From Pseudomonas sp. FP198 (lineage in GTDB: Bacteria; Pseudomonadota; Gammaproteobacteria; Pseudomonadales; Pseudomonadaceae): a DNA stretch of 64,000 nt. The translations under genes were made by a program, and so were the position numbers. The notes beneath the pieces are model-generated. The model did not search any database, was not told the DNA's origin, and saw only the letters and a program-made list of their open reading frames with translations. Below are positions 1 through 64,000 of this stretch, one piece after another; positions within the stretch are counted from its first letter, which is position 1, and each line of letters opens with the position of its first letter. The stretch spans positions 2,559,501-2,623,500 of the forward strand of contig NZ_CP117452.1 of NCBI RefSeq assembly GCF_030687895.1, read 5' to 3'.

Positions 1-404
1 ATGCTGACATTGTTGTACGCGCTGTTGCCGTCGCCCGCGGCGCGCACGCTCTGGGTTACGCCCTGGCCCGAGCCGAGACCGGCGCCGCCGGTGATCGTGC
101 CGCCACCCTGTTCGGGGGCGCTGCCGTTGCCGGTCTGCTTGATCGTGGAGACGTAGAACTGCGGTTTGACCGTTGCAGCCTGGATCTGCATGGAACTGGA
201 AGCGCCGATCAGGTCGCCACTGGCGTTGCGCCAGGTGCTGCTCATGACGATGCCAAAACTGATGACTCGTCCGGGCATGACGTAGCGACCGCGCAGCTCG
301 GCGAGCTCCTGGTCCTGGACTTCGATGGGTTTGAAACCGGCGTGGGCAAGACCCGACGTCGTTGCGGCCAGGCAGGCCAGCGTGAGCCAGTATGAGCGTT
401 TCAT
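1..404 (-). CDS. fapE: FapE, functional amyloid system protein (partial, C-terminus outside window)
   Basis: Reading the minus strand from an ATG at 404-402 gives 134 codons with no stop before the window edge, so the C-terminus is missing. A signal peptide (hydrophobic segment ending near AHA, residues ~5-22) is followed by the ELRGRYV-type segment typical of FapE and a Gly/Asn/Ser-rich stretch. FapE is a secreted minor component of Pseudomonas amyloid fibres. It lies 57 bases downstream of fapD in the canonical fapABCDE order, which is the strongest support for the name. fapF, the outer-membrane pore, is expected just beyond position 1. Confidence 0.85.
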   Translation of the reverse strand, partial: MKRSYWLTLACLAATTSGLAHAGFKPIEVQDQELAELRGRYVMPGRVISFGIVMSSTWRNASGDLIGASSSMQIQAATVKPQFYVSTIKQTGNGSAPEQGGGTITGGAGLGSGQGVTQSVRAAGDGNSAYNNVS

Positions 405-461
405 CTGTTGCTCCCGGAGCGTCCTGCTCCTTTTGTATTTTTATTGGCAGTTGTTCGGCGA

Positions 462-1142
462 TTAGAAAAAGTCGCTCTGGATGAAGCCGAAATCCATCAG
501 TTCCGCGTCCTTGACCGGGTTAAAACCGTCCAGCTTGTTGCGCGCTGTCAGAGGTTGCGGAGGGCTGCGCAAGGCGTTGGTCTTGTCATAGCCGGGGCCG
601 ACGATGGCGAAGACAATGCCGTTCCAGCCTTTTACGAATTCGTCATGGGCGTAGCGTTTGTGGCCAAGCACCGGGTCGGCGACATACACCCATCGCTTGT
701 CCGCCCGCTGCAGCACCACGAAGTGCTTGTAGCCACGAATTTCCATCAGGACCACGACCGGGATCGTCACCGCGGCGAGTTTTTCCGGCGGTATCCGATA
801 GCCGCGAGCGCGCATGCCGATGGTTTCCACGTAGCGCTTCATGTCCAGCATGGAGAAACCCTGGGTGCGGACCAGATCCTGGTCGGCATTGACCAGCATG
901 CCCTTGATGACATGTTCTTCGTCGACGTCCAGCCAATAGGCCTGGCGCAACACAGTGGCCAGCGCGGCGGCGCCACAACTGAAATCGGTCTTCTGCTCGA
1001 CGATGTCGCTGAACTTGCGCTCGCGTACGCTTTGCACGGGTTTGTAGACCAGCATGCCGCCAGGCAGGGCGGCGACCGGCATCTGCGCGGCTTCGGTCAA
1101 GCCGGCAAGCAAAACCAACAGGCAAAGGGCAGTCGCACGCAT
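462..1142 (-). CDS. fapD: FapD, C39-like cysteine peptidase of the Fap amyloid system
   Basis: 226 aa with an N-terminal signal peptide (residues ~1-19). The papain-like C39 fold is visible: Gln50 (oxyanion hole) and Cys56 in QKTDFSCGAAA, His140 in GYKHFVVL, and Asp156 in VADPVLG, so the full catalytic set is present. The size fits FapD. The family is thought to process or quality-control Fap substrates in the periplasm. Unlike C39 domains of bacteriocin exporters it is not fused to an ABC transporter. It follows fapC after a 135-base gap that contains a REPIN, so its level may be uncoupled from that of FapC. Confidence 0.93.
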   Translation of the reverse strand: MRATALCLLVLLAGLTEAAQMPVAALPGGMLVYKPVQSVRERKFSDIVEQKTDFSCGAAALATVLRQAYWLDVDEEHVIKGMLVNADQDLVRTQGFSMLDMKRYVETIGMRARGYRIPPEKLAAVTIPVVVLMEIRGYKHFVVLQRADKRWVYVADPVLGHKRYAHDEFVKGWNGIVFAIVGPGYDKTNALRSPPQPLTARNKLDGFNPVKDAELMDFGFIQSDFF

Positions 1143-1175
1143 GGTCGATACGCCTGGTGATACCCGGGGAAAAGC

Positions 1176-1271
1176 CCCTGTGGGAGCGAGCCTGCTCGCG
1201 ATAGCAGTGTGTCAGACAACACAAAGGTCACTGATCCAATGCTTTCGCGAGCAGGGCTCTTCCACAGGGGG
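1176..1271. repeat. REPIN between fapC and fapD
   Basis: Two inverted copies of the REP core (CCTGTGGGAGCGAGCCTGC... and its complement ending near 1270) are separated by about 40 bases. It lies just downstream of the fapC stop on the transcript, where it can fold into a long hairpin. The same element recurs near 4889, 8205, 12871, 29821, 41408 and 46013. Confidence 0.9.
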
Positions 1272-1277
1272 ACCTTT

Positions 1278-2249
1278 TTACATGCAAGCCTTGCAGCCGG
1301 CAGCAATCGACAGCGAGTTGCTTTGCTGGTTGCCCACGCCCGCCGACACGTTGGCGCCGCCGTTGCCGGAGAAGCCGTTCATGGAGTTGGTCATGGTGGC
1401 GTTGTTGTAGACCGGATTTTTCCAGCCGTCGCGAGTCAGCACCTGTTGGGTATTGCTGCCGGCAAGTTCGAAAGTGCCCACGGCGGAGAACTTGAACTTG
1501 TCGTCATCGTGACCACCACCGTAACCGCCCTTGTTGCCCCAGCCGCCGTCATCCTCGACGGTACCGGTGCCTTTGGCCTTGAAGGTGCCGGAAGCCTCGG
1601 AGGTGCTGGTGAGGGTGTCGGTCTTGTAGGTCCGCACGCCTTTGTTGTCGACGACAAGGCCGGTGGACGACTGGTCGGCCGCGGCGGAAGCCTGGGCGAC
1701 ACGACCGCCCGATACGGCGATGGCCAGGTTGTTTTTCTGCTGGTTGAAGTTGCCGGCGGTCACGTTGATGCCGATGTTGCCGGAGCCGTTGTTGCCCGCG
1801 CTGGTGAGCGAGGCGTTGTTCTGCGTCGAGTTGTTCTTCACATAGTTGTTGTTATTGACTTGTGTGGCGCTGGACGCTGCGACAGCCGAACCGAAGATGA
1901 AGCTTTCGTCGGCGGTGGCCAGGGCGGCGGCATTGTCTTGCTGATTGCCGTCGCCGGCGGCGATGTTGGCGCCCATATTGCCGTTGCTGCCGTTGAGCGA
2001 GTCAGTGGCTTCAGCGGTGTTGCGGGTGGCCTGGTTGGTCACTACGTTGCCGTCGCTGTTCTGCTCGTCCAGCACGGTGGCCCCAGCGCCGGCGCTGATG
2101 GACAGCAATTGATCCAGCGTCGGCCCTTGAGGGCCATGGTTGCCATGACCGTTGCCGTGGCCGTTACCGTTTCCGCCGGCCTGCGCAGCCATTGCCATGA
2201 CCGCGGCGAGAGCGAAAACCAATGGTTTGAGCGCCATTGTAGGTTTCAT
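1278..2249 (-). CDS. fapC: FapC, major functional amyloid subunit
   Basis: 323 aa from the ATG at 2249-2247, which is preceded by AAGGAG at good spacing; an in-frame ATG at 2300 lacks such a site. The signal peptide ends near AQAG (residue ~25). Three imperfect repeats of the form GxxGxNxxAGxxNQQxN lie at about residues 87-107, 153-174 and 285-307, separated by Asn/Ser/Thr-rich linkers. The linker before repeat 3 includes a Gly/Asp-rich stretch. The protein ends in GCKACM, the CxxC motif known at the FapC C-terminus. It is the main fibre subunit outside the cell, strengthening biofilm matrix. The third gene of the fap operon, it is followed by a REPIN. Confidence 0.95.
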   Translation of the reverse strand: MKPTMALKPLVFALAAVMAMAAQAGGNGNGHGNGHGNHGPQGPTLDQLLSISAGAGATVLDEQNSDGNVVTNQATRNTAEATDSLNGSNGNMGANIAAGDGNQQDNAAALATADESFIFGSAVAASSATQVNNNNYVKNNSTQNNASLTSAGNNGSGNIGINVTAGNFNQQKNNLAIAVSGGRVAQASAAADQSSTGLVVDNKGVRTYKTDTLTSTSEASGTFKAKGTGTVEDDGGWGNKGGYGGGHDDDKFKFSAVGTFELAGSNTQQVLTRDGWKNPVYNNATMTNSMNGFSGNGGANVSAGVGNQQSNSLSIAAGCKACM

Positions 2250-2309
2250 GGTGTTTCTCCTTGCGTGTCGTTGGTTAAGTGTCGGTACGTTCTTATCCAC
2301 TGCGCCGGA

Positions 2310-2888
2310 TCAGTCTGCGACCCGGATGCTCAGGGTGTTGGCCATGCGGTTCCCCACCCCGGCACTCTGGTTCACCTGGATCACCCCTCGGCTGCCGGTG
2401 AAGGCCTGGTCGCTGGTGGCGACCTGGCGACTGCCGGTTGGGGTGTCAGTTGCTCCCGAGTTCGGTACCAGCGCCACGTTCTGTTGGGAAAGGGCGCTGT
2501 CGTCCATGCTCTGCGGGTGGGCACTGATACCCACGCGCATGACATTGGCCATCTGGTTGTTGGCCCCGGCGGACTGATTGACGCCCAGCACGCCGTTGCC
2601 GTTGGTGAAAGAACTGCCGCCGATACGCGCGCTCGCGTTCATCGACGGGTCGGCCGGCGTATCGAGGCGCTGGTGCACGACGGTGCTTGCGTGGGCATCG
2701 GTGCCGATGGCGATGGCGCGGGTGTTGGTCTGCTGCGTCTGGTCGCCGGCCGCCTGGTTGACGTTGAAATTACCGGTGTAACGACCGCCGGAATTTCCGA
2801 GGTCGGCCTGGTTGACCACCGCCACGCCCGGGGCGGCGAGCACGGTGGAGCTGCCGAGCAGGACAACCATGAGCCAGGTTGGATTCAT
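2310..2888 (-). CDS. fapB: FapB, amyloid nucleator/minor subunit
   Basis: 192 aa with a signal peptide (residues ~1-19, ending VLAA). It carries three imperfect amyloid repeats built around VNQxAGxxxxxxN: near residues 34-60 (NVNQAAGDQTQQTN), 97-122 (VNQSAGANNQMAN) and 163-188 (VNQSAGVGNRMAN). These resemble the FapC repeats but have shorter linkers. FapB is regarded as the nucleator that seeds FapC polymerisation. The fapA stop TGA is one base before this ATG, so the two are almost certainly translationally coupled. It ends 60 bases before the fapC start. Confidence 0.94.
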   Translation of the reverse strand: MNPTWLMVVLLGSSTVLAAPGVAVVNQADLGNSGGRYTGNFNVNQAAGDQTQQTNTRAIAIGTDAHASTVVHQRLDTPADPSMNASARIGGSSFTNGNGVLGVNQSAGANNQMANVMRVGISAHPQSMDDSALSQQNVALVPNSGATDTPTGSRQVATSDQAFTGSRGVIQVNQSAGVGNRMANTLSIRVAD

Positions 2889-2889
2889 C

Positions 2890-3339
2890 TCACTGGCCTC
2901 CCGCCAAACGACCCAGAGGGGCCAGGCCAGAACTCAGCGAGCGGTTGATGGTGCCCGAGATGGCGCCACCGCTGCCGCCACCGTGGCCAGCACTCATGCC
3001 CGGCATGCCGTTGGGGTTGGTCACGACATTGACGCCCTGCACGCCAGTATTCGGAGTAATTGTGTTGCGTATTGTCGAGCCGCTGGCGACACCGGCAAAT
3101 TCGCCGTCGCTGAGCTCGGTACTGGCGGTCGCCTGGTTGATCCGGACGGACGGATTGGCATTGACGGTGGTCGGGTAGGGGTCTTTGCCGCCATTGCGAC
3201 CGAAATGAACCGGTTGCACGTCGCGGTCGAGTACGATGACGCCGTTACCCTCGGCCTGGGCCGGCAGACTGAGCGTCGTCGCACCGACGGCGCAGCCGAT
3301 CAACAACAGACAGGTCAGATTTCTGTTGGAAGTCCCCAT
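2890..3339 (-). CDS. fapA: FapA, Fap amyloid chaperone-like protein
   Basis: 149 aa with a signal peptide (hydrophobic residues ~8-27, ending AQA). The mature part is rich in Asn, Thr and Gly and has no enzymatic motif, as in other FapA proteins. FapA is thought to act in the periplasm on FapB/FapC, affecting their ratio in fibres. It is the first gene of the operon. AAGGA lies 9-13 bases before the ATG at 3339. A sigma54-like element lies about 55 bases further upstream. Confidence 0.92.
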   Translation of the reverse strand: MGTSNRNLTCLLLIGCAVGATTLSLPAQAEGNGVIVLDRDVQPVHFGRNGGKDPYPTTVNANPSVRINQATASTELSDGEFAGVASGSTIRNTITPNTGVQGVNVVTNPNGMPGMSAGHGGGSGGAISGTINRSLSSGLAPLGRLAGGQ

Positions 3340-3394
3340 GACATCGATTCCTTCTTCGCTGGACGCTGGCCCTAGTCAGCGCTGCGAAGGGAAG

Positions 3395-3410
3395 AGCAGG
3401 TGTTGTGCCG
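3395..3410 (-). promoter_or_regulatory. Candidate sigma54 (-24/-12) promoter of the fap operon
   Basis: On the minus strand the sequence CGGCACAACACCTGCT has the invariant GG and GC separated by exactly 10 bases, matching the RpoN pattern GGCAC-N5-TGC. Transcription would begin near 3384, giving a leader of about 45 bases before fapA. The first base of the consensus (T) is C here. The assignment is inferred from the motif alone. Confidence 0.45.
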
Positions 3411-3648
3411 TGTTTGAAAAAGACTTCGTATTCAATAGCTTGTAAGAAGGGCGCAGATCCGTGGGCGAAACCTGTTTCATCGCTGAGACAGGCTCGTGGC
3501 CCGCAACGGGCCGCCGCTGCCGCAGGGCTCTGGATCCATGCGTTCGGGGCGTGGTGTATCAGTGACTTTACAGTCAGGGTCGTAACGGATGGGAGTGGCT
3601 TTGCATCTGGGCTCGGCGCATCAATGATGTTTCAACGATGAAACAACC
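3411..3648. promoter_or_regulatory. fap upstream region with two perfect inverted repeats
   Basis: No gene is seen between fapA and the nadR-like stop. Two perfect palindromic features stand out: GGCCCG-CAA-CGGGCC at 3498-3512, and TGTTTCA-ACGA-TGAAACA at 3628-3645. A near-perfect CCTGTTTC/GAGACAGG stem also lies at about 3471-3492. They could be activator sites for the sigma54-like promoter. The 3628 hairpin could instead end the nadR transcript, though no T-run follows it. Confidence 0.35.
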
Positions 3649-4173
3649 TCAGGCCTGGAGGAGCCGCGCAACGGCGGCAAACGCTTGCTCGCGCCGTTGC
3701 TCCCAGTCGCCTTCAATCAACAGGAACGGTTGTTGGTGGCGAACCAGCCAGTCGCTGAGGGTCTCGAAAAACCTCACCCGTTCTGCCAGCTCCGGCTGGC
3801 AGCGCAAACCGTCGCCGACCCATTCGACCTGCTCGGGGCTGAGCAGCAGATGCAAATCGTAATGGCGCGCCAGCAAGGCGGGTTCGAGCCATTCCGGGCA
3901 ATCACCGAACAGGGTCTGGCTCCAGAGGATATTGCTCAACAGATGGGTATCGAGGATCAGCAGCGCCGGTTGCCGGGCGCGAGCCGCGTCTTCCCAGGCG
4001 ACTTGCCCGGTGGCGATATCGGTGATGTCGGCCAGGCAGGTATCACGCTGGGTTTGCTCCATGAAGTGGCGCACGTATTCGTCCACCCGCAAACCACCGA
4101 AATGCGCCTGCAATTGCCCGGCGAGCCAGCTCTTGCCGCTGGATTCCGGGCCGGTCAGTACGACTACTTTCAT
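3649..4173 (-). CDS. NadR-like nicotinamide riboside kinase (AAA P-loop ATPase)
   Basis: 174 aa starting MKVVVLTGPESSGKS, a Walker A/P-loop (residues 8-15) typical of the ribosylnicotinamide kinase domain of NadR. The HTH and NMN-adenylyltransferase domains of enteric NadR are absent, so this is a stand-alone kinase. Predicted role: phosphorylation of imported nicotinamide riboside to NMN for NAD salvage. The ATG overlaps the pnuC stop (ATGA, 4170-4173), so it is translated with the transporter. This supports the substrate assignment. A thiamine-pathway role cannot be fully excluded, because some PnuC-like proteins carry thiamine. Confidence 0.82.
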   Translation of the reverse strand: MKVVVLTGPESSGKSWLAGQLQAHFGGLRVDEYVRHFMEQTQRDTCLADITDIATGQVAWEDAARARQPALLILDTHLLSNILWSQTLFGDCPEWLEPALLARHYDLHLLLSPEQVEWVGDGLRCQPELAERVRFFETLSDWLVRHQQPFLLIEGDWEQRREQAFAAVARLLQA

Positions 4174-4733
4174 GTGCGCAGGGCCGGGTCGGCGCGCCAT
4201 TCCCGCCAGCCTTGCACCGCCAGCAGGGTAAACAGGGCATAGAGCGCGGCGGTCAGGTACAGGCCCTTGTAGACGAACAGGCCGACAAAAATCACATCCA
4301 GGACGATCCACAGCGGCCAGCACTGCACACGCTTTTGCGCCATCCACCACTGGGCCACCAGGCTGAAACCGGTCAGCGCCGCGTCGAGCCAGGGTTGGGC
4401 AGCATCGGTCCAGTGCGCCATGGCCGCCCCGAGCATCAGACTGCCCGTCGCACCGATGGCGAGGCTGAGCAGCACTGACGGCGTACCTAGATACGTCACC
4501 TGCCGACCGTGGTGATTGTGTCCGGCACGGGTCCACTGCCACCAGCCATACAGTTGCAGGACGGCGTAGACCATCTGTAAGAGCATGTCGGAGTACAACT
4601 TCACGTCGAAGAAGAACCAGCTGTACAGCAGCACCATGACCAGGCCGATCGGCCAGCACCAGGGATTCTGCTTGACGGTCAACCAGACAGCGATCACGCC
4701 GAGGGCTGCGGCAAACAGTTCAAGCCCGGACAT
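4170..4733 (-). CDS. pnuC: PnuC-family nicotinamide riboside transporter
   Basis: 187 aa, almost wholly hydrophobic, with about seven predicted membrane segments. It has the aromatic, Trp-rich signature of PnuC: WCWPIGLV, YGWWQW, and a C-terminal WPLWIVLDV segment. PnuC proteins are facilitators; uptake is driven by phosphorylation of the substrate inside the cell, and the overlapping kinase gene downstream provides exactly that. AAGGAACCGCC precedes the ATG at 4733. No riboswitch-like fold was recognised in the upstream gap. Confidence 0.88.
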   Translation of the reverse strand: MSGLELFAAALGVIAVWLTVKQNPWCWPIGLVMVLLYSWFFFDVKLYSDMLLQMVYAVLQLYGWWQWTRAGHNHHGRQVTYLGTPSVLLSLAIGATGSLMLGAAMAHWTDAAQPWLDAALTGFSLVAQWWMAQKRVQCWPLWIVLDVIFVGLFVYKGLYLTAALYALFTLLAVQGWREWRADPALRT

Positions 4734-5039
4734 GGCGGTTCCTTGGGGAAGACGAAGAGGGCGGGGATTGTAAACGTTATGGCGGGCGGAGCTCCAATCC
4801 TGGTGCTGGCTGTGCTATCGCCTTCGCGAGCAGGCTCGCTCCCACATTGGTTTTGTGTTGCCCTCAGATCTTGTGCCCACCGCAAGCCCCCGTGGGAGCG
4901 AGCTTGCTCGCGATGGCGGTGGGTCAGCTTGCATCAATGCTGAATGTGCTACCGCATCGCGAGCAAGCTCGCTCCCACAGGGAATTTGCGCTGGACACAG
5001 ATATGAGGCCAACACAAATCCATTGTGGGACCATCAGCC
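4734..5039. repeat. REP cluster between pnuC and the chemoreceptor gene
   Basis: This gap holds one single inverted REP copy (4814-4850) and one complete REPIN (4889-4983: GTGGGAGCGAGCTTGCTCGC, a spacer of about 35 bases, then its complement). It lies downstream of the chemoreceptor stop and upstream of pnuC. Apart from the REPs, no gene or clear promoter was seen. Confidence 0.88.
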
Positions 5040-6674
5040 TCAGACCCGAAACTGCTTGAGCAGGCCGTTCAGTTGTTCGCTCAGGCCTTTGAGGCGGGCG
5101 CTTGCCACACTCGACTGTTCCGCGGCCATGGCGGTGCTGTGGGACAGGCCAGCGGCCTGGGTGACGTTCTGGTTGATGTCTTCCACCACATGCGCCTGTT
5201 GCAGGGTGGCGCTGGCGATGGAGGCGTTCAGGCTGTTGAGGTTGCGCAGGGCCTGGCCGATGGCGTTGAGGCTGGCGCCGGCCAGTCCGGCCTGCTCGAT
5301 GGTCAGTTGCGAGGCACGGCTGCTGTCGCTGATGACTTTCACCGCGGCTTCGGAATGATTTTGCAGGCGCTCGATCATCGCCTGGATTTCAGCGGTGGAC
5401 TTCTGCGTGCGCTGGGCGAGCAAGCGCACTTCATCAGCTACCACGGCAAACCCACGGCCTTGCTCGCCGGCGCGGGCGGCTTCAATGGCGGCGTTGAGCG
5501 CCAGCAAGTTGGTCTGCTCGGCAATCGAGCGGATCACTTCCAGCACGCTGCCGATCTGGGTGCTTTCGCTGGCCAGGGTGCGGATCACTTCCACGGCCTG
5601 GTCGATGGTCTGGGAGAGCCGGTCGATCTGCTGCAGGCTGCCGTCGATGTTCACCTGGCCCTGCTGGGCCTGGGATTCGGCGTCGCGCATTTCGCTGGCG
5701 GCATGTTCGGCATTCTTCGCCACATCCTGCACGCCATAAGTCACTTCGTTGATGGCGGTCGCCACCAGCTCCATCTGTTGAGATTGCTGCTGGCTGCGCT
5801 GCTGGGCCTGGGCGGCATCGTTGCCCAGGTCGCTGGACGATTGCCCCAACTCACTGGCTGAGGCCTGCAACTGACCCACGACCTGGCGCAGCTTGGCGGT
5901 GAAGGCATTGAAGTGCCTGGCCAATTGCGTGACTTCGTCCTGGCCATGGGTGTCGAGGGTGCGGGTCAGGTCGCTCTCGCCGCTGGCGATGTTGGCCATG
6001 GCATTGACTGTCTCCTGCAGGGGCCGGACGATGCTGCGTACGATCAGGGTCAACAGCAGGCCCATGAACAAGGTGATCGCCAGGCCGATCAAGGAAGCCT
6101 TGATCAACTGGGACCGGAATTCGGCCTGTACATCATCCACGTACACGCCGGAACCGATGATCCAGCCCCAAGGCTCGAACAGTTTTACATAGGACGTTTT
6201 CCCCACCGGTGCCTCGGCGCCCGGCTTGGGCCAGAGGTAATTCACCATGCCGGCGCCCTTGGCCTTGGCGATGGCGACCATTTCGTTGAACAGCGCAAAA
6301 CCGTTCGGATCGCGAATGGCCGAGAGGTTCTGCCCTTCAAGTTTCGGGTTGGTCGGGTGCATGACCATGACCGGCGCCAGGTCGTTGATCCAGAAGTAGT
6401 CATTCTGGTCATAACGCAGGCCGCGCACCGCGCTGAGCGCCTGCTTCTGCGCCGCCTCGCGCGTCAGGGTGCCGGCAGTCTCCAGGCCATGGTAATAGCT
6501 CAGTACGCCGCTGGCGGTCTGGACCACATGTTGGGTTTTCTGCACCTTGGCCTGATACAGATCGGTGTGGATCTGCTTGAGCATGAACGCGCCCAGCGTG
6601 AACAACATCACGATGGCCACGACCAGGATGAGCCACAGGCGTCGGCTGATCGATACACTGCGCAAGCTATTCAT
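5040..6674 (-). CDS. Methyl-accepting chemotaxis protein with sCache_2 sensor domain
   Basis: 544 aa. TM1 lies at ~13-32, a periplasmic single-Cache domain at ~35-188 and TM2 at ~191-213, followed by HAMP (~214-265) and a cytoplasmic signalling domain. The segment [16 protein letters not shown] (92-107) is typical of sCache_2. The hairpin tip with [18 protein letters not shown] (386-403) contacts CheA/CheW. The layout and length resemble McpP of P. putida, which senses small carboxylates such as acetate and pyruvate; ligand identity here is inference only. No C-terminal CheR-binding pentapeptide is present (it ends QFRV). It is a single-gene unit flanked by REPs and the divergent uppP. Confidence 0.92.
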
Positions 6675-6943
6675 ACGCTGTCACTCCGGTTTTTATTCTT
6701 GTCATTAACGACGGCGGCACTTTAACGCTCGACGTCTACGCGCGATTGACCTGGGTCATAACGCGGCAGCGTTATCAGGGCTTGTCTGATAGGATTTCGG
6801 CCCCGCAGCGCAAAACCTGAGTCGCTTCTGATTTTTCATTGGTTTTTTTTGCAAGGTCGCGGTTATCGTGCAGCCGCTGCGTGCACTTGCGTAACATTTG
6901 AATAGCGACAAGGCCTGAAACGACAGGCTTTTCTGGGGGATGA

Positions 6944-7774
6944 ATGGATTTGTGGACGGCCTTTTCGGCATTGATTCTCGGCGTGGTAGAAGGGCTGACG
7001 GAGTTCCTGCCGATTTCCAGTACGGGGCACCAGATCGTCGTCGCCGACTTGCTTGAATTCGGTGGGGAGCGCTCGATGGCGTTCAACATCATCATCCAGC
7101 TCGGTGCGATCCTGGCGGTGGTCTGGGAGTTTCGGCGCAAGATCTTCGACGTGGTGCTGGGCCTGCCGACCCAGCCCGGCGCGCGCCGATTCACCGCCAA
7201 CCTGTTGATCGCGTTTTTTCCTGCGGTGATACTGGGCGTACTGCTTGCCGACTGGATCCACCATTACCTGTTCAACCCGATCACGGTCGCCACGGCACTG
7301 GTATTGGGTGGTCTGGTGATGCTCTGGGCCGAGAGGCGCCAGCACACGGTGCACGCCGAAACCGTGGATGACATGACCTGGAAGGATGCGCTGAAAGTCG
7401 GCCTGGCCCAGTGCATCGCGATGATTCCCGGCACCTCTCGCTCCGGTGCGACCATCATTGGCGGCCTGCTGTTCGGCCTGTCGCGCAAGACCGCCACCGA
7501 ATTCTCGTTCTTCCTGGCCATGCCAACCATGGTCGGCGCGGCGGTCTACTCGGGTTATAAATACCGCGAGCTGTTCGTCCCGGCGGATTTCCCGGTGTTT
7601 GCCATTGGTTTCATCACGGCGTTCATCTTCGCCATGATCGCGGTCAAGGGCCTGCTGCGCTTCATCGCCAGCCACAGTTATGCGGTGTTCGCCTGGTACC
7701 GGATTGCGTTCGGCCTGTTGATCCTGGCGACCTGGCAATTCGGCTGGGTCGACTGGACGGCTGCCCAGCCTTGA
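6944..7774 (+). CDS. uppP: Undecaprenyl-diphosphate phosphatase (UppP/BacA)
   Basis: 276 aa inner-membrane enzyme that dephosphorylates undecaprenyl diphosphate to recycle the carrier lipid for peptidoglycan and O-antigen. Overexpression gives bacitracin resistance. Both family motifs are present: [14 protein letters not shown] (16-29, catalytic Glu and His) and [11 protein letters not shown] (~163-173). About eight hydrophobic segments fit the family. A GGGGGA ribosome site precedes the ATG. The stop overlaps the start of the DUF1294 gene (TTGA). Confidence 0.96.
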
Positions 7775-8193
7775 ACGAATCGGCCAGGCGAGTCGCACGT
7801 AACACCGGCGGGGCCGTGCAGAACCTGCGCCTCAAGCTGATGGTGTTTGCGATTCTGTGCGCGTTGCCGCTTTCTGGCTCGCTGCTGCTTGGATTGCGGG
7901 GCGAGTCGTGGGTGCCCATGACGGCTTACGGAGTCGTCAGTGCCGTGGCGTTCCTGCTTTACTGGAGCGACAAGCGCAAGGCACGCGCCGATGCCTGGCG
8001 CACACCGGAGAACGTTCTGCACGCGGTCGAACTCGCCGGTGGCTGGCCGGGCGCACTGCTGGCCCAGCAGGTGTTTCGCCACAAGACCCGCAAAGTGTCG
8101 TTTCAAGTGGTGTTCTGGTTCATCGTGTTGTTGCACCAGGGGTTCTGGATCGACCAGTTGTTCCTGGGTGGCCATCTGTTGGCGTTGTTCTGA
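7771..8193 (+). CDS. DUF1294 family membrane protein
   Basis: 140 aa, read from a TTG at 7771 that overlaps the uppP stop; translational coupling would explain the weak start. In-frame alternatives are GTG at 7816 and ATG at 7840. The family pattern [20 protein letters not shown], then [11 protein letters not shown], is clear. Three to four hydrophobic segments place it in the membrane. Larger relatives carry an N-terminal cold-shock domain, which is absent here. The function is unknown; co-translation with uppP hints at an envelope role but proves nothing. Confidence 0.85.
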
Positions 8194-8204
8194 TCGGTAC
8201 GCGT

Positions 8205-8302
8205 CCCCTGTGGGAGCGAGCTTGCTCGCGATGACGTCGGTACATCCAACATCTTCATTGGCTGTGGCGCCGCCATCGCGAGCAAGCTCGCTCCCACATT
8301 GG
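8205..8302. repeat. REPIN between converging genes
   Basis: Two REP cores in inverted orientation (CCTGTGGGAGCGAGCTTGCT at 8207, its complement ending near 8300) fill the gap between the DUF1294 stop and the YjbR-like stop. At a convergent site this hairpin could help end both transcripts. Confidence 0.9.
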
Positions 8303-8331
8303 TATGCAGCGGTCGCAACCCGACTGAGCCG

Positions 8332-8682
8332 CTACAGCAACAACCCCACCTGCGTACGCTTGGGCAACTTGCTGACCACCAACTGATGGGAACGTCGCAA
8401 CAAACTGCGCAGCTCATCATCGCCCAGCGGGTAGGGCACTTGCATGATGACCCATTGGGCCCTGGCCAGGTACGGCGCCGGATGAATACCGGGGCGGTCG
8501 CAATGGCCGAGAAACAGGTCCTTGTCGACCTTGAACGCCAACGAATCCCCCCGCAGGTTCTGCAAGGCGAACATCTTGTTGCCGGCGATCGAAAATACTC
8601 GCACGCCGCCCCACTTATAGTCTTCCCGGGCGCCCGGCAAGCCCAGGCAAAACCGCGCGACGTCCTCTTCGCTCAAGCTCAT
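8332..8682 (-). CDS. MmcQ/YjbR family protein
   Basis: 116 aa from the ATG at 8682; AGAAAGGAC lies just upstream, and an in-frame ATG at 8700 has no such site. The conserved pattern of the family is seen: an early CLGLPGAREDYKWGG, then a KMFAL strand, FKVD, and a C-terminal LLRRSHQLVVSKLPK helix. YjbR/CyaY-like folds have been proposed to bind DNA, but no function is established. Its start overlaps the stop of the LysR gene (ATGA), so the two are co-translated. Confidence 0.85.
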   Translation of the reverse strand: MSLSEEDVARFCLGLPGAREDYKWGGVRVFSIAGNKMFALQNLRGDSLAFKVDKDLFLGHCDRPGIHPAPYLARAQWVIMQVPYPLGDDELRSLLRRSHQLVVSKLPKRTQVGLLL

Positions 8683-9587
8683 AGCGTCCTTTCTCCACAT
8701 TGTTCAAAAGCTTCCACCAGATGATCGATCCACGCGCGCACCGCCGGCAGCATGCCGCGCCGGTGAGGATAGACCGCCTGGAGCCAGCCATCCGGTGATG
8801 ACCATCCAGGCAACAGCTCCACCAGTCGACCGTCGCGCAGTTCTTCTTCGCAATACATGCTCGGCAACAAGGTAAAGCCCAGGCCCGTCAGGGTGCAGGC
8901 GCGCCGCACAATAAAGTCGTCGATGCCCAGGCGCGCCTCCAGGGCCAACTCGACGCTTTGCCCCGCGGTACTGAGCAAGCGCACATGCACCAGGCGATCC
9001 GCCTCCAGCGCTCCCAGCACCGGCAATTGCCTGAGGTCGTCCGGGGTTTCGATCTGTCGCCCGTCAACGAGCGCCGGGCTGGCAACCAGGGTCAGGCGCG
9101 CCTGGCGCAAGCGCCGGGTCATCAGCAGCGGGTCTTCGTCGCCCAGGTCACGGACGCGCAACGCGACGTCGATGCCCTCGCTGATCAGATCCACGCGCCG
9201 GTTGAGCAGGATCATCTCCAACTGCACCTGGGGGTATTTTGCCAGGAAGCTTTCGATGATTACCGGCAGGAACTGGTGTGCCAGGCCCACCGGGCTCGAC
9301 ACTCGCAAACGCCCACGGGGCTCGCTGGACATGCTCGCCACCGCTTCGTCGGCCATTTCCGCTTCCAGCAACATGGCCTGGCAATGACGCAGGTAACGTT
9401 CCCCCACGGCGGTCAGCTTCAACTGGCGGGTGGTGCGTTGCAGCAGTCGGGCGTCAAGGCGCTCTTCGAGCTCGGCGATTCGCCGTGACAAGCGTGACTT
9501 GGGGATGCCCAGCAAGCGCCCGGCGGCCGCGAAGCCACCGGCTTCAACCACCTTGGCAAAGTAATAAAGGTCATTAAGGTCTTGCAT
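8679..9587 (-). CDS. LysR-family transcriptional regulator, divergent from azoR
   Basis: 302 aa. The winged helix-turn-helix occupies residues ~1-60 (FAKVVEAGGFAAAGRLLGIP with SRLSRRIAELEERL) and a LysR substrate-binding domain fills ~90-295. It belongs to the CrgA/AaeR-like subgroup by general pattern. The gene is divergent from the azoreductase, 128 bases away. Such pairs are usually regulator and target, often responding to quinones or electrophiles; the inducer cannot be read from sequence. A YjbR-like gene overlaps its stop. Confidence 0.92.
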   Translation of the reverse strand: MQDLNDLYYFAKVVEAGGFAAAGRLLGIPKSRLSRRIAELEERLDARLLQRTTRQLKLTAVGERYLRHCQAMLLEAEMADEAVASMSSEPRGRLRVSSPVGLAHQFLPVIIESFLAKYPQVQLEMILLNRRVDLISEGIDVALRVRDLGDEDPLLMTRRLRQARLTLVASPALVDGRQIETPDDLRQLPVLGALEADRLVHVRLLSTAGQSVELALEARLGIDDFIVRRACTLTGLGFTLLPSMYCEEELRDGRLVELLPGWSSPDGWLQAVYPHRRGMLPAVRAWIDHLVEAFEQCGERTL

Positions 9588-9715
9588 GTCGAATCGATTG
9601 TCCTGTCAGTGGAACGAACCATCACATTCTTGCAGACTTATTTCTGATTGGCTTCATCGATAGGATTGTTCTCAATTGATCGCCTGGTTGCGATCCTCAC
9701 TTGGAGAGCATTCAC
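9588..9715. promoter_or_regulatory. Divergent LysR/azoR control region
   Basis: This 128-base A+T-rich gap serves both divergent genes. ATTG-TTCT-CAAT at 9665-9676 is a short inverted repeat suitable for a LysR-type site about 40 bases upstream of azoR. No clear -35/-10 pair was assigned. Confidence 0.35.
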
Positions 9716-10324
9716 ATGAAACTGTTGCACATCGATTCGAGCATCCTCGGCGACAACTCCGCTTCGCGCCAACTGAGCCGTGAACTGGTGCAAGCCTGGA
9801 AAGCCGCCGAGCCAGCTATCAACGTCACCTATCGTGACCTGGCCGCTGACGCCATCAGCCACTTTTCCGCGCAGACCCTGGTCGCTGCCGGCACCAGCGC
9901 CGAATTGCGCGACGCCGCTCAACAGCACGAAGCTGACCTCAGCGCGTCGACCCTGGCCGAGTTCCTCGCTGCCGACGCGGTGGTGATCGCAGCACCGATG
10001 TACAACTTCAGCATCCCGACCCAACTCAAAGCCTGGATCGACCGCATCGCCGTGGCCGGCCAGACCTTCCGCTACACCGAAGCCGGCCCGGAAGGCCTGT
10101 GTGGCGACAAGAAGCTGGTCATCGTTTCCACCTCGGGCGGCCTGCATGCCGGTCAACCGAGCAGCGTGGGGCATGAACAATACCTGAGGCTGATGTTCGG
10201 TTTCCTCGGCATTACCGACATCGAATTTGTTCGCGCTGAAGGCCTGGCTTACGGTGACGACATGCGCACCAAGGCCATCAGCGAGGCCAAGCTGCAGATC
10301 AGCCAGCAGTTCGCCGCTGCGTAA
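9716..10324 (+). CDS. azoR: FMN-dependent NADH-azoreductase
   Basis: 202 aa from the ATG at 9716, preceded by TTGGAGAG. The flavodoxin-like fold is evident: the first strand [20 protein letters not shown] with the phosphate loop, then [18 protein letters not shown], the FMN-contacting segment typical of AzoR. STSGGLH (~141-147) is also typical. AzoR reduces azo dyes and quinones with NADH in the cytoplasm and is linked to thiol or quinone stress. The divergent LysR gene is its likely regulator. Confidence 0.95.
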
Positions 10325-10507
10325 GGCTTGCGTAGAGGCATCAAGCTCTGCGGGCAACCTTCGGAAAACCCTGTATTCTCGTCGTCATCGGATGGCTGGG
10401 GTGCAGGGTTTTCCTGCATTTGGCGCTGGCAATCATGGCGCAGGTCGTGCATGGCCGGAGCGGCGAGCGACGTGGCTCCCGGTGGGTGGGTGAGGGTGGA
10501 CTATTCA

Positions 10508-11545
10508 ATGATGCGTCTTGGTGCGCTGCTGCTGTTTTGCTGGGTCAGCGGTCTCGGTTCGGTGCAGGCCGCGCCGGCGCCACATCCGCATTGGAGCGCG
10601 GGCTTTCATGAGCTGGATTTTCCTGATCCGCTGGACCACCAGCCGATGCATGCCATCGCGTTTTACCCCTCCACCGCGAAGGAGCAATCCAGTCTGTTGG
10701 GCGGCTATCAGATCGATGCGGCGGCGGATGCACAGATCGCCATCGGGCGGTTTCCGCTGCTGATGCTGTCCCACGGCAATACCGGCACGCCGCTGGCCCT
10801 GCATGATCTGGCCACGTCGCTGGCTCGCAAGGGCTTCGTCGTGGTGGCGGTGATTCACCCCGGTGATAACGCCCAGGATCACAGCCGGCTCGGTACGCTG
10901 AGTAACTTGTACGGGCGGCCGATCCAGATCTCCGAAGCCATCACCGTGACGCTGAATGACCCGATGCTGGCGCCCTTCGTCAACGCCGGGCAGGTGGGTG
11001 TGATCGGCTATTCGGCCGGTGGCGAAACCGCGCTGATCCTGTCCGGCGCCACGCCGGACCTCAATCGCCTGCGCCGTTATTGCCAGGAGCGACCGGATGA
11101 CCGTGACGCCTGCAATACCCAGGGTGAGCTGATCGCCGACCGCGATGACCTGTATCCGGTGGCCGATCCCAGGGTCCGCGCGCTGTTGCTGATGGCGCCG
11201 TTGAGTTTGAAGTTTGGTCGGCACACGCTGGCCGATGTCCATGTGCCGGTGCTGCTCTACAGCGGCGACGGCGACAAACTGGTGGCTTTCGACAAGAACG
11301 CTGCGGCCCTGGCGCGCAAGCTGCCTACCGCGCCGGATTTCAAGACCCTGGCCGGGGCGGGGCACTTTGTTTTCATGGCGCCCTGCACGGACGAGCAGAT
11401 CGCCGCGATGCCGGCGCTGTGCACCGATGCCGACGGCGTTGATCGCAAGGACATCCACCGCACGATGATCACCGAAGCCAGTCGCTTCTTCAGCCAGGCG
11501 TTGGGAAAACCGACCCGCGCGGGCCTGCGGACCGCCGATCAGTGA
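10508..11545 (+). CDS. Secreted alpha/beta hydrolase (dienelactone hydrolase-like)
   Basis: 345 aa from the ATG at 10508, preceded by GAGGGTGGA. An upstream in-frame extension to 10328 lacks a ribosome site and a plausible protein start. A signal peptide ends near VQAA (~residue 22). The hydrolase core shows LLMLSHGNTG (oxyanion region) and the nucleophile elbow GYSAGG. The acid region is SGDGDKLV and the His is in GAGHFVFMAP. It matches the predicted dienelactone hydrolase group (COG4188-like). The substrate is unknown. Its last seven bases overlap the convergent MFS gene. Confidence 0.83.
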   Translation: MMRLGALLLFCWVSGLGSVQAAPAPHPHWSAGFHELDFPDPLDHQPMHAIAFYPSTAKEQSSLLGGYQIDAAADAQIAIGRFPLLMLSHGNTGTPLALHDLATSLARKGFVVVAVIHPGDNAQDHSRLGTLSNLYGRPIQISEAITVTLNDPMLAPFVNAGQVGVIGYSAGGETALILSGATPDLNRLRRYCQERPDDRDACNTQGELIADRDDLYPVADPRVRALLLMAPLSLKFGRHTLADVHVPVLLYSGDGDKLVAFDKNAAALARKLPTAPDFKTLAGAGHFVFMAPCTDEQIAAMPALCTDADGVDRKDIHRTMITEASRFFSQALGKPTRAGLRTADQ

Positions 11546-12732
11546 TGCGGGCTTTCGGCTCGCCGACGCAGCACGAGCGTCAGGCCCAGGCCGATGATCG
11601 ACAGCAAGGCGGCGAAGAAAAAGATTGACGAGTAGCCCAGGTTCAATGCCACCGCGCCCATTAACGGTCCGGCAATCGCCAGTGCCAGGTCAAAGAACAC
11701 CGCATAGGCGCTCAACCCGGCGCCGCGGCTGCTGTTGGGCACCTGCTTGATAGCCTCCACGCCCAGCGCCGGGTACACCAGCGACAACCCGAAGCCCGCC
11801 AGCCCCGCGCCGACCAGGGCGAATGCGGTGGACGGCGCCAGCCACAGCAGCACCAGGCCCAGGGTCTCGATGCTCATGCAGACAATGGCCGAACTGAAGC
11901 CACCGAAGCGGGCGATGCTGGAGATGAACAGCAACCGTGACAGGATGAAGCAGATGCCGAAAACGCTCAGGCACCAGGCGGCGCCGGTCCAGCCTCGGCT
12001 GAGATAGAACAGGGTGATGAAGGTGGTCAGGGTGCCATAGCCGATCGAGGCCAGGCACAGGCTCGTCCCGAACGGTGCAATGCGTCCGAACACGGCCCAG
12101 AAGGGCAGGCGCTCGCCGCGAACGACCGGCACCGAGGGTTTGTTGCGAATCAGCAGCAATGCGCCGCCAGCCAATAAGGACAAGGCGATGCCCAGGCTGG
12201 CGAAACCCAGGCCGCCGACCATGACCACGCCCAGCGGTGCGCCGATGGCGATGGCGCCATAGGAAGCGATGCCGTTCCAGGAAATCGAGCGGGCGGTGTG
12301 TTCCACGCCGACCTGTCCCATGCACCAGCTGATGGTGCCGACGCCGATCAAGCCTTGGGCGACCCCGAGCAGCAAACGCCCGGCAATCAGGATCAACAGG
12401 CTGGGCAACGGAAAGCTTTGCAGCAGCGTCGACAACAGCGTCAGCACGCCACTGAGCAGGATGCCCACCAGGCCGTAGACGATCGCCCGCTTGGTGCCGA
12501 CATTGTCCGACAGGCGCCCGGCCATGGGCCGGCTGAGCAACGTCGCCAGATACTGCGAGCCAATGGTCAGCCCGGCGACCACGGCGCTGAAGCCCAGTTG
12601 CTCATGGACATACCCAGGCAACACGGCAATCGGCAGGCCGATGCAGAGGAAGGCGATGAAGGTATAAAAAACGATCGAGACGATCTGCAAGGTGATCGAC
12701 AGGGAACTTGGGGCGGGCTGGGGCGTTGGCAT
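11539..12732 (-). CDS. MFS transporter (YhhS/YfcJ-like)
   Basis: 397 aa with about 12 membrane segments. The MFS A-like motif GRLSDNVGTKR lies in the loop between TM2 and TM3, and the N-terminus IGLPIAVLPGYVHEQLGFS is typical of the UPF0226/YhhS group. Members are proton-driven exporters of poorly defined substrates (arabinose, glyphosate or drugs have been proposed for relatives). It overlaps the hydrolase gene tail to tail, so the two are not in one operon. The substrate here is unknown. Confidence 0.87.
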   Translation of the reverse strand: MPTPQPAPSSLSITLQIVSIVFYTFIAFLCIGLPIAVLPGYVHEQLGFSAVVAGLTIGSQYLATLLSRPMAGRLSDNVGTKRAIVYGLVGILLSGVLTLLSTLLQSFPLPSLLILIAGRLLLGVAQGLIGVGTISWCMGQVGVEHTARSISWNGIASYGAIAIGAPLGVVMVGGLGFASLGIALSLLAGGALLLIRNKPSVPVVRGERLPFWAVFGRIAPFGTSLCLASIGYGTLTTFITLFYLSRGWTGAAWCLSVFGICFILSRLLFISSIARFGGFSSAIVCMSIETLGLVLLWLAPSTAFALVGAGLAGFGLSLVYPALGVEAIKQVPNSSRGAGLSAYAVFFDLALAIAGPLMGAVALNLGYSSIFFFAALLSIIGLGLTLVLRRRAESPHH

Positions 12733-12870
12733 GGCAGCTCGTTCGCGGGCAGCGGTAAGAGTGCTTCATCATGGCGCGTGCGGGGGAGAAAAGGAAGCAG
12801 GCTAACGGTTCGCTATCAATGATAGCTTCATAGTCAGCTAGGTCACCCACTTTGCTATGGGAACAGGGCC

Positions 12871-12963
12871 ATTGTGGGAGCGAGCTTGCTCGCGATGGCG
12901 GTGGGTCACGCAATGAGATGCTGACAGGCTGGGCCTCATCGCGAGCAAGCTCGCTCCCACAGG
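12871..12963. repeat. REPIN upstream of the MFS gene
   Basis: Inverted REP pair (GTGGGAGCGAGCTTGCTCGC at 12874, complement ending near 12961). It shares the 12733-13034 gap with the ybiT terminator; no other feature was seen there. Confidence 0.9.
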
Positions 12964-12981
12964 TTTTACGTCGCGGTCATG

Positions 12982-13013
12982 AAAAAAAAGCCCTGTCACA
13001 TGGACAGGGCTTT
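12982..13013 (-). terminator. Rho-independent terminator of ybiT
   Basis: On the minus strand an 8-bp perfect stem (GCCCTGTC/GACAGGGC, 12990-13010, loop of 5) is followed by a run of eight T (plus-strand A-run 12982-12989). It lies 22 bases beyond the ybiT stop codon. Confidence 0.92.
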
Positions 13014-13034
13014 CACTTTCAGCTTGCGGCTGTT

Positions 13035-14624
<1,590 letters not shown>

Positions 14625-14665
14625 AGGTTTATCCTGCGGAACATTCAGAGTAGCTAAGGGTGCGG

Positions 14666-14687
14666 CAGTACCTGTTCAGTACCTGTT
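14666..14687. repeat. Perfect 11-bp tandem repeat in the ybiT-lpxO gap
   Basis: CAGTACCTGTT occurs twice head to tail (14666-14676 and 14677-14687), 40 bases upstream of ybiT. The rest of the 406-base gap (14625-15030) shows no gene. It must hold the promoters of both divergent genes, but none is clear enough to call. Confidence 0.6.
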
Positions 14688-15030
14688 TGCGCAAGTCGCG
14701 ACCGCGCAAGCGGCTTGGCGGTCACTGGCGCAAGGGTCCATCCGGCATAAGAGGACAGCTGCATACGGAGCGCCTGGCCCGAGTGGATATGCGCCGAAGC
14801 CGGGATTGCCGGTGTCAGCCAGAGGGGGCGCTTGATAGTTGGCGGCGATTGTACTGATCTGGCCGCGTTAACGATAGGGTGTAACCCAGGCAAGACAGTT
14901 TTTCACAACGCGGGGATAACTTTAAATCGCCAACTGTGGCTAAAATGCCATCTCACTCGACGCCATCTCCCTTGCCGCTTGGCTGGCCCCGGAGAAGCAG
15001 CCTGTTCACTTCTGGACCCTGACCGAATCC

Positions 15031-15930
15031 GTGAAGCTCATTATTGTCGCAATCTACGTACTTTCCATTGGCTATGTGCACCTGCGCGGGCGCGTGCGGC
15101 ATAAACTCGGGCGCCAGCTGAGCGATCACTCATCCTTCCTTGCGCCGATCAATTGCCTGCTCTACCTGTGTTCGAAACTGCCCAACAGGCCTTTCCTGAG
15201 CCCGGCCCAGTTTCCCGACCTGAGCCCCTTGCAGGCGCATTGGGAAGAGATCCGCGCCGAAGGGCAGAGCCTGCTGCAAGCAGGGGAGATCAAACGCTCC
15301 GATCAATATGACGACGTGGGCTTCAACTCGTTTTTCAAGACTGGCTGGAAGCGCTTCTACCTGAAGTGGTATGGCGACAGCCATCCCTCGGCGATGAAGC
15401 TGTGCCCGCGCACCACCGAACTGGTGCAGAGCATCGGCTCGATCAAGGCCGCGATGTTCGCCGAGCTGCCGCCGGGTTCGAAGCTGGTGCGTCATCGCGA
15501 TCCGTATGCCGGGTCTTATCGCTACCACCTGGGCCTGCAGACACCCAACGACGCCGGCTGCTATATCAATGTCGACGGCGAGGCCTATCACTGGCGCGAC
15601 GGCGAGGCGGTGGTGTTCGACGAAACGTTCATCCATTACGCCGAGAACACCACGGCGCAGAACCGCATCATCCTGTTCTGCGACGTGGAGCGGCCGATGA
15701 GATTTGGTTGGGCCACCGCCTTCAATCGCTGGTTCAGCCGTACCGTGATGGCCGCCGCTGGCGCGCCGAATGACGCCGGGGACCGGACCGGTGGCCTGAA
15801 CCGGGCGTTTTCCCGGCTGTACAAGATCCGCCTGCAAGGCAAAGCGCTGAAAAAGCGCAATCGCAAGCTGTATTACCTGCAGAAATGGGCGTTCTTTGGC
15901 GGCCTGCTGGCGATCTTCATCTGGATCTGA
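15031..15930 (+). CDS. lpxO: LpxO-type lipid A hydroxylase (aspartyl/asparaginyl beta-hydroxylase family)
   Basis: 299 aa, from a GTG at 15031. It has a hydrophobic N-terminal anchor (~1-18) and a C-terminal membrane segment (FFGGLLAIFIWI). The Fe(II)/2-oxoglutarate dioxygenase core has His155-x-Asp157 (RHRDPYAGSYRYH), the distal His202 (FIHYAENTT) and Arg212 for 2-oxoglutarate. LpxO adds a 2-hydroxyl to the secondary acyl chain of lipid A at the inner membrane; P. aeruginosa has two such genes. It stands alone, convergent with ligD five bases away. Confidence 0.9.
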   Translation: MKLIIVAIYVLSIGYVHLRGRVRHKLGRQLSDHSSFLAPINCLLYLCSKLPNRPFLSPAQFPDLSPLQAHWEEIRAEGQSLLQAGEIKRSDQYDDVGFNSFFKTGWKRFYLKWYGDSHPSAMKLCPRTTELVQSIGSIKAAMFAELPPGSKLVRHRDPYAGSYRYHLGLQTPNDAGCYINVDGEAYHWRDGEAVVFDETFIHYAENTTAQNRIILFCDVERPMRFGWATAFNRWFSRTVMAAAGAPNDAGDRTGGLNRAFSRLYKIRLQGKALKKRNRKLYYLQKWAFFGGLLAIFIWI

Positions 15931-15935
15931 ACGGT

Positions 15936-17924
15936 TCAGCCGCCCGGTTTTTCAGCCTCCAGCTGCTCCCACATCTTCGCCGTGATCCGTTGGCGATGGT
16001 TGTAGCCTTCCCACGGATCGGCGCCCAGGCCCTTGGCCCGTTCCAGCGCGGTATGGATATCCCATTGCTGCGCGTTGCGCAGGCCGGCGAGTTCGTCCCG
16101 GGCGATCGGTACCGAAACCGGCAGGCCCGGCCGGGCACGCACCGAATAAGCGGCGACGGTGCTGGCACCGCGGGCGTTGCGCAGGTAGTCGATAAAGACC
16201 TTGCCCACGCGGTTTTTCGGGCCCATGGTCGCGGTGATCCGTTGCGGCATCTGCCGGGTCAGGAACTGCGATATGGCCTTGGCAAAGGCCTTGGTGACGT
16301 CCCACCCCTCGCTACGCGCCAGTGGCACGATCACGTGCATGCCTTTGCCGCCGCTGGTCTTGAGAAACCCCTGCAAACCCAGCTCGTCGAGTACTGACAG
16401 GGTCATGCGCGTCGCGTCGAGCATGGCGCTCCAGGGCAACGACGGATCCGGGTCCAGGTCCAGCACAAACAGATCGGGCGTCTCGATCCGGTCATGGGTC
16501 GCCGTCCAGGTGTGCAGTTCCACCGCGCCCATCTGCGCCGCGCCGACCAGGGCATGGATGCTGTCGATTTCCATCAGGGCCGCATGGCCCGGGTCCAGCG
16601 TCGGATCGAGTTGCCTGATATGGGGGATTTCCAGGCGATCGGCGTGCTTCTGGAAAAACAGCTCCTCGCCAATGCCTTCCGGCGCCCGTACAAGGGAGAC
16701 CGGCCGCAACTTGAGATGCGGCAGGATCCAGGGGGCGATGTCCAGGTAATACTGGGCCAGTTCGGCTTTCTGCACACCGCTGACGCTGTCGATGACGCGG
16801 TCCGGGTGGGTGATGACCACGCCGTCGACTTTCGCCGTGTCGGCCTTGCTGCGGCGTTTGGGCTTGGCGGGCGTGGCTTTGATGGGCATGGGTTGTTCAC
16901 GCGTCACTCGACTGACCTGCCGGTCGCCCGGCAGATCGAGGAACACCGCCTGACGCACCAGCCCGTCGCGGGTCCATTCGGCAAATTCGACTTCGCAGAC
17001 CTGCGTCGGCTCGACCCAATGCACGCCGCGCGCCGGTGCGCCTTTGAGCGGCTGGTCGAGTGGCGACGTTTCGCGTTCCAAGGCACATAGCTGTTCATGC
17101 AGTTGTTTGAGTTGGGATTGGCTGAAGCCCGTGCCGACCCGGCCGGCATAGACCAGCCCCGACGGCCCGTTGACCGCCAGCAACAGTGCGCCGAAGCCGT
17201 TGCGCGTGCCTTGCGGGCGGGTGAACCCGACGATGACGAAGCATTGGCGCAGCCGACATTTGAGTTTGACCCAATCGGCGTTCCGTCCCGAGGCATAAGG
17301 GCTGCCCAGACGCTTGCCAACCACGCTGTCCAGTGACAGGGCGCTGGCGCTTTCGAAGATGTCATGCTGGCTGGCGGAAAACGCCTCGGAGAACCGCAGG
17401 CGCTTGCTGGCGTTGCTTTTGAGCGCATTTTTCAAGGCTGCGCGGCGTTCTTCAACCGGCTTGTCGCGCAGGTCGACGCCATTGAGAAACGGTGCGTCGA
17501 AAAGGAAATACAGCATGTCGACGCTGCGGCCGATCTCGAAGGCCTGGCGCAGGGCAGGGAAGTCGGAATGCCCGGTCTCATCGAGCAGCACCAGTTCGCC
17601 GTCGAGCCAGCTGTCGCCCAGATTCAACTGGGCCAGGGCGTCGGCGTGCAGCGTGAGGCGATCGGTCCAGTCCGCATGGTGGCGATTGAACAGCCGGACC
17701 TCGCCATTCTCGATACGCGCCATCAACCGGTAGCCATGAAACTGCACTTCATAGCGCCACTCACCGGCCGGCGGTTGCTCCACCGGTGTGGCCAGCTGCG
17801 GCGACAGACGTTCGGGGATTCGCCCCGTGTCGGTCTGCGCATTCCGGCGGGTACGGCTACGAGTCGTTGGTTCATCCGCCTCCACGGCGGACAGGCGGGC
17901 ATATTCACTCTCGGCCTTGGCCAT
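15936..17924 (-). CDS. ligD: LigD-like NHEJ protein lacking the phosphoesterase domain; ligase motif I degenerate
   Basis: 662 aa, against about 830-850 for three-domain Pseudomonas LigD. Residues ~1-40 are a charged linker. A ligase-like domain spans ~41-220, with an OB fold to ~340 and a polymerase/primase domain at ~365-655. Ligase motif I, normally KxDGxR, reads QFHGYR: the AMP-accepting Lys is Gln61 and the Asp is His63. Motif III (DGELVLLD, 108-115) and motif V (WVKLKC, 218-223) remain; motif IV is altered (LDSVVGKR). The polymerase motifs look intact: DLDPD (489-493) and SGGKGMH (524-530). Ku lies 33 bases upstream in the same direction. Predicted: active polymerase, inactive ligase, with sealing by another ligase. 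Confidence 0.9.
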   Translation of the reverse strand: MAKAESEYARLSAVEADEPTTRSRTRRNAQTDTGRIPERLSPQLATPVEQPPAGEWRYEVQFHGYRLMARIENGEVRLFNRHHADWTDRLTLHADALAQLNLGDSWLDGELVLLDETGHSDFPALRQAFEIGRSVDMLYFLFDAPFLNGVDLRDKPVEERRAALKNALKSNASKRLRFSEAFSASQHDIFESASALSLDSVVGKRLGSPYASGRNADWVKLKCRLRQCFVIVGFTRPQGTRNGFGALLLAVNGPSGLVYAGRVGTGFSQSQLKQLHEQLCALERETSPLDQPLKGAPARGVHWVEPTQVCEVEFAEWTRDGLVRQAVFLDLPGDRQVSRVTREQPMPIKATPAKPKRRSKADTAKVDGVVITHPDRVIDSVSGVQKAELAQYYLDIAPWILPHLKLRPVSLVRAPEGIGEELFFQKHADRLEIPHIRQLDPTLDPGHAALMEIDSIHALVGAAQMGAVELHTWTATHDRIETPDLFVLDLDPDPSLPWSAMLDATRMTLSVLDELGLQGFLKTSGGKGMHVIVPLARSEGWDVTKAFAKAISQFLTRQMPQRITATMGPKNRVGKVFIDYLRNARGASTVAAYSVRARPGLPVSVPIARDELAGLRNAQQWDIHTALERAKGLGADPWEGYNHRQRITAKMWEQLEAEKPGG

Positions 17925-17957
17925 GACAGATTCCCTTGTATTACAGGCGCCCGGGGG

Positions 17958-18848
17958 TTAGCCCCGGGAGGCCTTGGTGGCTTTTTTAGCAGGAGCGGAT
18001 TTGCGCGTCTTGGTCGATTTTGCCGCAGGCTTTTCGGCAGGTTTTTCCGCCGTCTTGCCCTTGCCGCCGAGGCTGCGCTTGAGCAGCTCGGTAAGGTCGA
18101 TGACGTCGGCGGTCTTGCGCTGTTCTTCGCCGGGGTCGGTTTCCACCGCTTCGAGCCGGCCTTCGGTGGCTTTTTTCTCCACCAGTTCCATGATCTTTTC
18201 CTGGAAACTGTCGCGATACTCCTGGGGTTCCCAGTCGCCACTCATGTCTTCCACCAGCCGTTTGGCCATGTCCAGTTCGCCCTTCGCCAGCGTCGGGTTG
18301 GTGACTTCGTCGCCCAGTTCCAGGACGTCGAGTTCGCGGACTTCGGCGGGCCAGCGCAGCAGCACCAGCACCAGGGCCGATTCCAGGGGCATCAGCGCGG
18401 CCAGGTGCTGGCGGGTATGCATCACCACATTCGCCAGCGCGACCTTGTTGGTCTTGAGCAGGGTTTCGCGCAGCAGGGCGTAGACCTTGCCGCCCCGTTT
18501 GTCAGGCGCGAGGAAATACGGCTTTTCGATGTTCTGCAGCGGGATCTTCTCGCTGTCGACGAAGGAAAAGATATCGATGGTCTGGGTGGACTTGGGGTGG
18601 GCGGCGCGAATCTCCTCTTCGCTGATCAGCACATATTGGCCTTTCTGATATTGCACGCCTTTGACAATGTCGTCCTTGGTCACCTCCTTGCCGGTCACCT
18701 TGTTGACCCGCTTGTAGCCCACCGGGTCCATGCTGCGTTTGTCCAGCCAGTCGAAATCCACGCCCTGGGACGCGGTGGCCGACACCAGGGCCACGGGAAT
18801 GTGGACCAGCCCGAAACTGATTGCGCCTTTCCAGATAGCCCGTGCCAT
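17958..18848 (-). CDS. ku: Ku protein for non-homologous end joining
   Basis: 296 aa starting MARAIWKGAISFGLVHIPV, the hallmark N-terminus of bacterial Ku. The beta-barrel/bridge region runs to ~residue 255, with DKRGGKVYALLRE and the conserved MHTRQHLAAL segment. It ends in a Lys/Ala-rich tail (~256-296) of the type that binds DNA and recruits LigD. Ku forms a homodimer around broken DNA ends and brings LigD to them. It is the upstream gene of a ku-ligD operon. Confidence 0.96.
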   Translation of the reverse strand: MARAIWKGAISFGLVHIPVALVSATASQGVDFDWLDKRSMDPVGYKRVNKVTGKEVTKDDIVKGVQYQKGQYVLISEEEIRAAHPKSTQTIDIFSFVDSEKIPLQNIEKPYFLAPDKRGGKVYALLRETLLKTNKVALANVVMHTRQHLAALMPLESALVLVLLRWPAEVRELDVLELGDEVTNPTLAKGELDMAKRLVEDMSGDWEPQEYRDSFQEKIMELVEKKATEGRLEAVETDPGEEQRKTADVIDLTELLKRSLGGKGKTAEKPAEKPAAKSTKTRKSAPAKKATKASRG

Positions 18849-19069
18849 GGTGGAGTTTCCTTGCCGGTGAATAGTCTCTCTGGTGACCCTTGGGTCTCTG
18901 GAAAAGTTTCCGCCGGGCGCCGGCTGGCTGCGGTTGGGGGCCTTCAGGGGCGCTGAGTTGGAGACGCCTGGTTACATCTTCATGAGGATATTTTGCTTAA
19001 CAACGGCGAACCTGCGGCGTAGCGTGTTTTCGAAATGCGGGTGCCATCTCATGAATCAGGAAGGTCTCG

Positions 19070-19411
19070 ATGAACAGGCTGATACTCGCCGCTCTGGTGC
19101 TGCTGACGGCAGCCACCGCCCAGGCGGCTGTGCCCGGCGCCGATCCAGTACTCGTGGCGCAGAACCTGCCGGGCAACAACAATCCCTACAACAGCCCGAT
19201 TCGTAGGGCCAACCCGAACAGCATGCAGGGCACCCAGCCCAACGTGCCGGGCATAAGGAACAACCCGACGGTTCCGGTGCCCCGGCCGCCGACCCTGGAG
19301 AATGGTGGCATCGGCAACGGCTACCCGCGTTCCGGGCCGCCAGCGGGATCGCCACGCCCGACCATCGAGTCGCCGACGCCTCCCCGGCACACCATTAACG
19401 GCAATCGTTGA
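19070..19411 (+). CDS. Small secreted Pro/Asn-rich protein of unknown function
   Basis: 113 aa, preceded by AGGAAGG. A clear signal peptide (residues ~1-19, ending AQA) leads to a mature chain dominated by Asn, Pro, Gly and Arg (for example LPGNNNPYN and RPTIESPTPPRH), with no Cys and little predicted order. I do not recognise the family. It lies 40 bases upstream of the sugar dehydrogenase in the same direction, so the two exported proteins probably share a transcript. The 221-base gap to ku (18849-19069) is a divergent promoter region with no motif I can assign. Confidence 0.75.
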   Translation: MNRLILAALVLLTAATAQAAVPGADPVLVAQNLPGNNNPYNSPIRRANPNSMQGTQPNVPGIRNNPTVPVPRPPTLENGGIGNGYPRSGPPAGSPRPTIESPTPPRHTINGNR

Positions 19412-19451
19412 GACACCGTGCCGATCAACACCACCACAGAAGGAAGTGTGC

Positions 19452-20603
19452 ATGTTGCGTAAAACATTCCTGGCAACACTTTGCGCCAGCGCTGCCCTGG
19501 CCCTTTCAACGCCGGCTTCTGCCGCGTCAGTCCAGCAATTCAAGGCCGAGGACGGCACCGTCGAAGTCACCACGGTCACCCGGGGGCTGGAGCGGCCTTG
19601 GTCCGTGGCGTTCCTGCCGGACCAGCAGGGCATGCTGGTCACGGAGCGTCCCGGTAACCTGCGATGGGTGAAGGCCGACGGGAAATTGTCTGCACCGTTG
19701 AGCGGTGTTCCCGATGTCTGGGCCAAGGGGCAGGGTGGTTTGCTGGATGTTGTGCTGTCTCCGGACTTCAAACAGGATCGCACCGTCTACCTGTCGTATG
19801 CCGAGGCGGGCGAGGATGGCAAGGCCGGCACGGCGGTGGGCCGTGGGCAGTTGTCCAGCGACATGACGCGCCTGGACAACTTCGACGTGATTTTCCGCCA
19901 GCAACCCAAGCTCTCGACGGGCAACCATTTCGGTTCGCGCCTGGTATTCGACCGGGACGGCTATCTGTTCATCACCCTGGGGGAAAACAACGACCGTCCG
20001 ACCGCACAAGACCTGGACAAGCTGCAAGGCAAGATCGTGCGGATCTATCCCGACGGCAAGGTGCCGGACGACAACCCCTTCGTGGGCCAGAAAAACGTCC
20101 GTCCGGAGATCTGGTCCTACGGCTTGCGCAATCCCCAAGGCGCCGCGCTCAATCCCTGGAATGGCACGCTTTGGGAAAACGAGCATGGTCCCAAGGGCGG
20201 TGACGAGCTGAACATCATCGAGCGCGGCAAGAACTATGGCTGGCCGTTGGCGACTCACGGTGACAACTATTCCGGCGCGCCGATTCCCGAGGCCCAAGGC
20301 AAGACCGCGAAGGGTACCGTCGGCCCCCATCACGTCTGGCAGGTATCGCCAGGGCTCAGCGGCATGGCGTTCTACGACAATGACCGGTTCAAGGCCTGGC
20401 AACGCAACGCGTTTGTCGGGGCGCTGGTTTCCAGGGACCTGATTCGCCTGGAGTTCGACGGCGACAAGGTCGTTCATGAAGAACGTTTGCTCGGCGAGCT
20501 CAAGGAGCGTATCCGCGATGTTCGCCAGGGGCCGGATGGTTTCCTCTATGTGCTGACGGACGACGATGACGGTGCGCTGTACAAGGTCGGGCTGAAGCAA
20601 TAG
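19452..20603 (+). CDS. PQQ-dependent sugar dehydrogenase-like protein (YliI/GDH-B family)
   Basis: 383 aa from the ATG at 19452, preceded by AGAAGGAAG. A signal peptide ends near ASA (~residue 24). The six-bladed propeller family is recognisable from GLERPWSVAFLPD, GQGGLLDVVLSPDF, TGNHFGSRLVFDRDGYLF and RNPQGAALNPWNG-LWENEHGPKGGDELN, then GKNYGWP. The His within TGNHFGSRL and the Arg/Asn of YGLRNPQ match the quinone and active-site region of soluble aldose dehydrogenases. It probably oxidises aldoses in the periplasm with PQQ; the physiological substrate is unknown. Confidence 0.9.
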   Translation: MLRKTFLATLCASAALALSTPASAASVQQFKAEDGTVEVTTVTRGLERPWSVAFLPDQQGMLVTERPGNLRWVKADGKLSAPLSGVPDVWAKGQGGLLDVVLSPDFKQDRTVYLSYAEAGEDGKAGTAVGRGQLSSDMTRLDNFDVIFRQQPKLSTGNHFGSRLVFDRDGYLFITLGENNDRPTAQDLDKLQGKIVRIYPDGKVPDDNPFVGQKNVRPEIWSYGLRNPQGAALNPWNGTLWENEHGPKGGDELNIIERGKNYGWPLATHGDNYSGAPIPEAQGKTAKGTVGPHHVWQVSPGLSGMAFYDNDRFKAWQRNAFVGALVSRDLIRLEFDGDKVVHEERLLGELKERIRDVRQGPDGFLYVLTDDDDGALYKVGLKQ

Positions 20604-20616
20604 CCGTGCTATGAAG

Positions 20617-20766
20617 TTGTGGCGAGGGGATTTATCCCCGCTGGGCTGCGCAGCAGCCCCAAAGAGCTTGAATGCGACCAACCTGGCACTCCCTGGTGGC
20701 AGGTTTCAGGGTTGCTTCGCACCCCAGCGGGGCGGTGCGACGTTTCGCTAAATCCCCTCGCCACGG
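20617..20766. repeat. Long inverted repeat, second intergenic family (copy 1)
   Basis: Ends are TGTGGCGAGGGGATTTATCC and its complement (AATCCCCTCGCCAC); the inner arms CCCCGCTGGG and CCCAGCGGGG also pair. It lies between the sugar dehydrogenase stop and the ilvA promoter. Further copies lie at 25228-25354 and 31412-31540. The central part is unrelated between copies. Confidence 0.85.
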
Positions 20767-20812
20767 ATTCACCTGCTTCTCAAGTGAACCGCTTTGGACT
20801 GGAGATTTTTCG

Positions 20813-20841
20813 TTGACTTCCCGGCCCCTCGCGGCTAGTTT
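20813..20841 (+). promoter_or_regulatory. Predicted promoter of the ilvA leader
   Basis: -35 TTGACT (20813-20818) and -10 TAGTTT (20836-20841) are separated by 17 bases. The start expected seven bases downstream falls on A20848, which is the A of the leader-peptide ATG. The -10 matches only three consensus bases (T1, A2, T6); the -35 matches five. Confidence 0.6.
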
Positions 20842-20847
20842 CCAACC

Positions 20848-20913
20848 ATGAATTCCACCGTACTGCGCAGCCAGCCAAGCATTATTACCGCCATTCCTTA
20901 TCTGGCGGGCTAG
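20848..20913 (+). CDS. ilvA attenuator leader peptide (21 codons)
   Basis: The short ORF ATG...TAG encodes 21 residues containing the run SIITAIP: three Ile codons and one Thr codon within six positions (20881-20895). It is followed at once by a strong terminator hairpin (20929-20953) and then by the threonine deaminase gene, the first enzyme of isoleucine synthesis. Leader peptides rich in the end-product amino acid are the known hallmark of transcription attenuation, as in E. coli ilv operons. There is no Shine-Dalgarno sequence, and the predicted +1 is the ATG itself, so the mRNA may be leaderless. The peptide should act only through ribosome position. Confidence 0.8.
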   Translation: MNSTVLRSQPSIITAIPYLAG

Positions 20914-20953
20914 CTGACGACTGCACCCAACCCGCCCTAGAGGCGGGTTTTTT
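20904..20953 (+). terminator. Attenuator terminator/antiterminator before ilvA
   Basis: Terminator: AACCCGCC (20929-20936), loop of five, GGCGGGTT (20942-20949), then a T-rich tract to 20956. Competing pairing: GGCGGG at 20904-20909, the last leader codons, can pair with CCCGCC at 20931-20936 and so block the terminator. A ribosome that completes the peptide to TAG at 20911 covers 20904-20909 and allows termination. A ribosome stalled on the Ile codons leaves it free. Confidence 0.82.
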
Positions 20954-20992
20954 CTTTCTGTCTCCAGGGCTTTACCCGACCAGGAGACCGCC

Positions 20993-22000
20993 ATGACCCC
21001 AACCAGCCCCGAGCAGACGCTGCTGGAACACTACGTCAAGAAGATCCTTGCCGCTGCGGTGTACGAACTGGCGGTGCCCACGCCACTGCAAGCGGCTGCG
21101 GCGCTTTCCCAGCTCTTGGGCAACCGGATTCTGCTCAAGCGCGAGGACTTGCAACCGACGTTCTCGTTCAAGATCCGCGGCGCTTATAACAAGCTCGTGC
21201 AACTGACCCCGGAGCAACGCAGCCGTGGCGTGATCACCGCATCGGCGGGCAACCACGCCCAAGGCGTGGCGCTGGCGGCTCAAGCGTTGGGTATCTCGGC
21301 GTGCATTGTCATGCCGCGCACGACGCCGCAACTGAAAGTACTCGGCGTGCGCAGTCGCGGGGCCGAAGCGTTGCTGCACGGTGAGAGTTTTCCATTCGCC
21401 CTGGAGTTCGCCCTGGACCTGGCTCGGCAGACCGGGCGGGAATTCGTCTCACCGTTCGATGACCCGCAAGTCATCGCCGGGCAGGGAACCGTCGCGATGG
21501 AGATCCTGCGCCAGCACCCAGGTCAGCTGGATGCCATTTTTGTTCCGGTCGGCGGTGGCGGCTTGATTGCCGGGGTGGCGGCTTACGTCAAATACCTGCG
21601 TCCGGAGGTGCGCGTCATTGGCGTCGAGTCGGAACACTCCGCATGCCTCCAGGCCGCACTGGCAGCAGGGGAGCGGGTGACGCTAGCGAGCGTCGGCACA
21701 TTCGCCGACGGCGTGGCCGTCGCACAGATCGGCGCCCATGGCTTCGATATCTGTCGTTTCTGCGTCGATGAAGTGATCACCGTCAGCAACGACCAGCTCT
21801 GCGCCGCGATCCGGGATATCTATGACGACACCCGCTCGATCACCGAGCCATCGGGCGCCCTGGCGGTAGCGGGGATCAAGCGCTACGTGGCGGACCGCGG
21901 AGCGCAAGGCCAGACCCTGGTGGCGATCAACTCTGGCGCCAACATCAACTTCGACAGCTTGGGCCATGTGGCAGAGCGCGCGGCGGTGGCTGCGTCTTGA
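20993..22000 (+). CDS. ilvA: Threonine ammonia-lyase, short form without ACT regulatory domains
   Basis: 335 aa fold-type II PLP enzyme converting threonine to 2-oxobutyrate. PLP lysine is Lys60 in FSFKIRGAYNKL; SAGNHAQGVA (~86-95) and the glycine loop VGGGGLIAG are present. Biosynthetic IlvA is normally ~505-515 aa with C-terminal ACT-like domains that bind Ile. This protein stops right after NFDSLGHVAERA, at the end of the catalytic domain, so allosteric inhibition by Ile should be absent. Its length resembles catabolic TdcB, but the Ile-rich attenuator upstream argues for a biosynthetic role. Downstream frames show no convincing ACT remnant. Another full-length ilvA is likely elsewhere in the genome. 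Confidence 0.92.
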   Translation: MTPTSPEQTLLEHYVKKILAAAVYELAVPTPLQAAAALSQLLGNRILLKREDLQPTFSFKIRGAYNKLVQLTPEQRSRGVITASAGNHAQGVALAAQALGISACIVMPRTTPQLKVLGVRSRGAEALLHGESFPFALEFALDLARQTGREFVSPFDDPQVIAGQGTVAMEILRQHPGQLDAIFVPVGGGGLIAGVAAYVKYLRPEVRVIGVESEHSACLQAALAAGERVTLASVGTFADGVAVAQIGAHGFDICRFCVDEVITVSNDQLCAAIRDIYDDTRSITEPSGALAVAGIKRYVADRGAQGQTLVAINSGANINFDSLGHVAERAAVAAS

Positions 22001-22375
22001 GAGGGCTCCGTGCGTCCGATTTCCTGAAGTCGCCGACGGGCGCCGCCCATGAAGTCGAAATAGTGGCTACTCTGAGCTTGGCAGATCGAGCGGGCGATTG
22101 CAGTTTGCATGGATAAAACAGCGTTTCCTTGCATTTTGCATGGCCGCTTCGCTGGAACTGCTGGCTAAGTAACTGATTTGTAACAGTACCGATGTAAACG
22201 GCTACAGGCATATTTCTTGCGGGTTGATATCAGAGTCCGATGACGGGCTCCAACACCAGAAAACGCCAAAATGAACGAACGGCACGGCATTCGAAGTCCT
22301 GTCCGCAGGGAAGAATCGGACGAAAATACCGCCGTCGTGAACATAAATTGGCTGCCTCAAAAGGAGAGAGTTGCC
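22001..22375. promoter_or_regulatory. ilvA-DUF1652 gap with tandem GTAAC repeats
   Basis: There is no gene in these 375 bases. GTAAC occurs at 22169-22173 and 22180-22184 (11-base period) with GTAAA at 22194-22198, a spacing typical of OmpR/PhoB-type response-regulator sites. A small stem GAGTCC/GGGCTC lies at 22233-22250 in the probable 5' leader of the DUF1652 gene. Confidence 0.3.
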
Positions 22376-22660
22376 ATGTTTTTATCTGCCCTCGAAATGC
22401 GAAACATCATTGAAAGCAGCCTGCTGCCCAAACGCTCGCAATGCACCTTGTCACCTGATCTGTCCATGACCGTTAAAATCTACGACGACCACGAGACCGA
22501 CCGCGTGGCGTTGGTCAAGAGCGATATTGACGCCACCAAGCTCACCGGCTGCCGCGCCATCAACGATCTGATTGCGGAACTGCGTACCGAACTCGACCGT
22601 GGCCAGGGTCACGGCCACGCAAACTATTTCCACCAGCAACACCGGATGAGCGGGCGTTAA
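22376..22660 (+). CDS. DUF1652 domain protein
   Basis: 94 aa from the ATG at 22376, preceded by AAAAGGAGAGAG, one of the best ribosome sites in the window; an in-frame extension to 22271 lacks one. The family pattern is clear: an N-terminal helix LEMRNIIESSLLP, CTLSPDLSMTVKIYD, then a C-terminal helix AINDLIAELRTEL. DUF1652 proteins are small, common in Pseudomonas and of unknown function. The last ~20 residues are His/Gln-rich. It converges on mtlZ. Confidence 0.88.
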   Translation: MFLSALEMRNIIESSLLPKRSQCTLSPDLSMTVKIYDDHETDRVALVKSDIDATKLTGCRAINDLIAELRTELDRGQGHGHANYFHQQHRMSGR

Positions 22661-22689
22661 GCACCGCCCGACCTTTGCACACCTGACGA

Positions 22690-22715
22690 CCGGGTCCGAC
22701 GTTGTTCGAACCCGG
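22690..22715. terminator. Hairpin between converging DUF1652 gene and mtl operon
   Basis: A 10-bp stem with one mismatch (CCGGGTCCGA at 22690-22699, TCGAACCCGG at 22706-22715, loop of six) sits in the 75-base gap between two convergent genes. No long T-run flanks it on either side, so termination is likely but not certain. Confidence 0.5.
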
Positions 22716-22735
22716 CGTCCAGTTTTCGATTCGTT

Positions 22736-23674
22736 TCAGACCAGTTGCTGCCGATAGGGCAGGTCTGGCCCGACTTTGCCGCACGTCAGCGCCGCAGCGC
22801 GCATGGCGAAGTCCAGCATCTTCCCAATCTGCTCCGCGCTCAGCGAATGCAAACCCTCCACATGATCCAGTTGCTGTTCCGTCAGCCAAGCGATCAGCGC
22901 AGCCTGGAACGTGTCGCCCGCGCCCACCGTATCGGCGATCTGAACCGGGCAGGCGGGAAGCGACCATACGCCATGCTGGCGGCTGAACACCGTTGCGCCC
23001 TGGCCGCCACGGGTGAGGAAGGCTAACTGACAGCGGTGCTCCAGCCAGCCACCAATCACTTCATGGGGATCCCGATCAGGGTAGAGCAGGCTCAGGTCCT
23101 CATCGCTGACCTTGATCAGGTCGGCATATTCCACCAGCGTCGCGATCCGTGAACGCCACAACTCGATGTCTGGCTGCGGATTGAGCCGCACGTTCGGGTC
23201 GAGGCTGATCAGGCGCCGGCCGCTTTCGCGTTGTACCAGGGCCAGCAGTGTATCGCCCACCGGTTGCACCACCAATGAGAACGAACCCACATGCAGGCCG
23301 CGCACTCGCGGGCCCAGCGTCGGCAAATGCTCCACGCTCAATTGCCGGTCTGCGCAGCCTTCGCCACGGAAGCTGTAGTGGGGCGAGCCGTTGGCGCCGA
23401 CAGCAACCATGGCCAGGGTGGTGGGGGCCTCGAAGTCCTGGGCAAATTGAGTGCTGACGCCTTCGTCCACCAGCACCTGTTTCAAGCGGCGGCCCAGATA
23501 GTCGGTAGACAGCCCGGTGAACAGCGCCGACTCGATCCCCAGCCGACGCAAACCCACCGCCACGTTGAACGGTGAACCACCGGCGAGCGCCTTGAAATTC
23601 ACCTGCGAAGCCGGAGTCTGCGCTTCGTTTGCGCTGAAAAAATCAAACAGCGCTTCACCACATACCAGATACAT
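22736..23674 (-). CDS. mtlZ: Fructokinase of the mannitol operon (PfkB family)
   Basis: 312 aa ribokinase-fold sugar kinase. The N-terminal signature GGSPFNVAVGLRRLG (~32-46) binds sugar. The C-terminal DTVGAGDTFQAAL carries the catalytic Asp and anion hole (GAGD). It phosphorylates the fructose made by mannitol dehydrogenase to fructose 6-phosphate in the cytoplasm. It is the last gene of the operon, starting 12 bases after the mtlY stop. The assignment rests on both family and context. Confidence 0.93.
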   Translation of the reverse strand: MYLVCGEALFDFFSANEAQTPASQVNFKALAGGSPFNVAVGLRRLGIESALFTGLSTDYLGRRLKQVLVDEGVSTQFAQDFEAPTTLAMVAVGANGSPHYSFRGEGCADRQLSVEHLPTLGPRVRGLHVGSFSLVVQPVGDTLLALVQRESGRRLISLDPNVRLNPQPDIELWRSRIATLVEYADLIKVSDEDLSLLYPDRDPHEVIGGWLEHRCQLAFLTRGGQGATVFSRQHGVWSLPACPVQIADTVGAGDTFQAALIAWLTEQQLDHVEGLHSLSAEQIGKMLDFAMRAAALTCGKVGPDLPYRQQLV

Positions 23675-23686
23675 AATTGCTTGCTC

Positions 23687-25174
23687 TCAAAGGGTTGCGA
23701 CGTATTGCCGGTAACGTTCGTAGGCTTGTTGTGACGCCGCGACGTGGGTCGCGACGGGGCGGGTTTCGCTGGCCGGGTCGAGCTTCACGCAGCGCTCGCA
23801 CAGGTCGGCCAGGGAGGCTTGCCCGGCGCCATGACACCACGCCGCCTGGATCGCCCCGCCCAGGGCAGCGGCTTCGCTCTGTTCGGTGCAGATGACGGTG
23901 GTGTCCATGATGTCGGCGACGATCTGTCGCCAGACCGGGCTCTTCGAGCCGCCGCCGATCAGGCGAATGCTCTGGGCCTTGAGCCCGTTGGCACGGAGCA
24001 GGTCGAGGCCATAACGCAGGCCGAAGGTCGTGCCTTCGACCACCGCGCGGCAGAGGTTGGCCCGGGTCAGGTTGGTGGTCGTCAGGCCCAGCAGGCTGCC
24101 GGTGGCATGGGGCAGGGCGGGGACGCGCTCGCCATTGAGGAACGGCAGCATGCACACGCCCTCGGCACCGATCGGCGACTGGGTCACCAGGGTGTTGAAC
24201 GTATCGATGTCCAGTTCCAACAGCTCGCGCAGCGCTCCGGTGGCGTTGGTCAGGTTCATGGTGCAGATCAACGGCAGCCAGCCGCCGCTCGACGAACAGA
24301 ACGTCGCCACGGATGCTTGCGGGCTGACCACGGGCTCCGCGCCATACGCATACACCGTGCCGGAGGAACCGAGGCTCATGGTGATCACGCCGGGCTGGAT
24401 GTTGCCGGTGCCGATGGCGCCCATCATGTTGTCGCCGCCGCCACTGGCGACCACCGCGTCGGGGTTGAGGCCCAGTTGTGCGGCGATCTCGGGCAGGATC
24501 CTGCCGACTGGCTGATGGGCCTCGATCAGCTCGGGCAAGGCCGACTCCAGCCGGCCGCTGGGGTCGATATGGCGCAGCAGCGCGCGATCCCATTGGCGGG
24601 TACGGACGTTGAAGTAGCCGGTGCCCGAGGCATCGCCATACTCGCTGCAATGGCGCCCGGTAAGCCAGTAATTGAGGAAGTCGTGGGGCAGCAGGATGCT
24701 GGCGGTCCGCTCGAAAACCTGCGGGTGCTGTTCCCGGGTCCAGAGCAGTTTGGACACCGTGTAGCCCGGGGCGATCACCACACCGAGGCGTTCCAGGCTG
24801 CCTTCTTCACCACCGAGATGCGCCAGGAGACGATCGTTTTCCGCGGTCGTCTCGGTATCGCACCACAGTTTTGCCGGGCGCAGGACCTGGCCCTGGTCAT
24901 CGAGCAACACCAGGCCGTGCTGCTGGCCGGATACGCCGATGCCGAGAATCGACTGGCCATCGACCTGTGCATCCGCCAGCGCTTGCCGAGTGGCCTGGGT
25001 GAACGCGTCGAGCCATTGCCGGGTGTCTTGTTCCCGGCGGCCGTTGGCACCGCTGATCATGTCGTGGGCGGCGGAGCCCTGGCCGAGTACCTGGCCGCTG
25101 ATCGAGTCGAGGATCAGCGCCTTGGTGCCTTGGGTGCCGCAGTCGATGCCCAGGAACAGTTGTTGGTTTGCCAT
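23687..25174 (-). CDS. mtlY: Xylulokinase of the mannitol/arabitol operon
   Basis: 495 aa FGGY kinase from the ATG at 25174 (GAGGA upstream). The N-terminus LFLGIDCGTQGTKALI is the phosphate-1 motif. VSGQQHGLV and the C-terminal LIGGGSKSPVWRQIVAD (ATP-binding adenosine motif) fit xylulokinase. It phosphorylates D-xylulose produced when the dehydrogenase oxidises D-arabitol, widening the operon from mannitol to arabitol. The 193-base gap upstream of it contains a copy of the second intergenic repeat. Confidence 0.93.
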   Translation of the reverse strand: MANQQLFLGIDCGTQGTKALILDSISGQVLGQGSAAHDMISGANGRREQDTRQWLDAFTQATRQALADAQVDGQSILGIGVSGQQHGLVLLDDQGQVLRPAKLWCDTETTAENDRLLAHLGGEEGSLERLGVVIAPGYTVSKLLWTREQHPQVFERTASILLPHDFLNYWLTGRHCSEYGDASGTGYFNVRTRQWDRALLRHIDPSGRLESALPELIEAHQPVGRILPEIAAQLGLNPDAVVASGGGDNMMGAIGTGNIQPGVITMSLGSSGTVYAYGAEPVVSPQASVATFCSSSGGWLPLICTMNLTNATGALRELLELDIDTFNTLVTQSPIGAEGVCMLPFLNGERVPALPHATGSLLGLTTTNLTRANLCRAVVEGTTFGLRYGLDLLRANGLKAQSIRLIGGGSKSPVWRQIVADIMDTTVICTEQSEAAALGGAIQAAWCHGAGQASLADLCERCVKLDPASETRPVATHVAASQQAYERYRQYVATL

Positions 25175-25227
25175 GGAAATCCTCGGATCAAAGAGCAGTC
25201 GATACAACACCGTGGTAAGGGACAACC

Positions 25228-25354
25228 TGTGGCGAGGGGATTTATCCCCGCTGGGCTGCGAAGCGGCCCCAAAATTTACCTGCTGTTGCGGTGTTTCAGG
25301 CAGTCTATCGGGGGCCGCTTCGCGACCCAGCGGGGATAAACCCCCTCACCACAA
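25228..25354. repeat. Long inverted repeat, second family (copy 2), inside the mtl operon
   Basis: Ends TGTGGCGAGGGGATTTATCC (25229) and complement ending near 25354; inner CCCCGCTGGG/CCCAGCGGGG arms pair. It lies between mtlD and mtlY within the predicted transcript, where the hairpin could alter mRNA stability or read-through. Confidence 0.85.
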
Positions 25355-25367
25355 GAGCGGGTTGTAT

Positions 25368-26849
25368 CTAGCCTTGATCAGCCAGTACCCGCTCAAGCGT
25401 CTTGCTCACCCCTTGCTCGCGCAAGCTGTTGCAGCACCATTCGAATGCTGCCACGAACTCGGGCGAACGGGGGATGGCCGTGCCAAAAATTTCTTCCACT
25501 GCAAGCATTCTCTGGGTCACCAGCGCGTCGTCGGCCACCAGCGCCTGGCAGAACGCCGCGCGTGGGTCGGGGATCGAGTAGGTCGTGCCATTTTCATCTA
25601 CCCCTTTGAGGTAAACAGCCCAGGCCGCCACCACCAGCGCCGCGCGGCGGGTCTGGCCGCCGTCGGCGATCAGGCGGTTGATGGTCGGCACGGTGAATTT
25701 GGGAAATTTCGACGAGCCATCCGAACACACCCGTTCCAACTGGTCGGCGATGGCCTGGTTGGAGAAGCGCTCCACCAGGGTGTCCTTGTATTCCGTCAGG
25801 TCGATGCCCGGCACTGGGGCCAGTTGTGGCGTCACGTCCAGGTCCATGTAGGCGCGGATGTAACGCACGAACAACGGGTCGTTCATGGTTTCGTGGACGA
25901 AACGATACCCCTTGAGGAAACCCAGGTACGTCAACGCGAGATGGCTGCCGTTGAGCAACTTTATCTTCATCTCTTCATAGGGCGAAACGTCATCGGTGAA
26001 CTGCACGCCGACCTTCTCCCAGGCCGGGCGACCATTGACGAACTTGTCCTCCAGCACCCATTGCACAAAGGGTTCGCACACCACTGGCCAAGCGTCGTCG
26101 ATGCCATGCTCGTCGTGCAGCTGCAAGCGGTGGGCGCTGCTGGTCATCGGGGTGATGCGATCGACCATGGCGTTGGGAAAGCTCACGTTCTGCTCGATCC
26201 ATTGTCTCAGTTCGGGGTCTCGCAACGCGGCAAACGCCAGCAGCGCCTTGCGCGTGACGGCGCCGTTGTGGGGCAGGTTGTCGCAGGACATCAGGGTGAA
26301 CGCCGGCGTCCCCTTAGCCCGGCGTTTGGCCAGCGCTGCGCAGAGGAAGCCGAACACGGTCCGCGGTTCGTCCGGATGGGCCAGGTCGTGCTGGATCTGC
26401 GGCAGATGGGCCATGAATTCGCCGTTGCTGTCGTCGATGCAATAACCACCCTCGGTGATCGTCAGCGAGACGATGCGGATCTGCGGGTCGGCCAGTTTGT
26501 CGATCAAGACCTGGGCGCCATCCTCGGCCAACAGCATGTCGGCGATCGCGCCGATGACCCGGACTTCGGTGTCATCGGTGTCGCCCAGTTCATACAGGGT
26601 GAACAGGTAGTCCTGGCCAGCCAGATCATCCCGGGCCCGGCGATCTTCGGCGCGCAGGCCGACGCCGCAGATAGCCCAGTCGAGGCCTTCGCCGGTGTTC
26701 ATCAACGCATCGGTGTAATACGCCTGGTGCGCACGGTGGAAACCGCCGACCCCGATGTGGGCGATGCCCAAGCGGCGGTCGCCCAGGTTGTATGCGGGCA
26801 GGGCGACCTCGGCGTTGAGGTTGTGCAGGTTCTGTCGGTTGAGTTTCAT
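25368..26849 (-). CDS. mtlD: Mannitol 2-dehydrogenase (NAD-dependent, long-chain polyol dehydrogenase)
   Basis: 493 aa from the ATG at 26849, the length of the characterised P. fluorescens enzyme. Catalytic Lys295, Asn300 and His303 fall at exactly the positions known in that enzyme (segment EMKIKLLNGSHLAL). The N-terminal GIAHIGVGGFHRAH matches the family nucleotide-binding region. It oxidises D-mannitol to D-fructose and D-arabitol to D-xylulose in the cytoplasm. It starts 15 bases after the mtlK stop. Confidence 0.96.
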   Translation of the reverse strand: MKLNRQNLHNLNAEVALPAYNLGDRRLGIAHIGVGGFHRAHQAYYTDALMNTGEGLDWAICGVGLRAEDRRARDDLAGQDYLFTLYELGDTDDTEVRVIGAIADMLLAEDGAQVLIDKLADPQIRIVSLTITEGGYCIDDSNGEFMAHLPQIQHDLAHPDEPRTVFGFLCAALAKRRAKGTPAFTLMSCDNLPHNGAVTRKALLAFAALRDPELRQWIEQNVSFPNAMVDRITPMTSSAHRLQLHDEHGIDDAWPVVCEPFVQWVLEDKFVNGRPAWEKVGVQFTDDVSPYEEMKIKLLNGSHLALTYLGFLKGYRFVHETMNDPLFVRYIRAYMDLDVTPQLAPVPGIDLTEYKDTLVERFSNQAIADQLERVCSDGSSKFPKFTVPTINRLIADGGQTRRAALVVAAWAVYLKGVDENGTTYSIPDPRAAFCQALVADDALVTQRMLAVEEIFGTAIPRSPEFVAAFEWCCNSLREQGVSKTLERVLADQG

Positions 26850-26864
26850 CGCAAATCTCGGCAA

Positions 26865-27968
26865 TCAGGCGGCAGCGCGCAGCGCGCGGGAAACCGCTAC
26901 GCCTTCGGCATCGAATAAGTGGCAGTGTTCGGCGTCCAGGTGCAGCTCCAGTTGCTCGCCGAAACGGCTCGCCAGGTCACCACGCACGCGCATGGTCAGG
27001 GCTTCGCCGGAGGCGGTGACGACATGGCAGAAGGTGTCGCTGCCCAGGCGTTCGCTGACATCGGCGGTGACCCGCAGCGTGCAATCGCCCGGTTGCGCCA
27101 GGTTCAGGTGTTCCGGACGAATCCCCAGGGTTACCGCGCCGCCGACGCTCAGGTTGGCGCCGCTGCGCGGCAGGCTGATGCGGGTGCCGGCGTCCAGCAG
27201 CACTTCACAACCCAGGCCGTCGAGGCCGGTGACCTTGCCCTTGAGAAAACCCATCTTCGGCGTGCCGAGGAACCCGGCGACGAACAGGTTGGCCGGCTGG
27301 TGATACAGCTCCAGCGGCGAGCCGACCTGCTCGATGCGCCCGCCGTTGAGCACCACCACCTTGTCGGCCAGGGTCATCGCTTCGACCTGGTCGTGGGTCA
27401 CGTAGATCATGGTCGCCTGCAACTCTTTATGCAGGCGCGCCAGTTCCAGGCGCATCTGCACGCGCAGAGCGGCGTCGAGGTTCGACAAGGGCTCGTCGAA
27501 CAGGAAGATTTTCGGGTTGCGCACGATGGCCCGGCCGATCGCCACACGCTGGCGCTGGCCGCCGGACAGCTGCTTGGGCTTGCGCTCCAGCATCGGTCCC
27601 AGTTCGAGGATGCGCGCCGCTTCGTTGACTTTCTTTTCCACCTCGGCCTTGGGCACGCCGGCGAGGTCGAGGGCGAAGGACATGTTCTTGCGCACGCTCA
27701 TGTGCGGGTACAGGGCATAGGTCTGGAACACCATCGCCAGGTCGCGCTTGGCCGGGCTGACTTCGGTGATGTCCCGGCCGTCCAGCTCGATGGTGCCGTC
27801 GCTGACTTCTTCCAGGCCGGCGATCAGCCGCAGCAGGGTCGACTTGCCACAACCCGAGGGGCCGACGAAGACCACAAATTCGCGGTCGTTCACTTCAAGG
27901 TCGATGCCCTTGATGATGGAAAAGCCTTCGAAGCCTTTTTGCAGATTCTTGATTTTCAGGTTGGCCAT
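26865..27968 (-). CDS. mtlK: Mannitol ABC transporter ATP-binding protein (MalK/UgpC type)
   Basis: 367 aa. Walker [10 protein letters not shown] (37-45), signature [14 protein letters not shown] and Walker [13 protein letters not shown] are all intact. The C-terminal ~130 residues form the regulatory OB/TOBE domain of the MalK group (GIRPEHL). It energises mannitol uptake with MtlFG. It begins 39 bases after mtlG. Confidence 0.95.
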
Positions 27969-28007
27969 GATGATGGGCCTCCACTTCTGATAACTGGGTA
28001 GGGCGCG

Positions 28008-28838
28008 TTACTTCACCGCGCCGAAGGACAAACCGCGCACCAGCTGTTTCTGGCTGATCCAGCCGAAAATCAGGATCGGCGCGCAGGCCAGGGTCGAGAC
28101 GGCGGACAACTTCGCCCAGAACAGACCTTCGGGGCTGGAATACGAGGCGATCAGCGCCGTCAGCGGCGCGGCTTTGGATGAGGTGAGGTTCAGCGACCAG
28201 AACGCCTCGTTCCAGCACAGGATCAGCGACAGCAGCACCGTGGACGCCAGGCCGCCCTTGGCGATCGGCAGCAGCACGCGGACCATTTCCTGCCACAGGG
28301 TGGCACCGTCCAGGCGCGCGGCTTCGAGGATGTCGCGGGGGATGTCCTTGAAGTAGGTGTAAATCATCCAGACCACGATGGGCAGGTTGATCAGGGTGTA
28401 GATGATGATCAGCGCGAGGCGCGTGTCCAACAGGCCGAACTGCTTGGCCAGCAGGTAGATCGGCATCAGCACGCCCACCGGCGGCAGCATTTTGGTGGAG
28501 AGCATCCACAGCAGCGTGCCTTTGGTGCGCTGGGTTTCGTAGAACGCCATGGAGTAGGCCGCCGGCACCGCGATCAGCAGGCACAGGGCGGTGGCGCTGA
28601 AGGAAATCACCACCGAGTTCCAGGCGAAGCTGAAGTAGTTGCTGCGCTCGTTGATGTGCAGGTAGTTCTCCAGCGTCGGCGCGAAGATGAACTGCGGCGG
28701 CGTGGCGAAGGCATCGATTTCGGTCTTGAAGCTGGTCAGCACCATCCAGAAGATCGGAAAGAAGATCAGGATCGCGATGGCCCAGGCCAGCGTGCCCAGC
28801 AGCAGGCTTTGCAGGCGACGGGATTGTTGAAGAGTCAT
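28008..28838 (-). CDS. mtlG: Mannitol ABC transporter permease MtlG
   Basis: 276 aa with six predicted membrane segments. The EAA loop is EAARLDGATLWQEMVRVLLPI, which contacts the ATPase. It is a CUT1-family (MalG-like) carbohydrate permease. It starts 10 bases after the mtlF stop and pairs with MtlF as the membrane channel. Confidence 0.95.
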   Translation of the reverse strand: MTLQQSRRLQSLLLGTLAWAIAILIFFPIFWMVLTSFKTEIDAFATPPQFIFAPTLENYLHINERSNYFSFAWNSVVISFSATALCLLIAVPAAYSMAFYETQRTKGTLLWMLSTKMLPPVGVLMPIYLLAKQFGLLDTRLALIIIYTLINLPIVVWMIYTYFKDIPRDILEAARLDGATLWQEMVRVLLPIAKGGLASTVLLSLILCWNEAFWSLNLTSSKAAPLTALIASYSSPEGLFWAKLSAVSTLACAPILIFGWISQKQLVRGLSFGAVK

Positions 28839-28848
28839 GGCGACGGCC

Positions 28849-29784
28849 TCAATGCTTGTCGGTGAGGTTTTTGCCGATCATCCGGACCAGGATGATGGCG
28901 GCGATGTTGGCGATCACCACGGCGATCAGACCACCGGCTGACGCCATGCCGACGTCGAACTGCACCAGCGCCTGGTTGTAGATCAGGTAGGCGAGGTTGG
29001 TGGAGGCGTAGCCGGGGCCACCGTTGGTGGTGGTGAAGATCTCGGCGAATACCGACAGCAGGAAAATCGTCTCGATCATCAGCACCACGGCAATCGGACG
29101 CGCCAGGTGTGGCAGGGTCAGGTGCCAGAAAATCGCGATCGGCCCGGCACCGTCCAGGCGCGCGGCTTCTTTCTGTTCCTGGTCGAGGGACTGCATGGCG
29201 GTCATCAGGATCAGGATCGCGAAGGGCAGCCATTGCCACGACACGATGATGATGATCGACAGCAACGGGTAATGCGCCAGCCAGTCCACCGGCTGGGCAC
29301 CGAAGAGTTTCCACACCGAGGCGAGGATGCCGGAGACCGGATGGAAGATCAGGTTCTTCCAGATCAGCGCGCCGACGGTGGGCATGATGAAGAATGGCGA
29401 GATCAGCAACACCCGCACGATGCCGCGACCGAAAAACTCGCTGGCCTCCAGCAACGCGCTGATCAACACGCCGAGCACGATACTGATCAGCAGCACGCTG
29501 CCCACCAGCAGCAGGGTATTGGTGGCGCCGGGCATGAAGCCCGAATCGGTCAGGAAGTAAGTGAAGTTCTCCAGCCCGACGAATTCGTTTTCACCGGGGT
29601 AGAGCAGGTTGTAGCGGATCATCGAGAAATAGACGGTCATGCCCAGCGGCACGATCATCCACAGCAGCAACAAGGCGACCGAAGGGCTGACCAGGAACCA
29701 GCCGGGGTTGGCCAGGCGGATCTTGCGGGCTGGCGGCGGAGCAATCTCGATGGGGGCTTTGGCGGTTGTCGTTGAGCTATTCAT
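28849..29784 (-). CDS. mtlF: Mannitol ABC transporter permease MtlF
   Basis: 311 aa with six predicted membrane segments and a Pro-rich N-terminal cytoplasmic tail. The EAA loop is EAARLDGAGPIAIFWHLTLP. It is a CUT1-family (MalF/UgpA-like) permease, partner of MtlG. It is separated from mtlE by a 144-base gap holding a REPIN, an arrangement also seen at malE-malF in enteric bacteria. Confidence 0.95.
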   Translation of the reverse strand: MNSSTTTAKAPIEIAPPPARKIRLANPGWFLVSPSVALLLLWMIVPLGMTVYFSMIRYNLLYPGENEFVGLENFTYFLTDSGFMPGATNTLLLVGSVLLISIVLGVLISALLEASEFFGRGIVRVLLISPFFIMPTVGALIWKNLIFHPVSGILASVWKLFGAQPVDWLAHYPLLSIIIIVSWQWLPFAILILMTAMQSLDQEQKEAARLDGAGPIAIFWHLTLPHLARPIAVVLMIETIFLLSVFAEIFTTTNGGPGYASTNLAYLIYNQALVQFDVGMASAGGLIAVVIANIAAIILVRMIGKNLTDKH

Positions 29785-29820
29785 GGCATTGAACCGATTT
29801 AGGCAGGCCTACGAAAATCC

Positions 29821-29913
29821 ACTGTGGGAGCGAGCTTGCTCGCGATGGCGGAGTGTCAGGCAACAAAAGTGTTGAATGTGCCGACCTCATCGCGAGCAAG
29901 CTCGCTCCCACAT
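29821..29913. repeat. REPIN between mtlE and mtlF
   Basis: Inverted REP pair (CTGTGGGAGCGAGCTTGCTC at 29822, complement ending near 29911) directly downstream of the binding-protein gene on the transcript. The resulting hairpin could protect the upstream mRNA from 3' exonucleases. Confidence 0.9.
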
Positions 29914-29928
29914 AAAGGCGAAAGTGGA

Positions 29929-31240
29929 TTACTTTGGATACCCGGCGCGTTTCATCTCGCGCTCGGTGGTGGACTGCGCGGCGGTCAATGCCTGGTCCAC
30001 GCTCTGCTGGCCGGTCAGCGCGCCGGAGAAGAACTTGCCGACCTGGGTGCCGATGGCCTGGAATTCAGGAATGGTCACCAGTTGGATGCCAATGTAAGGC
30101 ACGGGCTTGAGCGTCGGTGCTTTCGGGTCGGCGACTTTCAACGACTCCAGTGTCACCTTGGCAAACGGCGCGGCCTTCATGTACTCGTCGCTGTAGGTCG
30201 AGGCGCGGGTGCCTGGCGGTACGTTGGCAATGCCGTCGGTCTTGGCGACCAGTTGGCCGTATTCCTTGGACGTTGCCCAAGTGGTGAAGACCTTGGCCGC
30301 GTCCTTGGCTTTGGAGCTGGTCGGGATGGCCAGCGACCAGGAGTACATCCACGAAGTGCCCTTGTCGGTTTTCTCGTGGGGGGCGAAGGTGAACCCGACG
30401 TGATCGGCCACCTTGCTCTGGGTCTTGTCGGTCACGAACGAACCGGCGACGCTGGCATCGACCCAAATCGCGCACTTGCCGCTGTTGAACAGGGCCAGGT
30501 TCTCGTTGAAGCCGTTGCTGGAAGCGCCCGGCGGGCCGGATTTCTTCATGTTGTCGACATAGAAGTTCAGGGCATCCTTCCACTCAGGCCCATTGAATTC
30601 CGGCTGCCACTTCTCATCGAACCAGCGCGCGCCAAAACCGTTGGCCAGGGTCGTGATGAGCGCCATGTTCTCGCCCCAACCGGCCTTGCCCCGCAGGCAC
30701 AGACCATACTGTTCCTTGGACTTGTCGGTGAGCTTTTGCGCGAATTCACCGATCTGGGTCCAGGTCGGATGCTCAGGCATGCTCAGCCCGGCGTTCTTGA
30801 ACAGGTCCGTGCGGTAATAGGTGATCGAGCTTTCGGCATAGAACGGCAGGGCGTACAACGAGCCTTTGACCGACAGGCCATCACGCACGGAAGGGAAGAC
30901 GTCGTCCAGGTCATAGGAAGCCGGCAGGTCTTTCATGGGCTCCAGCCAGCCCTTGGCGCCCCACAGTGCGGCTTCGTACATGCCAATGGTCAACACATCG
31001 AACTGTCCACCCTGGGTGGCGATGTCGGTGGTCAGGCGTTGACGCAGGACGTTTTTCTTCGAGGACCACCCAGTTCAGCGTGATGTCCGGGTGCTCGGCC
31101 TCGAAGGTCTTCGAGAGCTTTTGCATGCGGATCATGTCGCTGTTGTTGACGGTGGCAATGGTCAGGGTTTGCGCGCCGAAACTGACGCTGCTGAGGGTCA
31201 TGCAGGTGGAGACAAGCAGAGCTTTTACCGAAGGTTTCAT
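29929..31240 (-). pseudogene. mtlE: Mannitol/sorbitol-binding protein MtlE, broken by a one-base frameshift
   Basis: Start ATG at 31240 with AAGGAG upstream; signal peptide ends near FGAQ. The 1312-base span is 437 codons plus one base. At plus-strand 31052-31056 a run of five T (GAA-GAA-AAA-CGT on the minus strand) should be four. Removing one base restores a continuous 436-residue CUT1 binding protein (LEENVLRQRLTTDIATQGG across the junction). As read, translation from the start ends at 30911 after 109 residues. The remainder (29929 to ~31050) is well preserved, including YALPFYAESSITYYR. This is a recent mutation or a sequencing error in a homopolymer. All other operon genes are intact. 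Confidence 0.9.
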
Positions 31241-31364
31241 CGCGCACTCCTTTTCCGCGCCCACGGGCTGCAGAAGGACAGTTATTGTTTTTGTGTCTTC
31301 CGGATGAGAGGAAGAATGTGCGCTGATTACAGCCCTCAATGGATTGCATGACAAATCATTCGTC

Positions 31365-31391
31365 GCACTTTTACTGATACTTTTTTGCACT
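31365..31391 (-). promoter_or_regulatory. Candidate MtlR binding site upstream of mtlE
   Basis: On the minus strand AGTGC occurs twice in direct orientation with a 22-base period (plus-strand GCACT at 31365-31369 and 31387-31391), in an A-rich context about 125-150 bases upstream of the mtlE ATG. Two direct half-sites about two helical turns apart are typical of AraC-family activators such as MtlR. The exact operator is inferred. Confidence 0.5.
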
Positions 31392-31411
31392 GTGGGTTTG
31401 ATGGTAATCAT

Positions 31412-31540
31412 TTGTGGCGAGGGGATTTATCCCCGTTGGGGCGCGAAGCGGCCCCCTGCGTCCTGCCTGACACCCGGCAGTGGCCAATACATTTTGGGGC
31501 CGCTTCGCAGCCCAGCGGGGATAAATCCCCTCGCCACAAG
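31412..31540. repeat. Long inverted repeat, second family (copy 3), between mtlR and mtlE
   Basis: Ends TTGTGGCGAGGGGATTTATC and complement (ATAAATCCCCTCGCCACAA), with inner CCCCGTTGGG/CCCAGCGGGG arms. It is the most symmetrical of the three copies. Lying just after the mtlR stop and before the mtlE promoter, it may end the mtlR transcript. With the MtlR site and mtlE leader it fills the 318-base gap. Confidence 0.88.
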
Positions 31541-31558
31541 GGGAAGGCTGAGGGTGGG

Positions 31559-32464
31559 TCAGGCCTGGTTCTGCTCGGTCAGCCGCTGGACCGCCAGCCG
31601 CCGATAATGAGATGGCGTCATGCCCTTGAGTTGCTGGAAGCGCCGGTTGAAGTTGGAAATATTGTTGAAGCCCGACTCGAAGCACACGTCGGTCACCGGT
31701 TTGTCGCCATCGGCCAGCAACTCGCAGGATTTGCTGATGCGCAGTCGGTTGACGAACTCGATGAAGCAACGCCCCGTGGCTTGCTTGAAAACCCGGCTGA
31801 AATAGGTGGGTTTCATGCCCAGGTGCTCGGCGACTTCTTCCAGGGGCAACTCCCTGGCGTAGTGGGCAAAGATGTAATCCACCGCGCGGTTGGTGCGGTC
31901 GATGCTGTGCTCGTCCGCCGCGTGGGGCGTGGTGGCGCCCGAAAGCAGTTGGAAGTCGTCGCAGGCCGCCAGCAGCTCCATGAGAATGAAAAAATAGCCC
32001 AGTCGGCTCATGCCCTGGGCGTCGGCGATGCGTTGCATCAACGTCATGGCCTGGCGGATGGTGCGCTTGCAGCGAAATTCGATGCCGTGCTGGGCACGCT
32101 CCAGCAGCGGAGCGAGGGTCTTGAGCTCGGCGAACACCTGGTTGCCGCTTTCAAACAGCTCATCGGTGAAGTTCACCAGCATGTCGCGCTTGGGCACCAC
32201 TTCGTCCTCCGCCACCTGGCTGATCCAGTTGTGGGGCAGGTTGGGGCCGGTAAGGAACAGCGACTGCGGAGAAAAATTGCCGATGTAGTCGCCGATGAAG
32301 ACTTTGCCCGAACTGGCGACGATCAGGTGCAGCTCGTATTCCTTGTGGAAATGCCAGCGCACCAGCGGGCAGGGAAAGCCGTGCTGGCGATAGATGATGG
32401 ACAGCCCGTTGTGGTCGTCCATCAACTCGTAGGAAGGGTCGGTGACTCTGGCTGTTCGGGTCAT
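31559..32464 (-). CDS. mtlR: AraC-family activator of the mannitol operon
   Basis: 301 aa from the ATG at 32464. The N-terminal cupin-like sensor (RWHFHKEYELHLI, GDYIGNFSPQSLFLTGPNLPHNW) spans ~15-130. Two C-terminal HTH motifs span ~200-295 (LEEVAEHLGMKPTYFSRVFKQATG, broken here by domain; and ISNFNRRFQQLKGMTPSHYRR). MtlR of P. fluorescens activates mtlE transcription in response to mannitol, sorbitol or arabitol. It lies upstream of mtlE in the same direction, as in the characterised operon. Confidence 0.93.
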   Translation of the reverse strand: MTRTARVTDPSYELMDDHNGLSIIYRQHGFPCPLVRWHFHKEYELHLIVASSGKVFIGDYIGNFSPQSLFLTGPNLPHNWISQVAEDEVVPKRDMLVNFTDELFESGNQVFAELKTLAPLLERAQHGIEFRCKRTIRQAMTLMQRIADAQGMSRLGYFFILMELLAACDDFQLLSGATTPHAADEHSIDRTNRAVDYIFAHYARELPLEEVAEHLGMKPTYFSRVFKQATGRCFIEFVNRLRISKSCELLADGDKPVTDVCFESGFNNISNFNRRFQQLKGMTPSHYRRLAVQRLTEQNQA

Positions 32465-32543
32465 GGGCCTGGCGCTTTTATTGTTATCGCCGCTGGATAA
32501 TGCCCCCTTCGCCGCGCAGGTTCCAGCCCCGGGAGAAGGCCGG

Positions 32544-33836
32544 TCAGCTGTTGCGGTTCTTCTCTTCGATCCACTGGGACATGTACTGGGTGCTCTTGTG
32601 CTGATGATGGCGCAGCATGCTGCCGGTGAAGTTGTCCCGGCGTCGGCGCGACAGATCGGCACGACAGGCGTTGATGCTGTCGATCAGCGCCGGGCCGTGC
32701 ACCTGCCGGCGAAAGCGCGCCGCCAGCAAAGCCAGCCCGGCATCCTGGGCATCGGCCCAGCGTGCCTGATCGCTATACAACTGCACGGCGGCGCTGGCAA
32801 TGTCCTCGGCGCTCTGCGCGATGACACCGGGCCAAGGCATGCCGGCGTGCATGGCTTCGGCACCGATGGGCGTGGTGACGCTGGGCGTGCCGCAGAGCAT
32901 GGCTTCGATCAGTTTGCCCTTGATGCCTGCGCCGAAACGCAGGGGGGCCAGGCAGATGCGCGCCGCGGACATGACCTGCAAGGCGTCCTCCGCCCAGTTC
33001 ATGATGTGGAAGCCTTGGGCCGGGTTATGCAGCGCTGCGGCCTTGGGCGGGGTGTAGGCGCCATACAGATGCAGCTGTGCACCGGGCAGTCGCTGGCGAA
33101 TCAGCGGCCACACGGCATTTTTCATCCAGAGTACGGCGTCCCAGTTCGGTGCATGGCGGAAATTGCCGATGCTGAGGAAGTTCGCCCGTTCTTCGAAAGG
33201 TACGAAGGCTTGCTCAGGCAGGTCGAGCATCAAGGGGCACCAGAGCAACAGTTCACGGGGCACCTTGAAGTGCTCCACCAACAGCTCGATCTCGACCTCG
33301 GACACCATCAGGTTCAGATCGCATCGATACAGGGCGGCAATTTCCCGTTTGGCCAGGTCGGTGTCGGCCATGAGCTCGAATTCTTCGCGCAGGGCGGGGG
33401 CGAACAGGTCGCTGAAATCCTCGCCGGCTTCATCAGCTTTCAAGCGATCCTTCAAGCGCTGGTGCCGCGCGTGACGCAGGCTTTGCAGATCGGAGGTTTC
33501 CAGCACGCGCAGGGCGTCGGGGCAGTGCTTCTCGACTCGCCAGCCAAACTGTTCTTCCATCATGTACTGGTCGAACAGGACGACATCGGGCGCGAGTTCG
33601 CTGATGAACGCGTCGAAACTGCTGCTATTGAGCTCGATCGGTACCTCGCGGATGCCCAGGGCGATCAGGTCGGCGCGGTTTTCCCCGGGCCTGGCCGGGC
33701 TGCTGAAGGTGATGTCCCAGCCTTGCCCGAGAAAAGCCTCCAACAACTGCATGACATGCCCACCGGCCGCCGATGAGCGTGGCTCGGGCCAGACATAGCC
33801 GATCACCAGGACCTTGGTGGCGGTGGGATGAGACAT
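32544..33836 (-). CDS. Glycosyltransferase, GT-B fold (GT4-like)
   Basis: 430 aa from the ATG at 33836, nine bases after AAGGA; an ATG three codons upstream touches that site and is less likely. The N-terminal domain has VLVIGYVWPEPRSSAAGGHVMQLL, a GT-B glycine loop. The C-terminal domain has FLSIGNFRHAPNWDAV and APLRFGAGIKGKLIEAMLCGTPSVTT, the sugar-nucleotide site with E/G residues of GT4. The acceptor is unknown. No other polysaccharide gene is adjacent. A single-domain receiver gene 75 bases upstream in the same direction may share its transcript. The C-terminal ~40 residues are basic and not part of the fold. Confidence 0.85.
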   Translation of the reverse strand: MSHPTATKVLVIGYVWPEPRSSAAGGHVMQLLEAFLGQGWDITFSSPARPGENRADLIALGIREVPIELNSSSFDAFISELAPDVVLFDQYMMEEQFGWRVEKHCPDALRVLETSDLQSLRHARHQRLKDRLKADEAGEDFSDLFAPALREEFELMADTDLAKREIAALYRCDLNLMVSEVEIELLVEHFKVPRELLLWCPLMLDLPEQAFVPFEERANFLSIGNFRHAPNWDAVLWMKNAVWPLIRQRLPGAQLHLYGAYTPPKAAALHNPAQGFHIMNWAEDALQVMSAARICLAPLRFGAGIKGKLIEAMLCGTPSVTTPIGAEAMHAGMPWPGVIAQSAEDIASAAVQLYSDQARWADAQDAGLALLAARFRRQVHGPALIDSINACRADLSRRRRDNFTGSMLRHHQHKSTQYMSQWIEEKNRNS

Positions 33837-33911
33837 GACGGACATTCCTTGAGGCGGGTCAGGCGCGGTCGGCGCGCGGGGCGCCGATAGTGACCAAGAA
33901 TGCGCCTGGGC

Positions 33912-34283
33912 TCAAGAAAGAATCTTTTTGACCTTGTCGCGTAGTTGGTCGATGGAGAAGGGTTTGCCGATCACGTTCATGCCTTCGGGCACATCGATGC
34001 TTTCGGCGTAACCGCTGGCGAACAGGATCGGCAGCCCTGGCCTGGCCAGTTGGGCCTGTTTCGCCAGTTCGCGGCCGTCCATGACCGGCAGGCCGACGTC
34101 CGTCATCATCAGGGCGATGGGCTGAGCTTCATTGCGCAGAAACTCAAGCGCCTGCTCACAGCCGTCAGCCTCCAAAACCTTGTATTCCAGTTCCTCCAGC
34201 ACGTCGACGATCAACATGCGCACGATGTTGTCGTCTTCGACTACCAGGATGGTGGAGGGGGTGTCAGAGGCGGGGACGGACAT
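33912..34283 (-). CDS. Single-domain response regulator
   Basis: 123 aa from the ATG at 34283 (GAGAAG upstream). A stand-alone receiver: acidic pocket EDD (16-18), phosphoacceptor Asp62 in MMTDVGLPVMDG, switch region FASGYAES and the conserved Lys in IGKPFS. It has no output domain, so it acts by protein contact or as a phosphate sink/relay. Divergent from the large hybrid kinase, which is its most likely phosphodonor. Confidence 0.9.
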   Translation of the reverse strand: MSVPASDTPSTILVVEDDNIVRMLIVDVLEELEYKVLEADGCEQALEFLRNEAQPIALMMTDVGLPVMDGRELAKQAQLARPGLPILFASGYAESIDVPEGMNVIGKPFSIDQLRDKVKKILS

Positions 34284-34357
34284 AATAGACTTCTCGGAAG
34301 ATGGAATCGGTAGGGGCGCGGCAAAAGTAGCCGTATGCATGAGAAGTCGCGAAGCGG

Positions 34358-34410
34358 CACAAGTTCCCGAGGTTGTACAAGAAAGGATCTATAGTACAAG
34401 AGCTGACAAG
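34358..34410. promoter_or_regulatory. Four direct ACAAG repeats between divergent signalling genes
   Basis: NACAAG occurs at 34358-34363, 34376-34381, 34395-34400 and 34405-34410; spacings are 18, 19 and 10 bases. The middle two share GTACAAG. They lie about 75-130 bases from the receiver start and about 130-180 bases from the kinase start, where an activator or repressor array could control both. The binding factor is unknown. Confidence 0.4.
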
Positions 34411-34538
34411 GATAGTCGCATCCTTATGACCCGGTCGTACCGTCAGGAAATTGTGGCATTGCCTTGTCAGATGTGTGGATCCAACCCGTATTTTTGGGCA
34501 AACTCCATCGTCTTCAACTGTCCACCAAGGCCTTTTCC

Positions 34539-37500
34539 ATGACTCCTTCGTCTTCGGTCGACGAACAAAGTTTTCGTAAACTCCTGAGCCGCAATATCAG
34601 CCTGCCACTGGGCATGGGCGCACTCAGCGCGGTGTTTTTCATCGTGTTGATCACTTATCTGCTGTCGGTGATCCAGTGGGTCGGGCACACCGACAGGGTC
34701 ATCAACAATGCCAATGAAGCGCTGAAGCTGAGCGTCGATCTGGAAACCGGCATGCGCGGTTACCTGCTGAGCGGCGATGAGCATTTCCTCGACCCTTACG
34801 AGGTGGCCAAGCCGCGCATCGCCGTGGCGCTGGATACATTGTTGGAACTGACAGCCGACAATCCCGTCCAGACCGATCGCCTGCGTAAGGTCCAGGCACT
34901 GCAGACGGAATGGGCCAACTATGCCCAGAGCATGATCGACCTGCAGCGCAGCAGCGGTGATTACCGCGGTGCGGTGAAGAAGGGGCGTGGCAAACGGCTG
35001 ACGGACGAGATCCGCACGACCTTCGAAGACATCGTCGCAACCGAGCAGCAGTTGCGCGCCGAGCGCAACGAGCAGGTGCGTACCACCACGCTCTGGAGCA
35101 TTGCCCTGTATTTGCTCTTCGTCGCAGCCATCAGCGGGTTGCTGGCTTACGTGGGGCGGCGCGATCTGCTGGCCCTGTCGAGCAACTACAGCGCGAGCCT
35201 GAAAGTCCAGCAAGAAAGCGCCCTGCATCTGGAAAAGCAGGCGTGGTTGCGCAACGGCCAGACTCAACTGGCCGAGCAGGTGCTCGGCCAACTGACGCTG
35301 AATCTGTTGGGGCGCAACATCCTGCAGTTCTGCGCCCAGTACCTGGGCAGCGTCGTTGCCGCGCTGTATGCGCGGGAAGAAAACGGCGTGCTCAAGCGCA
35401 TCGCCACCTATGGCATGTCCCGGGAAGACGACGAACAACACCAGGTGGTCATGGACGGCGAGGGCATCGTCGGACAGGCCGTACGCCAAGGACGACTCAT
35501 CCATCTGGATGACGTGCCACGCGATTATCTCAAGGTCAGCTCAGGGCTCGGCCAAGGGCTGCCCAACTGCGTGATGGTGGTGCCGACCCGTGACGACGAC
35601 CGCATCAATGGTGTCATCGAGCTGGGCTTCCTGCGTCCCCTGACCGGGCGGGACACCGAGTTGCTGGAACTGGTCGCCGGCAACATCGGTACCTCCATCG
35701 AGGCGGCCCGGTACCGTCAGCGTCTGCAAGAAGTACTGGCCGAAACCCAGCAACTCAACGAAGAGCTGCAGGTGCAGCAGGAAGAACTCAAGACGGCCAA
35801 CGAAGAGCTCGAAGAACAGTCGCGCATCCTCAAGGAATCCCAGGCCCACCTGGAAGCCCAGCAACAGGAGCTGGAGCAGACCAACGAGCAGTTGGCCGAG
35901 CAGCGCGACGCCATGGACCAGAAGAACAGCGAGTTGAACCTGGCCCAGATCCAGTTGCAGGAGCGCGCCGAAGAGCTGCAGCGTTCGAGCAAGTACAAGT
36001 CCGAGTTCCTCGCCAATATGTCCCATGAGCTGCGCACGCCGCTGAACAGCTCGTTGATCCTGTCCAAGCTGCTGGCGGAGAACCCGCAGAAGAACCTCAG
36101 CGACGAACAGGTCAAGTTTGCCGAATCGATCTACTCCGCCGGCAATGACTTGCTGAACCTGATCAACGACATCCTGGACATTTCCAAGGTCGAGGCCGGA
36201 AAACTCGAGGTGCGCCCGGAAAACACCAGCGTGCCTCGCCTGGTCGAAGGGCTGCGGGACATGTTCAAGCCGTTGGCGGCCGACAAGGGCCTGAGTTTCG
36301 AGGTGCAGTTGCAGCCTGGCGCGCCGTCGATGCTGTATACCGATCGCCAGCGCCTGGAGCAGGTGCTCAAGAACCTTTTGTCCAATGCGGTGAAGTTCAC
36401 CGAGCAGGGTTCCGTCTGCCTGACCGTCACCGGCCAGCCTGGCTCGGGTATCGCGTTCATGGTGCGCGATTCGGGGATCGGCATCGCCGCCGACCAGCAG
36501 CAGAGTATTTTCGAGGCGTTCCGCCAGGCCGACGGCACCACCAATCGGCGTTACGGCGGCACCGGCCTGGGACTGTCGATTTCCCGCGACCTGGCGACGT
36601 TGCTCGGCGGCTCGATCTCGGTCTCCAGCGAGCCGGGGCAGGGCAGTGTGTTCACGCTGGTAATGCCTGAGCGTTATGTCGAGCCAGGGGAGGCGCCTGT
36701 CGAACCGATGGCGTTCACCCCGACGACCACTGCCCCGGCCCCGGCCCGTGTGCCGGCTCCGGCACTGATCGCCGAGGTGGAAACTCCTGTCCCGCAGTTC
36801 GCCGATGACCGGGACAAGGCGCCTTTCGATACCCGTTGCATTCTGGTTATCGAAGACGAACCGAAGTTCGCCCGGATCCTGTTCGATCTGGCCCATGAAC
36901 TCGGCTACCAATGCCTGGTTGCCCATGGCGCTGACGAAGGCTTTGACCTGGCCTTGCAACTGAGCCCGGACGCGATCCTGCTGGACATGCGCCTGCCGGA
37001 CCATTCCGGGCTGACCGTGTTGCAGCGGCTCAAGGAGCAGGCCCAGACCCGGCACATCCCGGTGCACGTCATTTCCGTCGAGGACCGCGTCGAAGCGGCG
37101 ATGCACATGGGCGCCATCGGTTATGCCGTCAAACCGACGACCCGAGAAGAGCTCAAGGATGTTTTCGCACGCCTGGAAGCCAAGTTGACCCAGAAGGTCA
37201 AGCGCGTGCTGCTGGTGGAAGACGATGACTTGCAGCGCGACAGCATTACCCGGCTGATCGGCGACGATGACATCGAGATCACCGCCGTCGGCCTGGCGCA
37301 GCAGGCCCTGGACCTGCTGCGCACGCATGTCTATGACTGCATGATCATCGATCTCAAGCTGCCGGATATGCTCGGCAATGATTTGCTCAAGCGCATGTCC
37401 AGCGAAGAGATCTGCTCGTTTCCGCCGGTGATCGTCTACACCGGGCGCAACCTGACCCGTGATGAAGAAGCCGAACTGCGCAAATATTCGCGCTCGATCA

Positions 37501-38015
37501 TCATCAAGGGCGCGCGCTCGCCGGAACGCCTGCTGGACGAAGTCACACTCTTTCTGCACAAAGTCGAATCGCGGTTGTCCCATGAACGACAGCGGATGCT
37601 GCAGACCGCCCGCAGCCGCGACAAGGTTTTCGAAGGCCGCAAGGTGCTGCTGGTGGACGACGATGTGCGCAACATTTTCGCCCTGACCAGCGCCCTGGAG
37701 GCGAAAGGCGCCGTCGTGGTCATCGGCCGTAACGGTTACGAAGCGATCGAACGCCTGAACGAAGTCGAGGATATCGATCTGGTGCTGATGGACGTGATGA
37801 TGCCCGAAATGGACGGCTTTGAAGCCACCGCGCTGATCCGCAAGGACCCCCGCTGGCGCAAGTTGCCGATCATCGCCGTGACCGCCAAGGCCATGAAGGA
37901 TGACCAGGAGCGTTGCCTGGCGGCGGGCTCCAACGATTACCTGGCCAAGCCGATCGACCTGGATCGGCTGTTCTCACTGATTCGCGTGTGGTTGCCGAAT
38001 ATGGAAAGAATCTAG
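34539..38015 (+). CDS. Hybrid sensor kinase: CHASE3-GAF-HisKA-HATPase-REC-REC-REC
   Basis: 1158 aa from the ATG at 34539 (CCAAGG upstream). TM1 ~24-46, extracytoplasmic CHASE3 ~47-183 (ETGMRGYLLSGDEHFLDPY), TM2 ~185-205, GAF ~245-385, a long Gln/Glu-rich coiled coil ~395-475, then HisKA with His496 (MSHELRTPLN). The ATPase domain has the N box (NLLSNAVKFT) and G boxes (DSGIGI, GGTGLGLSIS). Three receivers follow with Asp816 (LLDMRLPD), Asp938 (IIDLKLPD) and Asp1085 (LMDVMMPEMDG). No HPt domain. The stop TAG shares a base with the CheR GTG (TAGTG). It heads a run of five overlapping genes. Confidence 0.93.
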   Translation: MTPSSSVDEQSFRKLLSRNISLPLGMGALSAVFFIVLITYLLSVIQWVGHTDRVINNANEALKLSVDLETGMRGYLLSGDEHFLDPYEVAKPRIAVALDTLLELTADNPVQTDRLRKVQALQTEWANYAQSMIDLQRSSGDYRGAVKKGRGKRLTDEIRTTFEDIVATEQQLRAERNEQVRTTTLWSIALYLLFVAAISGLLAYVGRRDLLALSSNYSASLKVQQESALHLEKQAWLRNGQTQLAEQVLGQLTLNLLGRNILQFCAQYLGSVVAALYAREENGVLKRIATYGMSREDDEQHQVVMDGEGIVGQAVRQGRLIHLDDVPRDYLKVSSGLGQGLPNCVMVVPTRDDDRINGVIELGFLRPLTGRDTELLELVAGNIGTSIEAARYRQRLQEVLAETQQLNEELQVQQEELKTANEELEEQSRILKESQAHLEAQQQELEQTNEQLAEQRDAMDQKNSELNLAQIQLQERAEELQRSSKYKSEFLANMSHELRTPLNSSLILSKLLAENPQKNLSDEQVKFAESIYSAGNDLLNLINDILDISKVEAGKLEVRPENTSVPRLVEGLRDMFKPLAADKGLSFEVQLQPGAPSMLYTDRQRLEQVLKNLLSNAVKFTEQGSVCLTVTGQPGSGIAFMVRDSGIGIAADQQQSIFEAFRQADGTTNRRYGGTGLGLSISRDLATLLGGSISVSSEPGQGSVFTLVMPERYVEPGEAPVEPMAFTPTTTAPAPARVPAPALIAEVETPVPQFADDRDKAPFDTRCILVIEDEPKFARILFDLAHELGYQCLVAHGADEGFDLALQLSPDAILLDMRLPDHSGLTVLQRLKEQAQTRHIPVHVISVEDRVEAAMHMGAIGYAVKPTTREELKDVFARLEAKLTQKVKRVLLVEDDDLQRDSITRLIGDDDIEITAVGLAQQALDLLRTHVYDCMIIDLKLPDMLGNDLLKRMSSEEICSFPPVIVYTGRNLTRDEEAELRKYSRSIIIKGARSPERLLDEVTLFLHKVESRLSHERQRMLQTARSRDKVFEGRKVLLVDDDVRNIFALTSALEAKGAVVVIGRNGYEAIERLNEVEDIDLVLMDVMMPEMDGFEATALIRKDPRWRKLPIIAVTAKAMKDDQERCLAAGSNDYLAKPIDLDRLFSLIRVWLPNMERI

Positions 38016-38830
38016 TGGAACGAAACACTGACATCGAACTTCGTTTGTTGATCGAAGCGATCTATCTGAAGTACAGCTACGACTTTCGTGACTATTCCGG
38101 CGCCTCCATCAAGCGTCGGGTCCTGCATGCGTTGAATCAGTTCGAATGCAAGACCATCTCGGCCTTGCAAGAGCGCGTGCTGCACGACCCGGGCGCGTTC
38201 ATGCAATTGCTCCAACTGCTGGCGATTCCGGTCAGCGAGATGTTTCGCGACCCTGCGCACTTCCTGGCCATTCGCGAGGAAGTGGTGCCGCTGCTCAAGA
38301 CCTATCCGTCGATCAAGATCTGGATCGCCGGCTGCAGCACCGGTGAAGAGGTCTACTCCATGGCGATCCTGCTGCACGAAGAAGGGCTGTTGGACCGTAC
38401 GCTGATCTACGCCACGGACATCAACCCGCGGTCACTGGAGAAAGCCAAGCAAGGCATTTTTTCCCTGGAAAATGTCCGGGCCTACACCCAGAATTACCAG
38501 CTCGCCGGAGGCCGGCGTTCGTTTGCCGACTACTACACGGCCGCCTACGATTACGCCATGTTCGACAAAACCCTGCGTCAGAACGTGACCTTTGCCGATC
38601 ACAGCCTGGCGACGGACAGTGTATTTTCTGAAACTCAATTGATTTCATGTCGTAACGTATTGATTTATTTTAATAAAAAGCTGCAAGATCGCGCATTCGG
38701 ACTGTTTCATGAGTCCCTTTGCCATCGTGGTTTCCTGGTGCTGGGCAGTAAGGAAACACTGGACTTTTCGGCTTTCGGCAAGCAATTCGAGCCGCTGGTC
38801 AAACAGGAACGGATCTATCGCAAGTTATGA
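38015..38830 (+). CDS. CheR-type protein-glutamate methyltransferase
   Basis: 271 aa from a GTG at 38015 that overlaps the kinase stop by one base, with GGAAAGAA upstream. The N-terminal helical CheR domain (~1-70, FRDYSGASIKRRVLHAL) is followed by the SAM-binding fold: WIAGCSTGEEVYSMAILL, ATDINPRSLEKAKQGIF, ISCRNVLIYF. Chemotaxis CheR methylates receptors, but there is no receptor in this cluster, so its target may be the kinase itself or an unlinked receptor. Its stop overlaps the CheB start (ATGA). Codon use near 38630-38690 is more A+T-rich than its neighbours. Confidence 0.92.
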   Translation: MERNTDIELRLLIEAIYLKYSYDFRDYSGASIKRRVLHALNQFECKTISALQERVLHDPGAFMQLLQLLAIPVSEMFRDPAHFLAIREEVVPLLKTYPSIKIWIAGCSTGEEVYSMAILLHEEGLLDRTLIYATDINPRSLEKAKQGIFSLENVRAYTQNYQLAGGRRSFADYYTAAYDYAMFDKTLRQNVTFADHSLATDSVFSETQLISCRNVLIYFNKKLQDRAFGLFHESLCHRGFLVLGSKETLDFSAFGKQFEPLVKQERIYRKL

Positions 38831-39414
38831 GCCCAATGACGGACAGATCCAGGCCCCTGATCGAGGCTATCGTGGTCGGCGCTTCCGCCGGAGGCGTCGA
38901 AGCGCTGCTCAACATCTTCACGCCTCTGCGCAAGGGCTTCACCCTGCCTGTCCTCGTGGTGCTGCATTTGCCCGACGAACGCAACAGCCAGTTGGCCCAG
39001 GTGTTTCGTCATCGCCTGGCGATACCCGTCGAAGAAGCCCGGGACAAGCAAGACATACGCCCGGGCACCTTGTATGTCGCAACACCCGGATATCATCTGT
39101 CGATCGAGGCTGATCGCAGCCTGTCACTGAGCCTTGAAGCGCCGGTGCACCATTCGCGGCCATCGATCGACGTGTTGTTCGAGTCGGCCGCCGATGTCTA
39201 TGGTCCTGGTCTGCTGGCAGTGGTCTTGACCGGTGCCAACAGTGACGGCGCCAAGGGGTTGGCCAGGGTGAAAGAGCTGGGCGGCATCACCGTCGTCCAG
39301 GACCCGAAGGAGGCACAGGTTTCCACCATGCCCGAAGCGGCGCTTGCGTTGCACGAGCCCGACCATATCCTAACTTTACAGGGCATCGGCCAATTGCTGG
39401 CCGGGCTGGAATGA
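38827..39414 (+). CDS. CheB-type methylesterase, catalytic domain only
   Basis: 195 aa. The catalytic triad is Ser20 (VVGASAGG), His47 (VVLHLPD) and Asp140 (LTGANSDGA), all intact. The N-terminal receiver of ordinary CheB is missing, so activity is not switched by its own phosphorylation. Control may come from the neighbouring kinases or the single-domain receivers. Overlaps CheR by four bases upstream and the REC-kinase by four bases downstream, which indicates tight co-expression with both. Confidence 0.93.
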   Translation: MSPMTDRSRPLIEAIVVGASAGGVEALLNIFTPLRKGFTLPVLVVLHLPDERNSQLAQVFRHRLAIPVEEARDKQDIRPGTLYVATPGYHLSIEADRSLSLSLEAPVHHSRPSIDVLFESAADVYGPGLLAVVLTGANSDGAKGLARVKELGGITVVQDPKEAQVSTMPEAALALHEPDHILTLQGIGQLLAGLE

Positions 39415-40685
39415 ACCACATGCCAAGAGATATTCAAGCCAAACTGCTGATCGTCGATGATCTGCCGGAGAATCTGTTGGCCCTGGAAGCGCTGATCAAG
39501 CGCGAAGACCGCGAGGTCTTCAAGGCCTTGTCGGCGGATGAAGCGCTGTCGCTGCTTTTGCAACACGATTTTGCCCTGGCGATCATTGATGTGCAGATGC
39601 CGGGCATGAACGGCTTCGAACTCGCAGAGCTGATGCGCGGCACGGAAAAGACCCGCAGTATCCCGATCATTTTTGTCAGTGCCGCCGGCCGCGAGCGCAA
39701 CTATGCGTTCACGGGCTATGAAAGCGGCGCGGTGGATTTCCTGCATAAGCCGCTGGACACCCACGCGGTCAAAAGCAAGGTCAGCGTGTTCGTCGAGCTC
39801 TATCGCCAGCGCAAGGCGATGAAGGAGCAGGTGCTCGCTCTCGAGCAGAGTCGCCGGGAGCAGGAGCAATTGCTCCAGCAGTTGCAAGCCACCCGTGGCG
39901 AGCTCGAGCAGGCGGTGCGCATGCGCGACGATTTCATGTCGATCGTCGCCCATGAGGTCCGTACGCCGCTCAACGGCCTGATCCTGGAAACGCAGTTGCG
40001 CAAGATGCACCTGGCGCGCGACAACGCTTCGGCGTTCACCCTGGACAAGATCAAGGCGATGGTTGAACGCGATGAGCGCCAGATCAAGAGCCTGATCCGC
40101 TTGATCGAGGACATGCTGGACGTGTCCCGGATTCGTACCGGCAAGTTGTCCATCCGTCCGACTCGCTTCAACCTGACGGCGCTGGTGGAGAACCTGCTGC
40201 GCAACTTCCAGCCGCAGATCGCTGCCGCCGAATGCTCCGTGAGTTGTACCGCCGAGCCTATGGTGGAAGGGCACTGGGATGAGTTTCGTATCGAGCAGGT
40301 GGTCTCGAACCTGCTGACCAACGCGTTGCGTTATGGCAGCAAGAGCCCGATCGAGGTGCGCGTCTACCAGACGCCCGACCACGCCTGCATCGAAGTGCAG
40401 GATCACGGTATCGGCATCAGCGAAGAGAACCAGAAGCGCATCTTCCAACAGTTCGAGCGGGTGTCTTCCAAGGCCGCCACCGCTGGCCTGGGGCTGGGCT
40501 TGTTCATCTCCGAGCAGATTGTCACCGCCCATGGCGGTATCATCACGGTCAATAGCCGCCTCAACGAAGGGGCGTTGTTTCGCGTTTGTCTGCCTTTTCA
40601 GAAAACTGGCGAACGGACGCAACCTCTGAGTGGCCCCAAGGTCGTATCAGCAGCTATTGATCCAACAAAGGCTTCTCATGAGTGA
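39411..40685 (+). CDS. Response regulator-histidine kinase hybrid (REC-HisKA-HATPase)
   Basis: 424 aa, soluble. An N-terminal receiver (Asp60 in AIIDVQMPGMNG) joins through a coiled coil (~132-170) to HisKA with His181 (FMSIVAHEVRTPLNG). The HATPase has the N box LLTNALRYG, DHGIGIS and GLGLGLFIS. It has no membrane or sensor domain, so it is probably switched by phosphotransfer onto its receiver from the upstream triple-REC kinase. The next receiver gene overlaps its last eight bases. Confidence 0.93.
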   Translation: MNHMPRDIQAKLLIVDDLPENLLALEALIKREDREVFKALSADEALSLLLQHDFALAIIDVQMPGMNGFELAELMRGTEKTRSIPIIFVSAAGRERNYAFTGYESGAVDFLHKPLDTHAVKSKVSVFVELYRQRKAMKEQVLALEQSRREQEQLLQQLQATRGELEQAVRMRDDFMSIVAHEVRTPLNGLILETQLRKMHLARDNASAFTLDKIKAMVERDERQIKSLIRLIEDMLDVSRIRTGKLSIRPTRFNLTALVENLLRNFQPQIAAAECSVSCTAEPMVEGHWDEFRIEQVVSNLLTNALRYGSKSPIEVRVYQTPDHACIEVQDHGIGISEENQKRIFQQFERVSSKAATAGLGLGLFISEQIVTAHGGIITVNSRLNEGALFRVCLPFQKTGERTQPLSGPKVVSAAIDPTKASHE

Positions 40686-41055
40686 AGATGCGCAAGACGT
40701 TGTACTGATTGTCGAGGATGATCCGTCGATCCTGATGGTGCTGTCGGCGTACCTGTCTGGCGAAGGATATCGGGTGCTCCAGGCTGAAAACGGCGAGCAG
40801 GCGTTCGAGATTCTGGCGAGCAAGCCTCACTTGGACATGATGATTACCGACTTCCGTCTGCCGGGGGGGATTTCCGGGGTGCAGATCGCCGAGCCTGCGG
40901 TGAGGTTGCGTCCAGATCTGAAGGTCATCTTTATCAGTGGGTATGCTCAAGAAGTGCGTGAGACTGACAGCCCTATCACGCGCAAGGCGCCGATTCTGGA
41001 TAAGCCGTTTGATCTGGATGTGTTGCAGGAGATCATGCAGGGGATGTTGTCGTAG
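40678..41055 (+). CDS. Single-domain response regulator, end of signalling operon
   Basis: 125 aa from the ATG at 40678, overlapping the kinase stop by eight bases (ATGAGTGA). Receiver only: EDD (13-15), Asp58 in MITDFRLPGG, FISGYAQE and a Lys in ILDKPFD. It is probably the terminal phosphoacceptor of the overlapping kinase. Its target is unknown. Confidence 0.92.
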   Translation: MSEDAQDVVLIVEDDPSILMVLSAYLSGEGYRVLQAENGEQAFEILASKPHLDMMITDFRLPGGISGVQIAEPAVRLRPDLKVIFISGYAQEVRETDSPITRKAPILDKPFDLDVLQEIMQGMLS

Positions 41056-41400
41056 TCAGCCGGTTGTTTGGGCTTCAATGGGTGTATATCCGTTTCTGCG
41101 GTAACGGCTACTTAGGGTTCCGCCCTTACGGCGGGTCACTTTTTTCAGACGCCAAAAAGTAACCCAAAACGCTTTGCCCCACCACTCGGCACCTCGCCTA
41201 GGCTCGGTGTGCCCTCACTCCGGCATTGCTCCGTGGGCCCGCCGCGAAGGGCCGTCCCTGGCCCAGCGCGGCTATCCCGGCATCCATGCCGGGATGCCCA
41301 CTGCACAATGCCTGCGTTCGGCCAGCGTGGTTAACGGGGCGCCGAGATCAACATCAAAAGCAGAGCAACAGCGTGGTAAATGCCAGCACTTGCGCAGCTA
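41056..41400. repeat. Non-coding Pseudomonas mosaic repeat
   Basis: There is no credible gene in this stretch. It contains a segment (TTACGGCGGGTCACTTTTTT, CCAAAAAGTAACCCAAAACG) that I recall as recurring in many Pseudomonas intergenic regions, and a nested hairpin (ATCCCGGCATCCATGCCGGGAT at ~41274-41295, broken here as ATCCCGGC/GCCGGGAT). Inverted TCACTTTTTT/AAAAAGTA arms lie at 41137-41162. It separates the plus-strand signalling operon from the minus-strand kinase gene and may act as a terminator. Confidence 0.55.
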
Positions 41401-41407
41401 ACCCACC

Positions 41408-41492
41408 GCTATCGCGAGCAAGCTCGCTCCCACATTGGATTTTGGGCAGACACAGCCTCACGGCATACATGGAACCCCTGTGGGAGCGACGT
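41408..41492. repeat. Degenerate REP pair
   Basis: A full inverted REP (GCTATCGCGAGCAAGCTCGC at 41408) is paired with a truncated one (CCTGTGGGAGCGAC at 41477-41490) that loses the rest of the core. It looks like a decaying REPIN. It lies just past the stop of the minus-strand kinase. Confidence 0.75.
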
Positions 41493-41549
41493 ACAGCCGT
41501 AAGAGTCGCCAGCCTGGCTGGAGGCGTTGATTCGGCGCCCGTGGAGGTC

Positions 41550-43217
41550 TCAAACCTTGATCATCTCCCGTACCTTCGCCGTCAACAGATCAAACGTGAA
41601 TGGTTTGGTGATCATCTGCATGCCAGGGTCGAGGAAACCGCCGCGCACGGCCGCGTGTTCGGCGTAGCCGGTGATGAACAGCACTTTGAGATCGGGGCGG
41701 ATCTGCCGGCCGATTTCCGCCAGTTGCCGCCCATTCATGCCGGGCAGGCCCACATCGCTGATCAACAGGTCGATGCGCTGGTTCGATTGCAGGATCGGCA
41801 TCGCCGCGTTTGCGTCGCCGGCCTCGACGAAGGCGTAGCCCAACTCGCTCAGCACTGCGCTGACCAGCACCCGCACCGCCGCATCATCTTCGACGATGAG
41901 CACGGTTTCGCCATCCTGCGCATAAGGCGCCTGCTGGGTGGCGACGGCCGGTTCGTGTATCTCCTCGCCCACAAAGCGCGGCAGATAAAGGTTCACGGTG
42001 GTGCCTTTGTCGACCTCGCTGTCGATGGTCACGTGGCCACGGGACTGCTTGCTGAAGCCATAGATCATCGAAAGGCCCAGGCCGGTGCCCTGGCCGATAG
42101 GCTTGGTCGTGAAGAACGGATCGAACGCGCGGTTAATCACCGATTCGGGCATGCCGCAACCGCTGTCCTGCACGCTTAACACCACGTAGTCCCCGGGCTC
42201 AAGGTTGGTGTAGGCATCGGTGAAGCCGGTGTCCAGGTATCGATTGAACGTCTGCACCAGCAGTTTGCCGCCACCCGGCATCGCATCGCGGGCGTTGAGT
42301 ACCAGGTTGAGCAGGGCGCTTTCCAGTTGATTGGGATCGGCTTCGGCGATCCACAGCTGTTCGTCCAGTTGCATCTCCAGGCGGATGCTCTCGTTGAGGC
42401 TGCGTTGCAGCAACTCGCCCATGGACAGCACCAGCGTGTTCATTTGCACAGCCTTGGAGTCCAGCGATTGCCGCCGGGAAAAAGCCAGCAGCCGATGCGT
42501 CAGGCCAGCCGCCCGATTGGCCGAGGTCACACCCAGGTCGATCAGGCTGTCGAGGTCTTCGGTGCGGCCGCGGGCCAGGCGTCGGCGCAGCAATTCGAGG
42601 CTACCGATGATGCCGGTGAGCATGTTGTTGAAGTCATGGGCGATGCCGCCGGTGAGTTGGCCGACCGCTTCCATTTTCTGTGACTGGCGCAGAGCTTCTT
42701 CGTTATGACGCAGCTGGGCGGTGCGCTCCTCGACCTGTTGTTCCAGGGTTTCGAGGGTCGTTTGCAGGCGCAGCTCGCTGTTGCTCAGATCGATCAGCCG
42801 GTCCCGCGCTTCGTATTGCCTGCGGCGTCCGCGCAGCGCCGTGGTCACCAGGCTGACGAGCGTCACCGGATGGAACGGGCGCTCCAGGAACGTCACGTTG
42901 CCCAGCTGCACGCCGATGCGTGCCACGGGGTTCTGCTCCGGGCCGCCGTGATGAGTCAGCAGGACAATGGGTAAATCGGACCAGGCCGGCTGCTGTTCGA
43001 TGTGCTGGAACAGGGTTTCCAGATCCGGTCCGACGAGGGCTTCCGATGAGATCACCAAAAGCCCGGCACCTTGCCCCAATTCTTCGCACAAATGGCCCAG
43101 GTGACTGCAAACGAGGCCGTTGAAACCGGCTTCCTTGAGAATCATGAGGGCAATCTGGCTGTCCCGTCCCAGCGGCGCGAGAATCAGCGCCCGCTCGGAC
43201 AGTGGCTCGGCCGACAT
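41550..43217 (-). CDS. Hybrid histidine kinase with N-terminal pseudo-receiver (PsR-HisKA-HATPase-REC)
   Basis: 555 aa from the ATG at 43217, whose A is inside the kaiC stop (TGATG). Residues ~10-128 have receiver-like spacing but lack the acidic residues: the first strand reads LILAPLGRD, the phosphoacceptor position LLVISSEAL, and the Lys position LERPF. A coiled coil (~135-180) leads to HisKA with His194 ([11 protein letters not shown]), HATPase (N box [31 protein letters not shown]) and a normal receiver with Asp488 ([13 protein letters not shown]). Soluble. Co-translation with kaiC suggests it reads out KaiC, but no contact is shown. Confidence 0.9.
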
Positions 43218-44719
43218 CACTGGGTATCATCCCCGAGCAGCGGGTTATCCGCGCCCACATAGGTAGGTACGCCGCGCAATACGCCTTGGAAAGCGTCAAG
43301 CGGTTCGCCAATGGTCATGCCCTGTTTGCTGATGCGGTATTCACGGATGGTCGATTCATGGCTGCCGGTACGTTTCTTGATAATGGATATCGCGCGGCGA
43401 ACCTTGCCCAGCGCTTCGAAGTAACGCAACAGGATAACGGTGTCGGCCAGATAGGTAATGTCCACCGGCGCCTGCATGTCGCCCACCAGACCGTGTTGCG
43501 CGACGGTCATGAAGGTCGCCGCGCCTTTGCGATTGAGGTAGAGCAACAGCTCATGCATGTGCAGGACCAGGGCGTTTTCTTCCGGCATGGCGGCCTGGTA
43601 GCCGTTGATGCTGTCGATCACCACGGTCTTGATATTGCCGTCACTGACGCAACGCCGCACACGATGGGAAAACTCACCCGGAGACAACTCTGCGGCATCG
43701 ACTTGCTCGATCAGCAGATTGCCGGTTTTTTGCAATTCGTGCAGATCGATGCCGATGTTTTTCATGCGCTCGAACAGCAGGCCCAACTCTTCATCGAAGA
43801 TGAACAGCGCGGCTTTTTCTCCGCGCAGCACGGCAGCTGCAGCAAAGATCAACGAGATCAGCGATTTGCCGGTACCGGCCGGGCCGAGGATCAGCGTGCT
43901 GGAGCCGGTCTCGATGCCACCGCCCAACAGCGCGTCCATTTCGGCGATGCCGCTGGACAGCTGCTGACGCAGGTACTGGCCGCGATGCTCGGCGGCCACC
44001 AGGCGAGGGAAGACGTGCAGGCCGTCGCTCATGATGGTGAAATCGTGGTAGCCGCCACGGTATTTCTGCCCGCGATACTTGACCACCCGCAGCCGGCGCC
44101 GTTCGGCACCGTAGTTGGGGGTCAGTTCCTCGAGGCGGATGACGCCGTGGGCCACGCTGTGCACGGTCTTGTCCAGGGACTCGGTGGTGAGGTCATCCAG
44201 GAGCAGGACCGTGGCGTCATAACGCACGAAGTAGTGTTTGATCGCGAGGATCTGCCGACGATAGCGCAGGGAGCTTTGCGCCAGCAGGCGGATCTCCGAA
44301 AGACTGTCCAGCACGACCCGGGTCGGCTTGATGCGCTCCACCACTTCGAAGATCTGTCGGGTCGCTTCCCCCAGTTCCAGGTCCGAGGAATACAGCAGGC
44401 TCTGCTGCTGGTCGGCGTTGAGCAGGCTCTCGGGCGGGGTCAGCTCGAAAATGTGGATGTTTTCATCCAGCGTCCACCCATGTGAGGCTGCGCCCTGACG
44501 CAATTCACGCTCGGTTTCCGATAGCGTGATGTACAACGAGCGTTCGCCGGCCTTGGCGCCGGCCATCAGGAAATGCAACGCGACCGTGGTCTTGCCGGTA
44601 CCCGGTTCTCCCTCCAGGAGAAACACGTGGCCCCGGGACAAACCACCGGAAAGGACATCGTCCAGCCCTTCGATACCGGTGGCGGCTTTTGCGCTGATCG
44701 ACTCGTTAGATGTAATCAA
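43217..44719 (-). CDS. KaiC-like double-domain ATPase
   Basis: 500 aa from TTG at 44719, chosen because GAGAGGG lies seven bases upstream; the in-frame ATG at 44734 has no ribosome site and would add five residues. Two RecA-like KaiC domains: CI with Walker A GEPGTGKTT (37-45), CII with GPAGTGKSL (279-287). Acidic pairs follow in LYITLSETE and FIFDEELG. At the positions of the KaiC phosphosites Ser431/Thr432, alignment by the downstream DTVILLRYFE motif gives Thr422-Tyr423. No kaiA or kaiB is nearby. KaiC paralogues outside cyanobacteria are linked to stress adaptation. The following kinase overlaps its stop. Confidence 0.9.
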   Translation of the reverse strand: MITSNESISAKAATGIEGLDDVLSGGLSRGHVFLLEGEPGTGKTTVALHFLMAGAKAGERSLYITLSETERELRQGAASHGWTLDENIHIFELTPPESLLNADQQQSLLYSSDLELGEATRQIFEVVERIKPTRVVLDSLSEIRLLAQSSLRYRRQILAIKHYFVRYDATVLLLDDLTTESLDKTVHSVAHGVIRLEELTPNYGAERRRLRVVKYRGQKYRGGYHDFTIMSDGLHVFPRLVAAEHRGQYLRQQLSSGIAEMDALLGGGIETGSSTLILGPAGTGKSLISLIFAAAAVLRGEKAALFIFDEELGLLFERMKNIGIDLHELQKTGNLLIEQVDAAELSPGEFSHRVRRCVSDGNIKTVVIDSINGYQAAMPEENALVLHMHELLLYLNRKGAATFMTVAQHGLVGDMQAPVDITYLADTVILLRYFEALGKVRRAISIIKKRTGSHESTIREYRISKQGMTIGEPLDAFQGVLRGVPTYVGADNPLLGDDTQ

Positions 44720-44872
44720 AAATAACCCTCTCATGACTAGGGAAGTGGGCAGCAGGCGGGGTATCGCCTGAAAATGAACTGCCTGAACACTTGACCTTTG
44801 GCAGTGATGGCGGTTCCGCTTCCTTTGACAAAACGCGCACTGCTGCACAACTTTCCACCCGCGCAAATGGGC

Positions 44873-45928
44873 CTACAGGCCTTGTTGTATCGCGGGGTCG
44901 TCGGGGTTCAGTTGTTCCAGTTGGGCCAATAAAACCTGGACATGCTGCAACTGACCGGTCTCCTTCCAATAATTGATCAGCAATACCCGCGCCTTGCGAT
45001 CGGCAGGGTAGCGCTGGACGATTTCCTGTAGCTGTTTCTGCGCGGCTTCCACCTCCTGCTCGGCGTGCAAAGTGGTCGCCAGGTCATAGCGGTAGTGCCG
45101 GTTCTCAGGCTCAAGCTCCACCGCCTTGGCCAGGCCAAGCACGGCGTATTCGGTCTGCCCGTGCTGGAGCAGCCACATGCCCAGCGCATGTTGCAGATAA
45201 GCCGATGCCGGCTGGGTTTGCAACTGCCGGGCGAGCAGTTGTCGTGCAGCTTCGGCCTGGCCTTGTCGGTCCAGCACATCGACCTGCATGACCAGCGCCG
45301 GCAGGTTGTCCGGCTGCAGGCGCAGGGCCTGCTCCAGCGCCTGCTGGGCTTTTTTCAGATCAGCGTTATGCAGGTACAGCCGGGCGAGCTGATAGAGCGA
45401 CTCGGTGGTGGGCGGAGCGTCGTTGAGCACCTGCTTCCAGGTATCGGCGGCGATCTGCATCGCGCCGAAATACAGGCCCAGTTCATCTGGCGACAGGCCC
45501 AGCAGGGCATTCACGGCGGCAAACCGGACATCCGGCTCGTTATCGTCCAGGAGCGGGCCGAGCAACAGGCTGCGCTGGGCGTTCGGCACCAGCCCGACGA
45601 TGCTGTCGATGGCCGCGCGGCGCACCTGTGGCGATTCGCTGTGCAAGTCCGCTTGCGCCAGTTTCAGCGCCTGGGGGCTCGGGTAGTTGGGCAGCTCGGC
45701 GTGCAAGCGTACGCGGCGCTTGGGCGAGAGGTCCGGGCGTCCGAGTTGCTGGTAAAGCATCCGCGCCGCGCCGGGCTGCCCGTTGCGGGCGTTGTCCAGG
45801 GCCTCACTGTAGCCACGCTTGATTGCTTCGGGGATTTGCGGCGTGGTGCTGCGTAGCCATATCGCGACGAGGCCGATGGCCAGGACGACGGCGAGGCTGA
45901 GGAGCAGATAGCGGCGAGACGAGGACAT
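44873..45928 (-). CDS. Membrane-anchored TPR protein
   Basis: 351 aa. An N-terminal membrane anchor (~7-24) is followed by a helical HEAT-like stretch (~85-150, with VRRAAIDSIVGL and VRFAAVNALLGL) and then TPR units from ~170 to the end (AQQALEQALRLQPDNLPAL, YAVLGLAKAVELEPEN, VEAAQKQLQEIVQRYPAD). The domain outside the anchor is probably periplasmic, judging by the basic N-terminus. It is likely a scaffold; no partner can be named. It lies upstream of kaiC in the same direction with a ~150-base gap, so co-transcription is possible. Confidence 0.82.
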   Translation of the reverse strand: MSSSRRYLLLSLAVVLAIGLVAIWLRSTTPQIPEAIKRGYSEALDNARNGQPGAARMLYQQLGRPDLSPKRRVRLHAELPNYPSPQALKLAQADLHSESPQVRRAAIDSIVGLVPNAQRSLLLGPLLDDNEPDVRFAAVNALLGLSPDELGLYFGAMQIAADTWKQVLNDAPPTTESLYQLARLYLHNADLKKAQQALEQALRLQPDNLPALVMQVDVLDRQGQAEAARQLLARQLQTQPASAYLQHALGMWLLQHGQTEYAVLGLAKAVELEPENRHYRYDLATTLHAEQEVEAAQKQLQEIVQRYPADRKARVLLINYWKETGQLQHVQVLLAQLEQLNPDDPAIQQGL

Positions 45929-46012
45929 TCAGGTAATCCGTAACCAGAAGCGTGAAATGTCGCAAGCTTCGGTCAGGTCCGGGCTTGAGTCAAACCTCAA
46001 TAGCGGTGAAGG

Positions 46013-46105
46013 ACCTGTGGGAGCGAGCTGGCTCGCGATGGCGGTGGGGCAGTGACATGGATATTGACTGACACACCGCTATCGCGAGCAAGCTCGCTCC
46101 CACAC
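46013..46105. repeat. REPIN between the TPR gene and mexEF-oprN
   Basis: Inverted REP pair (CCTGTGGGAGCGAGCTGGCT at 46013, complement ending near 46103). One core carries GCTGGCTCGC instead of GCTTGCTCGC. With the oprN terminator it accounts for most of the 304-base gap 45929-46232. Confidence 0.88.
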
Positions 46106-46148
46106 TAGAGCAGTTGAACCTTCCAAGGGAGCGAGACTGGCGACAGCC

Positions 46149-46182
46149 AAAAAAAGCCCCGCGACCGAATGAGACGCGGGGC
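46149..46182 (-). terminator. Rho-independent terminator of mexEF-oprN
   Basis: On the minus strand an 8-bp G+C-only stem (GCCCCGCG at 46156-46163 with CGCGGGGC at 46175-46182) is followed by a run of seven T (plus-strand A-run 46149-46155). It lies about 50 bases past the oprN stop. Confidence 0.9.
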
Positions 46183-46232
46183 AAAGGGATTGGTTGGTTG
46201 CGGCCAACCAAAGGAGCTCGGTTGGGGAGGGC

Positions 46233-47657
46233 TCAGTTGCTGGCCACGGTTTCCGGTTGCCAGCCGCCGCCCAAGGCCTTGTAGATCGCGACGATGCCGC
46301 GATACAGCTCCACTTCGGCCTGGGCCTGGCTGTCTTCTGCAGCGAGGCGTTCACGCTGGGCGTCGAGCAGCACGAGGAAGTCCTCGGTGCCTTCGCGGTA
46401 GCGAATCTCGGCTAGGTTGGCGGCCGCGCGGCTCGATTCGCTCTGGCGGATCAGCGAGATCAGCCGCTGTTGGCGTTTGCCGTAATCGCTGAAGGCGTTT
46501 TCCGATTCTTCCAGGGCCAGCAGCACCTGCTGTTCATAGTTCGCCAGGGCGCCATCAGCCTCGGCGCTGGCACCGCGCAAGCGCGCTCGCACACTGCCCA
46601 GGTCGAACGCGGCCCAGGTAATGCTCGGACCCAGTGCCCAGGCATTGGCCGCCGAGGAACCGATCTGCGAGCCGCGCCCGGCGGTGAAGCCGAGGAAACC
46701 GCTGAGGCTGACCCGCGGAAACAGGTCGGCCTTGGCGACGCCGATGCGCGCCGTGGCGGCCGCCAGTTGACGCTCGGCACTCAGGACATCCGGACGGCGT
46801 TGCAGCAGTTGACCGGGGTCGCCAATCGGCAGTGCCTTGGCAATCGCCGGCAGCTGTTTAGGGCTCAGGTCCACGCTCAGCTTGTCTGGACGCTCGCCCA
46901 GCAATGTCGCGATGCGGTTGCGTTGGCGCGCCTGTTCGGCTTGCAGTTGCGGCACGCTGGCTTCCACCGCGGCCAGGCGCGCATCGGCACGCACCACGTC
47001 GAGCTGATCGCCGACGCCGGCATCACGCAGGCTTTCGGTGATCTTGCGCGACTCCTGCTGGTTCTGCAGGTTGGCCAGGGCGATTTTTTCACGCAGCTGG
47101 GCGCCGCGCAGTTGGCCGTAGGCGTCCACCAGTTCGGCGATCATGCTCACCTGCAACTGATAGAGGTCGGCCTCGGCGGCCTGCTGGTCGGCATCGGTCG
47201 CTTCCAGGTTGCGCTGGATGCGGCCGAACAGGTCCAGTTCCCAGGCCATGTCCAGGCCCAGGTCGTAACGCTCGGAGTTGACCCGGTCGTCGGTCTGCCC
47301 CATCGGGTTCTGGCCTTTGCCCAACTCGCTGCTGGCGCGGCTGGTGATGGTCGGCATGGCGTCATTGCTGGCGTCGTCGCGAATTGCCCGGGCGGCCCGC
47401 AGGCGGGCGAAGGCCACGCGCAACTCGCGGTTGCCTTCCAGTGAGCGAGTCACCAGCGCGTTGAGGGTCGGGTCGTCGAACTGCTGCCACCAGATACCTT
47501 CGAACCGGGCGCGGTCGAAGTTCTTCTGGCCGGCGGCGCCGTCGGTGGCGGCCGTGATGTTGGCCGCCTCCGTTTTCGGTGCCTGGTAGTCCGGGCCCAC
47601 GGCGCAGGCACTCAATGCCAGGACCAGCAAGCTCGGCACGAACGCTTTCAAACTCAT
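46233..47657 (-). CDS. oprN: Outer-membrane efflux channel, OprN type
   Basis: 474 aa lipoprotein of the NodT/OprM family. The lipobox is LALSACAVGPDY (Cys18). Two homologous outer-membrane-factor repeats are visible, the first around residues 60-260 and the second around 275-460 (QRRPDVLSAERQLAAATARIG, RYREGTEDFLVLLDAQR). It forms the trimeric exit duct for MexEF. The ATG overlaps the mexF stop (ATGA). A terminator follows. Confidence 0.93.
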   Translation of the reverse strand: MSLKAFVPSLLVLALSACAVGPDYQAPKTEAANITAATDGAAGQKNFDRARFEGIWWQQFDDPTLNALVTRSLEGNRELRVAFARLRAARAIRDDASNDAMPTITSRASSELGKGQNPMGQTDDRVNSERYDLGLDMAWELDLFGRIQRNLEATDADQQAAEADLYQLQVSMIAELVDAYGQLRGAQLREKIALANLQNQQESRKITESLRDAGVGDQLDVVRADARLAAVEASVPQLQAEQARQRNRIATLLGERPDKLSVDLSPKQLPAIAKALPIGDPGQLLQRRPDVLSAERQLAAATARIGVAKADLFPRVSLSGFLGFTAGRGSQIGSSAANAWALGPSITWAAFDLGSVRARLRGASAEADGALANYEQQVLLALEESENAFSDYGKRQQRLISLIRQSESSRAAANLAEIRYREGTEDFLVLLDAQRERLAAEDSQAQAEVELYRGIVAIYKALGGGWQPETVASN

Positions 47658-50600
47658 TGTTGCGCCTCCAGTTTCAAGGCCCGGGCCGCTTTGCGGGCCT
47701 CGCTGCGCTCGACGAAGTTACGGATCAATACGTAGAACACCGGGGTCAGCAGCAGGCCGAAGAAGGTCACCCCAAGCATGCCCGAGAACACCGCGACACC
47801 CATGGCGTGGCGCATTTCCGCACCGGCGCCGCTGGAGAACACCAGGGGCACCACGCCCATGATGAAGGCGAAGGAGGTCATCAGGATCGGCCGCAGACGC
47901 AGACGGCAGGCTTCCAGTACGGCGGCCAGCGGAGTCATGCCTTCGAGCTGTTTATCCTTGGCGAACTCGACGATCAGAATCGCGTTCTTACAGGCCAGTC
48001 CCACCAGTACGATCAAGCCGATCTGGGTGAAGATGTTGTTGTCGCCACCGGAAAGAATCACCCCGGTAATCGCCGACAGCAGCGTCATCGGTACGATCAG
48101 GATCACCGCCAACGGCAGGCTCCAGCTTTCGTATTGGGCGGCGAGCACCAGGAACGCCAGCAGTACGCAGAGCGGGAACACGAACAGCGCGGTGTTGCCC
48201 GAAAGAATCTGCTGGTACGTCAGGTCGGTCCACTCGTAGGTCATGCCGTTGGGCAATTCGTCCTTGAGCAGTTTCTCGATGGCTTTTTCAGCCTGGCCGG
48301 AGCTGTAGCCCGGGGCGGCGGCACCGTTGATTTCAGCGGTGATGAAGCCGTTGTAGTGCATCACGCGGTCCGGCCCCGAGGTGTCGCTGACCTTGATGAA
48401 GGTCGCTAGCGGGATCATCTCGCCACGGTTGTTGCGCACCTTGAGCTGGCCGATCTGGTCCGACTCGAGGCGGAATTGCTGCTCGGCCTGGACGTTGACC
48501 TGGTAGGTACGGCCGAAGCGGTTGAAGTCGTTGGCATACAGCGAGCCCAGGTAGATCTGCAGGGTATCGAAGATGTCGCTGACGGCTACGCCGTGGGTCT
48601 TGGCTTTTTCACGGTCGATGGCGGCATCGACCTGAGGCACGTTCACCGTGTAGCTGGTGAACAACCCGGCCAGTTCCGGCACGTTGTGGCTCTTGGTGAT
48701 GATGTTCATCGTTTCTTTGTACAGCTCGTCGTAGCCCAGGTTGCCCCGGTCTTCGATTTGCAGGCGGAAACCACCGATCGTACCCAGGCCCTGTACCGGC
48801 GGCGGCGGGAAGATCGCCATGTAGGCTTCCTGGATCTCCGAATACTGGCCGTTCAACGCACCGGCGATGGCACCGGCCGACATGCTCGGGTCCTTGCGCT
48901 CATCGAAGGGCTTGAGGGTGACGAAGACGATGCCGGCGTTCGGGCTGTTGGTGAAGCCGTTGATCGACAGACCCGGGAAGGCCACCGCGCTTTCAACGCC
49001 CGGCTGCTTGAGGGCCATCTCGGACATGCGCTTGATCACATCCTCGGTGCGGTCCAGGCTCGCGGCGTCCGGCAGTTGCGCGAAGGCCACCAGGTATTGC
49101 TTGTCCTGGCCGGGTACGAAACCGGTCGGCGTGCTGGAAAAACCAAAGAAGGTCAGAACCATCAAGCCTGCGTAAAGGATCAGGGCAATGCCGCTGCTGC
49201 GGATCACGCGGCCGACGGCGCCTACGTAGCTGTGGCTGGCGCGGTCGAAGAAGCGGTTGAACGGTCGGAACAGCCAGCCGCCGAAAATCTTGTCGAGGAA
49301 CCGCGAGAAACGGTCCTTCGGCGCGTCATGGCTCTTGAGCAAGACCGCGGCCAGGGCTGGCGACAGGGTCAGCGAGTTGAACGCCGAGATCACCGTCGAG
49401 ATGGCAATGGTCAAGGCAAACTGTTTATAGAACTGCCCGGTCAAGCCGCTGATGAAGGCGGCGGGAACGAACACCGCACACAGTACGAGTGCCGTTGCGA
49501 TGATCGGCCCGGTCACTTCACCCATGGCACGCTTGGTGGCTTCCACCGGCGTAAGTCCTAGGCCGATGTTCCGCTCGACGTTCTCCACCACCACGATGGC
49601 ATCGTCGACGACGATACCGATGGCCAGTACCAGCCCGAACAGCGACAGCGCGTTGAGTGAGAAGCCGAACAGGTGCATGACCGCGAATGTACCGATCAGT
49701 GACACCGGCACCGCCACCAGCGGGATGATCGAGGCGCGCCAGGTCTGCAGGAACAGGATCACCACCAGCACCACGAGGATCAGCGCTTCGAACAGGGTGT
49801 GCACCACCGCTTCAATGGAGCCGCGCACGAAGATCGTCGGGTCATAGACGATGCTGTAGTCCATGCCGGCCGGGAAGCCTTTCTTCAGCTCCTCCATTTT
49901 CTCGCGCACATCGTTGGAAATCTGGATGGCGTTGGAACCAGGGCGCTGGAAGATCGGGATCGCCACTGCCGGCTGGTTGTCGAGCAACGAGCGCAGGGCG
50001 TATTGGCTGGAACCCAGCTCCACCCGGGCGATGTCTTTCAGGCGCGTGATTTCACCATTGGCGCCGGAACGGATGATGATGTTCTCGAACTCTTCCTCGC
50101 TGACCAGGCGACCCTGGGTGTTGACCGAGAGTTGGAACGCCTGGGCATTCGGCGCTGGAGGCGCGCCAAGGGCACCGGCGGCAACCTGGCGGTTCTGTTC
50201 GCGGATCGCCGTGACAACGTCGGTGGCGGTCAGGTTGCGCGACGCGGTCTTGTTCGGATCGAGCCAGACCCGCAAGGAATAATCGCCCATGCCGAACAAC
50301 TGCACATCACCGACGCCGCCGAGGCGCGCCAGTTCATCCTTGATGTTGAGCAAGGCGTAGTTGGACAGATAAAGCATGTCGTAGCGTTTGTCCGGCGAGG
50401 TCAAGTGCACGACCATCGTCAGGTCGGGCGAGGCCTTGTCCACCGTGATGCCAATCCGGGTCACTTCCTCCGGCAACTTGGGCTCGGTGCGGGTGACGCG
50501 GTTCTGTACCTGCACCTGGGCGTTGTCCAGGTCGGTGCCCAGGGCGAAGGTGATGGTCAGGGTGATCTTGCCGTCGGCGGTGGACTGCGAGGACATGTAG

Positions 50601-50833
50601 AGCATGTTCTCGACACCGGTGATGGCTTGTTCCAGAGGCGCTGCTACGGTTTCACCGATGACCTTGGGGTTGGCACCGGGGAAGTTGGCGCGCACGACCA
50701 CGGTCGGCGGCACGACTTCGGGGTATTCGCTGATCGGCAACTGGAATAGCGAGATCGCGCCGGCGATCAGGATCAGCAGCGAGAGCACCGCTGCGAAGAT
50801 CGGCCGAGAAATGAAGAACTGGGAAAATTTCAT
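47654..50833 (-). CDS. mexF: RND multidrug efflux pump MexF
   Basis: 1059 aa, against 1062 in P. aeruginosa MexF, with near-identical N-terminal sequence. It has 12 predicted TM segments, two large periplasmic loops, and the proton-relay Asp pair in TM4 (GIVVDDAIVVVENVER). The gene order mexE-mexF-oprN and the sequence both separate it from MexB and MexD. In Pseudomonas the pump exports chloramphenicol, fluoroquinolones, trimethoprim and quorum-signal precursors, energised by the proton gradient. It starts 15 bases after mexE. Confidence 0.95.
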   Translation of the reverse strand: MKFSQFFISRPIFAAVLSLLILIAGAISLFQLPISEYPEVVPPTVVVRANFPGANPKVIGETVAAPLEQAITGVENMLYMSSQSTADGKITLTITFALGTDLDNAQVQVQNRVTRTEPKLPEEVTRIGITVDKASPDLTMVVHLTSPDKRYDMLYLSNYALLNIKDELARLGGVGDVQLFGMGDYSLRVWLDPNKTASRNLTATDVVTAIREQNRQVAAGALGAPPAPNAQAFQLSVNTQGRLVSEEEFENIIIRSGANGEITRLKDIARVELGSSQYALRSLLDNQPAVAIPIFQRPGSNAIQISNDVREKMEELKKGFPAGMDYSIVYDPTIFVRGSIEAVVHTLFEALILVVLVVILFLQTWRASIIPLVAVPVSLIGTFAVMHLFGFSLNALSLFGLVLAIGIVVDDAIVVVENVERNIGLGLTPVEATKRAMGEVTGPIIATALVLCAVFVPAAFISGLTGQFYKQFALTIAISTVISAFNSLTLSPALAAVLLKSHDAPKDRFSRFLDKIFGGWLFRPFNRFFDRASHSYVGAVGRVIRSSGIALILYAGLMVLTFFGFSSTPTGFVPGQDKQYLVAFAQLPDAASLDRTEDVIKRMSEMALKQPGVESAVAFPGLSINGFTNSPNAGIVFVTLKPFDERKDPSMSAGAIAGALNGQYSEIQEAYMAIFPPPPVQGLGTIGGFRLQIEDRGNLGYDELYKETMNIITKSHNVPELAGLFTSYTVNVPQVDAAIDREKAKTHGVAVSDIFDTLQIYLGSLYANDFNRFGRTYQVNVQAEQQFRLESDQIGQLKVRNNRGEMIPLATFIKVSDTSGPDRVMHYNGFITAEINGAAAPGYSSGQAEKAIEKLLKDELPNGMTYEWTDLTYQQILSGNTALFVFPLCVLLAFLVLAAQYESWSLPLAVILIVPMTLLSAITGVILSGGDNNIFTQIGLIVLVGLACKNAILIVEFAKDKQLEGMTPLAAVLEACRLRLRPILMTSFAFIMGVVPLVFSSGAGAEMRHAMGVAVFSGMLGVTFFGLLLTPVFYVLIRNFVERSEARKAARALKLEAQQ

Positions 50834-50848
50834 CTTGAGTTCAGTCCC

Positions 50849-52102
50849 TTAGCCGCGTGGGGACGCAGAGGCCAGTTTGCCTGCCGAGCCGGACGCTGCC
50901 TTGTTGGGCGCGACCTGGGGCAGGTTGCTGGCTTCGAGCGCTTTACGTTGTTGTGCCAGGGCGGCGAGGGTCTGCTCGCTGGCCATCGGCACGGTTTCAG
51001 GCGTGACCGGCGAACCCGGACGGGCCCGTTGCAGCCCCTTGACGATAATGGTGTCGTCCTTGCTCAGGCCGTTGCGCACGATGCGCAGGCCTTCGATTTT
51101 CGGCCCCAGCTCGACGGCGCGGTACGCCGGCTTGTTGTCGGCGTCCATCACCAGCACGAATTTCTTGCCCAGGTCGGTGCCGACGGCTTCGTCGTTGATC
51201 AGCACGGCGGAGTAGGTGCCGCTGCCCACCAGTTTCAGCCGGGCGTACAGGCCAGGGGTATAGGCGCCGTCCTTGTTGTCGAACACCGCGCGGCCACGGA
51301 TGGTGCCGGTCTGCGGGTTGACCTGGTTGTCGACGAAGTTCATCTGGCCCAGGTGCGGGTTGCCTTCCTCGTTGGACAGGCCCATGTAGACCGGCGTGGC
51401 CTGGCCGCGCTGGCCTTGGCGGGCGAGTTGGGTGTACTTGAGGAAGACGCGCTCGTCGGCGTCGAAATAGGCGTAGACCTTGTCAGTGGAGACCACGCTG
51501 GTCAGTGGCGTGACGTCGGCGGTCACGAGGTTGCCGGCGGTGATTTCCGCCCGGCTGACACGGCCGTTGATGGGCGAGGTGACCCGGGTGAAGCTCAGGT
51601 TCAGCTTGGCCAGGTCCAGTTGCGCCTGGATGCCGGCCACGGCGGCGCGGGCTTCCTGGGCTGCGGTGGTGCGCGAATCCGCCAGTTCAGCGGAGATCGC
51701 ATTGCTCAAGCGCAGGCGTTCGCCACGCTGGGCCTCGTTCTCGCTGCGGGTCGCGGTGGCACGAGCCTGGGCGAGCTGGGCTTCGAGACGACGCACTTCA
51801 GCCTGGAACGGGCGCGGGTCGATCTGGAACAGCAGGTCGCCTTTCTTGACTAGCGCGCCTTCGGTGAAGGCCACTTCATCGATCTGCCCGGAAACGCGCG
51901 GGCGGATCTCGACGGTTTCCGGCGCTTCGAGGCGCCCGGTGAACTCGTCCCATTCGTTGACGGGTTGCTCCAGTACCTTGGCCACACTGACTTTGGCCGC
52001 CGGCATCGAAGCTGCCGTGTCGGGGGTCTTGCCGCACGCGCTGATCACCAGCACTGCCAACAGTGCCAGGGGAAAGCGCAATTTAGAAAGTGAATGTTCC
52101 AT
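50849..52102 (-). CDS. mexE: Efflux periplasmic adaptor MexE
   Basis: 417 aa from the ATG at 52102 (GGCGGA upstream); in-frame ATGs at 52111 and 52234 are less supported. Lipobox VISACGK (Cys ~23). The adaptor shows the biotinyl-lipoyl half motif (EIRPRVSGQIDEVAFTEG), an alpha-helical hairpin (~100-165), and the second lipoyl half (FTRVTSPINGRVSRAEITAGN). It bridges MexF and OprN. MexT, the usual LysR activator, is not next to it. A palindrome lies upstream at 52187. Confidence 0.94.
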   Translation of the reverse strand: MEHSLSKLRFPLALLAVLVISACGKTPDTAASMPAAKVSVAKVLEQPVNEWDEFTGRLEAPETVEIRPRVSGQIDEVAFTEGALVKKGDLLFQIDPRPFQAEVRRLEAQLAQARATATRSENEAQRGERLRLSNAISAELADSRTTAAQEARAAVAGIQAQLDLAKLNLSFTRVTSPINGRVSRAEITAGNLVTADVTPLTSVVSTDKVYAYFDADERVFLKYTQLARQGQRGQATPVYMGLSNEEGNPHLGQMNFVDNQVNPQTGTIRGRAVFDNKDGAYTPGLYARLKLVGSGTYSAVLINDEAVGTDLGKKFVLVMDADNKPAYRAVELGPKIEGLRIVRNGLSKDDTIIVKGLQRARPGSPVTPETVPMASEQTLAALAQQRKALEASNLPQVAPNKAASGSAGKLASASPRG

Positions 52103-52186
52103 GGATAGCATCCGCCAAGTGTATTGAGATGGGCGGATGATGCGTGGCAAGGCTGAAAGGAACGAATCGAATGAAGCAAAGGTAAC

Positions 52187-52203
52187 TATCATTCGGAATG
52201 ATA
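52187..52203. promoter_or_regulatory. Perfect 17-bp palindrome upstream of mexE
   Basis: TATCATTC-G-GAATGATA has 8-bp arms around a single central base, about 85 bases upstream of the mexE ATG in the only A+T-rich part of the 162-base gap. The size and symmetry suit a dimeric repressor such as a TetR-family protein. It does not match the nod-box pattern expected for MexT. Confidence 0.5.
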
Positions 52204-52264
52204 TAAGCCATTGATGAGCCATGGCATACGGCAACTGTGCAGTGGATCGGTCCCAGCCGGCTAC

Positions 52265-53029
52265 TTAGTCAGGCAGATATACCTCACGTATCCGCTTGAT
52301 CGTGCCGTCCTTGCGCAGCGCCTCCACGGCCCCACGCAAGTCTTCGACGATTTTTTCGGAGCAGCGCCTGGAACACGCCAGATAGAGGTCGGCGCTGCTG
52401 CCAACCGGGCTCATCAGCAGTTTGCGCCTGGACACCTTCGGCCAGATGTAGCGACTCTCCGGAACACCGTTGAACCAGGCATCGATACGTCCCATCAACA
52501 GCATCTGGGCAGGGTTGTCACCGATGGCCAGCGGATAGATCTGTTCGTCGCTGAAGCCTTCGGCGCGCAGGATGTCCTCTTGTGCACTGCCCAGGCCGAC
52601 GCCGATCTTGCGGTAGGTTGCTTTCGCCTGGTCGAAACTGGTGACCTGCCGGTCGAGGCTGAAGAAGGCGCGCTCCATGGGCATGATCGAAGCGATCCAG
52701 GTGAAGCGCTCCTCGCGCACGGGAATGCGCGACAAGGGAGCTATCAGGTAGTCGTGTTCTTCGCTGACATGTTTCTGTGCCCTGGCCCAGGGCAGGAGGT
52801 GGATCTTTGGCGTGTACCCGGCCCGGGTAATCGCCTGCACCGCGACGTCACCGACGATGCCGTACCCCTTGGGGTCGTTGATGAACGTCAGCGGCGGTGC
52901 GTCCGGGATGTGCAGCTCGATGACTTGTGGCTCGCCGTGCGCATGAAGGATAACCAATGACAATAGCGAAAAGCAGAGCCGCCAGAGTGCTTTGGGACGA
53001 CCATTCAATACGCGTGGGATCCGGCTCAT
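52265..53029 (-). CDS. Periplasmic solute-binding protein (SBP_bac_3 type)
   Basis: 254 aa from the ATG at 53029; an in-frame ATG at 53047 is an alternative. A hydrophobic signal (~16-32) is followed by a small bilobal binding-protein fold (IELHIPDAPPLTF, GIVGDVAVQAITRAGY, LLPWARAQK). No permease or ATPase gene is adjacent. Stand-alone members of this group are common in Pseudomonas; ligands are usually polar amino acids or related compounds, but none can be named here. Confidence 0.82.
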   Translation of the reverse strand: MSRIPRVLNGRPKALWRLCFSLLSLVILHAHGEPQVIELHIPDAPPLTFINDPKGYGIVGDVAVQAITRAGYTPKIHLLPWARAQKHVSEEHDYLIAPLSRIPVREERFTWIASIMPMERAFFSLDRQVTSFDQAKATYRKIGVGLGSAQEDILRAEGFSDEQIYPLAIGDNPAQMLLMGRIDAWFNGVPESRYIWPKVSRRKLLMSPVGSSADLYLACSRRCSEKIVEDLRGAVEALRKDGTIKRIREVYLPD

Positions 53030-53421
53030 GGTCGATACTTCAGGCATTGAAAAAAGGGCCGCCATTCTACATGCGCGACGCGGGTACATTATCGTTCAGG
53101 CCAGTGCCGGGGAAGGCGGTGTTTGCCTGGCGGTTCGGCCGTGCTTCCCGGGCATGTCTTTATTGTCGTGTAGCCCGGGTGCGTACACCAGTAGGTATAG
53201 ATCATCCTGCCGGCGAAAGCCTGCGGGCTCGTAATTTAGCCGGTTGTCGCAGCTGAAAAGTTTCCCTTCAGAACTGCTCGTGTTTGCCGATACAGCGCAC
53301 ATAATCTTTGTCGCGCAGGCGTTTGCGACCTGTCCTGCGATTGCTTTTGAAGGCGTTCGTGTATCTGTACTCCCTACGATCCTCGCAGGTTTGAACATAA
53401 GCGGACCTCAGGGAATGAACC
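53030..53421. promoter_or_regulatory. Gap upstream of the type I secretion operon
   Basis: There is no gene in these 392 bases between divergent units. An inverted repeat CCCGGGC (53147-53153) / GCCCGGG (53173-53179) encloses a 19-base loop. A+T content rises from about 53230 to 53320, where the secretion-operon promoter probably lies, but no convincing -35/-10 pair was found. Confidence 0.3.
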
Positions 53422-55170
53422 ATGTCAGCCCACACCCGGACCGAGTTGGAAGGCGCGCTTGTCGCATGCAAGGGCAGCTTTCTTTCCGTGGCCTTTTTCA
53501 GTTTTTTTGTCAATTTGCTGATGCTGGTCCCCTCGTTCTACATGTTGCAGGTGTATGACCGCGCGGTAGCCAGCGCCAGCCTGTCCACCCTGTTGATGCT
53601 GACGCTGATCATGTTGCTGTTGATGAGCACGATGGGCGGCCTGGAATGGGTTCGTTCGCGGATCATGGTACGCATCAGCACGCGCCTCGACACGCTGCTG
53701 GGGCAGCGTCTGTTCGACGCCAGTTTCAGGCAGGCACTCAATACCAGCGGCATGGACGCCACCGCACAGCCATTGAGCGACCTGAACGCGTTGCGCCAGT
53801 TCCTGACCGGCAACGGTCTCTTTGCGTTTTTCGATACGCCATGGATTCCTATCTATCTGGCCGTCATGTTCATCTTCCATCCCTGGTACGGTTGGATGGG
53901 ATTGTTGAGCGCGGTCCTGCTGGGAGCGCTGGCCTTCGTCAACGAAAAGCTCACGCAAGTGCCGCTGCAGGATGCCAATCGCGAGCAGATGGCCGCCACC
54001 GCTTTTACCAACAAAAGCTTGCGCAATGCCGAGGTGGTCGAGTCGATGGGCATGCTTGCCAGCCTTCGCGAACACTGGAGCAGGCGGGTCCATACGGTGT
54101 TATCCCTGCAAAGCCTGGCCAGCGACCGCGCCACGACCGTTGCGGCGATATCCAGGACGTTCCGCCAGATTGTGCAATCGCTGGTGTTGGGCCTGGGCGC
54201 TTACTTGACGATCAATCATGAAATCACGCCCGGACTGATGATTGCCGGCTCCATTTTGCTGGGCCGCGCGCTGGCCCCCATCGACCAGTTGATTGGCGTG
54301 TGGAAAAACTTCCTGGGCGCACGCTCGCAATACGCACGGCTGCATGAGTTGCTGGCCAGGCACGCCGCGGATCCGGAGCGCATGTCACTGCCTGCACCGG
54401 AGGGTGCGGTCCGCGTCGAGGGCCTTTCGGTCGGCTCACCGGGCAGTCGCAAACCGATTATCCGTGGCCTGGACTTCAACGTAGCTCCTGGAGAAGCAGT
54501 GGGCATCATTGGCCCCAGTGGTGCAGGCAAATCGACGCTGGCCCGGGCGTTGCTGGGAATCTGGCCAAGCCTGACCGGCACCGTGCGCCTGGACGGCGCG
54601 GACATCAGCCAATGGCGCCGGGAGGAGCTGGGGGCGTATATCGGTTACTTGCCGCAGGACATCGAACTGTTCGAAGGCACCATCAGCCAGAACATTTCGC
54701 GTTTCGGCCCGATGAATGCTGCTGCGGTGGTCGCCGCCGCACGCATGGCCGGGGTGCATGAGATGGTGCTGCAATTGCCCGATGGCTACGACACGCTGAT
54801 TGGCGCCAACGGCGGTGGGCTGTCCGGCGGGCAGCGCCAGCGTGTCGGGCTGGCCCGCGCCTTGTACGGGGAACCGCGCCTGGTAGTGCTCGATGAACCG
54901 AATTCCAACCTGGACGACGCCGGAGAAAAAATGCTCGCCGAGGCGCTGCGAAAGCTCAGGCAGAGCCGGGCCACGGTGTTTGTCATTACCCATCGATCCG
55001 GGGTATTGGCCCAGGTGGATAAATTACTGGTTCTCAACCATGGCGAAAGGAGCCTGTTCGGGCCTCGCGACAGTGTCATGGCGCGGCTGCAGGGCGCTAC
55101 GCCAGCGGCTCGCCAGGCTGGAGCCATTGAGCCGCAGGATGCGGATGGGCAGCTTTATGCAAAACAGTAA
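53422..55170 (+). CDS. Type I secretion ABC transporter (AprD/PrtD type)
   Basis: 582 aa, with AGGGA eight bases before the ATG. A type I exporter transmembrane domain (~20-310) precedes the ATPase. Walker A is GPSGAGKST (~364-372), signature [17 protein letters not shown], Walker B LVVLDEPNSNLD, and a switch His in ITHRSG. There is no C39 peptidase or C39-like appendage, as expected for protease exporters. It energises one-step export across both membranes with the following HlyD and TolC proteins. The final bases overlap the next gene by about 26. Confidence 0.93.
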   Translation: MSAHTRTELEGALVACKGSFLSVAFFSFFVNLLMLVPSFYMLQVYDRAVASASLSTLLMLTLIMLLLMSTMGGLEWVRSRIMVRISTRLDTLLGQRLFDASFRQALNTSGMDATAQPLSDLNALRQFLTGNGLFAFFDTPWIPIYLAVMFIFHPWYGWMGLLSAVLLGALAFVNEKLTQVPLQDANREQMAATAFTNKSLRNAEVVESMGMLASLREHWSRRVHTVLSLQSLASDRATTVAAISRTFRQIVQSLVLGLGAYLTINHEITPGLMIAGSILLGRALAPIDQLIGVWKNFLGARSQYARLHELLARHAADPERMSLPAPEGAVRVEGLSVGSPGSRKPIIRGLDFNVAPGEAVGIIGPSGAGKSTLARALLGIWPSLTGTVRLDGADISQWRREELGAYIGYLPQDIELFEGTISQNISRFGPMNAAAVVAAARMAGVHEMVLQLPDGYDTLIGANGGGLSGGQRQRVGLARALYGEPRLVVLDEPNSNLDDAGEKMLAEALRKLRQSRATVFVITHRSGVLAQVDKLLVLNHGERSLFGPRDSVMARLQGATPAARQAGAIEPQDADGQLYAKQ

Positions 55171-56476
55171 GCAGTTTTCCGTTGATGTGGCCGGGTTGGC
55201 CATAGATGACAGGCCGGTACGGCGCATCGGTTACTTCCTGCTGCTGGTCACCTTTGGCCTGTTTGGTGGCTGGGCGGCCCTGGCGCCGCTGGACAGCGCA
55301 GCCCTCGCGCCGGGTGTGGTCACGGTAAAAAGCTATCGCAAGACTGTGCAGCATCTGGAAGGCGGCATCGTGCGCGAGCTACGTGTGCGTGAGGGTGACC
55401 TGGTGAAAGCGGGCGATGTGCTGCTGGTGCTCGACAATACCCAGGCCCGTTCGGAAATGGAGGCGATGCGCAGCCAATTGATTGCTGCGCTCGAACTCGA
55501 AGCCCGACTGGTGGCGGAGCGTGACGCATTGCCGGAGCCGCTGGCCGTGTCCACCCTCGACCCCGCCGACCCGCGCGTTCGCGAAGCCCGCGACAGTGAA
55601 GCGCGGATCTTCCAGGCCCGAAGGACCTCGCTGCAGGGCGAAATCGCCTTGCAGGAGAAGTCCATCGGCCAGATCGAAGAGCAGATTCGAGGCTATAAGG
55701 CCATCGTCGCCAGCAAGCAAGCGCTGGCCACGTCTTATGAAGAAGAGATTGTCGACCTGCGTGCATTGTTGGCCGAAGGCTACGTGGATAAACAACGTCT
55801 GCGCGAGCAAGAGCGCAGCCTGTCGCGCTTGCAGGCTGAAATAGCCGAAAGCCAGTCGGAGAGCGCACGAGCGCGCGTCCATGCGGACGAAGCACAACTG
55901 AAGATTCTCCAATTGAAAAAAACCTTCGCCAGTGAAGTGGCAGGTTTGCTGGGTGAAGCGCGAAGCAAGGTCTACGAGTTGCGCGAACGACTGGCCACCT
56001 TGCAGGATCGCGACCAGCGCACCGACATTCTCGCCCCGGAGTCAGGCCGGGTCATAGGGATGACCGTGCACACCCTGGGCGCCGTGGTCAGCCCTGGGAC
56101 CGCCCTGTTGGACATTGTCCCGGCCAATGAAGAGCTGATTGTCGAGGCGCAGGTTTCGACCGTGGACATCGACCGTATCGCGCCGGGCAGGCTGGCGGAC
56201 ATTCGCTTCAGCGCGTTCAAGAGCAGCACCACCCCTGTCATCGAAGGGCAACTGGTGCAGATATCGGCGGATCGTCTGGTCAACCAGGACACCGGCACTG
56301 CTTATTACCTGGCGCGTGTAGCGTTGACCGACAAGGGACGCCAGGCGCTGGGCGATCGTGCCCTGGTGCCGGGGATGCCGGTCGAAGTGCTGATCAACAC
56401 AGGGGCGCGGACGTTGTTGGAGTACCTGATGCAGCCTGCCAGCAATGCTTTCGCCCGTTCGATGATCGAGGATTGA
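55145..56476 (+). CDS. Type I secretion membrane-fusion protein (AprE/PrtE type)
   Basis: 443 aa from the ATG at 55145 (AGGA five bases upstream); ATG 55157 is also possible. A cytoplasmic N-terminus precedes one TM (~31-52), then a lipoyl half (TVQHLEGGIVRELRVREGDLV), a long coiled coil (~95-285), and the second half (ILAPESGRVIGMTVHTLGAVV). The C-terminal barrel ends near residue 430. It links the ABC exporter to TolC. One base separates its stop from the TolC gene. Confidence 0.92.
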   Translation: MGSFMQNSKQFSVDVAGLAIDDRPVRRIGYFLLLVTFGLFGGWAALAPLDSAALAPGVVTVKSYRKTVQHLEGGIVRELRVREGDLVKAGDVLLVLDNTQARSEMEAMRSQLIAALELEARLVAERDALPEPLAVSTLDPADPRVREARDSEARIFQARRTSLQGEIALQEKSIGQIEEQIRGYKAIVASKQALATSYEEEIVDLRALLAEGYVDKQRLREQERSLSRLQAEIAESQSESARARVHADEAQLKILQLKKTFASEVAGLLGEARSKVYELRERLATLQDRDQRTDILAPESGRVIGMTVHTLGAVVSPGTALLDIVPANEELIVEAQVSTVDIDRIAPGRLADIRFSAFKSSTTPVIEGQLVQISADRLVNQDTGTAYYLARVALTDKGRQALGDRALVPGMPVEVLINTGARTLLEYLMQPASNAFARSMIED

Positions 56477-56477
56477 C

Positions 56478-57818
56478 ATGAGATCCCTGATCATCCTGTG
56501 CGCGATCCTCGCATCGCTCGGCGCCCTTGCGGACAGCGGGCCAACGTCTTCCCACGTGGATCTGTGGCAATTGCATCAGGAAGCGCAGGGCGCCGATCCA
56601 CGCGTTCTGCGAGCACAGGCCTTGGTTCGCAGCGGGAAGGGCAACGAACGCGCCGCGTTCGGCCAACTGCTGCCGCAGCTCAACGCCAGTGGTAGCGTCA
56701 ATCGCAGCCGGCGTGACGATGATGTCAGCCGCATCCAGTACAACGGCAAGCGCATGGCCGTGGTGCTCAACCAAGTGATCTACGATCCGCAGGTCTGGCG
56801 CAGCTACCGCAAATATGTGGAGTTGGCGCGGCAGAGTGAATACGAATCCGACGACACCCAGGTGCAGGCCAGTATCGATTTGTCTGAACGCTACTTTGCC
56901 GTTCTCGCGGCCGAGGACGAACTGTCCCTGGTGCGCAGTGAACTGGACGCAACCGAGCGCAACCTCAAGCGAATAAATGCCTTGTATGCGCGCCAGATGG
57001 CGATGGTAACCGACAGGCTTGATCTCGAGGCCCGCGTGGATGCGCTCAAGGCAGACGAGATCGAAGCCAGCAACAAGGTCGCGATCAGTCGTGAGGCCAT
57101 TTCCGAGCTGGTGGGGCGTGATGTCCATGAGCCGTTCAAGCGCATCGCAGAAAATCCTGCTTTCAGCCTGCCGGCGCAAGCGCAGGACTATTGGGTGCAT
57201 GCAGCGCTCGATAGCAACCCGGCACTGCATGCCCGCGAACACAGTATCCTTGCAGCCGAGGCGGCTGTTGGTGAAGCCAGGGCCGGTCATCTGCCCAGGC
57301 TGGGCCTGAATCTCACGGCGCAACGCAGTGACATCGGTTACGAAGGTGCCTTGGCTCCCCGCACGGATAACCTGGTCGCTTCCCTTGATTTGCAAGTGCC
57401 CCTCTACAGTGGCGGCTCCACCCGCGCACGGGTGTCCAGTTCGGAAAGCGACAAGGAGGTCGCCCAGCAGGAACTGGAGGCCTTGCGCCGCCAGGTCATC
57501 AAGGAAACTCGCACTGCCTATCTGGGCATGACGGCCGAACTCAGCCGTATCAAGGCGACCCGACGCGCCCTGGAGTCCGCGGAAAAGTCCCGGGTAGCCA
57601 CCGAAAAAGCCTTCAACTACGGCGTCAAGCATGCCGTGGACGTGCTGGATAGCATCCAGGAAGAGTTTCGTGCACGACGCGATTTCTATCAGTCCCAATA
57701 CCGGTTCGTGACCAGTCTGCTCGTGCTGCATCGCTGGAGTGGAAGATTGGCAGACGAGGACATCCGCAAGGCCAACGACTGGCTGGTTGCGCCTTGGTCA
57801 GACCGTTCGGCACAATAA
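56478..57818 (+). CDS. Type I secretion outer-membrane channel (AprF/TolC type)
   Basis: 446 aa with a signal peptide (~1-18, ending ALADSG). TolC-family repeats with helical hairpins: DPRVLRAQALVRSGKGNERAA early and LDSNPALHAREHSILAAEAAVGEARAGHLPRL in the second half (the latter shown here only to mark position, ~240-270). No lipobox, unlike OprN. It completes the exporter. Ninety-eight bases separate it from the protease gene, enough for a separate promoter. Confidence 0.9.
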   Translation: MRSLIILCAILASLGALADSGPTSSHVDLWQLHQEAQGADPRVLRAQALVRSGKGNERAAFGQLLPQLNASGSVNRSRRDDDVSRIQYNGKRMAVVLNQVIYDPQVWRSYRKYVELARQSEYESDDTQVQASIDLSERYFAVLAAEDELSLVRSELDATERNLKRINALYARQMAMVTDRLDLEARVDALKADEIEASNKVAISREAISELVGRDVHEPFKRIAENPAFSLPAQAQDYWVHAALDSNPALHAREHSILAAEAAVGEARAGHLPRLGLNLTAQRSDIGYEGALAPRTDNLVASLDLQVPLYSGGSTRARVSSSESDKEVAQQELEALRRQVIKETRTAYLGMTAELSRIKATRRALESAEKSRVATEKAFNYGVKHAVDVLDSIQEEFRARRDFYQSQYRFVTSLLVLHRWSGRLADEDIRKANDWLVAPWSDRSAQ

Positions 57819-57916
57819 TGGCCAAATGATATTAATGTGTCAGTTTCTGATGCAAAATGATCCCTTTGTAGCGGTCGCATCCAGGATAGACCGCAGATTG
57901 CCCACAGGAAGCTCCC

Positions 57917-60900
57917 ATGCCCAGTCCATTTTTCGGTTATTCATCTGTTTCGTCTGCCAGCCTGACCGGCAATGCGCAAGTCGATAGTTTGCTTTACGGC
58001 ACTTATTGGTCAGGCAATTCCACGAACAATTGCATGCCCGTTACCTCATTGACGTACAGCTTCATTACCGATAATTCACGTTTCACCTTCGATTACAGCA
58101 ACAACAACGAGGACCTGGCCACCTACGTCCTGACTCCGGCCCAGCAGAACAGCGTCGTCAGCGCGCTGGGTGCGTGGAGTTCGGTTGCCAACATTCAGTT
58201 CACGCAGGTCGGCGAATCCTTCAGCAATGTCGGTGACTTGCGATTTGGTGGTTACCAAGGGATGGATGACGGTGTCGCCGCCTGGGCTTATATGCCTGGC
58301 ACCAGCCCTACTGCCGGTGATGTCTGGATCGGCCCGTCGACGAATGATCCAGCGCCCGTCAAAGGATCCTACGACTACTTGACCTTTGTGCATGAGATCG
58401 GGCACGCGCTGGGCCTCAAACATCCGTTTTCCACCAGCGGCTTCAATCCCACGGTGCTTGCTACCGAGTTTGACGACGTACGTTACACCGTCATGAGTTA
58501 CAACGACCCGTACCTCTATGAACCGACCACGCCGATGCTGCTCGACATCGCCGCCATACAGAGCCTTTATGGGGCGAATAACCAATGGCAGACCGGGAAT
58601 AACACCTATAGCTGGGCTGCTGGCCAGTCGGTTTTCGAGACGATCTGGGATGCCGGCGGCAATGACACCATCGACGCGAGTAATCAGGCGGCAGCGGTAC
58701 GCATCAATCTGAATGAGGGCGCGTTCAGCAAGATCGGCCAGGCGTTCTTGAACGTCAACACGCTGACTCTCTTCAACGAAGGGTTGGCAATCGCCTATGG
58801 CGCAAAAATCGAGAATGCGGTCGGTTCAGCCTACGATGACACGCTGATCGGTAACGAACTGGGCAACGTACTCAACGGCCTCGGTGGTGCGGACACCCTC
58901 GACGGCGGCGCCGGTAACGACAGTTATTACATCGACAGCCTGTCCGACACGATCATTGAGCGAGATGCCTCGCTCACGCAGATCGACAGTGTCCTTTCAG
59001 CCGTCAGCTATACCCTGGGTGCCAACTTCGAAAACCTGAAGCTGATCGGCAGCGGCAACCTGAATGCAACCGGCAACGCCCTGAACAACCGCATCACCGG
59101 GAACGCCGAGGCCAATATCATCGACGGTGGCAGTGGTGTGGATACCCTGACCGGCGGCGCTGGTGGTGACACCTACCTCGTCGACAACGTCGGCGATGTC
59201 ATCAACGAAGCCAGCACCGTGGCCGATGAAATCGACACCGTCGTTTCATCGGTGGCCTGGCGACTGGGCAACAACCTGGAAAACCTGACGTTGACCGGCG
59301 ACGCCAACGTCAACGCCGCCGGCAACGAACTGTCCAACGTGCTGACCGGCAACGCCGGCAACAACGTCGTCAATGGTGGAGCGGGGCAGGACACGCTGAT
59401 AGGCGGCCTGGGGGACGACAACTACGTGGTCGACAATGCTGGCGACACGGTCGTCGAGCTTGCCGACGAAGGTCATGACCTGATCCGTACCTCGGTAAAC
59501 TACACCTTGTCAGCCAATATCGAAGACGGCCAGCTGCTCTATAACGATTCCCTCACGCTTATCGGCAACGCGCTGGACAACAGACTGACCGGTAACAGTG
59601 CCGGCAACGTGCTCAACGGCCTCGGTGGTGCGGACATCCTCGACGGCGGTGCCGGCAACGACAGTTATTACATCGACAGCCTGTCCGACACGATCATTGA
59701 GCGAGATGCTTCGCTTACGGAGATCGACAGTGTTCTTTCAACCGTCAGCTATACCCTGGGTGCCAACTTCGAGAACCTGAAGTTGATCGGCAGCGGCAAC
59801 CTGAATGCAACCGGCAACGCGCTGAACAACCGCATCACCGGGAACGCCGAGGCCAATATCCTCGACGGCGGCAGTGGTGCGGATACCCTGACCGGCGGCG
59901 CTGGTGGTGACACCTACCTCGTCGACAACGTCGGCGATGTCATCAACGAAGCCAGCACCGTGGCCGATGAAATCGACACCGTTCGTTCATCGGTGGCCTG
60001 GCGACTGGGCAACAACCTGGAAAACCTGACGTTGATCGGCAACGCCAACGTCAACGCCGGCGGCAACGAACTGTCCAACGTGCTGACCGGCAACGCCGGC
60101 AACAACGTCGTCAATGGCGGAGCGGGGCAGGACACGCTGATAGGCGGCCTGGGGGATGACAACTACGTGGTCGACAATGCTGGCGACACGGTCGTCGAGC
60201 TTGCCGACGAAGGTCATGACCTGATCCGTACCTCGGTGAACTACACCTTGTCGGCCAATATCGAAGACGGCCAGTTGCTCTATACCGACTCCCTCACGCT
60301 TATCGGCAACGCGCTGGACAACAGGCTGACCGGTAACAGCGCCGCCAACATACTCGATGGCCTTGGTGGTGCGGATACCCTGGAAGGGGGCGCCGGTGCT
60401 GATACTTACGTGGTCGACAACGTCGGTGATGTCGTCAATGAAGCGAGCACCGTGGCCGATGAAATCGACACCGTCGTTTCATCGGTGGCCTGGCGACTGG
60501 GCAACAACCTGGAAAACCTGACGTTGACCGGCAACGCCAACGTCAACGCCGGCGGCAACGAACTGTCCAACGTGCTGACCGGCAACGCCGGCAACAACGT
60601 CGTCAATGGCGGAGCGGGGCAGGACACGCTGATAGGCGGCCTGGGGGATGACAACTACGTGGTCGACAATGCTGGCGACACGGTCGTCGAGCTTGCCGAC
60701 GAAGGTCATGACCTGATCCGTACCTCGGTGAACTACACCTTGTCGGCCAATATCGAAGACGGCCAGTTGCTCTATACCGACTCCCTCACGCTTATCGGCA
60801 ACGGGCTGGACAACAGACTGACCGGTAACAGCGCAGCCAACGTACTCGATGGCCTGGGTGGTGCGGACACCCTGGAAGGTGGTGCCGGCAACGACCAGCT

Positions 60901-61270
60901 CGAAGGCGGCGCTGGCAATGACATACTCATCGGCGGGATTGGAACAGACACCCTCATCGGTGGTGATGGAGCCGACCAGTTTGTTTTCACTGCGCTCGAT
61001 GACCTGGGCAGCGGTAGCGCGCGTGATGTCATTTTTGATTTCAGCGCTCTGCAGGGCGATAAAATCGATCTTTCGGGATTGGATGCCGACACACTGACCG
61101 CGCTGAACGATACGTTCAGCTTTATCGACTCGGCTGATTTTACCGGGGCCGGGCAATTACGCTTCGTCGACCACGTGCTTTACGGCAACGTCAATGGCGA
61201 CCTGAACGCGGATTTCGAGATTCAGTTGCTAGGCGTCAATTCCTTGAGCTCGAACGATCTGCTGGCTTGA
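57917..61270 (+). CDS. Serralysin-like M10 metalloprotease with extended RTX repeat region
   Basis: 1117 aa, against about 480 for AprA. AGGAAG precedes the ATG and there is no signal peptide. The catalytic domain (~1-250) has the zinc site HEIGHALGLKHP (159-170: His159, Glu160, His163, His169) and the Met-turn VMSY (Met193, Tyr195). RTX nonapeptides follow (GGAGND, GGSGVDTL, GGAGQDTL, GGLGDDNY), ending in a classic cluster (~985-1020: LEGGAGNDQLEGGAGNDIL). Between them are repeated ~80-residue modules in order abc-abc-bc. The C-terminus (DFEIQLLGVNSLSSNDLLA) is a type I secretion signal. Secreted, calcium-dependent protease, probable substrate of the exporter just upstream. No inhibitor gene (aprI) is seen. 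Confidence 0.92.
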   Translation: MPSPFFGYSSVSSASLTGNAQVDSLLYGTYWSGNSTNNCMPVTSLTYSFITDNSRFTFDYSNNNEDLATYVLTPAQQNSVVSALGAWSSVANIQFTQVGESFSNVGDLRFGGYQGMDDGVAAWAYMPGTSPTAGDVWIGPSTNDPAPVKGSYDYLTFVHEIGHALGLKHPFSTSGFNPTVLATEFDDVRYTVMSYNDPYLYEPTTPMLLDIAAIQSLYGANNQWQTGNNTYSWAAGQSVFETIWDAGGNDTIDASNQAAAVRINLNEGAFSKIGQAFLNVNTLTLFNEGLAIAYGAKIENAVGSAYDDTLIGNELGNVLNGLGGADTLDGGAGNDSYYIDSLSDTIIERDASLTQIDSVLSAVSYTLGANFENLKLIGSGNLNATGNALNNRITGNAEANIIDGGSGVDTLTGGAGGDTYLVDNVGDVINEASTVADEIDTVVSSVAWRLGNNLENLTLTGDANVNAAGNELSNVLTGNAGNNVVNGGAGQDTLIGGLGDDNYVVDNAGDTVVELADEGHDLIRTSVNYTLSANIEDGQLLYNDSLTLIGNALDNRLTGNSAGNVLNGLGGADILDGGAGNDSYYIDSLSDTIIERDASLTEIDSVLSTVSYTLGANFENLKLIGSGNLNATGNALNNRITGNAEANILDGGSGADTLTGGAGGDTYLVDNVGDVINEASTVADEIDTVRSSVAWRLGNNLENLTLIGNANVNAGGNELSNVLTGNAGNNVVNGGAGQDTLIGGLGDDNYVVDNAGDTVVELADEGHDLIRTSVNYTLSANIEDGQLLYTDSLTLIGNALDNRLTGNSAANILDGLGGADTLEGGAGADTYVVDNVGDVVNEASTVADEIDTVVSSVAWRLGNNLENLTLTGNANVNAGGNELSNVLTGNAGNNVVNGGAGQDTLIGGLGDDNYVVDNAGDTVVELADEGHDLIRTSVNYTLSANIEDGQLLYTDSLTLIGNGLDNRLTGNSAANVLDGLGGADTLEGGAGNDQLEGGAGNDILIGGIGTDTLIGGDGADQFVFTALDDLGSGSARDVIFDFSALQGDKIDLSGLDADTLTALNDTFSFIDSADFTGAGQLRFVDHVLYGNVNGDLNADFEIQLLGVNSLSSNDLLA
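58909..60870 (+). repeat. Long tandem repeats inside the RTX protease gene
   Basis: Near-identical DNA modules: the start of module a (CAGTTATTACATCGACAGCC) is at 58921 and 59662, period 741 bases (247 codons). Module b (TCGACAACGTCGG) is at 59181, 59922 and 60414; module c (AACTACGTGGTCGACAATG) at about 59420, 60161 and 60653. The last step is 492 bases, because module a is absent. Order: a-b-c, a-b-c, b-c. Low divergence implies recent duplication. Confidence 0.93.
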
Positions 61271-61570
61271 TACAAGCGCGCGAGTAAACGGCGGAGGTGG
61301 AGGGGCGCATGCCTCTCCATCGAGCCTGCGGTCTTCCCCTCACCGTCACCCGGTGTTTCCAAGCGTTTAGTGGCGCGGGCCGACGACGATTCTCACTCAA
61401 CGCAATGCACCGCGTCGATCTGCCGCTGGCGGTGATGCCTGCGTGTCGTTCTGGTAAATTAGATGTCAGTCGAAATCAAAAGTATTGACGTCTATAATTA
61501 TGATCATCATCATAGAGTTCCCCGACACGCGTTGATGCCGGATCCCGCCAGGCAGCCAGAGGAACACTGT
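61271..61570. promoter_or_regulatory. SDR-acuI promoter region with 24-bp palindrome over a -10 box
   Basis: There is no gene in these 300 bases. At 61492-61515 an imperfect palindrome matches its own complement at 20 of 24 positions (arms begin CTATAATTATGA and end TCATCATCATAG). It contains TATAAT at 61493-61498, a good -10 box, so a dimeric repressor bound here would block transcription of the downstream genes. The -35 is unclear. The gap is markedly A+T-rich from 61455 to 61515. Confidence 0.5.
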
Positions 61571-62383
61571 ATGACCATTACTAAATCCGTAGCGTTGGTG
61601 ACCGGCGCTTCGTCCGGCATCGGTGAGGCCATCGCGAACAAGCTCGCGGCGGCCGGCTACACCGTATATGGCACCAGCCGGCGAGGTACACCGGCGGTTC
61701 ATCAGGCATTTTCGATGCTGGCGCTGGACGTAACCGACGACGCCAGCGTCGAAGCCGCTGTCGGCGAGCTGCTGCGCCGGGAAGGGCGCATCGATTTGCT
61801 GGTCAACAATGCCGGTTTCGGACTCGCCCCGGCCGCGGCGGAAGAAAGCTCGATCGAGCAGGCCAAGGCCGTCTTCGATACCAATTTCCTCGGTGTCGTG
61901 CGCATGACCCGCGCCGTTGTGCCCCACATGCGACGTCAGGGCGTCGGTCGAATCATCAACATCGGCTCCATTCTTGGTGTCGTATCCGTACCTTATGTGG
62001 CGCTCTACGTGGCCAGCAAACATGCGGTGGATGGCTATTCTCAAGCGCTGGATCACGAGTTGCGTACCCATGGCATCCGGGTGGTCGTCATCGAGCCCGG
62101 CTATACGCGCACGGCATTCGAAAGCAACAGCCTGCAGGCTGACGCCAAGCTGGACGTGTATGAGGACATTCGGGTTAAGGTAACCAAGGTCGTCAACCAG
62201 GCGATGGCGACCGCCGAGGGCCCCGACGTGGTGGCTGACGTGGTGCTCAAGGCGGCTCGCGCCGAGCGGCCGAAGCTGCGTTACACCGCCGGCAAGACAG
62301 CCGCGCAGTTGCAGTTCATGCGTCGCTTCGCGCCGGCTGGCGTGCTGGACACGGGCATCCGCAAGGCCCTGCAGCTCGCGTGA
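61571..62383 (+). CDS. Short-chain dehydrogenase/reductase (classical SDR)
   Basis: 270 aa from the ATG at 61571 (AGAGGAAC upstream). The Rossmann motif is TGASSGIG (11-18), followed by NNAG (~80), the catalytic Ser in NIGSILG and YVASK (Tyr/Lys). SRR after the second strand suggests NADPH preference. The closest general pattern is the SDR group often called oxidoreductase/YbbO-like. Substrate unknown. It is followed after 72 bases by an AcuI-type oxidoreductase, likely in one transcript under the palindromic operator. Confidence 0.9.
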   Translation: MTITKSVALVTGASSGIGEAIANKLAAAGYTVYGTSRRGTPAVHQAFSMLALDVTDDASVEAAVGELLRREGRIDLLVNNAGFGLAPAAAEESSIEQAKAVFDTNFLGVVRMTRAVVPHMRRQGVGRIINIGSILGVVSVPYVALYVASKHAVDGYSQALDHELRTHGIRVVVIEPGYTRTAFESNSLQADAKLDVYEDIRVKVTKVVNQAMATAEGPDVVADVVLKAARAERPKLRYTAGKTAAQLQFMRRFAPAGVLDTGIRKALQLA

Positions 62384-62455
62384 ATTGCCAGCCGGGCCAG
62401 GGCCCGCATTCGCTGCGTTGGCCGCGACCCGCTCAAAATGAAGAGGAAACCAACA

Positions 62456-63442
<987 letters not shown>

Positions 63443-63479
63443 CAATAACGGCCGGCCCAGTCTCGCGGCAAGTCAGCCA

Positions 63480-63968
63480 TCAGACGAACCCGATCCAGCG
63501 GCCCAGGCAGATCACGCTCACCCACAGCGTCAACGAGCTGAAACCTGCGAGGCGCGCCGGGCCGGGGGGCGGCAGTGTCGTGTCCCATTCATCGATGCGG
63601 CGATAGGCGCCCAGGTGGAATATCCCCATATTGAGCCCCGCCAGCAGCAACACGCCCATCTTCCACCAGAACACGCTGTTCTGCGCATAGGTGGTCGCGT
63701 TGGAGACAAACATCAGCAGCCCGGTGATCAAGCAGGCGGCGAAGGCGACCCAGGTGTAGGGCAGCAATTCCTCGATAAGCCGTAGCGCGCTTCGACGATG
63801 GGAGGCAATGCCAAGCAGGCGCAAGTCGACAACGGCGATGGTTCCGAACACGAGGGCAATGCCGATCACGTGTACCGATTCCAGGGCGGGAAAAACGGAA
63901 GCCGACTCGCGGATCTGGGCGGCTAATGCGCTGGCCTCGAGGGGTTGCAGTAATGCTTGAAGATCCAT
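63480..63968 (-). CDS. Small membrane protein, DUF6644-like
   Basis: 162 aa, complete in the window (ATG at 63968). Four predicted TM segments: ~30-52 (ESVHVIGIALVFGTIAVVDLRLLG), ~69-90, ~103-121 and ~142-160. His and Arg residues near the first segment (SVHVIG, DLRLLGI) resemble four-helix DUF6644 proteins sometimes linked with cytochrome-like membrane proteins. No function is known. Any partner would lie beyond the window. It converges on the acuI-like gene 37 bases away. Confidence 0.75.
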   Translation of the reverse strand: MDLQALLQPLEASALAAQIRESASVFPALESVHVIGIALVFGTIAVVDLRLLGIASHRRSALRLIEELLPYTWVAFAACLITGLLMFVSNATTYAQNSVFWWKMGVLLLAGLNMGIFHLGAYRRIDEWDTTLPPPGPARLAGFSSLTLWVSVICLGRWIGFV

Positions 63969-64000
63969 GACGAATACCTGAGAGCTTTCGTTGAAAACGC

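What the first reader, a model, noticed from the sequence alone, without database searches (positions are those of the whole stretch)
20813..21060. Transcription attenuator with a possibly leaderless, Ile-rich leader peptide controls a short ilvA
Seen directly: a 21-codon ORF (20848-20913) containing SIITAIP, a strong terminator (20929-20953), and an alternative GGCGGG/CCCGCC pairing (20904-20909 with 20931-20936) that would break the terminator. The geometry fits ribosome-mediated attenuation. Unusually, a -35/-10 pair with 17-base spacing puts the start at the A of the leader ATG, with no ribosome site, so the regulatory peptide would be read from a leaderless mRNA by 70S initiation. I do not recall such an arrangement described for Pseudomonas ilvA.
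Basis: partly seen in the sequence, partly recalled or inferred. Interest (0 to 1): 0.78.

Follow-up and report, generated by a model that had tools for sequence, protein, structure and literature searches.

The report
Leaderless isoleucine attenuator before ilvA
A short stretch before a threonine-dehydratase gene looks like an isoleucine-sensing switch whose tiny sensor peptide starts at the very first base of the RNA; related switches stand before other isoleucine genes in related bacteria and explain an RNA that Rfam lists only as a small RNA.

Summary
The interval 20878-20951 matches Rfam RF00624, "Pseudomonas sRNA P9" (86.7 bits, cut-off 43), so the RNA is catalogued, but as a small RNA. 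Of 95 non-redundant leaders, 90 keep an Ile doublet. Pairings 1:2, 2:3 and 3:4 are conserved, and the Ile codons lie 19-23 nt before the antiterminator strand in 94 of 94 measured. The leader is probably leaderless: a -35/-10 pair ends 6-9 nt before the ATG in 84 of 95 and a pyrimidine precedes it in 88; a ribosome site is no commoner than in shuffles (8 vs 10 of 95), against 83 of 93 downstream genes. A model of the leader without promoter or downstream gene finds, in one family, 13 cimA-like, 7 ileS and 1 kinase-like gene behind 21 matches. That argues for isoleucine sensing. Related leaders precede genes of unknown function. No 5' end, read-through or Ile response was measured. Leaderless attenuators have a precedent in Sinorhizobium trpL. 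New variant of a known kind.

The parts
20813..20818 (+). -35 element TTGACT
   Evidence: TTGAC-type in most relatives listed
20836..20841 (+). -10 element TAGTTT (weak here; TAATTT, TAACCT etc. in relatives)
   Evidence: not found by the single-sequence consensus scan
20848..20848 (+). predicted transcription start = A of the leader ATG
   Evidence: 6 nt after the -10; base -1 is C in 80 of 95 leaders; inference, not measured
20848..20913 (+). leader peptide ORF MNSTVLRSQPSIITAIPYLAG*
20881..20886 (+). Ile codons 12 and 13 (ATT ATT), the proposed stall site
   Evidence: an Ile doublet in 90 of 95 leaders
20893..20895 (+). Ile codon 16 (ATT)
20888..20893 (+). segment 1 (CCGCCA), pairs with segment 2
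   Evidence: 97.8% of cells paired, covariation
20903..20909 (+). segment 2 (TGGCGGG): pairs with 1, or with 3 as antiterminator
20929..20936 (+). segment 3 (AACCCGCC), 5' arm of the terminator
20942..20949 (+). segment 4 (GGCGGGTT), 3' arm of the terminator, followed by a T-rich tract
20878..20951 (+). match to Rfam RF00624, 'Pseudomonas sRNA P9'
   Evidence: 86.7 bits; E 2.9e-17
20982..20986 (+). AGGAG, likely ribosome-binding site of ilvA
   Evidence: contrast with the leader start
20993..22000 (+). ilvA: threonine dehydratase, 335 aa, catalytic domain only, no C-terminal regulatory domain

Best explanation
The element is a ribosome-mediated transcription attenuator that senses charged tRNA-Ile and controls ilvA. 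Transcription starts at, or within a few bases of, the A of the leader ATG, so the 21-codon peptide is read without a ribosome-binding site. If Ile-tRNA is scarce, the ribosome stalls at codons 12-13 and covers segment 1. Segment 2 is then free to pair with segment 3 as that emerges (antiterminator), so the terminator cannot form and ilvA is transcribed. If Ile-tRNA is plentiful, the ribosome runs to the UAG and covers segment 2; segments 3:4 form the terminator and only a ~105-nt RNA, P9, is made. If the leader is not translated, 1:2 forms and termination follows. Shown here: sequence anatomy, conservation, covariation, geometry, and the association with Ile genes. Inferred: start site, stalling, Ile response, direction of regulation.
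For: Anatomy. RF00624 matches 224 of 298 genus genomes (217 over cut-off), 71 of 148 in the family sample (67), 20 of 145 in the order sample (6). First ATG in frame with the Ile run in 83 of 87 leaders not chosen for an ORF. On 62 sequences: 1:2 97.8% paired, covariation 0.262 vs 0.181 shuffled; the six core 2:3 pairs form in 62 of 62, the one that varies going CG 44, UG 15, UA 3; 3:4 99.0%. The G at 20909 is invariant although outside the conserved 1:2 helix. A-site at the second Ile codon lies 19-23 nt before GGYGGG in 94 of 94. Leaderless start: -35/-10 ending 6-9 nt before ATG in 84 of 95; 6-8 nt in 13 of 16 and 15 of 17 leaders found by model R1, which holds no promoter; ribosome site in 8 of 95 leaders vs 10 of 95 shuffled vs 83 of 93 downstream genes. 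Ile specificity: in one family 13 of 21 R1 matches precede a cimA-like gene and 7 ileS.
Against: At equilibrium the terminator wins: with the stalled ribosome's footprint removed, the antiterminator is the minimum-energy fold in only 3 of 93 leaders, and in two of those (L127, L184) the script had set the terminator wrongly. The switch must therefore be kinetic (2:3 before 4 is made). The 2:3 core hardly varies: its cells-paired value (90.3%) is barely above shuffles (89.6%, reached in 7 of 500). For 1:2 the number of pairs with double changes does not exceed shuffles (2 vs 1.4). In the window's own fold G20909 can pair with a variable base of codon 11. Thr follows the Ile run in 64 of 66 ilvA leaders, so a contribution of Thr is not excluded. 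Two ileS leaders (L299, L300) have two Ile but no doublet. The consensus scan finds no promoter in this window. No 5'-end or expression data.
Confidence: 0.85

Rival explanations
1. P9 is an independent trans-acting small RNA with its own promoter and terminator, and its position before ilvA is incidental.
For: Rfam files it as a gene-type RNA named sRNA P9. S. meliloti rnTrpL shows that a terminated attenuator leader can also act in trans (passages read).
Against: Of 169 leader candidates tested, 162 have a member of the four gene families starting within 260 nt on the same strand, and five of the other seven within 331 nt. An open Ile-run frame from the promoter-proximal ATG and conserved alternative pairings are not expected of a plain sRNA. 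The family follows Ile genes.
Confidence: 0.06
2. Attenuator as described, but with an ordinary 5' UTR from an upstream promoter; the -35/-10 near the ATG is not the start used.
For: The -10 is weak in this window and the scan finds no promoter.
Against: Upstream sequence information is concentrated in the -35/-10 boxes and at base -1. No ribosome site before the leader ATG. Spacing is kept in leaders found without promoter information.
Confidence: 0.09
3. The attenuator responds mainly to threonine, the substrate, or to both Thr and Ile.
For: ACC (Thr) follows the Ile run in 64 of 66 ilvA leaders, and a stall there would by the same geometry also free segment 2 (inference).
Against: Thr follows the run in 1 of 8 KinB leaders and in 3 of the 18 cimA and ileS leaders with a run printed (my count); Ile is the common residue and the genes are Ile genes. 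ACC GCC is also segment 1 itself, so Thr may be an RNA constraint.
Confidence: 0.12
4. A constitutive terminator of the upstream gene plus a chance short ORF.
For: A terminator-like site is expected 0.8 times by chance in this stretch.
Against: Conservation across genera, covariation and frame; the upstream ORF ends at 20603, 326 nt before the stem.
Confidence: 0.02

Closest known systems
Rfam RF00624, Pseudomonas sRNA P9
   Same: This window is a member: 86.7 bits, full model 1-74.
   Different: Rfam names it an sRNA. The model begins at codon 11 of the leader ORF, so the start codon and promoter lie outside it.
Sinorhizobium meliloti trpL attenuator / rnTrpL (PMC7298713, passages read)
   Same: Leader peptide whose ATG is the RNA 5' end; two mutually exclusive structures; terminated leader accumulates as an sRNA.
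   Different: Trp codons and trpE(G), in an alphaproteobacterium; the 5' end is stated there from earlier work, here only predicted.
Enterobacterial ilv and thr operon attenuators (recalled, no call)
   Same: Ile codons in a leader peptide; classical ribosome-mediated switch controlling Ile or Thr biosynthesis.
   Different: Those leaders have a ribosome-binding site and an untranslated 5' stretch, and control whole operons (recalled); here there is no ribosome site and the nearest target is a single short ilvA.
Actinobacterial amino-acid leader peptides (C. glutamicum trpE, leuA, ilvB, aroF; PMC3890552, passage read) and leaderless Cys-rich ORFs of mycobacteria (recalled)
   Same: Leader-peptide attenuation ('possibly' in the C. 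glutamicum passage); the mycobacterial ones leaderless (recalled).
   Different: Another phylum; the mycobacterial ones sense another amino acid (recalled). Sequences not compared here.

Membership tests
RF00624 (P9) | covariance-model score above the gathering score | tested here: met
   86.7 vs 43 bits
Ribosome-mediated transcription attenuator | leader ORF with a cluster of codons for the pathway's product | tested here: met
Ribosome-mediated transcription attenuator | intrinsic terminator between leader ORF and gene | tested here: met
Ribosome-mediated transcription attenuator | mutually exclusive antiterminator (2:3) and protector hairpin (1:2), conserved | tested here: met
   covariation is slight for 2:3 because its core hardly varies
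Ribosome-mediated transcription attenuator | stall codons positioned so that the ribosome masks segment 1 but not segment 2 | tested here: met
   19-23 nt in 94 of 94
Ribosome-mediated transcription attenuator | stalled state folds to the antiterminator | tested here: inconclusive
   at equilibrium only 3 of 93 do; 2:3 (4 pairs or more) can form in 91 of 93 when segment 4 is left out
Ribosome-mediated transcription attenuator | read-through depends on the amino acid | not testable with these tools
   needs an expression assay
Leaderless mRNA | 5' end at or within a few nt of the start codon | not testable with these tools
   only predicted from promoter spacing
Leaderless mRNA | no Shine-Dalgarno site | tested here: met
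   8 of 95 vs 10 of 95 shuffled vs 83 of 93 downstream genes

The most novel reading that the evidence does not exclude
P9 is the first-noticed member of a class of leaderless isoleucine attenuators that runs through much of the order of the window's genome and has been used before at least ilvA, a cimA-like gene, ileS, an NTF2/SnoaL-like gene and P-loop-kinase-like genes. Selection keeps the -10 box 6-9 nt from the leader ATG, so starting translation at the RNA end would be part of the switch. The unknown-function partners would then belong to an isoleucine-limitation response, perhaps including tolerance to isoleucyl-tRNA-synthetase inhibitors (this last step is speculation).
Probability: 0.65. 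Interest if true: 0.75.

Novelty: new variant of a known kind. Interest (0 to 1): 0.66.

Why it matters
It gives an RNA family that Rfam lists only as an sRNA a concrete, testable function and target. It provides a large natural set for asking how a leaderless start can be quick enough to couple ribosome and polymerase in an attenuator of roughly 100 nt. It makes sense of the short ilvA: the enzyme lacks the C-terminal regulatory domain found in the genome's second IlvA, so control of its transcription could replace feedback on the protein. And it links gene families of unknown function to isoleucine supply.

Tried and rejected
Single-sequence promoter scan: no hit, kept as evidence against. 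Rfam alternatives in the interval (anti-hemB, Trp_leader) are far below their cut-offs. NTF2-like and kinase genes were sought in the window's own genome and not found; without a positive control this shows little. Some second RF00624 matches looked like ordinary terminators without a leader (L195-L200, L202, L223) and were left out; so did one R1 match (L277). Codon-position test in the variable N-terminal part: 38 of 78 distinct substitutions at third positions, 29 synonymous and 49 not, only a weak coding signal. Equilibrium folding does not reproduce the switch. The 74 of 298 genus genomes without P9 were not examined for loss of the gene.

Literature: ten searches in the open-access library, nine on P9 or Pseudomonas attenuation and one on trpL. 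Searches returned nothing; one search listed 20 of 156 papers and 20 of 24, seen as titles and abstract openings. Passages only were read in PMC3890552, PMC3896937, PMC8297930, PMC7298713, PMC11955535, PMC3460626, PMC9308961, PMC8395346 and PMC2965389. PMC8297930 reports over two hundred P. aeruginosa genes with premature 3' ends in or near leaders; ilvA is not named in its main text, and its supplement was not opened. The original P9 paper is not held, and two-character terms such as P9 cannot be searched.

Row accounting: nhmmer gave 375 hits on both strands in 187 loci. 184 passed an Ile-ORF and T-run filter and 191 did not; 12 loci had no kept hit, of which L126, L189 and L215 are genuine leaders lost to the filter. 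A run filter left 169, of which 162 had a known gene within 260 nt; five were re-added, making 167, and 95 remained after removing near-duplicates. 93 were foldable by script, 90 were offered for alignment and 62 of those 90 were aligned. In one search the start of leaders with two ATGs (L135, L192, L193) was set at the earlier ATG; their second ATG fits the leaderless spacing by eye (printout). Of 31 R1 loci looked at, 16 were scored for promoter spacing; 12 were already in the R1 alignment or near-identical to a member, and three (L269, L270, L277) were not resolved by script. Of 17 loci, L299 and L300 gave no ORF by script; their ATG lies 9 nt after TATCCT by eye. Where one search lists several candidate starts, the one at the model's first base was taken.

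Full report
What is there. The interval 20878-20951 is a full-length match to Rfam RF00624, Pseudomonas sRNA P9, at 86.7 bits against a cut-off of 43. The Rfam model starts at codon 11 of the ORF. Its consensus structure shows the upper hairpin (segments 1:2) and the terminator (3:4), not the antiterminator. Downstream is a 335-aa threonine dehydratase with only the catalytic PALP domain. The genome has a second IlvA of 504 aa with two stretches matching the regulatory domain; RF00624 has a single match in this genome, at the window locus.

Distribution. RF00624 matches 224 of 298 genomes of the genus (217 over the cut-off), 71 of 148 of the family sample (67) and 20 of 145 of the order sample (6); these samples overlap, and some of the weak order-level matches are not leaders. 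Named relatives carrying the leader before ilvA include P. protegens, P. chlororaphis, P. koreensis and P. putida (loci, read). The leader precedes both short and full-length ilvA: of the non-truncated downstream ORFs, 74 are under 400 aa and 17 longer (some short ones may be broken or mis-started). Many other long ilvA loci show no match to the leader pattern in the 260 nt before the gene (a pattern search whose printout was cut).

Is the peptide real? In 87 located P9 elements not selected for an ORF, the first ATG within 45 nt upstream is in frame with the Ile run, without a stop, in 83; chance would be about one third (89 were located and 2 lacked a recognisable segment 2). The four exceptions have an extra earlier ATG, with the expected ATG just after it. 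The N-terminal half varies; the conserved part is the Ile run and what follows. An Ile doublet is present in 90 of 95 non-redundant leaders. The Ile codons are ATT 280, ATC 44, ATA 9, whereas ilvA in the window uses ATT 5, ATC 15. In one group a one-base change in the loop shifts the frame after the Ile run, and a nearby stop is used instead (IPDWRAC*). That suggests the C-terminal residues follow RNA needs while the Ile run is what the peptide must keep.

Is the switch real? On 62 aligned leaders in front of ilvA, NTF2-like and two kinds of P-loop gene, 1:2 is 97.8% paired with a covariation score of 0.262 against 0.181 shuffled; its best pair is GC 43, AU 15, GU 2, other 2. The count of pairs with double changes, 2, does not exceed shuffles (1.4). 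3:4 is 99.0% paired with seven cells changed on both sides. In 2:3 the six core pairs form in all 62; the one variable core pair runs CG 44, UG 15, UA 3 and never C-A, but the percentage paired over all eight pairs (90.3) is barely above shuffles (89.6; 7 of 500 reach it). So 2:3 rests mainly on two further points. The last G of segment 2 (20909) is invariant although it lies outside the conserved 1:2 helix; in the window's own fold it can pair with a variable base of codon 11. And the geometry is tight: from the A-site at the second Ile codon to the first base of GGYGGG is 19, 20, 22 or 23 nt in 94 of 94 (12 to 44 nt were searched). A ribosome stalled there (covering about 12 nt beyond the A-site start, a recalled figure) would cover segment 1 and leave segment 2 free. 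The stop codon starts 7 nt after the first base of GGYGGG in 74 of 94 and within 11 nt of it in the rest, so a terminating ribosome would cover most or all of segment 2. Against: with the stall footprint removed, the antiterminator is the minimum-energy fold in only 3 of 93, although 2:3 can form in 91 of 93 when segment 4 is left out (for the window, 2:3 is -12.5 kcal/mol). The model therefore needs kinetic folding.

Is it leaderless? In 95 leaders the best -35/-10 pair ends 6-9 nt before the ATG in 84. It scores 12 or more in 82, against 19% of shuffles, and lies 5-8 nt away in 83%, against 10% of shuffles. Sequence information upstream is concentrated in the two boxes and base -1. Base -1 is C in 80 of 95 and a pyrimidine in 88; the control, base -1 of the downstream genes, is C in 48 of 93 and a pyrimidine in 56. 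In the KinB group, however, base -1 is a pyrimidine in only 3 of 8. A pyrimidine followed by A is the usual bacterial start signature (recalled). A ribosome site is as rare before the leader ATG as in shuffled sequence (8 and 10 of 95), while 83 of 93 downstream genes have one. Model R1 covers only ATG to terminator, yet 13 of 16 leaders scored and 15 of 17 show spacing of 6-8 nt; the other two have 9 nt by eye. None of these 33 was used to build R1; three of the 16 (L267, L274, L278) are sites already seen with RF00624, and L278 (the same site as L203) was also among the 95.

What does it sense? R1 was searched in 293 genomes of the order (28 with a match), 274 of the class (4 with a match, the window's own included) and 59 of one family (16 with a match, 21 matches). 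In that family 13 matches precede a cimA-like gene, 7 precede ileS and one precedes a P-loop-kinase-like gene. Two of the ileS leaders (L299, L300) have two Ile codons but no doublet. The ileS naming rests on TIGR00392 at 579 and 518 bits; both are below the 621-bit cut-off, but the proteins are cut by the locus end. The cimA naming rests on NF042433 at 611 and 557 bits, under its cut-off of 950 and likewise cut, but well ahead of the 2-isopropylmalate synthase models; the other loci were named by tblastn to these two (73-92% identity). Four more R1 matches precede ilvA-like genes (L272, L274, L278, L279). Nothing about downstream genes was in the model, so their shared link to isoleucine is independent support for Ile sensing. 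Thr follows the Ile run in 64 of 66 ilvA leaders but in one of eight KinB leaders, so it is not the general signal.

A wider family. Of the 162 leaders the first gene is ilvA in 122. Others precede a ~135-aa NTF2/SnoaL-like protein (25, alone or followed by ilvA or by a kinase-like gene) and two kinds of P-loop protein (KinA 7, KinB 8), one matching AAA_33 and one only weakly matched by Pfam. The gene order leader-NTF2-ilvA in several genera suggests these were once one operon (inference).

Verdict. The RNA is catalogued. Its reading as a leaderless Ile attenuator, and the link to ileS and cimA, I did not find in the library searched, which lacks most subscription papers and the original P9 paper. 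The mechanism is of a known kind, and a leaderless attenuator is known from S. meliloti trpL. I rate the switch itself as very likely, the leaderless start as likely, and the isoleucine specificity as likely.

Noticed in passing
L134, L135, L142, L150, L155, L170, L191-L193, L206, L213, L282, L283: P9-like Ile leaders stand before an NTF2/SnoaL-like gene of unknown function, in some genomes followed by ilvA or a P-loop-kinase-like gene in apparent operon order.
   Followed up: partly
L172-L179, L182, L255, L265, L273, L284, L286: Leaders mostly ending in an Ile run and Pro (such as ARIIIIP*) precede a ~170-aa P-loop protein (MKKVAVFGKPGSGKST...); the one scanned is only weakly matched by Pfam AAA_18.
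   Followed up: partly
L285: An R1-type leader before a GNAT acetyltransferase that resembles the GNAT part of an IleRS-GNAT model (NF040702, 63 bits, far below its cut-off).
   Followed up: no
20612-20771: Mobile-repeat-like inverted repeat just upstream of the promoter; its 21-base end GTGGCGAGGGGATTTATCCCC occurs five times in the window with up to 3 mismatches.
   Followed up: partly
41235-41299, - strand: Rfam RF01731 TwoAYGGAY RNA match, 50.1 bits, partial model 45-113 of 168.
   Followed up: no
20993-22000 and L245 (own genome, near 5564273): Two IlvA paralogues: a short one without regulatory domain behind the attenuator, and a 504-aa one with two regulatory-domain stretches elsewhere.
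   Followed up: partly
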